34,963 nt of DNA from an uncultured Burkholderiales bacterium (GTDB lineage: Bacteria; Pseudomonadota; Gammaproteobacteria; Burkholderiales; Burkholderiaceae_C): positions 1-34,963 of the forward strand of contig CAIKYO010000340.1 in assembly GCA_903831655.1 (NCBI GenBank), given 5' to 3'. This document shows, one piece after another, positions 1 through 34,963 of this stretch. Made by a program: the position numbers and the translations under genes. The notes below the pieces were generated by a model. The model was given only the letters and a program-made list of their open reading frames with translations. It was not told the origin of the DNA and did no database searches. How positions within the stretch are numbered: position 1 is the first letter of the stretch; each line of letters begins with the position of its first letter.

Positions 1-1
1 G

Positions 2-1162
2 ACTGTCTATTTGGGCTCCAAAAGAGGGAACGCCAGCACCTCAGACTTCTCGGGTGCAGCCATCGAGAGAACGGTCCAAGCGGCCTTTGACATTGCGCGC
101 TTCACGGCGGAGGATCCGGCTGCGGGGCTCCCCGATGCAGATGTCATCAGCCACAATCACCCTGAATTGGAGCTCTTTCACCCCTGGCCCATCACCAGTG
201 AGGAGGCCTTTGGACTTGCGCAAGCGTGTGAACAAGCGGCCTTTGCCGTTAGCAAAAAAATCACCAACAGCGAGGGCGCGGGCGTCTCAGCGCAACAAAG
301 TCATTTCTTCAGTGCCCACACCCGAGGCTTCAGGGGGGGGTATGCAAGCTCCAGGCACAGCTTGTCTGTGGCACCCATTGCGGGCAAGGGCGAGAACATG
401 CAGCGCGACGCTTGGTACACCTCCATGCGCGAGCCTCAGCTCATGGCCAAGCCCGAGGATGTCGGTCGCTACGCAGCGCAACGAGCGCTCAGTCGCTTGG
501 GATCGAGAAAAATCAAAACGGTAGAGTGTCCTGTGCTCTTTGAGTCCACCTTGGCCTCGGGCATATTGGGTCACATGGTGCAAGCTTTGAGTGGAGGATC
601 CCTTTACCGCAAGAGCTCTTTTTTATTGGACTCTTTGGGCCGTGAAGTCTTGCCTGAACACATCCAAGTCCACGAGGACCCTTTTGTAAAGGGCGGCAAA
701 GGCAGCGCCCCCTTTGATGACGAGGGTGTGATCACCCAAGCTCGGGATGTCATCAAGGATGGTCGAGTCATGGGTTACTTTTTAGGAACTTATTCGGCTC
801 GCAAGCTCGGCATGAAAACAACGGGTAACGCGGGGGGCTCTCACAACTTGGTGATGACCAGTCGCTTGACCAAGCCAGGCGATGATTTGGACCGGATGCT
901 TAAAAAGCTTGGTACCGGTCTCTTTGTGATCGAGCTCATGGGGCAAGGCGTGAATTACGTGACTGGGGATTACTCACGTGGGGCCAGTGGATTTTGGGTG
1001 GAAAAGGGAGAGATTGCCTATCCAGTACAAGAAATCACGATTGCTGGAAATTTGAAAGACATGCTCAAAGGCATTCAGGCTGTGGGCGCTGATGCCTACA
1101 ACTATGGCGCCAAGACCGTCGGATCTTTGCTCATCAACCGCATGAAGATCGCAGGCTCCTGA
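2..1162 (+). CDS. pmbA: Metalloprotease-associated protein PmbA/TldE, 5' truncated by window edge
   Basis: The reading frame is open from the first bases of the window, so the true start lies upstream; about 386 C-terminal residues are visible of a family usually near 450. Recognisable PmbA/TldE blocks are SKRGNAS near the visible start, GGSLYRKSSFLLDSLG in the middle, and ELMGQGVNYVTGDYSRGASG with EITIAGNLKDM near the end. In the known family, TldE (PmbA) pairs with TldD to form a cytoplasmic protease that matures small peptides and degrades unfolded peptides. TldD carries the HExxxH zinc site, and none is seen here, as expected for the TldE half. No tldD is in the window. The gene converges on yqeY. 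Confidence 0.93.
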   Translation, partial: TVYLGSKRGNASTSDFSGAAIERTVQAAFDIARFTAEDPAAGLPDADVISHNHPELELFHPWPITSEEAFGLAQACEQAAFAVSKKITNSEGAGVSAQQSHFFSAHTRGFRGGYASSRHSLSVAPIAGKGENMQRDAWYTSMREPQLMAKPEDVGRYAAQRALSRLGSRKIKTVECPVLFESTLASGILGHMVQALSGGSLYRKSSFLLDSLGREVLPEHIQVHEDPFVKGGKGSAPFDDEGVITQARDVIKDGRVMGYFLGTYSARKLGMKTTGNAGGSHNLVMTSRLTKPGDDLDRMLKKLGTGLFVIELMGQGVNYVTGDYSRGASGFWVEKGEIAYPVQEITIAGNLKDMLKGIQAVGADAYNYGAKTVGSLLINRMKIAGS

Positions 1163-1193
1163 GGCGTATTCAATCCTGGGTTAGATCACCAGT

Positions 1194-1220
1194 GGCCACG
1201 CTCAGGTCTACAGCGTGGCC
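1194..1220. terminator. Hairpin between convergent pmbA and yqeY
   Basis: Perfect 9-bp inverted repeat (GGCCACGCT / AGCGTGGCC) with a 9-nt loop, in the gap between the stop codons of pmbA and yqeY. There is no real T run on either side, so it may be a weak or processed 3' end rather than a standard intrinsic terminator. Confidence 0.4.
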
Positions 1221-1230
1221 TTTGAAACCC

Positions 1231-1677
1231 TCAAGGGTTCAGGGCTGCTTTGACGGCTTGAGAGGCCACACCCATATCTGCTTTGCCAGCCAAGCGGGTT
1301 TTGACTTGACCCATGACGCGTCCCATGTCTGCGGGACCCGCTGCGTTGAGTTCGCTCACGATGGCTTTGACGGCTGCATGGATCTCTTCATCGCTCATGC
1401 GAGCAGGCAAATAGGCTTGTAGCACAGCCATTTCTTGTCTCTCAACCTCTGCCAAGTCCTCTCTCCCCGCTTGCTCATAGGCTTGGATCGAGTCCTTCCT
1501 TTGCTTGATCAATTTGTCCACGATGGCAATCACCTGCTCATCGTTCAATTCAATTCTTTCATCCACCTCTTTTTGTTTCATGGCCGATTGCAGCAAGCGG
1601 ATGGTGCCCAAACGAAAGCTGTCCTTGGCTTTCATGGCTTGCTTCATGTCTTCTGTGATTTGTGCTTTGAGTGTCAT
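1231..1677 (-). CDS. yqeY: GatB/YqeY domain-containing protein
   Basis: A 148-residue protein, the normal length for the stand-alone YqeY family. It opens with MTLKAQITEDMKQAMKAKD and has the family segments RLLQSAMKQKEVDER and a C-terminal GRVMGQVK...GKADMG stretch. The fold is shared with the tail domain of GatB of the tRNA-dependent amidotransferase, which binds tRNA; the role of free YqeY proteins is not well defined, and an amidotransferase-like or tRNA-binding role is only inferred. It lies just downstream of rpsU on the same strand, an arrangement common in proteobacteria, but a terminator-like hairpin separates the two. The usual further partner dnaG is absent; pmbA converges instead. 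ATG start. Confidence 0.92.
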   Translation of the reverse strand: MTLKAQITEDMKQAMKAKDSFRLGTIRLLQSAMKQKEVDERIELNDEQVIAIVDKLIKQRKDSIQAYEQAGREDLAEVERQEMAVLQAYLPARMSDEEIHAAVKAIVSELNAAGPADMGRVMGQVKTRLAGKADMGVASQAVKAALNP

Positions 1678-1731
1678 GTTGGTGCTCTAAAGAGGTAAGG
1701 GGAGGGGAGGCAGGTCAGAGGCGCAAGTGTT

Positions 1732-1765
1732 AAAAAAAGCCCGTGCGGTTTGACCCGAACGAGCT
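1732..1765 (-). terminator. Intrinsic terminator of rpsU
   Basis: Read on the minus strand: a stem AGCTCGT/ACGGGCT, one mismatch, then CGG/CCG around a six-base loop, followed directly by seven T residues (plus-strand A run at 1732-1738). It lies 50 bp beyond the rpsU stop and before yqeY, so much of the rpsU transcript probably ends here. Confidence 0.75.
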
Positions 1766-1780
1766 TCTTGGTTGAACTCC

Positions 1781-1803
1781 ATGCGCCTTCAGTTAAGGCG
1801 CAT
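1781..1803. repeat. Inverted repeat just after rpsU
   Basis: Perfect 9-bp arms ATGCGCCTT / AAGGCGCAT with a 5-nt loop, between the rpsU stop and its terminator. There is no T run. It may act as a 3'-end stabilising hairpin on the rpsU mRNA. Confidence 0.5.
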
Positions 1804-1815
1804 CGAATTCGGCGA

Positions 1816-2028
1816 TCAGTACAGTTTTTTGGGCAACTGCATGCTGCGAACGCGCTTGTAGTGACGCTTGACAGCAGCTGCTTTTTTTCTCTTGCGCTCA
1901 GCTGTGGGCTTTTCGTAGAACTCACGGGCACGCAAGTCTGTCAAAAGGCCTAACTTTTCGATTGTGCGCTTGAATCTGCGCAGTGCCACATCAAAGGGCT
2001 CGTTTTCTTTTACGCGAATGGTTGTCAT
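1816..2028 (-). CDS. rpsU: 30S ribosomal protein S21
   Basis: A 70-residue, highly basic protein, the standard S21 length. It starts [20 protein letters not shown] and continues with [21 protein letters not shown], which is diagnostic for bacterial S21. S21 sits on the platform of the small subunit near the anti-Shine-Dalgarno region and helps initiation. The gene has its own strong promoter inside the end of the upstream flavoprotein gene, a leader of about 120 nt, and its own terminator, so it looks like an independently expressed unit. No clear Shine-Dalgarno sequence is seen in front of its ATG, which has been noted as a feature of S21 genes in some other lineages. Confidence 0.97.
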
Positions 2029-2154
2029 TGACGATCAAATTTGAATTGTGCTCACAAAAGTGTTCAGAGAAGATCGGGCTCCAAAGCCTTTGTTCGCGGT
2101 TGTCCCCAACTTAAAAAATGTTTAGGCGTTGGAGTATTGCCAGCAAAGACCACG

Positions 2155-2182
2155 ATTATAGCCTTTTTATTTGATTTGCCAA
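2155..2182 (-). promoter_or_regulatory. Sigma-70-type promoter of rpsU
   Basis: On the minus strand: -35 TTGGCA (plus 2177-2182), a 16-bp spacer and a perfect -10 TATAAT (plus 2155-2160). The -10 contains the TAA stop of the upstream flavoprotein gene. The expected transcription start is near 2148, giving a leader of about 120 nt before rpsU. Confidence 0.72.
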
Positions 2183-3397
2183 GCCCATTGCACAAGCGTG
2201 TGCACTCGACCACGCCCATTGAAAGTTATAACCCCCAAGCCAACCCGTGATATCGACCACCTCACCAATAAAATATAAACCTTTTTTCTTAGATTCCATG
2301 GTTTGTTGCGACAGGTCTCTGGTGTCCACCCCACCCACCGTCACTTCGGCCTTTTTATAGCCCTCGGTGCCACTGGGCAACAAAGACCACTGTTTGAGTG
2401 CCAAAGCCAGACTCTCAAGCGCTTTCTGTGAGGTGTCCGCCATCGATTTTTGCCACAATGGGTTGTGATCGGTCCAAGCGTGGATCAATCGGTTGGGCAG
2501 CCACGTGGTGAGTTCGTTGCTCAGGGTCTTTTTTGACTGTTGTTTTAATGCAATCAATTGAGGCAGTAGATCGACTTCGGGCAATAAATCGATCTGGATG
2601 CGATCGCCAGCGTGCCAGTAGTTCGATATTTGCAAAGTTGCGGGTCCCGATATCCCTTTGTGGGTGATCAATAAATCGTCGTCAAAAGTGATTTTTTTCT
2701 TGGCCACCCCATGGGACACAGATGCTTTGAGAGACAGTCCTGAGAGAGCGTCAAAGGGAGCCCACTCAGGCCCACCCAAGGTCAAGGGAACCAAGGCGGG
2801 TTGTGTGGGAGTGAGCCGAATGGAGAATTGTTGGGCCAAGGTGTAGCCAATCCCTGTGGCGCCGATGGCTGGAATCGATAGCCCACCGCTCGCCACCACC
2901 AAGGCTTGGCACTCAACCGAGCCCATGCTGGTTTGCAAGGTGTAGTGAGAGTGCGGTGCATCGGAGTAAGCAACGGAGTGAAATTCACAAGGCTGCCACC
3001 TCTGGACCTCCCCGCAAGAGGCGCCTGTCTCGCACTCCTTCAAGAGCATTTGGATCAAGTCCTCGGCTGAACGATCGCAAAAGAGTTGGCCCAAGTGTTT
3101 TTCATGGAAGGCAATGTTGTGAGATTTGACCAAGTCCACAAAATGCTGTGCGGTGTAGCGTGAGAGTGCGCTTCTAGCGAACTGAGGGTTTTGTCCGACA
3201 TAGTGCCGATGGGGCATTTGAGGGTCAATTTGAGCGTTGGTGAAGTTGCTCCTGCCACCTCCAGAGATGCGAACTTTCTCAGCCAATTTGGGGTAGTGGT
3301 CTATCACGAGAACTTTCAAGCCTTGTTGCTGGGCCACACCCGCACAAAAAAGGCCCGCTGCACCTGCCCCCAAGATCACCACATCGGTTTTAAACAT
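2156..3397 (-). CDS. NAD(P)/FAD-dependent oxidoreductase, HI0933/BaiN-like family
   Basis: A 413-residue flavoprotein. The N-terminus has the dinucleotide-binding fingerprint VVILGAGAAGLFCAG, followed by KVRISGGGRSNFTNA, typical of the HI0933-like (YhiN/BaiN) family. The middle has LVVASGGLSIPAIGATG and the C-terminus has TVGGVDTRDL...KGLYFIGEVVDITGWLGGYNFQWAWSS (read with gaps), the family's second FAD-contacting region. No signal peptide is seen, so it should be cytoplasmic. The substrate is unknown; the family has been linked to bile-acid double-bond reduction in gut clostridia, which should not be transferred here. Its start overlaps the end of the preceding hydrolase gene by 8 bp, suggesting translational coupling. 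Confidence 0.9.
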   Translation of the reverse strand: MFKTDVVILGAGAAGLFCAGVAQQQGLKVLVIDHYPKLAEKVRISGGGRSNFTNAQIDPQMPHRHYVGQNPQFARSALSRYTAQHFVDLVKSHNIAFHEKHLGQLFCDRSAEDLIQMLLKECETGASCGEVQRWQPCEFHSVAYSDAPHSHYTLQTSMGSVECQALVVASGGLSIPAIGATGIGYTLAQQFSIRLTPTQPALVPLTLGGPEWAPFDALSGLSLKASVSHGVAKKKITFDDDLLITHKGISGPATLQISNYWHAGDRIQIDLLPEVDLLPQLIALKQQSKKTLSNELTTWLPNRLIHAWTDHNPLWQKSMADTSQKALESLALALKQWSLLPSGTEGYKKAEVTVGGVDTRDLSQQTMESKKKGLYFIGEVVDITGWLGGYNFQWAWSSAHACAMGLANQIKRL

Positions 3398-4319
3398 CTG
3401 TCATGCTGCTCGCTAAAAAGGGGGCGATGGCTTGGGCCACAGCGCGTGGCTGGTCATGGTGGAGCATGTGCGCGCAGTCGCTGATTTCTTGGTGAGTGAG
3501 TGTTTTAATGGCCTTCATGCGTTCCAAGTATTCATCAAAATCGTAAGCACCCCCGAGTCGTTTGAAGACATCTCGCTCGGCTGCATGCAAGCTCAGCACG
3601 GGAGCTTCGATGCATTTGAGGATCTCTTGCATCTCAAGGGTTTGGTAGAGATAAGGGTTGACCACTTTGTGGGCAGGATGCCCCAAAATTCTCCAGCGAC
3701 CCTGGGCTGTTTGTCCGGCCCAAAGGGGTGCCAACCACTGGGCTTGATCCAAGCTCAGGCGTGGGTTGTTGAGTTGTAATCGCCGCACCACGCCATCCAG
3801 GGTTTCGTACTCTTTGAGCTCCAAGCTGCCGCTTTGGAGTGCGTGCAATTCGTCAAGCCATCGCGAGAGTCTCTTGGGTGCCATGGTGGGCTTGGTGCTT
3901 GGGAGACCAAAACCTTCAAGGTTCACGACTTTGCCCACTCTGTTGGGGCGAATTCCTGCGTAGGCCAGCGCGACATTGCCTCCCATGCTGTGGCCGATCA
4001 AATGAAAACGAGGGGTTCCCAATTGAGCTTCAAAATGATCCAACAAGAAGTCCAAATCCGCCAAGTTATCTGGAAACCAAAAGTGATCTTGCCCCAGCCC
4101 CTGAGTGGGTCCAAACCCTCTCCAATCGGGGGCGATGATAAAAGGAGAGCTTGGGAGTTGGTCCACTAAAAATTGAAACGATGCGCTCACATCCATCCAC
4201 CCGTGAAGCATCACCCAAGGCACTTGTCCTGCAACGTGTGAACCCCAGGTTCGCACATGTTGATCGTGTCGTCTGATGTGAATGAATTGAGTGCTTGAAG
4301 CTCTTAGGACGCTGTACAT
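3390..4319 (-). CDS. Alpha/beta fold hydrolase
   Basis: A 309-residue protein from the ATG at 4319; an in-frame TTG four codons upstream is less likely, and neither has a good ribosome site. The alpha/beta-hydrolase layout is clear: an oxyanion-hole region with WVMLHGWMD, DWRGFG, the nucleophile elbow FHLIGHSMGGNVAL (Ser in GHSMGG), and a late HMLHHDQP with the probable catalytic His. The substrate cannot be told from sequence; small esters or lactones are typical for such proteins. It is the first gene of a two-gene unit with the overlapping flavoprotein and is divergent from plsY. Confidence 0.88.
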   Translation of the reverse strand: MYSVLRASSTQFIHIRRHDQHVRTWGSHVAGQVPWVMLHGWMDVSASFQFLVDQLPSSPFIIAPDWRGFGPTQGLGQDHFWFPDNLADLDFLLDHFEAQLGTPRFHLIGHSMGGNVALAYAGIRPNRVGKVVNLEGFGLPSTKPTMAPKRLSRWLDELHALQSGSLELKEYETLDGVVRRLQLNNPRLSLDQAQWLAPLWAGQTAQGRWRILGHPAHKVVNPYLYQTLEMQEILKCIEAPVLSLHAAERDVFKRLGGAYDFDEYLERMKAIKTLTHQEISDCAHMLHHDQPRAVAQAIAPFLASSMTDV

Positions 4320-4478
4320 GGGAGGAATCAAAGGGTGCGATACAACGCAAATGTGAAATGGGGTTGCCGATGGGCAAAGCAGCCTTCTGGGTGCTCGGAG
4401 GTTCTATACTACCTGTTTTTATCCCACCCTTGGCGCGGGAGCTTGGAATGCCAAGTTTGCGCACATCCTCAAAAAAAC

Positions 4479-5186
4479 ATGAACATTGACACTCTCCTCT
4501 CCTTACCCTCTTGGGGGATTGCCTTTGGGGCCTGTGTGCTGGCTTACTTGATGGGCTCTTTGTCTTTTGCGGTGCTCGTCTCCAAGGCTTTTGGGCTTGA
4601 GGATCCAAGGACTTTTGGGAGCAAAAATCCAGGAGCCACCAATGTGCTTAGAACAGGCAACAAAGGTGCTGCAGCACTCACGCTTGTCTTAGATGCAATG
4701 AAAGGTTGGTTACCTGTTTTTTTGTTTGTTCATGGCGTGGCCTTGATCCCTCTTGATGGTGCGTTGGGGCAGGACTGGTTGTGGTTAGGCATGAATCCAA
4801 GGGCTTGGATGGGCGTCGTTGGCTTGTGTGCCTTTTTGGGACATTTGTTCCCCGTCTTTTTTGCATTCAAAGGTGGCAAAGGTGTGGCCACTGCCCTTGG
4901 AGTGCTCATTGGATTTGAGCCCCTCTTGGGATTGCTCACCTTGCTGTGTTGGTTGGGGGCGGCCAAGATTTGGCGATACTCCTCCCTCTCGGCCTTGCTT
5001 GCATCCGTTTTTGCACCCGTTGCCTATTTGCTCTTGGACGGTGAGTTGTGGCAATCCGAGTCTTTGGTGTTGATGTGCTCGGTGATCATGAGCGCTTTGC
5101 TCTTGTACCGTCACAAGGCCAATTTGGATAGACTCTTCAAGGGGCAAGAAGACAAAATTGGCGCTAAAAAAAATCAACCCCAGTGA
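4479..5186 (+). CDS. plsY: Glycerol-3-phosphate acyltransferase PlsY
   Basis: A 235-residue membrane protein that transfers an acyl group from acyl-phosphate to glycerol-3-phosphate, the first step of phospholipid synthesis. Family motifs: YLMGSLSFAVLVSK near the N-terminus, DPRTFGSKNPGATNVLRTG, LGHLFPVFFAFKGGKGVATALG (the conserved GGKGVAT loop) and YRHKANLDRLFKG near the end. At least five hydrophobic segments are visible. The frame is open for another 48 codons upstream, but that part does not resemble PlsY; MNIDTLLSLP is the natural start. The soluble C-tail is somewhat longer than usual. It is divergent from the hydrolase, with a 159-bp gap holding no convincing promoter. Confidence 0.95.
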   Translation: MNIDTLLSLPSWGIAFGACVLAYLMGSLSFAVLVSKAFGLEDPRTFGSKNPGATNVLRTGNKGAAALTLVLDAMKGWLPVFLFVHGVALIPLDGALGQDWLWLGMNPRAWMGVVGLCAFLGHLFPVFFAFKGGKGVATALGVLIGFEPLLGLLTLLCWLGAAKIWRYSSLSALLASVFAPVAYLLLDGELWQSESLVLMCSVIMSALLLYRHKANLDRLFKGQEDKIGAKKNQPQ

Positions 5187-5243
5187 TGGTGACGCGCACG
5201 GAGCGTCAAAGAGAGCGAAAGAGCCCTTTGCTCAGGCGAGACA

Positions 5244-5729
5244 TTAGTCTCTGAAGTTGTTAAAGCTCAAGGGCAAGTCAGGCATATCTTTTCTGATGAT
5301 GGCCATGGCCGCTTGGAGGTCATCTCTCTTGGCTCCAGTCACCCGAACCGCCTCACCTTGAATGGAGGCTTGAACTTTAATTTTGGAGTCTTTGATCAAG
5401 CGTTGAATTTTTTTCGCATCCTCGCTCTCAATGCCTTCGCGCACTTTCAAAGACACTTTGACCTTGTCGCCCCCTATTTTTTGGACATCCCCTTTTTCAA
5501 TGAAGCGAACGTCTACCTCGCGCTTGGTGAGTTTGGCGCGAAGCACATCTTCGATTTGGTTCAATTGAAATTCGGCGTCTCCTGTGAGGACGATCGCTTT
5601 GTCCTTGAACTCAACGGCAGCAGACGTCCCTTTGAAGTCAAAACGCGTTCCGATCTCTTTGGCAGTGTTTTCAACTGCGTTTTTAACCTCTACTAAATTG
5701 GCTTCACAAACGGTGTCAAAAGAGGGCAT
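5244..5729 (-). CDS. yajQ: YajQ family nucleotide-binding protein
   Basis: A 161-residue protein, the usual YajQ length, starting [21 protein letters not shown] and ending with the conserved PLSFNNFRD. Two similar ferredoxin-like halves are expected, the first containing [10 protein letters not shown] and the second [22 protein letters not shown]. Members of the family bind cyclic di-GMP in Xanthomonas and Pseudomonas and influence transcription; they also bind nucleic acids. No partner gene is adjacent. It is divergent from murB with only 52 bp between start codons and converges on plsY. Confidence 0.95.
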
Positions 5730-5781
5730 GGTGATTCAAATAAATGTGAGTTGAGCAAAAAGGAATGCGACAATTGTAGTC

Positions 5782-6894
5782 ATGATGGTCGAACACAACC
5801 AATCCCTTCAATCCTATAACAGCTTTGGCATTTTGGCTAGAGCTCAAATCTTGGTGCGGGTGCGCTCCGAGGACGATTTGCGCCGCGCTTTGTCCGATTT
5901 GAGCCTTCAAGCATTGCCCAAATTTGTGCTCGGTGGTGGCTCCAATCTGGTGTTGACCGGGGATTTGAAGGCGTGTGTCTTGAAGATGGAGAGTTTAGGG
6001 CGTGCTTTGGTTGCTGAGGATGACCGTGCTTACTACGTTCAAGCCGAAGCGGGTGAGAATTGGCATGACTTTGTCGCTTGGACGGTCGAGCAAGGTTGGC
6101 CTGGGCTTGAGAATTTGGCAATGATTCCTGGCACTGTGGGCGCCACTCCCGTGCAAAACATTGGTGCTTATGGTGTGGAATTGCAAGACCGCTTTCACGA
6201 GTTGGATGCGATTCATTTGGAGACTGGCGAGAGTTTTACCTTGAATGCAGCACAGTGTGCATTTGGCTACAGGGATTCGGTGTTCAAGCACGGTCCCTTG
6301 AGCCATTGGGGAGAGCTCAAAAGGGGCTCTGAGGAGCTCTCCAACAAGGGGCAAAAGGCCGAACCCGCTTTCATGGGATTGGCTGGGCAGTCCGTCATCA
6401 CTCGAGTTCGCTTTCGACTCCCCAAGAAGTGGGTCCCCGTTTTAGATTACCAAGACTTGCAAAGGCGGGTCAAGGAATTGGGAGTCAACCACCCGAGCGC
6501 TCGGGATGTGTTTGACTGGGTTTGTGAGATCAGGCGCGAAAAATTACCCGATCCCAAAGTGATTGGCAATGTGGGTAGCTTTTTTAAGAACCCCACCGTG
6601 AGTGAGGAGCAGTGCAAGGACATCATCGCCAGGGAGCCAAGTTTGGTGCATTACGCCTTGCACGATGGCAATTACAAACTGGCTGCGGGCTGGCTCATTG
6701 ATGCGTGTGGTTGGAAGGGTAAAAGTGTGGGGCAAGCCGCTGTTTATGAAAAACAGGCCTTGGTCTTGGTCAACAAAGGGGGGCGAGAGAGCCCTTGCAC
6801 GGGCGGCGAGGTGATGACGCTTGCACGTGCCATCCAAACCAGCGTGTACGAGCGCTTTGGCATTCGCTTAGAGCCTGAACCCTTGGTGCTTTGA
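5782..6894 (+). CDS. murB: UDP-N-acetylenolpyruvoylglucosamine reductase MurB (type I)
   Basis: A 370-residue FAD enzyme that reduces UDP-GlcNAc-enolpyruvate to UDP-MurNAc, the second committed step of peptidoglycan synthesis. Visible motifs: YNSFGILARA at the start, FVLGGGSNLVLTGD for FAD binding, PGTVGATPVQNIGAYGVE, the GYRDSVFK region with the active-site Arg, GNVGSFFKNP with the catalytic Ser, and RLEPEPLVL at the C-terminus containing the catalytic Glu. The long insertion before QSVITRVRFRL is as in type I (E. coli-like) MurB. The first two codons are both ATG, and no clear ribosome site precedes them. A strong terminator follows. Confidence 0.97.
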   Translation: MMVEHNQSLQSYNSFGILARAQILVRVRSEDDLRRALSDLSLQALPKFVLGGGSNLVLTGDLKACVLKMESLGRALVAEDDRAYYVQAEAGENWHDFVAWTVEQGWPGLENLAMIPGTVGATPVQNIGAYGVELQDRFHELDAIHLETGESFTLNAAQCAFGYRDSVFKHGPLSHWGELKRGSEELSNKGQKAEPAFMGLAGQSVITRVRFRLPKKWVPVLDYQDLQRRVKELGVNHPSARDVFDWVCEIRREKLPDPKVIGNVGSFFKNPTVSEEQCKDIIAREPSLVHYALHDGNYKLAAGWLIDACGWKGKSVGQAAVYEKQALVLVNKGGRESPCTGGEVMTLARAIQTSVYERFGIRLEPEPLVL

Positions 6895-6957
6895 AGCTCA
6901 TCTATCCGTGAAAACGCTCTAAGACATTTCTGACAAATCTCTATCATGCTAGGAGCG

Positions 6958-7001
6958 GCTTGTCCGCTCTTTGTCGCAAAAGGGCGGACAGGCTTTTTTT
7001 T
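6958..7001 (+). terminator. Strong intrinsic terminator after murB
   Basis: A 15-bp stem (6958-6972 with 6979-6993, including two G-T wobbles) closes a six-base loop and is followed by eight T residues. It ends the murB transcript and isolates it from the catabolic gene that starts 21 bp later. Confidence 0.88.
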
Positions 7002-7022
7002 AGACTGTCTCGAGGGTCAACC

Positions 7023-8066
7023 GTGATCGCCAAAAATCCACATTACAAAAGAATTGCAACTGAAGAGGGCTGGATGACGCCCGAGCTCATGAAGATGTAC
7101 CTCCACATTTTGGAGAACAAGACCATCCACGATCCTGGCTTTTTTAATTTGTGGGGCTTTTTTGCTCAAAACAGCTCTCCCAGGGCCAAAGACTTGTTTG
7201 AGCGCATCCAAGACATGGGCGAAAGGCGATTGTCAGACATGGATGCCACAGGCATTGAGATGCAGTTGTTGATGCTCACCGCTCCTGGTGTACAAGTGTT
7301 TGAGAAGAACATTGCTGTTGATTTGGCACGTTCCACCAACGACCAATTGGCGCAAACCATCAAAGATCATCCGACTCGTTTTTGTGGCTTGGCGGCCATT
7401 GCACCTCAGGATCCACACAGTGCTGCAAAGGAGATGGAGCGAGCGGTCAATCACTTGGGGCTGAAAGGGGCGTTGATCAATTCCCACACCCAAGGGGAAT
7501 ATTTGGATGATGAGAAATTTTGGCCTATTTTTGAAGCTGCACAAGCGCTGGATGTCCCCATCTACATTCACCCCAACTCGCCCTCTCCTCAAATGGTGGA
7601 GCCGTACTTGTCGAGGTGCTTGGATGCGGCCATTTGTGGTTTTGCTGCAGAGACCAGTCTGCACGTTTTGAGGTTGATTGTGTCGGGTGTCTTTGATCGA
7701 TTCCCGAAATTGAAAATTGTCTTGGGACACTTGGGTGAAGGCCTGCCTTATTGGCACTACCGCATTGACTTTATGCATGCGGGCATTGTGCGCTCCAACC
7801 GAAGCGAGGGAGTTAAGCCGTTGAAGAAAAAACCAAGTGAGTATTTGAGAGAGCATTTTTGGTACACCTCCTCTGGCATGGCCTGGGAGCCAGCCATCAC
7901 TTTTGCTCAAAAGATCATGGGCATGGATCGGGTCTTGTATGCGATGGACTACCCCTATCAATACGTGGAGGACGAAGTATTGGCCATGGATCAACTCCCT
8001 CTCACCCTGGAGGAGAAGAAGATGTTTTTTCAAACCAATGCTCAAAAGCTCTTTAGGCTGGAGTGA
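7023..8066 (+). CDS. Amidohydrolase-family decarboxylase, LigW-like (5-carboxyvanillate decarboxylase-like)
   Basis: A 347-residue protein from the GTG at 7023, chosen because GAGG lies 7 nt upstream; a longer TTG-started frame would run through the terminator stem. It belongs to the amidohydrolase-2 group of metal-dependent non-oxidative decarboxylases. From memory it resembles LigW strongly: RIATEEGW near residue 12, GERRLSDMDATGI at 66-78, NSHTQGEYLD, YIHP (His183), GHLGEGLPYW (His236) and YAMDYPYQY (Asp309). By analogy Glu14/15, His183, His236 and Asp309 would bind metal or substrate. The natural substrate here is not known; a methoxylated or hydroxylated aromatic acid is a reasonable inference. 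It is followed at 4 bp by a Bug receptor gene, which suggests uptake and decarboxylation of the same kind of compound. Confidence 0.85.
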   Translation: MIAKNPHYKRIATEEGWMTPELMKMYLHILENKTIHDPGFFNLWGFFAQNSSPRAKDLFERIQDMGERRLSDMDATGIEMQLLMLTAPGVQVFEKNIAVDLARSTNDQLAQTIKDHPTRFCGLAAIAPQDPHSAAKEMERAVNHLGLKGALINSHTQGEYLDDEKFWPIFEAAQALDVPIYIHPNSPSPQMVEPYLSRCLDAAICGFAAETSLHVLRLIVSGVFDRFPKLKIVLGHLGEGLPYWHYRIDFMHAGIVRSNRSEGVKPLKKKPSEYLREHFWYTSSGMAWEPAITFAQKIMGMDRVLYAMDYPYQYVEDEVLAMDQLPLTLEEKKMFFQTNAQKLFRLE

Positions 8067-8070
8067 CCAA

Positions 8071-9060
8071 ATGCATCAGCACTTGATTAAACCCGCTATT
8101 GGCCTGGTTGCCGCTCTATGTTTGTCAATATCACTTAACGCCAATGCGCAAAGCAATGTGACTTGGCCCACCAAGCCCATTCGTTTTGTAGTCACCTTTC
8201 CCGCGGGAGGCAGCAGCGATGCAGCTGCCAGGATCGTAGCCCCCAAGCTCTCCAAGCGTCTTGGGCAGTCTGTGGTGGTGGACAACAAGCCCGGTGCCGG
8301 TGGTGGGGTGGGCCTTGATGTGGTGGCGAAAGCGCCACCAGATGGGTACACCATTGTCTTGGCCTCTGCGGGGGGCTTGGCAGCCAATCCAAGTCTTTAT
8401 CCCAATCTGAGCTACAACCCTGGCAGCGACTTTGCGCCGATCACTTTGTTTGGAACGAGTCCCTTTGTGTTGATTGCAAACGCAAACGTGCCCGTTAAAA
8501 CCATCAAAGATGTGATCGATTTGGCGAAAACCAAAGATGCCAAGTTGAGTTACGCGTCGGGTGGCAATGGGACGGCGATGCATTTGTCCGGAGAGTTGAT
8601 CAAATCCATGGCGGGCATCAACTTGTTGCATGTGCCTTACCGCGGGAGTGCGCCCGCTTTGATGTCGGTGATGGGAGGCGAGACCTCACTGGCGATTGCA
8701 GACATTGCGACGATCGAGCCACAGATGAAGTCAAGCAAAATCAAAATTTTGGGTGTTCTCAATAAACAGCGCTCTTCTTTGGCTCCAGATCTCCCCACTT
8801 TGGCTGAGAGTGGATTGCCCGGGTTCGAGGCCAATGGGTGGTTTGCCGTTTTGGCGCCTGCCGGGGTTTCTCAGTCCATCGTTGCTCGCCTCAATGCTGA
8901 GATCGTGGGGGTGCTGCGTGAGAGTGAAACGGCAGAGAAATTTGCCCAAGCAGGCCTTGAACCTTTGAGCAGCACACCAGAGGAATTGGCTCAGTACATC
9001 AAAAGCGAGACCATCAAGTGGAGCAAAGTCATTGCAGTCTCGGGGGCAAAGGTTGACTGA
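8071..9060 (+). CDS. Tripartite tricarboxylate transporter substrate-binding protein (Bug/TctC family)
   Basis: A 329-residue exported receptor. The ATG at 8071 is 4 bp after the decarboxylase stop with GGAG 7 nt upstream; the frame is open further upstream, inside the previous gene. A signal peptide ends near ANAQS. The mature part has the Bug family series: WPTKPIRFVVTFPAGGSSD, VVVDNKPGAGGGVG, APPDGYTI, LSYASGGNGTAMHLSGEL, HVPYRGSAPAL and PTLAESGLPGFEANGW. Such proteins capture small carboxylates in the periplasm for a TctAB permease. No tctA or tctB is in the window, as is usual for the many orphan Bug proteins of Burkholderiales. Adjacency implies that its ligand is linked to the LigW-like enzyme. 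Confidence 0.92.
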   Translation: MHQHLIKPAIGLVAALCLSISLNANAQSNVTWPTKPIRFVVTFPAGGSSDAAARIVAPKLSKRLGQSVVVDNKPGAGGGVGLDVVAKAPPDGYTIVLASAGGLAANPSLYPNLSYNPGSDFAPITLFGTSPFVLIANANVPVKTIKDVIDLAKTKDAKLSYASGGNGTAMHLSGELIKSMAGINLLHVPYRGSAPALMSVMGGETSLAIADIATIEPQMKSSKIKILGVLNKQRSSLAPDLPTLAESGLPGFEANGWFAVLAPAGVSQSIVARLNAEIVGVLRESETAEKFAQAGLEPLSSTPEELAQYIKSETIKWSKVIAVSGAKVD

Positions 9061-9062
9061 GA

Positions 9063-9977
9063 TCAGTGCAGAAGATGGATCAGAAAAAAGGCAAAGCTCA
9101 AGCTTGCGATGCCTAAGAGTGTGGACAGGGTGACCAGTCCCGCCACATACTTGCCATCAAAACCCATTCGGGATGTGAGCACAAATGAGCTTGAAGCGGT
9201 GGGGAGTGCTGAGAACACAATCAAGAGCGAACCCTCCACGAGAGGCAAGCTCAAGTGAGTGGCCCACAGGTATGCCAAGATGGGCGCAATGGCGTGTCTG
9301 ATGCTCAACAGTCCCACGCTCAAAGGGAGTTCCTCTCGCAACTTCCCCAAGTGCAAGCTAGCTCCAGCAGCCATGAGTCCCAAGGGAATGGAGGCACTAC
9401 CCACCTTGGAGAGAGCCGTATCGATCAAGCTCGGAATGTGCAGTCCAAGTAGGTTAAAGGTCATGGCTGAAAGGGTGGCCAAGACCAAGGGGTTGCGAGA
9501 GAGCTCTCGCAAAAAACCAAGTTCTGAACTCTTGGCCATGGGCCAAACTGCGGCCACATTCAAGAGCGGAATGGTGATCCCCAGCAAGATGGATATCTTG
9601 ATTAGACCTGTTTCTCCAAACAAGCGTTGTGCCAAGGCCAGAGCGATGAAAGAGTTAAAGCGAAAGGCCACTTGGGCGCTTCCAGCGTGTTTGAACACAT
9701 CGATGCGCGATTTGAGGCCGGGCAAATGGACCAAAGAGTAGCTCAGCACAATGGTGCACAAAGCCAACAAAAGACCCGCCTCAATGAGGGGTGCTGAGGC
9801 CCAAACGTCCAAGGGACTTTTGTTGATGGAAGAAAACAAGAGGACTGGGAAAAGCAGGAAATAGACCAACAGCTCGACGGACTTCCAGACCTCCTCATTC
9901 AGTTTGGAGTAGTGTCCCAAAAGATAGCCCATCAAAATAATGCCAAAGTCTGGCAGCAAAAGGTCAAATGTGTTCAT
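9063..9977 (-). CDS. AEC family (auxin efflux carrier-like) transporter
   Basis: A polytopic membrane protein of 304 residues from MNTFDLLLPDFG, or 310 from an ATG at 9995 that has a better-placed AGG; the exact start is unsettled. About ten hydrophobic segments are visible, in two blocks separated by a hydrophilic middle around MAKSSELGFLRELSRNP. Motifs of the family include the first helix GIILMGYLLGHY and PLGLMAAGASL in the second half. Relatives transport small carboxylic acids such as malate or malonate, often in catabolic clusters. It lies between the two Bug receptor genes on the opposite strand, with only 2 bp to the stop of the first. Confidence 0.85.
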   Translation of the reverse strand: MNTFDLLLPDFGIILMGYLLGHYSKLNEEVWKSVELLVYFLLFPVLLFSSINKSPLDVWASAPLIEAGLLLALCTIVLSYSLVHLPGLKSRIDVFKHAGSAQVAFRFNSFIALALAQRLFGETGLIKISILLGITIPLLNVAAVWPMAKSSELGFLRELSRNPLVLATLSAMTFNLLGLHIPSLIDTALSKVGSASIPLGLMAAGASLHLGKLREELPLSVGLLSIRHAIAPILAYLWATHLSLPLVEGSLLIVFSALPTASSSFVLTSRMGFDGKYVAGLVTLSTLLGIASLSFAFFLIHLLH

Positions 9978-10020
9978 CCCCCAAGGATAAACCATGCGCA
10001 AGCCTGCCTCAGATCGGTGT

Positions 10021-10039
10021 AATATCGAGTTTGGATATT
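10021..10039. promoter_or_regulatory. Possible operator between AEC transporter and second Bug gene
   Basis: Inverted repeat AATATC-N7-GATATT in the divergent intergenic region. It contains a T-N11-A pattern like that bound by LysR-type regulators. No regulator gene is nearby, so the protein that would bind is unknown. Confidence 0.4.
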
Positions 10040-10082
10040 GGATCTCATCTTAAATTGACGATTGATTGACAAGGACACACCC

Positions 10083-11075
10083 ATGAAGTTGCCCCCCATT
10101 TTGAAGACACGTGCTTGCTTTTCGCTTTTGGCTTTGAGTCTTTCGCTCTTGAGTCTGAGTGCGCTCGGCGCGGACGCTTATCCCAATAAACCCATTCGTT
10201 TGCAAGTGCCCTTTGCGCCTGGTGGTACGACTGACATTGTGGCGCGTGTCATTGCAGAACCTTTGGGCCATGTGCTTGGACAAACAGTGTTTGTTGAAAA
10301 TAAACCAGGCGGTGGCGGTGTGGTGGGAGCCAATGAGACGGCCAAGGCCGTGCCGGATGGTTATAACTTGGGGGTGGCGACGGTCTCTACAGTGGCTGCC
10401 AACCCAGCCATCAACCCTCATACCCCTTACAACTCACTCACTGACTTTACGCCCATCATTAACATCGCTGCGACTCCCAACGTGATTGCGGTCCACCCCA
10501 GTTTTCCAGCCCGTGACTACGCGGGTTTCATTGCGGAGTTGAAAAAGAATCCGGGCAAGTATTCCTACGCATCCTCGGGTACAGGAGGCATTGGTCACTT
10601 GCAAACCGAGTTGTACAAAAGTCTCTCCGGTGCGGACATCACGCACATTCCCTACAAAGGCGCGGGCCCAGCTTTGAATGACACCGTAGCGGGTCAAGTG
10701 CCCATGATTTTTGACAACTTGCCCTCCGCTTTGCCCTTTATCAAAGAGGGCCGATTGGTGGCCATTGTGGTTGCCGCGCCCCAGCGCTTGGCTGTGCTCC
10801 CCAACACGCCCACCTTCAAAGAAGTGGGCCTTGAGCCCGTTAATCGGATGGCCTTTTACGGCATCTATGGCCCCAAAGGATTGCCCAAAGAGGTGGTGGA
10901 GCGCATCTCCTCAGGCGTCAAAAAAGCCTTGGAGGAGCCTGGTGTCAGAAAGCGCATCGAAGACACGGGATCTTTGGTCATAGCCAACACGCCAGAGCAA
11001 TTCCAAGCCCAAATCAAAGCTGAGTTTGAGATCTATAAAAAAGTGGTGGACACTCAAAAACTCACCTTGGATTGA
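10083..11075 (+). CDS. Tripartite tricarboxylate transporter substrate-binding protein (Bug/TctC family), second copy
   Basis: A 330-residue exported receptor from the ATG at 10083, with AAGGA 7 nt upstream. The signal peptide, rich in Leu and Ser, ends near LGADAYP. Family segments are [67 protein letters not shown] and [13 protein letters not shown]. It is clearly diverged from the receptor at 8071, so it is not a recent duplicate and may bind a different carboxylate. It is divergent from the AEC transporter, and its stop overlaps the first base of xerD (TGATG), an odd pairing that could couple translation of the two. Confidence 0.92.
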
Positions 11076-12016
11076 TGGTCTTGCTCTCAGAGTCTTTGCC
11101 CCTTCAGCCCCAAGCGCAAGGGCTGGACCCTTTGATAGAGGTGTTCATCAACGCCATGTGGCTGGAAGATGGTTTGTCCAAGCAAACTTTGAGCGCATAC
11201 ACGCAAGACTTGAGAGCTTTCTCCGTTTGGCTTCATGCCCAAGGCCAAGCGCTCTTGAGCGCCAACGACGGCACTTTAAATGCCTATTTCGCCTACGCTC
11301 ACGCCAGCACCAAGCCCAGCACTGCCAATCGAAGGCTCACGGTCTTTAGGCGCTTTTACAGGTGGGCTTTGCGCGAGAGGCGCATTGAGGTTGATCCGAC
11401 TTTGAAGATGCTATCGGCCAAACAAGCACTTCGAGTTCCCAAAGTGATGAGCGAAGCGCAAGTGGAGGCTTTGCTACAAGCACCCGATGTCCAAACGCCT
11501 TTGGGGGCTCGCGATCGAACCATGTTTGAGTTGTTGTACGCCTGCGGCCTGAGGGTGAGCGAGTTGGTGGGGCTCAAGGTGTTTCAAATTGGCTTGAACC
11601 AAGGGGTGCTTACCGTGACAGGCAAGGGGAGCAAAGAGCGGATGATTCCCTTTGGACAGGAGGCTGGGTGGTGGCTAGAGCATTACCTCAAAGGGGCCAG
11701 AAACGATTTGTTGGGAGAGCGCAGAGAGACGGCTCTTTTTGTGACGCAACGTGGTTCCAGCGCAGGAAGTGCCATGACGCGTGTGATGTTTTGGTCCCTG
11801 GTCAAGCGCTACGCACTCAAAGCAGACATCAAAAGCCCCATCTCTCCTCACACCTTGAGGCATGCCTTTGCAACCCATTTGCTCAATCACGGCGCCGATC
11901 TGAGAGCGGTTCAAATGCTTTTGGGTCACGCAGACATCTCCACAACCACCATTTACACCCACGTGGCCAAGGAGAGACTGAAGGCCTTGCATGCGGCCCA
12001 CCACCCCAGAGGATAA
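11075..12016 (+). CDS. xerD: Site-specific tyrosine recombinase XerD
   Basis: A 313-residue tyrosine recombinase. The N-terminal SAM-like core-binding domain covers about 15-105 (LSKQTLSAYTQDLRAF), and the catalytic domain about 125-305. The full catalytic set is present: Arg160 in CGLRVSEL, Lys184 in TGKGSKER, His259 and Arg262 in HTLRHAFATHLLNHG, His285 in LLGHADISTT and the nucleophile Tyr294 in IYTHV. With XerC it resolves chromosome dimers at dif under FtsK control. XerD rather than XerC is chosen from overall resemblance and is moderately sure. The ATG overlaps the Bug stop by one base; a TTG one codon earlier is also in frame. It converges on the DUF455 gene. Confidence 0.9.
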   Translation: MVLLSESLPLQPQAQGLDPLIEVFINAMWLEDGLSKQTLSAYTQDLRAFSVWLHAQGQALLSANDGTLNAYFAYAHASTKPSTANRRLTVFRRFYRWALRERRIEVDPTLKMLSAKQALRVPKVMSEAQVEALLQAPDVQTPLGARDRTMFELLYACGLRVSELVGLKVFQIGLNQGVLTVTGKGSKERMIPFGQEAGWWLEHYLKGARNDLLGERRETALFVTQRGSSAGSAMTRVMFWSLVKRYALKADIKSPISPHTLRHAFATHLLNHGADLRAVQMLLGHADISTTTIYTHVAKERLKALHAAHHPRG

Positions 12017-12035
12017 AGGGAGGTGAGGCTTGGGC

Positions 12036-12851
12036 TCACTCTGGGCTTGAAGCGACCAACACACGCAACTCCTCGGGCGTGAATCCCGCTTGTGCTCTGG
12101 CCTCTAGGTTGAAAGGGGGTTTGAGTCTGGGTGCTTCATGCCTTTGGCTCAATTGAGCGTACATGGCATTGGGGTCGACGTCTTCAGACTCACAAAGCCA
12201 CAAATACCATCGGTTGCCCACTCGCACATGGGTGATTTCGTCACGCAAGATGATGTTTAAGATTTCGTGGGCTGTTGCTGCGAAAGGGGAGCTCAGTCCA
12301 ATGAGTTTTTGTTGAATCAGGGGGCTTGCATCTAGCCCTCTGGCTTCCAAGGTTCTGGGAACCAAGGCCATGCGGGCCAAAATGTCATGCTTGGTTTTTT
12401 CGCACATCTCCCACAAACCATCATGAGCATCAAAGTCTCCATACTGATAACCCATTTTTGAGAGCAAATTCTCAAGCAAATCAAAATGTGTGGATTCCTC
12501 ATAGGCCACTTGAAGCCAGTCGGTGTAATAAAGGCTTGGCATGTTCCCAAAACGCCAGACCGCATCCAGTGCCAAATTGATCGCATTGAATTCAATGTGG
12601 CAAATGGAATGCACCAAGCTTGCCAAACCCATGGGGGTGGAGAGTTTTCTTTTGGGGAGGTCCCGGTGAGGGATCAGTTTGGGCTTTTCGGGTCGTCCAA
12701 TGGGCCAAGAGAGTGTTTGGGGGTCTGGTGTCCAAGAAGGATCCATGTGCCACTGGTCTTTGTGAGCCCATAGGTCTGACAAACCCAGTACTTTTTGACT
12801 GGGATTGCGTTCACAAAAGAGAGCGTGGGCTTGCTGGCGTGTGTCAATCAT
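12036..12851 (-). CDS. DUF455 family ferritin-like protein
   Basis: A 271-residue protein from the ATG at 12851. A GTG at 12887 would add 12 residues but has its purine stretch directly against the start codon, so it is less likely. The DUF455 family has a ferritin-like helical bundle. Candidate di-iron ligands are in SICHIEFNAINLALD, YEESTHFDLLENLLSKMGY and ILRDEITHVRVGNRWY, each with Glu/His in the ExxH-type spacing of ferritin-like enzymes. Its function is not known; an oxidoreductase acting on tRNA or a small molecule is only a guess from the fold. It is divergent from the gamma carbonic anhydrase gene. Confidence 0.88.
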   Translation of the reverse strand: MIDTRQQAHALFCERNPSQKVLGLSDLWAHKDQWHMDPSWTPDPQTLSWPIGRPEKPKLIPHRDLPKRKLSTPMGLASLVHSICHIEFNAINLALDAVWRFGNMPSLYYTDWLQVAYEESTHFDLLENLLSKMGYQYGDFDAHDGLWEMCEKTKHDILARMALVPRTLEARGLDASPLIQQKLIGLSSPFAATAHEILNIILRDEITHVRVGNRWYLWLCESEDVDPNAMYAQLSQRHEAPRLKPPFNLEARAQAGFTPEELRVLVASSPE

Positions 12852-12937
12852 GGCTTTGGAATTGTAAGTCTCAAGAGCTCTTCCCACTCCCCAAGGGACT
12901 AAAATCAGTGACTCAACTTTTTTGCAGGAGCTCGGTC

Positions 12938-13471
12938 ATGACCCTCTACCGTTTAGGCAATCAATCCCCTCAACTCGGCGAAAGGGCATGGGTCGCACCC
13001 AGTGCCCAGGTCATGGGAGATGTGCATTTGGGAGTGGATTCAAACATTTGGTTCAACGTTGTCATTCGCGGAGACAATGAGACCATTTGGATAGGGCAGG
13101 GCACCAACGTCCAAGACGGAAGTGTCTTGCACAGCGATGTGGGCTCTCCTTTGAGCATTGGGGACCATGTGACCGTGGGACATAACGTCATCTTGCATGG
13201 TTGTACGGTGGGTGAGGGTACTTTGATTGGCATGGGGGCTGTGGTGCTCAATGGTGCGAAAATCGGACCCCATTGTTTGGTGGGCGCAGGCGCCTTGGTG
13301 ACCGAGGGCAAGGAGTTCCCTGAGGGTTCGATGATATTGGGCTCTCCCGCCAAAGTCGTCAAGAGCTTGAGCCCCGAACAAATCGACTCACTCAAGAAAA
13401 GCGCAGTGAGTTATGTAGAAAACGCCAAACGTTTTCAAGCTCAGTTGAGTGAGTTGGATCCACAAATCTAA
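12938..13471 (+). CDS. Gamma carbonic anhydrase family protein (YrdA-like)
   Basis: A 177-residue left-handed beta-helix protein. The start is the ATG at 12938 with AGGAG 7 nt upstream; the longer open frame is not coding. Hexapeptide-repeat character is clear from about residue 18 to 120 (for example WVAPSAQVMGDVHLG, IGDHVTVGHNVILHGC, IGMGAVVLNGAKIG). The three expected zinc-binding histidines are present as His65, His82 and His87. Members include true carbonic anhydrases and many of unproven activity such as YrdA, so catalysis is not certain. It is followed 13 bp later by hslO, probably in one transcript. Confidence 0.92.
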   Translation: MTLYRLGNQSPQLGERAWVAPSAQVMGDVHLGVDSNIWFNVVIRGDNETIWIGQGTNVQDGSVLHSDVGSPLSIGDHVTVGHNVILHGCTVGEGTLIGMGAVVLNGAKIGPHCLVGAGALVTEGKEFPEGSMILGSPAKVVKSLSPEQIDSLKKSAVSYVENAKRFQAQLSELDPQI

Positions 13472-13484
13472 AGAGAGTTGAATC

Positions 13485-14477
13485 ATGTCTGAAATGCATC
13501 AGTTTTTGTTTGACGGCTTGCCCGTTCGTGGGCAGTTGGTCCGTTTGACAGAGTCTTGGCAGGAGATTCTTCACCGCAGGGCGGAAAATGCAGAAACTGG
13601 CGCATACCCTTTGTCTGTTCAAGTTTTGCTGGGTGAGATGACGGCGGCGGCCACACTCATGCAAGCCTTGCTTAAGTTTGATGGGGACTTGGTGTTGCAA
13701 ATTTTTGGCAACGGACCTCTCAAATTGGCGGTGGTAGAGGTGAAGTCAGACTTGTCCTTGAGATCAACGGCCAAGACCATAGGCGCGGTTGAACCTGGTG
13801 CAACTCTGACTCAAATGGTCAATGTGAACAACCAAGGCAAGTGTGCCATCACCCTAGACCCCAAGAGTCGCTTTCCAGGTCAGCAACCGTATCAAGGTGT
13901 GGTTCCTTTGTTCGATGATTTGGGTCAACCCATTGACCGCATCAGCGAGGTCCTTGAGCACTACATGCTTCAAAGTGAACAACTCGACACCAAATTGATT
14001 TTGGCGGCCAACGACAAGGTGGCAGCGGGTCTATTGGTGCAGCGAATGCCAGTGCAAGGAGAGGGTAATCTATCTGCCAAGTCCACCCAAGCCGATGAAG
14101 ATCAAATCGGTGTCAACGAAGACTTCAAGCGCATTGCCATGTTGGCCTCTACCCTCAGTCCAGAGGAGTTGCTCAGCTTGGAGCCCGATGCCATTTTGCA
14201 TAGACTCTTTTGGGACGAGCCCCTGATGCGTTATGAGCCTCTAAAGGGCTCAAACGCTCCCAGATTTGTGTGCTCATGCTCAAAAGAGCGGGTCTCTCAA
14301 ATGATTTTGGGTTTGGGTCAGGAGGAGGCTGAAAGCATTTTGAGTGAAATGCCCAACATTGAGGTGGGTTGTGAGTTTTGTGGTCGTCAATATGTTTTTG
14401 ATGCCATTGATGCGGCCCAGATATTTACCCCTCCCGTGGTCAAACCTCAGGTCTTGCCGCCCGAGCACTTGCATTGA
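13485..14477 (+). CDS. hslO: Redox-regulated chaperone Hsp33
   Basis: A 330-residue Hsp33, slightly longer than the E. coli protein (about 290). The N-terminal chaperone domain is marked by FLFDGLPVRGQLVRL, LLGEMTAAATLMQALLKFDG and MVNVNNQGKCAITLD. The C-terminal redox switch has all four zinc cysteines in the arrangement CxC-X30-CxxC (Cys263, Cys265, Cys296, Cys299). Under oxidative unfolding stress the zinc is lost, disulfides form and the protein becomes an active holdase in the cytoplasm. It likely shares a transcript with the carbonic anhydrase-like gene. Confidence 0.95.
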   Translation: MSEMHQFLFDGLPVRGQLVRLTESWQEILHRRAENAETGAYPLSVQVLLGEMTAAATLMQALLKFDGDLVLQIFGNGPLKLAVVEVKSDLSLRSTAKTIGAVEPGATLTQMVNVNNQGKCAITLDPKSRFPGQQPYQGVVPLFDDLGQPIDRISEVLEHYMLQSEQLDTKLILAANDKVAAGLLVQRMPVQGEGNLSAKSTQADEDQIGVNEDFKRIAMLASTLSPEELLSLEPDAILHRLFWDEPLMRYEPLKGSNAPRFVCSCSKERVSQMILGLGQEEAESILSEMPNIEVGCEFCGRQYVFDAIDAAQIFTPPVVKPQVLPPEHLH

Positions 14478-14492
14478 GGCTTGACTCAATGC
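14471..14492. repeat. Palindrome spanning both stop codons of convergent genes
   Basis: Perfect 8-bp arms GCATTGAG / CTCAATGC with a 6-nt loop. Each arm carries the CAT-TGA end of one of the two convergent genes, so hslO and the unknown gene end inside the same hairpin. There is no T run. Confidence 0.55.
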
Positions 14493-15046
14493 GTGGGGTG
14501 ATGGGTCAAGAAATCAAATAGCTTGCGCTCACACTCCGCGCTGGCGCAGCACTCACAAGGCCCCATTCGGGGCCTCTCTTTTGGCATCTCTCTGAGGACT
14601 TGGCGAGTCAGGCCCAAGCTTTGAGCGTGGGCACTCAAAGCGAGAAGAACCTTTTCGTTCAAATCTTCGGGTGAGCTGTGAATGACTTGGTAGGGAATGC
14701 CCTCTGCGTGCAGGGCTTGCCTCCAATCGGCCAAGCAATCTTGGGTCTCAAAACAGGTCATCAGTAAACACAAAGCTTGGTGCGTCCACTGGGGATTCGA
14801 TGAGAGATGGGTGCGAAGGGTTGGGATGTGACTCACTCCCATCACATGGGTCAAGTGTCCTTGCAATGATTTCATCAAGTCGTGTTTCTCAATGTCGCTC
14901 ACCAGCGAGCCGATGGCTCCACTGATGAGGGGCTGTGAGTTCGAGCCCTTGGAGGGCAATGTGGAACCTGAGGGGAGCCCTGTGGTCCCCGATTTCAGGG
15001 CGTACTCAAAAGTGTCGGGGGTGCCCAAAAGCAAGAGGGGGATCAT
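14486..15046 (-). CDS. Conserved-looking protein of unknown function, overlapping ftsB
   Basis: A 186-residue protein I do not recognise. It starts MIPLLLLGTPDTFEYALK, which is hydrophobic only briefly and not a convincing signal peptide. The middle (about 50-155) looks like a soluble mixed alpha/beta domain with segments such as LLMTCFETQDCLADWRQAL and IPYQVIHSSPEDL. The C-terminus has a compact cysteine cluster, CECCASAEC (Cys164, 166, 167, 172), that could bind a metal. Its start codon overlaps the ftsB stop (ATGA), so it is almost certainly translated with ftsB, which hints at a role tied to division or to the same operon only. No function is claimed. Confidence 0.72.
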   Translation of the reverse strand: MIPLLLLGTPDTFEYALKSGTTGLPSGSTLPSKGSNSQPLISGAIGSLVSDIEKHDLMKSLQGHLTHVMGVSHIPTLRTHLSSNPQWTHQALCLLMTCFETQDCLADWRQALHAEGIPYQVIHSSPEDLNEKVLLALSAHAQSLGLTRQVLREMPKERPRMGPCECCASAECERKLFDFLTHHPTH

Positions 15047-15315
15047 TTGCCCAATTGAACAAAAATCTCGTTGGACTTGACCATCCCGATCTCTTTTCTG
15101 GCTCTCTCCTCAACCATCTCGAGTCCGACTTTGAGGTCCAAGAGTTCTGCGTTCAAGCGCTGATTGGTGATTTGAGCTTGGCGATTGAGCTCTTGCTGTT
15201 GGGAGATTTGTTGCTGCAACTGAATGACCTCTGGCACGCTCCCTCGTCCGATCCACAACTGACCTTGCAGCACCAGCAGCAAGGTCAACAGTGTCCAAGT
15301 CATGGGGCGTTGCAT
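15043..15315 (-). CDS. ftsB: Cell division protein FtsB
   Basis: A 90-residue bitopic protein with the expected FtsB plan: a short cytoplasmic start, one transmembrane helix (about 6-22, MTWTLLTLLLVLQGQLW), then a periplasmic coiled coil rich in Gln, Leu and Glu (about 28-70), and the conserved EERARKEIGMVKSNEIFVQ near the C-terminus. FtsB joins FtsQ and FtsL in the divisome and helps activate septal wall synthesis by FtsWI. It lies downstream of eno, as in many proteobacteria, and overlaps the next gene by 4 bp. Confidence 0.94.
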   Translation of the reverse strand: MQRPMTWTLLTLLLVLQGQLWIGRGSVPEVIQLQQQISQQQELNRQAQITNQRLNAELLDLKVGLEMVEERARKEIGMVKSNEIFVQLGK

Positions 15316-15414
15316 GTTAAAGAGGTCTACCGGTCAAAGTTTAATGAACAAGGGCCACAGCCCACCCAAGGAGAGCCTCAAGACAAAGTGAGCTCTGGGG
15401 AGGGGTGTGCACAT

Positions 15415-17625
<2,211 letters not shown>

Positions 17626-17705
17626 AGAAGGGTGCTTTCTTTGAAGGACAAGTTGCAATGGGGTTCACGGCAAAACATGTTTGAATTCTTTGTGTCTCTA
17701 AGCCA

Positions 17706-19415
<1,710 letters not shown>

Positions 19416-19417
19416 TC

Positions 19418-20629
19418 ATGAACGAGCTATTAAATAAAAGAATTGTTTTGGGTTTGAGTGGGGGAATTGCTTGCTACAAGGCGGCTGAGCTTTGTCGTGC
19501 CTTGGTCAAAGCTGGAGCGCAAGTTCAAGTGGTCATGACCCAAGCGGCAACCCAATTCATCACCCCAGTGACCATGCAGGCACTGTCCAATCAGCCCGTC
19601 TTTGAGTCCCAGTGGGACGAGAGGGCGCCCAACAACATGGCGCACATCAATTTGACACGCCAAGCCGACTTGATTTTGGTGGCCCCTGCCAGTGCAGACT
19701 TCATGGCAAAGTTACTCCACGGGCGAGCCGATGATTTGCTAAGTCTCATGTGCTTGGCGCGCCCAACTGCCAGCACTCAACTGGTGTTGGCGCCTGCCAT
19801 GAACCGGGAAATGTGGTCCCACCCTGCCACCCAGCGCAACGTGGAGCAACTTCGCTCAGATGGAGCACATGTCTTGGGCGTTGGAGCGGGGGAGCAAGCT
19901 TGTGGCGAGACAGGGGATGGGCGCATGTTGGAGCCCCTTGAAATTTTGCAAGATGTGATCTCCCTTTTGACTCCAAAAGACCTGGTGGGTCAGCAGATTT
20001 TGTTGACAGCAGGACCGACCTTTGAGGCGCTTGATCCAGTCAGAGGGCTCACCAACCGATCAAGTGGCAAAATGGGCTATGCTTTGGCTCAAAGTGCACA
20101 CCAAAGGGGAGCACAGGTTCTCTTGGTGAGTGGTCCTACACATCTCACCCCTCCTAGAGGGGTAAGGGTCATTCAAGTTGAGTCCGCTCTCCAAATGCAC
20201 CAAGCCGTGATGGCGCATGTGAACGAGAGCGACGTTTTTATTGCATGTGCTGCTGTGGCCGATTGGCGAGCGACAAAGCCAGCGGAGCACAAGCTGAAAA
20301 AAAACGACCAGCAAAGTCCCCCCATTTTTGAGCTCATGCCCAACCCTGATATCTTGGCTGACGTCTGCAAGAGTGAAAAAGCTTTGCGAGGACAGCTGTT
20401 TTGCGTTGGATTTGCTGCAGAAACAGAGAACTTAGAGCAAAACGCAAAAATCAAATTGAACCGAAAAGGCGCTCAAGTGATATTGGGCAATTTGGCGCAA
20501 AATACCTTGGGTCGCGATGACAACACGTTGCTCTGGGTTGATGCAAACGGCTCCTTTGAGATGCCCAACAACACCAAGGCGGCTTTGGCCAGCGAAGTCA
20601 TGCGGCTAATTGCTCAACGTTTGCGCTAA
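19418..20629 (+). CDS. coaBC: Bifunctional phosphopantothenoylcysteine decarboxylase / phosphopantothenate-cysteine ligase
   Basis: A 403-residue fusion enzyme for two steps of coenzyme A synthesis. The N-terminal CoaC flavoprotein domain (about 1-185) has LGLSGGIACYKAAEL, APASADFMAKLLHGRADDLL, APAMNREMW, and GEQACGETGDGRM with the catalytic Cys. The C-terminal CoaB domain has LLTAGPTFEALDPVRGLTN, SSGKMGYALA, AAVADWRAT and KLKKN with the conserved lysine. The ATG at 19418 is preferred to a GTG two codons upstream. No Shine-Dalgarno sequence is present, and the promoter position suggests a leaderless message. dut follows after 46 bp, a pairing also common in E. coli and its relatives. Confidence 0.96.
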   Translation: MNELLNKRIVLGLSGGIACYKAAELCRALVKAGAQVQVVMTQAATQFITPVTMQALSNQPVFESQWDERAPNNMAHINLTRQADLILVAPASADFMAKLLHGRADDLLSLMCLARPTASTQLVLAPAMNREMWSHPATQRNVEQLRSDGAHVLGVGAGEQACGETGDGRMLEPLEILQDVISLLTPKDLVGQQILLTAGPTFEALDPVRGLTNRSSGKMGYALAQSAHQRGAQVLLVSGPTHLTPPRGVRVIQVESALQMHQAVMAHVNESDVFIACAAVADWRATKPAEHKLKKNDQQSPPIFELMPNPDILADVCKSEKALRGQLFCVGFAAETENLEQNAKIKLNRKGAQVILGNLAQNTLGRDDNTLLWVDANGSFEMPNNTKAALASEVMRLIAQRLR

Positions 20630-20675
20630 TGCCCAACACCCCCCCACTTGTTCATAATCAAGAGAGTGAAATCAC

Positions 20676-21125
20676 ATGAAAATTGATGTGAAAATTTTAG
20701 ATGAGCGCATGAGAGATCAGCTACCCCAGTACGCCACGCCCGGCAGTGCTGGTCTCGATTTGAGGGCTTGCTTGGATGCGCCCATTACGCTTGGCCCCAA
20801 TGAGTGGCAATTGGTTTCAACTGGCATTTCCATTCATTTGGCCGATCCTGGCTTTGCTGCCATGATCCTGCCCCGTTCTGGCCTTGGCCACAAGCACGGC
20901 ATCGTACTTGGAAACTTGGTGGGTTTGATTGACAGTGACTACCAAGGACCACTCATGGTGAGTGCTTGGAATCGCAGCACCACAGCCTTTGTGCTCAATC
21001 CCATGGAGCGTTTGGCTCAATTGGTGATTGTGCCTGTGGTGCAAGCTGAGTTCAATTGTGTGGATGAATTTCAAGCCCCAAGCCAACGCGGCCAAGGTGG
21101 ATACGGCTCCACGGGGAGGGCTTGA
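20676..21125 (+). CDS. dut: Deoxyuridine 5'-triphosphate nucleotidohydrolase (dUTPase)
   Basis: A 149-residue trimeric dUTPase, the usual length. All five family motifs can be read: [31 protein letters not shown] with the catalytic Asp, [10 protein letters not shown], and the C-terminal P-loop-like [11 protein letters not shown]. It hydrolyses dUTP to dUMP and pyrophosphate, keeping uracil out of DNA and feeding thymidylate synthesis. It probably shares a transcript with coaBC. It converges on the SlyD-like gene with 4 bp between stops. Confidence 0.97.
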
Positions 21126-21129
21126 GCTC

Positions 21130-21708
21130 TCAGTGAAGCAAGTGGGGAGGAGGCACGTCACCTCCTTCAATGGGGTCTAAGTCGTCATCGTCCTCTGACT
21201 CTGGGTCTTGCATCCCCAGGGGTGTGAAAAATCCAACGCCCAAGGTTCCTTTTTCCACTTCCTCTGCTGTGGCTGCTCGCACAGAGTTCACCCTCAAATG
21301 CAGTCTCAAAGCAATTCCAGCAAGTGGATGATTGCCATCTAGGACGACATGTTCGGGGTATATTTCTGTAATGGTGTAGAAAAGCTCCATGGGGGCCTCT
21401 GCACTCAGATGTCTGGGTAGAGCTGTGCCCTCAAGAGTCATGCCTTCTTCGATCTCTTTGGGAAACGAGCTCCTGGCTTCAAGAAAAACTTTGTTTTCGT
21501 CGTAATCACCAAAGGCCTCCTCGGGTTCCAAGTGCAGGTCTAGGGTTGAGCCGGCCTCATGTCCCATCAATGCGTGTTCGATCTTGTGCAGCAAATCTTG
21601 CCCGCCCACCAAAAACTCAACGGGCTCATCAAGCACATCTAACTCTTGACCCGTGGTGTCGCTCAGGGTCCAAGTTAATTCGACAACGCAGGGGGCAAAG
21701 ATGTTCAT
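21130..21708 (-). CDS. FKBP-type peptidyl-prolyl cis-trans isomerase, SlyD-like
   Basis: A 192-residue protein with the SlyD plan. An N-terminal FKBP segment has VVELTWTLSD, an inserted flap-like domain covers the middle, and the region VEFLVGGQDLLHKIEHALMGHEAGSTLDL matches the conserved core. It continues with EEAFGDYDENKVF and YPEHVVLDGNHPLAGIALRLHLRV, the usual end of the catalytic part. The C-tail is acidic (a run of four Asp) and ends with histidines, but it lacks the long His/Cys metal tail of E. coli SlyD. It is cytoplasmic, as no signal peptide is seen. It is divergent from the RoxA-like gene. Confidence 0.92.
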   Translation of the reverse strand: MNIFAPCVVELTWTLSDTTGQELDVLDEPVEFLVGGQDLLHKIEHALMGHEAGSTLDLHLEPEEAFGDYDENKVFLEARSSFPKEIEEGMTLEGTALPRHLSAEAPMELFYTITEIYPEHVVLDGNHPLAGIALRLHLRVNSVRAATAEEVEKGTLGVGFFTPLGMQDPESEDDDDLDPIEGGDVPPPHLLH

Positions 21709-21755
21709 GCTAGGTATGATGTGTGTCTTCTTCGTTTAAAAAGACGGTTTAAAAA

Positions 21756-22973
21756 ATGAATCAGCAATCAATGGACAAACCTCGCCAGTTATTGGGAGGG
21801 CTGAGTGCCAAAGACTTCATGTCAAAACATTGGCAAAAAAAACCATTGTTGGTGCGCAATGCGTTCAGCGATTTTAAACCCATCATGGGCCGTCAATCTT
21901 TGTTTGAATTGGCCAAGCGTGAAGACGTGGAGTCACGCTTGGTGGTGAACACCCCCAACGCACTCAAAGCGAGAGATCAATGGTCGCTTGCTCAGGGGCC
22001 ATTTAAATCCAAAGATTATCCCAAGCTCAATCAAAAGGCTTGGACACTATTGGTGCAAGGTGTCAATTTGCACAACGACCAAGGCAACGAGATCTTGAGT
22101 CATTTTGATTTCATCCCTCGCGCTCGCTTGGACGATTTGATGATCAGTTTTGCCACCGATCAAGGCGGGGTGGGCCCTCACTTTGATCGCTACGATGTGT
22201 TTTTACTGCAAGCTCAAGGGGTGAGGAGGTGGCGAATTGGAAGGAATAAAAATCCCCAATTGGAGCAAGATGTTCCATTGAAAATTTTGAAGAATTTCAA
22301 CCACACAGAGGAGTTTTTCCTCAACCCCGGTGACATGCTTTACTTGCCTCCTCAATACGCGCATGAGGGCGTGGCGATGGGGGAGTGTCAAACTTATTCG
22401 ATTGGGTTTCGATCCCCTCAAGCTCAGGACCTCACCCAAGAGTTGTTCTCTTTGATGTCTGAGGCGTTGGCCGATTCCACTTGGCAACGCAATCCGTTGT
22501 ACCAAGACCCCAAGCAATCTCCCACTCGCTCGCCTGGCGAAATCCCTGTTTCTTTACAATACTTTGCACATCAACAGTTTCTCAAAAAAGCTTGTGACAG
22601 CGAGCTCTTTCACGAGGTATTGGGTGTTCATTTGACCGAGCCCAAACCAAACGTTTACTTTGAGTCCGAACAAGCCCCCTTGGGTGTGAAGACCGTCTTG
22701 GCGCGCATTAAAAAGGGTGCAACTTGCGAAGTACATTTGGCTCGTCAATCTCTCATGTTGTATGACGAAAAGCGCATTTTCATCAATGGTGAAAGCCTGA
22801 AAGCGACGGGTTTTGAGCGCTCACTTTTAAGAAAACTAGCCGACCAAAGGGTTCTAAGATCAGCGGATTTCCAGCCCCATCTCCACCCCACCTTGGCGCC
22901 CCGAATGAGAGCGGTTTTGGAGCTCCTTGCCGAATGGCAAGAACAAGGGTGGGTGCTGATTGATATTGATTAA
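21756..22973 (+). CDS. JmjC/cupin-type ribosomal protein hydroxylase, RoxA (YcfD)-like
   Basis: A 405-residue protein of the 2-oxoglutarate- and Fe(II)-dependent ribosomal oxygenase family. The double-stranded beta-helix is in the first 230 residues. The iron triad is intact: His142 and Asp144 in VGPHFDRYD and His203 in YAHEGVAMG. Other conserved pieces are SAKDFMSKHWQKKPLLVRNAF at the N-terminus and FDFIPRARLDDLMISFA. In E. coli YcfD hydroxylates an arginine of ribosomal protein L16 in an oxygen-dependent way. The C-terminal third fits the winged-helix-like tail of the family. Start codon choice between M1 and M6 is open. Confidence 0.9.
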   Translation: MNQQSMDKPRQLLGGLSAKDFMSKHWQKKPLLVRNAFSDFKPIMGRQSLFELAKREDVESRLVVNTPNALKARDQWSLAQGPFKSKDYPKLNQKAWTLLVQGVNLHNDQGNEILSHFDFIPRARLDDLMISFATDQGGVGPHFDRYDVFLLQAQGVRRWRIGRNKNPQLEQDVPLKILKNFNHTEEFFLNPGDMLYLPPQYAHEGVAMGECQTYSIGFRSPQAQDLTQELFSLMSEALADSTWQRNPLYQDPKQSPTRSPGEIPVSLQYFAHQQFLKKACDSELFHEVLGVHLTEPKPNVYFESEQAPLGVKTVLARIKKGATCEVHLARQSLMLYDEKRIFINGESLKATGFERSLLRKLADQRVLRSADFQPHLHPTLAPRMRAVLELLAEWQEQGWVLIDID

Positions 22974-23027
22974 TATGGAACACCAGCCGCATAAAGCGGG
23001 TTAACCATGAGAGTGCATGTTTTGCTT

Positions 23028-23033
23028 TATAAT
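23028..23033 (+). promoter_or_regulatory. -10 element before the small lipoprotein
   Basis: A perfect TATAAT about 110 bp before the lipoprotein start; no good -35 at the usual distance. Transcription would begin near 23040 and include the small upstream reading frame. Confidence 0.45.
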
Positions 23034-23056
23034 AATCAACTGAGTTGGAGGATCAT

Positions 23057-23092
23057 ATGAAAACCTTCGCCTCTGTCACCTTCAATGCGTGA
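23057..23092 (+). CDS. Possible 11-residue leader peptide
   Basis: The reading frame encodes MKTFASVTFNA. It has a strong GGAGG ribosome site 5 nt before the ATG and lies between the predicted promoter and the lipoprotein gene. It has no run of one amino acid as in classic attenuators. It could be a regulatory upstream reading frame or chance. Confidence 0.35.
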   Translation: MKTFASVTFNA

Positions 23093-23094
23093 CG

Positions 23095-23106
23095 ATTTCC
23101 GGAAAT
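23095..23106. repeat. Perfect 12-bp palindrome
   Basis: ATTTCCGGAAAT, starting just after the leader-peptide stop and 30 bp before the lipoprotein ATG. It could be an operator or part of a leader structure. Confidence 0.4.
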
Positions 23107-23136
23107 TGTTTACCTTACCCTCAAAGGATATTTGAC

Positions 23137-23331
23137 ATGAAAAAAACACTTCTTTTGGCCTCACTTTTGGCCATCGCCGCTTTAGTTGCTTGCAGCAAAA
23201 AAGAGGCTCCTGCTGAAGCCGCTCCCGCTGCTCCTGCTGCTGAGGCTGCTGCTCCTGCAGCTGCACCTGCTGCTGACGCTGCTGCTCCTGCTGCCGCTCC
23301 TGCACCTGCTGCTGAAGCCGACAAGAAGTAA
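23137..23331 (+). CDS. Very small Ala/Pro-rich lipoprotein
   Basis: A 64-residue protein with AGGA 8 nt before its ATG. A short signal peptide leads to a lipobox, LVAC, with lipidated Cys19 expected. The mature 46 residues are almost only Ala, Pro and acidic residues after SKKEAPAE, with two near-identical copies of (E/D)AAAPAAAPA. It ends in EADKK. It is presumably an outer-membrane lipoprotein, extended and unstructured. The function is unknown; size, lipid anchor and terminal lysines recall Braun's lipoprotein in a general way, but there is no sequence similarity or coiled coil. The strong ribosome site and terminator suggest a short, highly expressed monocistronic message. The antisense frame is also open but is a by-product of the repeats. 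Confidence 0.82.
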   Translation: MKKTLLLASLLAIAALVACSKKEAPAEAAPAAPAAEAAAPAAAPAADAAAPAAAPAPAAEADKK

Positions 23332-23360
23332 TTTCTTCTTACGTGACTCCGGTCATGTGA

Positions 23361-23386
23361 AAGCCGCCTTTGGGCGGCTTTTTTTT
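23361..23386 (+). terminator. Strong intrinsic terminator after the small lipoprotein
   Basis: An 8-bp stem AAGCCGCC / GGCGGCTT with a 4-nt loop, followed by six further T residues, 30 bp after the stop codon. Confidence 0.92.
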
Positions 23387-23442
23387 CGCCTCTTAAGATG
23401 ATGTGGCTTCAAAGAAGGTGTGTTTTAAGCCTACAGTGCCAT

Positions 23443-24231
23443 TTACTCCAAGGTGATCCAGGGGCTGCCGTGTTCAGCATGGGCGATGATGAGATCGTCT
23501 GGCTCGCAGCCCATGACTGGGCACAAAGCGTCAATCACCAACTGAGGGGTGTTGTTTCTCTCGCTCAGGTGAGCTGCAACGACCTGGCGCAAATTGGGGT
23601 TCAATAGATGTCTCAAAAGTTCGGCAGATTCCCGGTTGGACAAGTGTCCCAGAGGGCCTGAAATTCGCGACTTTAAAAAAGAGGGATATTTGGACATGCG
23701 AAGCAGGTCACTGTCGTGATTGGATTCTAGGATCAGCGCGTGACAGTCTTGTAGGGCTTTGATGACATGGGCACTTGCATGCCCCAAATCCGTTGCAAGT
23801 CCCAGTTTGAAGGTGCCATCGGTTAAGGTGACCTGCAATGGTTCTCTTGCATCATGGGGAACGGTGAATGGGGTAATTTGCAAAACGCCCACTTCAATCA
23901 CTTGGTGGTCTCTGGCGGTTTGAATTTGAGTGGGTTGTAGACCCCATCCCAATGCCTGAGTCGCCAATTGTGTGCCTTGACTCATCCAAATGGGGCGTTT
24001 GGATTTGAGGGCAAATTGGCGCGCATTACCCACATGGTCTGTGTGTTCGTGGGTCACAAACATGGCATCAATGTCGGTGAGAGTGAGTGAGAGCTCTCCC
24101 AATCGAGAGCTGAGCTCACTGATCGAGAGCCCACAATCGATGAGGACTCTGGAGACCTCTGTGCTCGAGCGCGCTTCAACCAGGGTTGCGTTGCCAGCGC
24201 TTCCTGAGCCTAAACTTTTAAAACGCAACAC
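23443..24231 (-). CDS. MBL-fold metallohydrolase, YycJ-like
   Basis: A 262-residue metallo-beta-lactamase-fold protein from a GTG. It has the opening FKSLGSGSAGNATLVE typical of the YycJ/WalJ group and the di-metal motif THEHTDHVG (His61, His63, Asp65, His66). Further ligand regions are VPHDAREP, TDLGH and LILESNHD, then AAHLSERNN near the end. YycJ proteins are exonuclease-like and have been tied to mismatch repair in Bacillus; a nuclease role here is inferred. It lies 24 bp after bamC and is likely the last gene of the methyltransferase-dapA-bamC series. Confidence 0.9.
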   Translation of the reverse strand: MLRFKSLGSGSAGNATLVEARSSTEVSRVLIDCGLSISELSSRLGELSLTLTDIDAMFVTHEHTDHVGNARQFALKSKRPIWMSQGTQLATQALGWGLQPTQIQTARDHQVIEVGVLQITPFTVPHDAREPLQVTLTDGTFKLGLATDLGHASAHVIKALQDCHALILESNHDSDLLRMSKYPSFLKSRISGPLGHLSNRESAELLRHLLNPNLRQVVAAHLSERNNTPQLVIDALCPVMGCEPDDLIIAHAEHGSPWITLE

Positions 24232-24255
24232 CGACGGAAAATCTCTGGCTTCAAA

Positions 24256-25380
24256 TTACTTTAAATCTTCGGCCAAGAGCTGAGCAATTTTGTTGCCTGC
24301 GCTCGAGTGATCTTCCTCGCCCGAAGCATTCAAAATCTGAATCTCAGAGGATTTTCCTTGCACGTCAACAATCTTCAATCTGAAGCGTTGAGGTCCTTCT
24401 GGTGTTGGGGTATTGGTGAACCAACGAACCAAGAAATTGGCTTCAGCTTTGGTGTTCCTCTCGACAAATCGCACGTAATAGATGCCCAATTTGCGATCAC
24501 GATCTTCAACCGTGAAACCTGCTCGGTCTAGAGCCACTCCAACACGTCTCCAAGCGGTGTCAAAACCTTCTTGGTAAGCAATACTGATGCTTTTGTCGTT
24601 TGCATTCACAACGGCCTTAGAGGCCACTGCAGTTGATTTGCTGTCTGCGGACACTGCTGCGTTGGCGCTCGCCTCAGGTGCGCCCAATTTGACCATCAAG
24701 AGCCTCAGATACTTGCTCTCTTGCTCGGTGTCAGCGGGTCTTGCATGCCAAGTCGAAGCGGTTGACGATTGAAGGGTGCTGTTGGTTGCAACCTCTTCCA
24801 TGGCTCTTTGAGCAATGGTGATTTGCACTTCCTTGGGGCCTAGTGACTCCACACGTGTGATGTATTTTTCTTTGATGCCGTTGCTGATCAAGTTGCTCAT
24901 CACAGACTTCAATGTTCTGGAGATAAAGTCATCTGGTAATTTGGTCTTGTTGTCAGTCCAATCGGTTTCAATGAAGCCTGTCTGCTCGTTTTGTTCGGCG
25001 ATCGAAAAACCATTTTCTTCCCAAAACGATTTAAGGGTTGGCCAAATGGCTTGGGAACTTCTGGAGACAATCAGCCAGCGATCTGGGCCTTGACGCTCGA
25101 TTCGTACATCACTCATTTTCATGGGAGCTATGGTTGAATCTTTTGACTGGGTGGCACCTCCAAGGCTTGAGGCACTGACCTCTTCTCCAGGAACCAAGTA
25201 ACGGGTGTCACGAGCGAGTTGAGTGAGATCGGGGGGGACTTCCAAAGAGATGGGCTTGCTGCTACTTTGAGCTTTGTAGTTCACACGATCGCTGCCAAAC
25301 ATGGAGCAGGCTCCAAGAAGGGACAAGCACATTAAACAAACACCAAGGTTTGTTAATTTTCTATAAAGCGAGTGTTTCAC
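24256..25380 (-). CDS. bamC: Outer membrane assembly lipoprotein BamC
   Basis: A 374-residue lipoprotein from a GTG preceded at 11 nt by AGGA. The signal peptide ends in the lipobox LLGAC (Cys25), followed by a flexible stretch with RVNYKAQSSSKPISLEVPPDLTQL, which matches the BamC N-terminal part that contacts BamD. Two helix-grip domains are expected: one around WLIVSRSSQAIWPTLKSFWEENGF and the second around AWRRVGVALDRAGFTVEDRDR. It is an accessory part of the BAM complex that inserts beta-barrel proteins into the outer membrane. The dapA-bamC order is the same as in E. coli (dapA-nlpB). Confidence 0.93.
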   Translation of the reverse strand: MKHSLYRKLTNLGVCLMCLSLLGACSMFGSDRVNYKAQSSSKPISLEVPPDLTQLARDTRYLVPGEEVSASSLGGATQSKDSTIAPMKMSDVRIERQGPDRWLIVSRSSQAIWPTLKSFWEENGFSIAEQNEQTGFIETDWTDNKTKLPDDFISRTLKSVMSNLISNGIKEKYITRVESLGPKEVQITIAQRAMEEVATNSTLQSSTASTWHARPADTEQESKYLRLLMVKLGAPEASANAAVSADSKSTAVASKAVVNANDKSISIAYQEGFDTAWRRVGVALDRAGFTVEDRDRKLGIYYVRFVERNTKAEANFLVRWFTNTPTPEGPQRFRLKIVDVQGKSSEIQILNASGEEDHSSAGNKIAQLLAEDLK

Positions 25381-25438
25381 GGCAAAAAATTCCTAAATGG
25401 ATGAGCGATAAATGGGGTAGGAGGACAAGGCAGTTTTT

Positions 25439-26323
25439 TTATGACATCAAGCCACAAGCCTTGAGGGCAGCGAAAACCACGGGTTCACAGTTTGGGGACA
25501 TGGGCGTCATTGGTAATCTCAAAGTGGGGCCGCACAAGCCCATTTGTGCCATTGCCCATTTGATTGGAATGGGGTTGGACTCCACAAACAAGTGTTTGTG
25601 AATGGGTAGCAACTCCATTTGGATTTTCATGGCCTCTTTGGCATTGCCAGCAATTGCGGCTTTGCAAAGTTCGTGCATCTTGCGAGGAGCAATGTTGGCG
25701 CTCACACTCACATTGCCTTGACCACCGCAGAGCATCAACGCAACGGCTGTTGCATCATCGCCTGAGTAAACGGCAAATTCTGTCGGTGTTTCTTTGATCA
25801 ACCACTGAGCCCGCTCAATGTTGCCAGTTGCCTCTTTGATACCAATGATCCCAGGAATACTGGCCAAACGAAGCACCGTGTCGTGGGTCATGTCTGCCAC
25901 AGTTCTTCCAGGTACGTTGTAGAGCACCATAGGGAGATCTACCGCTTGGGCAATGGCTTTGAAGTGTTGGTATTGACCCTCTTGAGTGGGTTTGTTGTAG
26001 TAGGGCACCACTTGGAGTTGGCAGTCCGCGCCAACCGAATGCGCAAATTGAGCCAACTCAATGGCTTCGTGGGTCGAGTTCGCTCCGCAACCAGCCATGA
26101 TCGGGACTCTGCCCTTGGCTTGTTCAACGCTTACGCGAATGATTTCTCGGTGTTCCTCTGGGGTCACTGTGGGGGATTCACCTGTGGTGCCTACGACACC
26201 AATGCAGTCGGTACCTTCTTGGATGTGCCAATCAATGAGTTTTCTGAGTGTTGCGTAATCAACGCTCCCGTCTGTGTTCATGGGGGTGACGAGAGCCACA
26301 ATGCTGCCAGTGATGGGTGCCAT
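25439..26323 (-). CDS. dapA: 4-hydroxy-tetrahydrodipicolinate synthase
   Basis: A 294-residue aldolase-type enzyme that condenses pyruvate with aspartate semialdehyde for lysine and diaminopimelate synthesis. Motifs: [12 protein letters not shown] at the start, [13 protein letters not shown] (the Thr-Thr pair), [24 protein letters not shown] with the catalytic Tyr, and GIKEATGN with the Schiff-base Lys. The start at 26323 (MAPITGS) agrees with relatives; an ATG at 26359 is one base after the stop of the methyltransferase gene, so translation coupling from there is also possible. Neither start has a clear ribosome site. Confidence 0.96.
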
Positions 26324-26360
26324 AGGGATTGAATGGTTTCTTGAGTAGAAGTCTTGCATT

Positions 26361-26936
26361 CTAACTTTTTAGAGGGCTTGCTGACAGCTCTAGCCCTGAA
26401 ATCTCGCATTTTTGAGCCACGATGCGTTGAACGACCCGTTTGGGGCAATCCAATTGCCCCTCTTCATAGCAAACAATGCGGAAATCCTTGAAAACATTCA
26501 GCAATTCACCGGGTTTCAATAAGAAATCGGCTCGTTTGGGAGCACCAAATTGTTCGTTGCCTGCGCTGAAGGTTTCATAGATGACCCAGCCTCCAGGTTC
26601 AATGCATTGAACCAAATCACCCCAAAGTGGGCGCCACAAATAGTGTGTGACCACCAGTGCATCAAAGTGCTCCCCACTCAAGGGCCAAGATCCAGTCTCC
26701 AAGTCCACGCAGCGGGTTTTGATATTTGAGTTTTGTACCCGATCGATGTCCGCCAAGGCCTCCTCATTTCGGTCCACAGCCAAGACTTGGCAGCCCCGTT
26801 GTGCAAACCAGTGGGCATGTCTTCCATGCCCACAAGCCAAATCCAAGACCTTGGATGGGGTGGGAATCAAATGGGACCAGCGCATCACCCATTCACTGGG
26901 TGGCTGCGTCTCGTGAGGGTGTGGTTGAGAGATCAC
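26361..26936 (-). CDS. Class I SAM-dependent methyltransferase
   Basis: A 191-residue protein from a GTG, with no clear ribosome site; an ATG at 26885 is an alternative that would still keep the domain. The Rossmann-type motif I is [19 protein letters not shown], motif II ends in [10 protein letters not shown], and [15 protein letters not shown] follows with the usual later [17 protein letters not shown]. The pattern resembles TehB-like small methyltransferases, but the substrate is not known. It is the first gene of the series with dapA, bamC and the YycJ-like gene. Confidence 0.85.
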
Positions 26937-26969
26937 TTTGGGAGAGATTTTAAATTTGAGGTTGAGGGA

Positions 26970-26999
26970 CTCTTTTGAAGCTGCAATGCTTCAAAAGAG
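26970..26999. repeat. Long perfect inverted repeat in divergent intergenic region
   Basis: Perfect 12-bp arms CTCTTTTGAAGC / GCTTCAAAAGAG around the 6-nt loop TGCAAT. It lies 34 bp upstream of the methyltransferase start and about 200 bp upstream of the channel gene. There is no T run. It could be an operator, a leader hairpin or a remnant of a mobile repeat. Confidence 0.6.
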
Positions 27000-27147
27000 G
27001 AGCATTGGTTTTATTGGAAAAAAGAACTCGATGAAGGATAAGGATGTGCAGAGTGTCTTGAACAGTGGAATGAGAAGGCCTCAAGAGGGAAGAGGCGAAA
27101 AGGAAATGGGTTCAAAAGTATCCCTTTTTAGCGCATTTCTTTTGTTT

Positions 27148-27166
27148 CATTGGCCAATGATATATT
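27148..27166 (+). promoter_or_regulatory. Extended -10 promoter with palindrome before the potassium channel gene
   Basis: The perfect 12-bp palindrome CATTGGCCAATG (27148-27159) overlaps the TG of an extended -10, TGATATATT (27158-27166). The expected start is near 27173, giving a 31-nt leader to the ATG. A regulator bound at the palindrome would block polymerase. Confidence 0.5.
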
Positions 27167-27203
27167 GTGTCCATTGAAAAAACACATCAGAGGTGTAACG
27201 GGC

Positions 27204-28370
27204 ATGAAACAGGTGTTAAAAAAAATCAACTTCATCTCCTACATCTATCAGGCCGTGTTGGCTTTTGTACATGCAAACCGGGGCAAGACGTTTCGCCAAA
27301 AAGTCTACGCGATGTTCAACCCCAGTCCCACGTCGGGGCATTTGCACGGCATCATTGACAATGTGATTGTGATGAGCGTCTTGGTCTCGGTCATCTGCGT
27401 GATCCTTGAGACTGTGAGTTGGATTCATCAGCCGTTGGAGCATGAGTTTTGGGTCATTGAAGTGGTCACGGTGATCATCTTCTCACTTGAATATTGTGCC
27501 CGTTTGTACTCTTGTTGCGAGGAAGAGGAGTATCGCCATCCGGTGATGGGACGCATCAAATACATGTTCACCCTGAGCGTGCTCATTGATTTACTGGCCA
27601 TCTTTCCGTTCTACGTTGGGTTGGTCTTTCAAGAGACCTTGGATTTGCGTTTCCTGCGGGTGTTTAGGCTCGCCAGGCTCTTAAAGCTCACCCGCTACAC
27701 CGGTACGATCAACACCCTTTACAAAGCGGTCATGCGTGAGGCTCGAGTCTTGGTGGCAGCCGCATTCATGATGATTTTGTTGGTCATTTTGACGGCGAGC
27801 TTGGGCTTTGAATTTGAGCACAACGCACAGCCCGCTAATTTTGATAGCATCCCTTCAGCCATGTATTGGGCCGTGATCACGCTCTCCAGCGTGGGCTATG
27901 GTGACATGGTCCCTTTGACGCCCATTGGCCGCACGGTGACGGCCATCATCAGCTTGATTGGCATTGGTATCTTTGCCATTCCAGCGGGTTTGATGGCTTC
28001 AGCATTCACCGATCAACTGCGCATCGACCGGGAAGTCTTTGAAAACGAATTTAGAGATTTAATCATCAAAGGGAAACTCTCTTTGCATGACCGACAAGCG
28101 TTGAGAGCAGAGGCTGAGCGTTTGCACCTCAATGATGAGAACATCGAGGCCATCACCACGAGAGTTAAACAAGAGTTGATTCAAAGCGGGGAGGCCATTG
28201 CTGAGGACATTTCTCCAGAGCTTTTGATGGAGCATTACCGGCAAAAGGTCAGTCAACTCAAGCTTTATGTTTTGGCCTCTCAAGCTCAAAGCATTGAGGA
28301 TCTTTTGATGCAATCTAAGCATTCAAGCGAACTTGAAAGAGACATTTGGAATGCATTGAAGTCGCGCTGA
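27204..28370 (+). CDS. Voltage-gated potassium channel family protein (six-transmembrane ion transporter)
   Basis: A 388-residue protein from the ATG at 27204, with GAGGTG 8 nt upstream. It has the full Kv layout: S1 about 50-70, S2 about 82-105, S3 about 118-135, an S4 voltage sensor with a basic residue at every third position (Arg149, Arg152, Arg155, Arg158, Lys161, Arg164), S5, a pore loop with selectivity filter SVGYGD (229-234), and S6 ending near 265. A cytoplasmic tail of about 120 residues is charged and helical (RDLIIKGKLSLHDRQALRAEAERL). It has no cyclic-nucleotide-binding or RCK domain that I can see. It should pass K+ in the inner membrane. It is a single-gene unit between divergent and downstream operons. 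Confidence 0.93.
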   Translation: MKQVLKKINFISYIYQAVLAFVHANRGKTFRQKVYAMFNPSPTSGHLHGIIDNVIVMSVLVSVICVILETVSWIHQPLEHEFWVIEVVTVIIFSLEYCARLYSCCEEEEYRHPVMGRIKYMFTLSVLIDLLAIFPFYVGLVFQETLDLRFLRVFRLARLLKLTRYTGTINTLYKAVMREARVLVAAAFMMILLVILTASLGFEFEHNAQPANFDSIPSAMYWAVITLSSVGYGDMVPLTPIGRTVTAIISLIGIGIFAIPAGLMASAFTDQLRIDREVFENEFRDLIIKGKLSLHDRQALRAEAERLHLNDENIEAITTRVKQELIQSGEAIAEDISPELLMEHYRQKVSQLKLYVLASQAQSIEDLLMQSKHSSELERDIWNALKSR

Positions 28371-28410
28371 CTTTGCGCTTTCGTCCCATGCATTCAAGAT
28401 AGGATTTAAA

Positions 28411-28424
28411 TTGATCTCGATCAA
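28411..28424. promoter_or_regulatory. FNR/ANR-type binding site
   Basis: TTGATCTCGATCAA, a perfect match to the FNR/ANR/CRP-family half-site pattern TTGAT-N4-ATCAA. It lies 40 bp after the channel gene stop and about 325 bp before the enoyl reductase gene. Centred at 28417.5, a class II promoter would start near 28459; a loose -10 (TATTTG, 28444-28449) is close to that position. Confidence 0.62.
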
Positions 28425-28507
28425 TGGAACGCTCGATAGTTCATATTTGCACTGGGTGGGGATGATTTGATAGCGACTTTTTGAATGCTTTAGATGTAAT
28501 GTTGGGT

Positions 28508-28534
28508 TTGTTTTTTTGAGTGCGTACGTATAAT
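28508..28534 (+). promoter_or_regulatory. Possible promoter of the reductase-phosphotransacylase-kinase operon
   Basis: A perfect -10 TATAAT (28529-28534) with a weak -35, TTGTTT, 15 bp upstream. It lies inside the 378-bp gap 28371-28748. That gap also holds the FNR-type box and a nested inverted repeat; no gene was supported in it. A 61-codon minus-strand frame lacks a ribosome site. Confidence 0.4.
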
Positions 28535-28540
28535 TCTCCG

Positions 28541-28586
28541 AGGTGTACGACTTGGCTTAAAAACGTTTTAAATCGATGTGACACCT
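28541..28586 (+). repeat. Nested inverted repeats in the operon leader
   Basis: Outer arms AGGTGT (28541-28546) and ACACCT (28581-28586) enclose an inner repeat TTAAAA-ACG-TTTTAA (28557-28571). The element starts where transcription from the TATAAT at 28529 would begin, so it would fold at the very 5' end of the message. Confidence 0.4.
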
Positions 28587-28748
28587 TCAAATGAACCCTC
28601 AAAATCTCTCTCAACACCCCAATCATTTATGCGACTTCACCAAAGTGTTCGAGTGCACAAAAACCGGCCTTGAAAATCCGCTCGTCTGGGGTCATTCGCA
28701 ATGCCCCGGGTAAAAATGTTTTAATGCTTTATGAGGATTGAAAATCAC

Positions 28749-29528
28749 ATGTTAGATACAAAATCAAAGTTTAGTTTGTTGGGTAAAAAAGGTTTGATCC
28801 TGGGCGTTGCAAACGAGCACAGCATTGCCTGGGGGTGTGCGTTAATGGCCAAAGAGATGGGGGCCCAACTGGTGGTCACTTGTTTGAATGAAAAAGCCAA
28901 GCCCTTTGTAGAGCCTTTGACCCAGGCGCACCAAATTGACTTGGCTGTTTGTAATGTGGAGGCTCCAGGTGCATTACAAGAGTTGGTGGAAAAATCTGCA
29001 GAAACTCTAGGGCAATTTGATTTCGTGATTCACTCCATAGCTTGGGCCCCTTTGGAGGACTTGCATGGTCGCGTGGTGGACAGTTCTAGCATTGGATTTG
29101 CAAGAGCGATGGAAGTGTCATGTCATTCCTTCGCTACGCTGGCTAAATTGTGCACCCCTCACATGAAGGAGGGAGGTGCATTTTTGACCATGACTTATTT
29201 GGGGGCAGATCAGGCGGTGCCTCATTACGGGTTGATGGGGCCCGTGAAAGCCGCACTTGAGTCTTTGGTGCGCTACATGGCGGTTGAGTTGGGTCCGCAA
29301 AAAATTCGAGTTCATGCGGTATCTCCTGGCCCTATATTGACCCGGGCTGCTTCTGGCATTGAGGGCTTCGATGAGCTCATGAGAAGTGCGGTGGAAAAAT
29401 CTCCATTGCGCCGAGCCGTGAACTTGGAGGAAATCGCAAGCTTGTGCACCTTCTTGTGCTCTGATGCTGCCTCTGGCATGACAGGCCAAACCATCTACAT
29501 CGATGGCGGCTCTCACGCAGTGAGCTAG
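28749..29528 (+). CDS. Enoyl-[acyl-carrier-protein] reductase, FabI-type
   Basis: A 259-residue short-chain dehydrogenase-like enoyl reductase. The nucleotide-binding start is GLILGVANEHSIAWG, the FabI variant of the Rossmann motif. The catalytic set is in place: Tyr150 (TYLGAD), Tyr160 and Lys167 in HYGLMGPVKAALE, with SPGPILTRAASGI after it. An ATG at 28731 is in frame; 28749 is chosen by alignment to relatives, though its GAGG is 12 nt away. It could be the housekeeping FabI or a dedicated paralog. Its place before a hydratase-phosphotransacylase and a kinase gene suggests that it reduces an enoyl-CoA or enoyl-ACP in that pathway, which is inference. Confidence 0.9.
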   Translation: MLDTKSKFSLLGKKGLILGVANEHSIAWGCALMAKEMGAQLVVTCLNEKAKPFVEPLTQAHQIDLAVCNVEAPGALQELVEKSAETLGQFDFVIHSIAWAPLEDLHGRVVDSSSIGFARAMEVSCHSFATLAKLCTPHMKEGGAFLTMTYLGADQAVPHYGLMGPVKAALESLVRYMAVELGPQKIRVHAVSPGPILTRAASGIEGFDELMRSAVEKSPLRRAVNLEEIASLCTFLCSDAASGMTGQTIYIDGGSHAVS

Positions 29529-29551
29529 TCAATAACAAGTGAGTCCAAAAA

Positions 29552-30952
29552 ATGCAAACTGAAAATCAAGAGATGATCGAAAACGTGACCTACGATGAAT
29601 TGTTCGTAGGTCAAAGTGCAAGACTCTTGCGCACCTTGACGCTAGAGGATATTCAAGCGTTTGCTGCCGTGTCTGGTGATACCAATCCTGCTCACTTGGA
29701 TCCTGAATATGCAAACGACACCATGTTTCATGGTGTCATTGCGCACGGTATGTGGGGAGGGGCACTCATTTCAGCATTGTTGGGTACGAAGTTTCCTGGC
29801 CCCGGGACCATTTACTTACAACAAGATCTGCATTTTTCAAGACCCGTTCGCATTGGTGACACTTTGTCAGTGGTGGCGACTGTGCTGTCCAAAGAGGATG
29901 AGAAAAAGCGCGTTGAACTTGATTGTTTGGTTGAGAATCAAAAGGGCGAGAAAGTGCTTTATGGCACGGCTCGAATCATCGCACCGACTCAAAAAATTCT
30001 GCGTCCCAAGCTGAGTGCACCGCATATTCAATTGTTTGATCCTGAGGCTCGTTTGAGATCACTTTTGGAGCGAGCCTCGAATTTAAAAGCTTTGCCCTGT
30101 GCCGTGGTCCATCCCTGTGATGTGGAGTCGTTGACGGGAGCCATTGATTCGGCAAAGGCGGGCTTGATTGTTCCGATCTTGATTGGACCGGCCAAGAAAA
30201 TCTTGGCATGTGCCCAAGCAGGACAACTCGATATTTCAGCCTATGAATTGGTTGACGTTCCTCACAGCCACGCTGCGGCAGACCGGGCCTCGGAGATGGC
30301 AGCCAAAGCGCAAGTGCAAATCATGATGAAGGGTAGTTTGCACACCGATGAACTTTTGCATGCAGTTTTGGCCAGATCTGAACTCAGAACCGGGCGTCGA
30401 ATGTCACATGTTTTTCGGTTTGACATTCCCATGTACAGCAAACCCTTGCTTGTGACCGATGCCGCATTGAACATTAGACCTACCCTCATGGACAAGGTTG
30501 ATATCATTCAAAATGCGATTGACTTTAGTCAGATCATGGGTGTTCAAAATCCTAAGGTTGCAATCCTCTCGGCAATTGAGACGGTAAGTCCAGATATTCC
30601 ATCTACGATTGAGGCGGCTGCGCTTTGTAAGATGGCACAGAGAAAGCAAATCAAGGGTGCTGTTTTGGATGGTCCCCTGGCCTTTGACAACGCCATATCT
30701 GCGCACTCCGCCTTGGTCAAAGGGATTGAGTCTTTGGTGGCTGGAGATGCTGATATTTTGGCTGTTCCCGACTTAGAGTCGGGCAATATACTTGCAAAGC
30801 AGCTGGAGTATTTTGCCGGAGCCAGTGGAGCCGGTTTGGTTTTGGGAGCAAGAATTCCCATCGCTTTAACAAGCCGTGCCGATGGACCCAGAACCCGAGT
30901 TGCCTCAGCCTTATTGGCTTTGCTCGTTGCGCACAGTCAAATTAAGTCTTGA
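29552..30952 (+). CDS. Bifunctional enoyl-CoA hydratase (MaoC/PhaJ-like) / phosphate acetyl- or butyryltransferase
   Basis: A 466-residue two-domain fusion. The N-terminal hot-dog hydratase domain (about 5-150) has the hydratase-2 motif with Asp43 and His48 in GDTNPAHLD and His65 in GVIAHGMWGG, as in (R)-specific enoyl-CoA hydratases. The C-terminal part (about 165-460) is a phosphotransacylase domain with VPILIGPAKKILA, DILAVPDLESGNILAKQLEYF and GLVLGARIPIALTSRAD near the end. It would hydrate or dehydrate an acyl-CoA and exchange CoA for phosphate. The acyl chain length (acetyl, propionyl, butyryl) cannot be told. It lies 23 bp after the reductase gene and 47 bp before ackA, so all three are likely one operon. 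Confidence 0.92.
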   Translation: MQTENQEMIENVTYDELFVGQSARLLRTLTLEDIQAFAAVSGDTNPAHLDPEYANDTMFHGVIAHGMWGGALISALLGTKFPGPGTIYLQQDLHFSRPVRIGDTLSVVATVLSKEDEKKRVELDCLVENQKGEKVLYGTARIIAPTQKILRPKLSAPHIQLFDPEARLRSLLERASNLKALPCAVVHPCDVESLTGAIDSAKAGLIVPILIGPAKKILACAQAGQLDISAYELVDVPHSHAAADRASEMAAKAQVQIMMKGSLHTDELLHAVLARSELRTGRRMSHVFRFDIPMYSKPLLVTDAALNIRPTLMDKVDIIQNAIDFSQIMGVQNPKVAILSAIETVSPDIPSTIEAAALCKMAQRKQIKGAVLDGPLAFDNAISAHSALVKGIESLVAGDADILAVPDLESGNILAKQLEYFAGASGAGLVLGARIPIALTSRADGPRTRVASALLALLVAHSQIKS

Positions 30953-30999
30953 CTCGTTGGCGTCCTACATTTAACACTTCAACCAAACAAATATTCAAG

Positions 31000-32187
31000 A
31001 TGGCCATATTGGCAGTCAATGCGGGTTCTTCCAGCCTTAAATTCTCCGTTTATCCATTGTCCCCTGAGGGCGTTACATCCAGTGTTTTGGTGGGCAATGT
31101 TCAAGGTCTAGAGCCTGGAGGCTCGCCGTCTTTGAGTTATTCTTATCGAGAAAGGCGAGAAACAAAAGCCGTGAGCGCTGGTCTAGGGGATCCGTTTGAA
31201 GAGTCCCTCAAGGAGCTCAAAGCGTTGCTCATGCATCTCCCAGATTTGCCCGACATTCAAGCCGTGGCTCACCGCATCGTGCATGGTGGATCAGAGTTCA
31301 AAAACAGCACGCTTTCAAGCCCCGCTGTATTGAGTCAGCTCTCTGAGTTGAATTCACTCGCACCTCTTCATCAGCCACATAATTTGCAAGGTGTTCAAGC
31401 CTTTACCGAGGCTTTTAAAGGCGTCCCCCAAGTCTTGTGTTTTGACACGGCTTATCACCAAACCTTGAGCGAGCTTGAACGCTCCTTTGCCATCCCTCAA
31501 TCACTCTCGCATTTGGGGGTGCGCAAGTATGGTTTTCATGGCCTCTCCTATCAATACATCATCTCGACTCTGCAGGCTCATTCAACCCGGGCCAAGGAAA
31601 GAGTGCTCATGGCACATTTGGGTAACGGTGCAAGCCTTTGCGCAAGCTTGGGTATGCAAAGTATTGCAACCACTATGGGTTTCTCTGCTTTAGATGGATT
31701 GATGATGGGCACAAGAGCCGGCACCCTGGATGCCGGTGTGATTCTTTATCTGTTGGAGAAGGGATATACCCATGATCAACTCCAAAGACTTTTATACCAA
31801 CAAAGTGGTTTACTGGGTGTATCTGGAATTTCTGCCGATATGCGCAAGCTGAGGTCCCAAGACAGTGACTCGGCCAAAAGAGCCATCGACTTGTTTGTGT
31901 ACCGTGTGATTCGAGAAAGTGGAGCCATGATATCTTGCCTTCAAGGTCTCGATGTGTTGGCTTTTAGTGGAGGCATTGGTGAGCACGATGCTTTGCTGAG
32001 GGAGACTGTTTGCGCTCACCATTCCTGGATGGGTCTCTGTATAGATCACCATTTGAACCAATCTGCAGTGGGTGACGAAATAGTGAAAATCAGCACCCCT
32101 GGTAGTTCTGTTGAGGTCTGGGTCATTCCAACGGATGAGGGCAAAATGGCCGCCGAACAAGCCAGAGCTCTTTTAAATCTCACCTGA
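31000..32187 (+). CDS. ackA: Acetate/propionate (butyrate) kinase family protein
   Basis: A 395-residue kinase of the acetokinase family that makes ATP from an acyl-phosphate. The start MAILAVNAGSSSLKFSVY at 31000 is set by the family's first phosphate-binding motif; the frame opens earlier at a TTG overlapping the previous stop. Other motifs are AVAHRIVHGG, FDTAYHQTL, YGFHGLSYQYI, MAHLGNGASLCA, TTMGFSALDGLMMGTRAGTLD and AFSGGIGEHDALLRE. It is the natural partner of the phosphotransacylase encoded just before it. No clear ribosome site is seen in front of 31000. Confidence 0.94.
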   Translation: MAILAVNAGSSSLKFSVYPLSPEGVTSSVLVGNVQGLEPGGSPSLSYSYRERRETKAVSAGLGDPFEESLKELKALLMHLPDLPDIQAVAHRIVHGGSEFKNSTLSSPAVLSQLSELNSLAPLHQPHNLQGVQAFTEAFKGVPQVLCFDTAYHQTLSELERSFAIPQSLSHLGVRKYGFHGLSYQYIISTLQAHSTRAKERVLMAHLGNGASLCASLGMQSIATTMGFSALDGLMMGTRAGTLDAGVILYLLEKGYTHDQLQRLLYQQSGLLGVSGISADMRKLRSQDSDSAKRAIDLFVYRVIRESGAMISCLQGLDVLAFSGGIGEHDALLRETVCAHHSWMGLCIDHHLNQSAVGDEIVKISTPGSSVEVWVIPTDEGKMAAEQARALLNLT

Positions 32188-32213
32188 AATAGCCTCTAAA
32201 GAGCTGTCTTTTT
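32166..32213 (+). terminator. Possible terminator at the end of ackA
   Basis: An 8-bp stem AGCTCTTT / AAAGAGCT with a 24-nt loop that includes the ackA stop codon, followed by GTC and six T residues. The loop is long, so the strength is uncertain. Confidence 0.42.
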
Positions 32214-32289
32214 TCTTGAATTTGTAGAGTTTGAGATCGTCAAATAAGGCACCGCATTGAGCGAAAGGCGCAAAATCGGGGGTAATCGG

Positions 32290-32305
32290 CTGTATATTTA
32301 TACAG
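32290..32305. promoter_or_regulatory. LexA (SOS) box upstream of parE-parC
   Basis: CTGTATATTTATACAG fits the beta/gamma-proteobacterial LexA pattern CTGT-N8-ACAG, with only one difference from the alternating TA core of the E. coli consensus. It ends 30 bp before the parE ATG. A loose -10 (TACTAT, 32307-32312) lies directly next to it, so LexA binding would cover the promoter. Confidence 0.62.
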
Positions 32306-32335
32306 ATACTATTTTACTTGTTTACAATGCGAGCC

Positions 32336-34306
32336 ATGGCAACCAAGCAAATTTCAGAATATTCAGAGAATTCCATTCGCGTTTTAAAGGGTCTCGAGCC
32401 CGTAAAGCAGCGACCTGGAATGTACACGCGTACCGATAATCCACTGCACATCATCCAAGAGGTCATTGATAACTCTGCTGATGAGGCGCTGGCAGGTCAT
32501 GGAAAAAAGATTTCCGTGACCTTGCATACCGATGGCAGTGTGAGCATCGAAGATGATGGTCGAGGCATCCCATTTGGCATGCATCCAGAGGAAAAAGCTC
32601 CGGTGATGGAGTTGGTTTTTACCCGTTTGCACGCGGGTGGCAAATTTGACAAAGGCTCTGGTGGAGCCTACAGCTTTTCTGGAGGTTTGCACGGTGTAGG
32701 TGTGAGTGTGACCAATGCACTGTCTAAGCGCATGCAAGTGCTCTCCTTCAGAGAAGGCAAGGTTGCTGGAATGGTATTCCAGGGTGGTGATGTCGTGGAG
32801 AAACTCCAAGTCAAAGCGGCCACCAAAGAAGACCGTAAATCTGGCACCTGCGTAACCGTTTGGCCTGACCCTAAGTATTTTGAGAGTGCGGTTTTGCCTC
32901 TTCAAGAGCTTACCCATTTGCTCAGAAGCAAAGCGGTGCTGATGCCTGGTGTGAGTGTTCATTTGAACAACGAAAAAACCAAAGAAAATCAAACTTGGCT
33001 CTACAAGGCAGGTCTGCGTGACTATTTGCTTCAAACTTTGAGTTCGGACCCCGTGATCCCTCTTTTTGAAGGGGAGGGGTTTGCTGACTCAGGTCACGAA
33101 AGCTTTGCAGAGGGAGAGGGGGCCACTTGGTGTGTTGCTTTCACCGAGGATGGGCAAGCGGTTCGCGAGAGCTATGTGAATTTGATTCCCACAAGTGCTG
33201 GTGGAACCCACGAAAGCGGCTTGCGTGAGGGCTTATTCCAGGCTGTGAAAAATTTTATTGACCTGCATGCCTTACTCCCCAAGGGCGTCAAACTCTTGCC
33301 TGAGGATGTGTTCTCCAGGGCCAATTATGTCTTGAGCGCCAAGGTGCTAGATCCTCAGTTTCAAGGTCAAATCAAAGAGCGTCTCAATTCAAGAGATGCG
33401 GTCCGTTTGGTTTCAAGCTTTGTGCGTCCAAGTCTTGAGCTTTGGCTCAATGAGCATGTTGAGTATGGGAAAAAGCTCGCTGAGCTCGCCATCAAGGCTG
33501 CTCAGTTCCGGCAACGCGCAGGCCAAAAGGTTGAAAAACGCAAAGGCTCTGGCGTTGCTGTTCTTCCAGGCAAACTCACCGATTGCGAAAGCAAGGATTT
33601 GGCTTACAACGAGGTGTTTTTGGTCGAAGGTGACAGCGCTGGTGGTAGTGCCAAGATGGGGCGAGACAAAGAGAGTCAAGCCATTTTGCCCTTGCGTGGC
33701 AAGGTATTGAACACATGGGAAGTGGAGCGTGATCGCCTGTTTGCCAACAACGAAATTCACGACATTTCGGTGGCCATTGGAGTTGATCCACACGGTGCAG
33801 AGGATGAACCCGATTTGAGCGGTTTGAGATACGGCAAGATTTGTATCTTGAGTGATGCCGATGTAGATGGCTCCCACATCCAGGTGTTGCTGCTAACGCT
33901 GTTTTTTAAACATTTTCCAAAGCTCATCGAAACTGGGCACGTCTACATTGCTCGCCCCCCTCTCTTTAGAGTGGATGCGCCAGCCAGGGGTAAAAAGCCT
34001 GCAACGAAGATCTACACCTTGGATGAAGGTGAGCTCACTGCTGTGCTCGATAAACTCAGAAAGGACGGCGTCAAAGAGGGTGCTTGGTCCATTAGTCGAT
34101 TTAAGGGGTTGGGAGAGATGAATGCGGAACAATTGTGGGAGACCACATTGAACCCAGATACCCGCAGACTCCTACCAGTGCAGTTGGGTGACTTGGATTT
34201 CTTGCAAACCCAGTTGCTCATGACGCAACTCATGGGCAAAGGCGAGGCGCAAGCGCGGCGCGATTTGATGGAGTTGCATGCCGATGAGATTGAAGTGGAT
34301 ATCTAA
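32336..34306 (+). CDS. parE: DNA topoisomerase IV subunit B
   Basis: A 656-residue type II topoisomerase ATPase subunit. The ATG at 32336 (MATKQISEYSENSIRVLKG) is preferred to the ATG at 32327 or the TTG at 32318. The GHKL ATPase has GLEPVKQRPGMYT, EVIDNSADEAL, DDGRGIPFGMHPE and GGLHGVGVSVTNAL. The transducer domain follows, then the TOPRIM domain with EGDSAGGSAKMGRD (Glu431) and DADVDGSHI. ParE rather than GyrB is supported by the total length, by the R-rich junction and by parC directly behind it with no gap. The complex unlinks replicated chromosomes. A LexA-type box lies upstream. Confidence 0.95.
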   Translation: MATKQISEYSENSIRVLKGLEPVKQRPGMYTRTDNPLHIIQEVIDNSADEALAGHGKKISVTLHTDGSVSIEDDGRGIPFGMHPEEKAPVMELVFTRLHAGGKFDKGSGGAYSFSGGLHGVGVSVTNALSKRMQVLSFREGKVAGMVFQGGDVVEKLQVKAATKEDRKSGTCVTVWPDPKYFESAVLPLQELTHLLRSKAVLMPGVSVHLNNEKTKENQTWLYKAGLRDYLLQTLSSDPVIPLFEGEGFADSGHESFAEGEGATWCVAFTEDGQAVRESYVNLIPTSAGGTHESGLREGLFQAVKNFIDLHALLPKGVKLLPEDVFSRANYVLSAKVLDPQFQGQIKERLNSRDAVRLVSSFVRPSLELWLNEHVEYGKKLAELAIKAAQFRQRAGQKVEKRKGSGVAVLPGKLTDCESKDLAYNEVFLVEGDSAGGSAKMGRDKESQAILPLRGKVLNTWEVERDRLFANNEIHDISVAIGVDPHGAEDEPDLSGLRYGKICILSDADVDGSHIQVLLLTLFFKHFPKLIETGHVYIARPPLFRVDAPARGKKPATKIYTLDEGELTAVLDKLRKDGVKEGAWSISRFKGLGEMNAEQLWETTLNPDTRRLLPVQLGDLDFLQTQLLMTQLMGKGEAQARRDLMELHADEIEVDI

Positions 34307-34963
34307 ATGAGTGATGCAGTGATTGAAACCTTGGATGTTCCCAAGGACGAAGATGTTGGCTTAGGTGCTTACGCTCGAACAGCCTATTTGGAATACGCCT
34401 TGTCGGTCGTTAAGGGCCGTGCGTTGCCCGACATCTGTGATGGACAAAAGCCCGTCCAGCGTCGAATTTTGTATTCCATGTCCAAAATGGGTTTGGGATT
34501 TGGTGGCGCCAATGGGGCCGTTGGTGCCAGGCCTGTCAAGAGCGCTCGTGTGGTCGGAGATGTGCTCGGCCGCTTTCACCCACACGGCGATCAAGCGGCT
34601 TATGACGCTTTGGTGCGCATGGCGCAGGACTTCTCCCAGCGTTATCCATTGATTGATGGACAGGGCAACTTTGGTTCACGAGATGGAGACGGTGCTGCTG
34701 CGATGCGCTACACCGAGGCTCGACTGTCTCGCATCACCACTTTACTTTTGGATGAGTTGGATGAAGGCACCGTTGACTTTCAGCCCAATTATGATGGCTC
34801 TACCCAAGAGCCCAAGCAACTGCCTTCGCGGCTTCCCTTTGCCTTGTTGAATGGTGCCAGTGGCATTGCCGTAGGCCTGGCGACCGAAATACCTAGCCAC
34901 AATTTGCGTGAAGTGGCCGCCGCTGCGGTGGCCTTGCTGCGCAACGAAACATGTAGCGACGAA
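34307..34963 (+). CDS. parC: DNA topoisomerase IV subunit A, 3' truncated by window edge
   Basis: The ATG follows the parE TAA with no base between, so translation is coupled. The 219 visible residues start [18 protein letters not shown] and continue into the winged-helix breakage-reunion domain: [34 protein letters not shown] (91-95) and the catalytic Tyr135 in [10 protein letters not shown]. ParC is chosen over GyrA from the parE partner and from the [13 protein letters not shown] segment seen in beta-proteobacterial ParC. At the quinolone positions equal to E. coli Ser80 and Glu84 it has Gln96 and Asp100. The frame is open to the last base. Confidence 0.95.

Follow-up and report, generated by a model that had tools for sequence, protein, structure and literature searches.

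In the clostridial Ptb-Buk butyrate branch, an acyl-CoA is converted to an acyl-phosphate, and this in turn to the free acid with formation of ATP. Closer in gene content to the locus described here is the set phaC-(phaJ-pta)-ackA-fabI, which is already known from related bacteria. Clusters of this kind, with a group D1 phaC, have been published for Burkholderia sensu lato, where the role suggested is the storing of acetate as PHA (PMC8231600), opposite in direction to the outlet considered below. In Herbaspirillum, phaC2 is described in an operon with pta-ackA (PMC8222739), dksA-phaC2-fabI-Hsero_2407 is reported from RNA-seq with ChIP-seq to be directly regulated by Fnr1 (PMC5934665), and phaC2 transcripts are reported to be 100-fold down in a triple fnr mutant (PMC5862806). 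An ORF-pta-ackA-fabI operon of Sinorhizobium meliloti is under PhoB (Summers 1999, as related in PMC8231600).

The stretch of DNA analyzed here (the window) comprises 34,963 nucleotides from an uncultured Burkholderiales bacterium and carries a fabI gene, a phaJ-pta fusion and a kinase gene. Like the clostridial branch, this set would run from acyl-CoA through acyl-phosphate to acid plus ATP; unlike it, the kinase is of the AckA family rather than Buk, and the reductase is FabI-type where the clostridial branch uses Bcd-Etf or Ter. In its gene families, among them the phaJ-pta fusion, ackA and fabI, the window agrees with the Burkholderia sensu lato clusters, but it has fabI first and has lost phaC; the pertinent section of that account brings up neither the ACP patch, nor the kinase pocket, nor an Fnr box (PMC8231600). 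The S. meliloti operon likewise holds pta, ackA and fabI together, but in another order and under another regulator, and a MaoC fusion goes unmentioned in the short account of it (via PMC8231600). The Herbaspirillum seropedicae operon resembles the window in its phaC2-fabI order and in having pta-ackA in the operon (PMC5934665, PMC8222739), but it keeps phaC2, lost from the window, and has dksA (PMC5934665). Hsero_2407 is presumably the fused gene. A profile for DUF3141, which we take to be a neighbor in Sinorhizobium-type operons, found no match in the window's own genome, and the controls likewise matched nowhere.

The reading that we prefer, with a probability of about 0.45, is an Fnr-controlled low-oxygen operon draining short acyl-CoA from PHB turnover to butyrate and ATP. 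In more general terms, the three genes of this freshwater bacterium probably make small acids and ATP from the building blocks of a storage polymer at low oxygen, and for this known gene set such a more sharply defined function is plausible. The original prediction had joined the three genes into an ATP-yielding route from hydroxyacyl-CoA to free acid. That interpretation is partly supported: the lost ACP patch, the Ptb-like PTA, the upstream box, the Fnr1-regulated relative and the tie to phaC speak for it, whereas loci in which fabI stands apart from the fused gene speak against a fixed three-step unit. In a search of the open-licence literature, no paper assigned the formation of butyrate from PHB to this operon, and no enzyme assay of the outlet came to light.

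Identity and arrangement of the three genes

The fabI, phaJ-pta and ackA genes are intact, co-directional and neighboring on the plus strand, with intergenic gaps of about 20 to 50 bases. The fabI frame is open from 28731 (ORF 28731 to 29528, 265 amino acids), and we place the gene at 28749 to 29528, starting at an ATG with GAGGATTG just before it, in agreement with the start in a relative and with the start originally predicted. Its product, an enoyl-thioester reductase, matches the Pfam enoyl-ACP reductase (E = 7.6e-81) and passes the NCBIfam cutoff for the PRK07533 FabI subfamily. The gene at 29552 to 30952 encodes 466 amino acids that combine, in a single chain, an N-terminal PhaJ/MaoC hydratase domain (Pfam MaoC dehydratase, E = 2.5e-21) and a C-terminal Ptb-like phosphotransacylase domain (PTA_PTB, E = 9.8e-39); it scores 691 bits, against a cutoff of 282, with the NCBIfam model PRK08190, "bifunctional enoyl-CoA hydratase/phosphate acetyltransferase." The third ORF (30949 to 32187) is open from a TTG at 30949, but its homology begins at an ATG at 31000, giving an acetate/propionate-kinase family gene at about 31000 to 32187 (Pfam acetokinase, E = 2.5e-97). 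A voltage-gated ion channel gene upstream (27150 to 28370, plus strand) is a recurrent neighbor of the cluster and lies outside the proposed pathway.

Eight loci (L003 to L010) repeat the three genes in unchanged order with 59 to 94% protein identity, and the arrangement recurs at further loci with lower identity; it is therefore not due to chance. The predicted gene set itself is thus borne out by the ORFs, the Pfam and NCBIfam domains, the catalytic residues and the conserved order in related loci.

A FabI-type reductase without the basic docking patch

The FabI catalytic residues Tyr146, Tyr156 and Lys163 (Tyr-x6-Lys plus a second Tyr) are present in the window protein and are kept in all 29 cluster FabI sequences, of which one is a duplicate and two come from loci with an unfused PTA. 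E. coli FabI carries Lys201, Arg204 and Lys205, which we take to be its basic ACP-docking patch (the residue letters were checked here), whereas the window protein has Glu, Asp and Glu at these positions. Among the 29 cluster sequences, 26 have Asp at position 204. At the 30 best-scoring places for housekeeping FabI in the 61 genomes searched, Lys205 is present in 30 and Lys201 in 27. The window's own genome also carries a separate housekeeping FabI, with 38% identity, and among the matches listed in the 61 genomes, FabI proteins of the second type share a cluster with a PTA gene of this family in 12 of 12 cases.

The main doubt attached to the original prediction was that FabI might act only on ACP substrates. 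This doubt is weakened because the window FabI lacks the basic docking patch, and further by a report that E. coli FabI functions on CoA thioesters as part of reverse beta-oxidation (PMC9118988); use of CoA by the window enzyme stays a prediction from its residues. Judged by its family name and sequence relatives, the protein might instead be a second enoyl-ACP reductase for fatty acid synthesis, serving a membrane change or inhibitor tolerance and sharing the operon by chance. We regard this as improbable, given the reversed charge of the patch, the housekeeping FabI already in the genome and the consistent linkage of the listed matches to PTA genes. Another reading would have the hydratase and reductase lengthen acyl-CoA by reverse beta-oxidation, for medium-chain products or PHA, with the PTA and kinase as the exit; FabI functions in an engineered version of that pathway (PMC9118988), and bktB is reported near a group D1 phaC in two strains (PMC8231600). 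The ORF list, however, has no thiolase between or adjoining the three window genes, and we consider this reading very improbable. A kinase of the acetate-kinase type is, moreover, expected to prefer small acids, which also speaks against it.

The fused hydratase-phosphotransacylase and the kinase

The MaoC domain of the window fusion contains, within SGDTNPAHLD, the Asp/His dyad that presumably provides the catalytic residues of the hydratase, and 42 of the 46 different fused sequences have kept this His. The PTA domain is Ptb-like without being a Ptb equivalog: it scores 276 bits with the NCBIfam butyryltransferase model (TIGR02706, cutoff 410.5) versus 59 bits with the true Pta model (TIGR00651, cutoff 311). 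Its best solved relative is a phosphate butyryltransferase (7vg9). Counting against a butyrate outlet, residues 166 to 463 pass the curated PRK11890 "phosphate acetyltransferase" model (NF008852; 439.5 bits versus 413).

The kinase is the sole match to the acetate/propionate-kinase family in the draft genome and has the acetate-kinase catalytic residues. Its scores are those of an acetate/propionate kinase, again counting against the butyrate outlet: it passes the ackA model TIGR00016 (329 bits versus 293) and falls short of the butyrate kinase model TIGR02707 (40 bits versus 289). Position 232 of the acetate pocket is Ala instead of Pro, and this Pro is replaced by Ala or Thr in all 41 kinase sequences from MaoC-fused loci (duplicates included) and retained in 7 of 10 unfused ones. 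Val93, however, is kept in 50 of 51 sequences, the window kinase among them.

The retained Val93 and the PRK11890 match would suit a plain acetate outlet that also supplies acetyl-phosphate at low oxygen, with the MaoC and FabI proteins accessory or engaged in unrelated fatty acid chemistry. The PTA and kinase are the core of the locus on that account, and a kinase gene indeed adjoins the fused gene in 16 of 17 genomes, whereas fabI does so in 9. In addition, the MaoC His is lost in one clade that retains the PTA and kinase, and acetyl-phosphate has been suggested to participate in PHB metabolism (PMC8222739). We nevertheless think such an outlet rather unlikely: the MaoC His is otherwise widely intact, the PTA scores far higher as Ptb than as pta, the kinase pocket is altered, and the second-type FabI, among the matches listed, is confined to clusters that hold such a PTA gene.

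An FNR/ANR-type box upstream of fabI

A perfect FNR/ANR-type box, TTGATCTCGATCAA, lies upstream of fabI at 28411 to 28424 on the plus strand; it fits the consensus TTGAT-N4-ATCAA and is the only match without a mismatch in the window. There are 41 perfect sites in 3.54 Mb and none of the reversed pattern. The window's own genome encodes an Fnr with CxxCx5C, presumably the cluster cysteines, and ETVSR, which we also take as an Fnr motif. L003 carries the identical box string at the corresponding place, and in B. cenocepacia H111 this string has been described as a putative Anr box (PMC9104464).

Across the family, the strict box form precedes 7 of 40 loci versus 5 of 185 controls (Fisher 0.001, or 0.005 without within-chain gaps). 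The loose form, adopted after the strict scan had been seen, precedes 15 of 40 loci, the window included, versus 10 of 185 controls; the strict form alone is weaker. Even the loose box is absent from the regions scanned at 25 of the 40 loci, with several regions shortened and one empty. Another tally, set against shuffles, gave a box in 15 of 26 regions picked by hand and was not relied on. No sigma-70 promoter was found beside the box, and the region from 28371 to 32317 has 3 promoter-like sites, below the shuffle mean of 4.2. Together with the encoded Fnr, the box makes it likely that Fnr activates the window operon when oxygen is low.

Proposed pathway

In the outlet that we infer, the PhaJ domain would dehydrate (R)-3-hydroxybutyryl-CoA to crotonyl-CoA, and the FabI-type reductase, lacking its ACP dock, would use NADH to reduce this to butyryl-CoA. 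Butyryl-phosphate would then be formed by the Ptb-like domain and turned by the kinase into butyrate and ATP. The reduction of an enoyl group by NAD(P)H is energetically very favorable and would therefore set the direction of the pathway. The last two activities could accept acetyl-CoA too, in which case two 3-hydroxybutyrate would be dismutated, with the redox balance closed, into one butyrate and two acetate, for a gain of about three ATP.

The wider proposition, that supposedly respiratory Burkholderiales resort at low oxygen to fermenting stored PHB by an Fnr-controlled, redox-closed dismutation with a patch-reversed FabI as crotonyl-CoA reductase, is one that we hold tentatively and would bet against. 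If true, it would give these bacteria a way of forming butyrate that differs from both the Bcd-Etf and the Ter routes. It would also be a plain example of an enzyme for ACP substrates redirected to CoA, one that can be tested by changing a few residues, and the window FabI is a candidate for an NADH-dependent crotonyl-CoA reductase in the production of butyrate.

A phaC scar and the conservation of the gene set

Between the box and fabI, alignment to L003 reveals the scar of a phaC deletion (28591 to 28741, plus strand). It consists of the beginning of a gene for a PHA synthase, which reaches to about 28648, and a 3' tail in a different frame, from about 28694 to a stop at 28739 to 28741. Window positions 28407 to 28648 align with L003 38 to 280 (upstream region and phaC start) and 28694 to 28800 with L003 1978 to 2084 (phaC end and fabI start); relative to L003, the window lacks about 1.65 kb. 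The window cluster thus holds a scar and no intact phaC. The only PhaC_N match in the genome is on a different contig, in a phaC accompanied by phaA- and phaB-like genes.

The three genes stay together at part of the loci. The order is the same in L003 to L010, but fabI does not adjoin the fused gene in 8 of the 17 genomes, and the PTA-kinase pair therefore works without fabI; none of the matches listed places a second-type FabI elsewhere in those 8 genomes. Of the 22 loci with fabI, 11 have a phaC immediately upstream, versus 0 of the 19 without fabI; this association does not reach significance once the relatedness of the loci is taken into account (p 0.06 to 0.25 from independent pairs).

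The upstream phaC genes invite a reading in which the operon helps PHA synthesis, the kinase and PTA activating acetate or short acids, PhaJ feeding (R)-3-hydroxyacyl-CoA to PhaC, and fabI aiding elongation. The acetate-storing role suggested for the Burkholderia clusters agrees with this, as does a 2025 paper (PMC12568896) that ties PhaJ-PTA proteins to the provision of monomers for PHA. Yet the enoyl reductase step leads away from hydroxyacyl-CoA, the other three window genes are still open although phaC, to the detriment of the butyrate outlet as well, is deleted, and loose FNR-type boxes also stand upstream of loci without phaC or fabI (L016, L021, L022, L082, L084 and L086). We judge a helper role unlikely.

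Decay of the MaoC His together with loss of fabI was considered and dropped, since the two losses do not track on the tree: three genomes of one clade (L016, L021 and L022) lack both, but L033 has fabI though its MaoC His is lost, and many loci without fabI retain the His. On the tree of the PTA part, the presence of fabI changes at least 12 times, 7 of them forced by well-supported branches, and the MaoC His changes twice, once in each direction. Ten neighbor proteins, six of them from loci without the kinase, were scanned for a substitute for that enzyme, and no acyl enzyme was shared among them. The neighbors at L011 include a crotonase-type enoyl-CoA hydratase.

Gene content and distribution of the cluster

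The three ORFs of the operon, fabI (28749-29528), a maoC/phaJ-pta fusion (29552-30952), and an acetate kinase family gene (about 31000-32187), are all intact and run in the same direction in the ORF listing. Domain searches bore out the domain content originally predicted for the three proteins, assigning the fused protein to the named family PRK08190, the reductase to FabI subfamily PRK07533, and the kinase to the ackA family. An ion channel gene lies upstream of the operon, and parE- and parC-like ORFs, named from sequence, lie downstream. A voltage-gated ion channel gene repeatedly adjoins the cluster, in the window (27150-28370) and at related loci L004, L005, L006, L007, L008, L012, L014, L081, and L088, on either side of it and in both orientations. 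Its protein is tandem, with two Ion_trans stretches, in all four relatives scanned (L005, L008, L012, and L014); the window copy has one.

A scan of genome contigs yielded 43 related loci. Among 61 genomes, comprising the window's own draft genome (3.54 Mb, 463 contigs, estimated 99.99% complete) and 60 relatives, 17 carry the full-length fused gene, and within the window's own genus it occurs in 14 of 37. The kinase gene adjoins the fusion in 16 of those 17 and fabI in 9. Two Glaciimonas metagenome-assembled genomes (loci L009 and L018), very close kin, differ in the presence of fabI beside the fused gene, which suggests recent loss or gain. Three loci from a single clade of the window's own genus (L016, L021, and L022) carry a gene judged OmpW-like by its sequence in the place expected for fabI; their MaoC catalytic His is replaced by Gln or Pro, with PTA and kinase retained.

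The reductase and its ACP-docking patch

All 12 second-type FabIs listed from the 61 genomes are encoded in a gene cluster with a PTA gene of the fused gene's PTA family, and they score 191 to 259 bits against the housekeeping FabI model. That model exceeded its cut-off in 55 genomes and gave 417 to 433 bits in four further ones; in G012 and G031 it gave only general short-chain dehydrogenase-level matches. A second FabI in genome G055 (309 bits) is housekeeping-like and was excluded from the second-type set.

Residues 201, 204, and 205, which we take to be the ACP dock of Escherichia coli FabI, are K, R, and K in the fetched E. coli sequence and E, D, and E in the window reductase. Across 29 cluster rows, including one duplicate and two from unfused-PTA loci, the charge sum over these sites was -3 in 9, -2 in 11, -1 in 6, and 0 in 3; in the best-scoring 30 housekeeping rows among the matches of the 61 genomes, it was +2 in 27 and +1 in 3. 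Position 204 in these housekeeping rows is Gly or Ser, not Arg, and the contrast therefore rests mainly on 201 and 205. Overall net charge is nearly alike (means of -6.2 for cluster and -5.3 for housekeeping rows), so the change is local, and the FabI catalytic residues are unaltered in 59 of 59 rows. The original prediction was to fail if FabI acted on ACP substrates only. The altered patch is evidence of a departure from ACP, which eases that concern, but it falls short of proof for CoA use. According to a review (PMC9118988), FabI is among the FAB enzymes that take CoA thioesters as substrates, and the E. coli FabI sustains reverse beta-oxidation.

As to direction, the following scheme is proposed. 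NADH-driven enoyl reduction is strongly downhill, so that, with fabI present, flow would be expected to run from hydroxyacyl-CoA to acid. Part of the 3-hydroxybutyrate would be used thiolytically alongside the reductive branch, and with both branches combined redox would close as butyrate plus two acetate.

Loss of phaC and the link to PHA

The nearest relative found, locus L003, has a fused gene 94% identical to that of the window and the order promoter region, phaC, fabI. Alignment to L003 indicates that only the first codons and tail of phaC are left in the window (28591-28741), in differing frames, with about 1.65 kb missing. The gap may be a misassembly; read as a deletion, it means that the predicted outlet genes have outlived the operon's own PHA synthase. 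The sole PhaC_N match in the draft genome, on another contig, has beside it ORFs that by their sequence resemble thiolase and acetoacetyl-CoA reductase genes, and the organism can thus probably still make PHB.

The comparison of upstream genes covered 41 fused loci for which 1.5 kb or more of upstream sequence was available (near-duplicates kept; exact duplicates, L043, and five shorter loci left out). In these, phaC lies directly upstream in 11 of 22 with fabI versus 0 of 19 without (Fisher, 2.5e-4). Independent pairs taken from the PTA tree point the same way wherever they are informative, although there are too few of them (p 0.06-0.25). The association of phaC with fabI suggests that the reductase is probably part of PHA-linked CoA chemistry. 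A conserved 126-aa ORF lies between phaC and fabI in L007, L008, L010, and L014 (6804-7184 in L008, whose copy has no Pfam match).

A putative FNR/ANR-type box

A perfect TTGATCTCGATCAA (28411-28424) lies in the gap upstream of fabI and is kept in L003. The draft genome holds 41 such sites in 3.54 Mb and none with the pattern read backwards, so that a chance site in the 360-base gap is improbable (about 0.4%, from the 41 sites). With one mismatch allowed, the window gave six matches against a shuffle mean of two.

Upstream regions were compared for 40 fused loci, nine duplicate or near-duplicate loci and four more without a callable ORF having been excluded; L007 is among the 40, its region empty. 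Strict TTGATN4ATCAA occurs in 7 of the 40, window included, versus 5 of 185 control regions (Fisher, 0.001), or 6 of 40 with within-chain gaps dropped (Fisher, 0.005). Loose TTGAYN4RTCAA, chosen after the strict scan had been seen, occurs in 15 of 40 versus 10 of 185 (Fisher, 4e-7); 12 of these are in the upstream region (counted alone, Fisher, 4e-5), and the other 3 fall between genes of the chain.

The draft genome encodes an Fnr-family protein with CSNCNLKELC and an ETVSR helix. The three top-scoring Fnr-family matches (contigs C177, C211, and C247) all have a perfect TTGAT-N4-ATCAA within about 0.6 kb, which suggests that these genes may be auto- or cross-regulated. Published studies place the Herbaspirillum dksA-phaC2-fabI-Hsero_2407 genes under direct Fnr1 control (PMC5934665), report 100-fold-lower phaC2 transcripts in a triple fnr mutant (PMC5862806), and describe phaC2 in an operon with pta-ackA (PMC8222739). 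The literature thus supports Fnr regulation in a relative.

Transacylase and kinase specificity

The PTA half (TRANSACYLASE) scores 276 bits to phosphate butyryltransferase, below the Ptb cut-off, and 59 bits to pta, and it passes PRK11890, a curated subfamily named phosphate acetyltransferase (439 against 413). An acetate-only role, in which PTA and kinase serve as a plain acetate outlet and supply acetyl-phosphate, is kept because the fabI-less loci show these two enzymes to be useful on their own; we consider it unlikely. Val93, Leu122, Phe179, and Pro232 are presumably the acetate-pocket sites; the window kinase retains the first three but carries Ala at the fourth. In a set of 51 rows that includes duplicates, site 232 is Ala in 32 and Thr in 9 of the 41 MaoC-fused rows, versus Pro in 7 and Ala in 3 of the 10 unfused rows. 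The Ala or Thr in fused rows suggests a changed, perhaps wider, pocket, and retention of Val93 argues for small acids as likely substrates. No second acetate kinase was found in the draft genome. The remaining PTA match lies in a different part of that genome, in a frame of 901 aa that is probably of malic-enzyme type.
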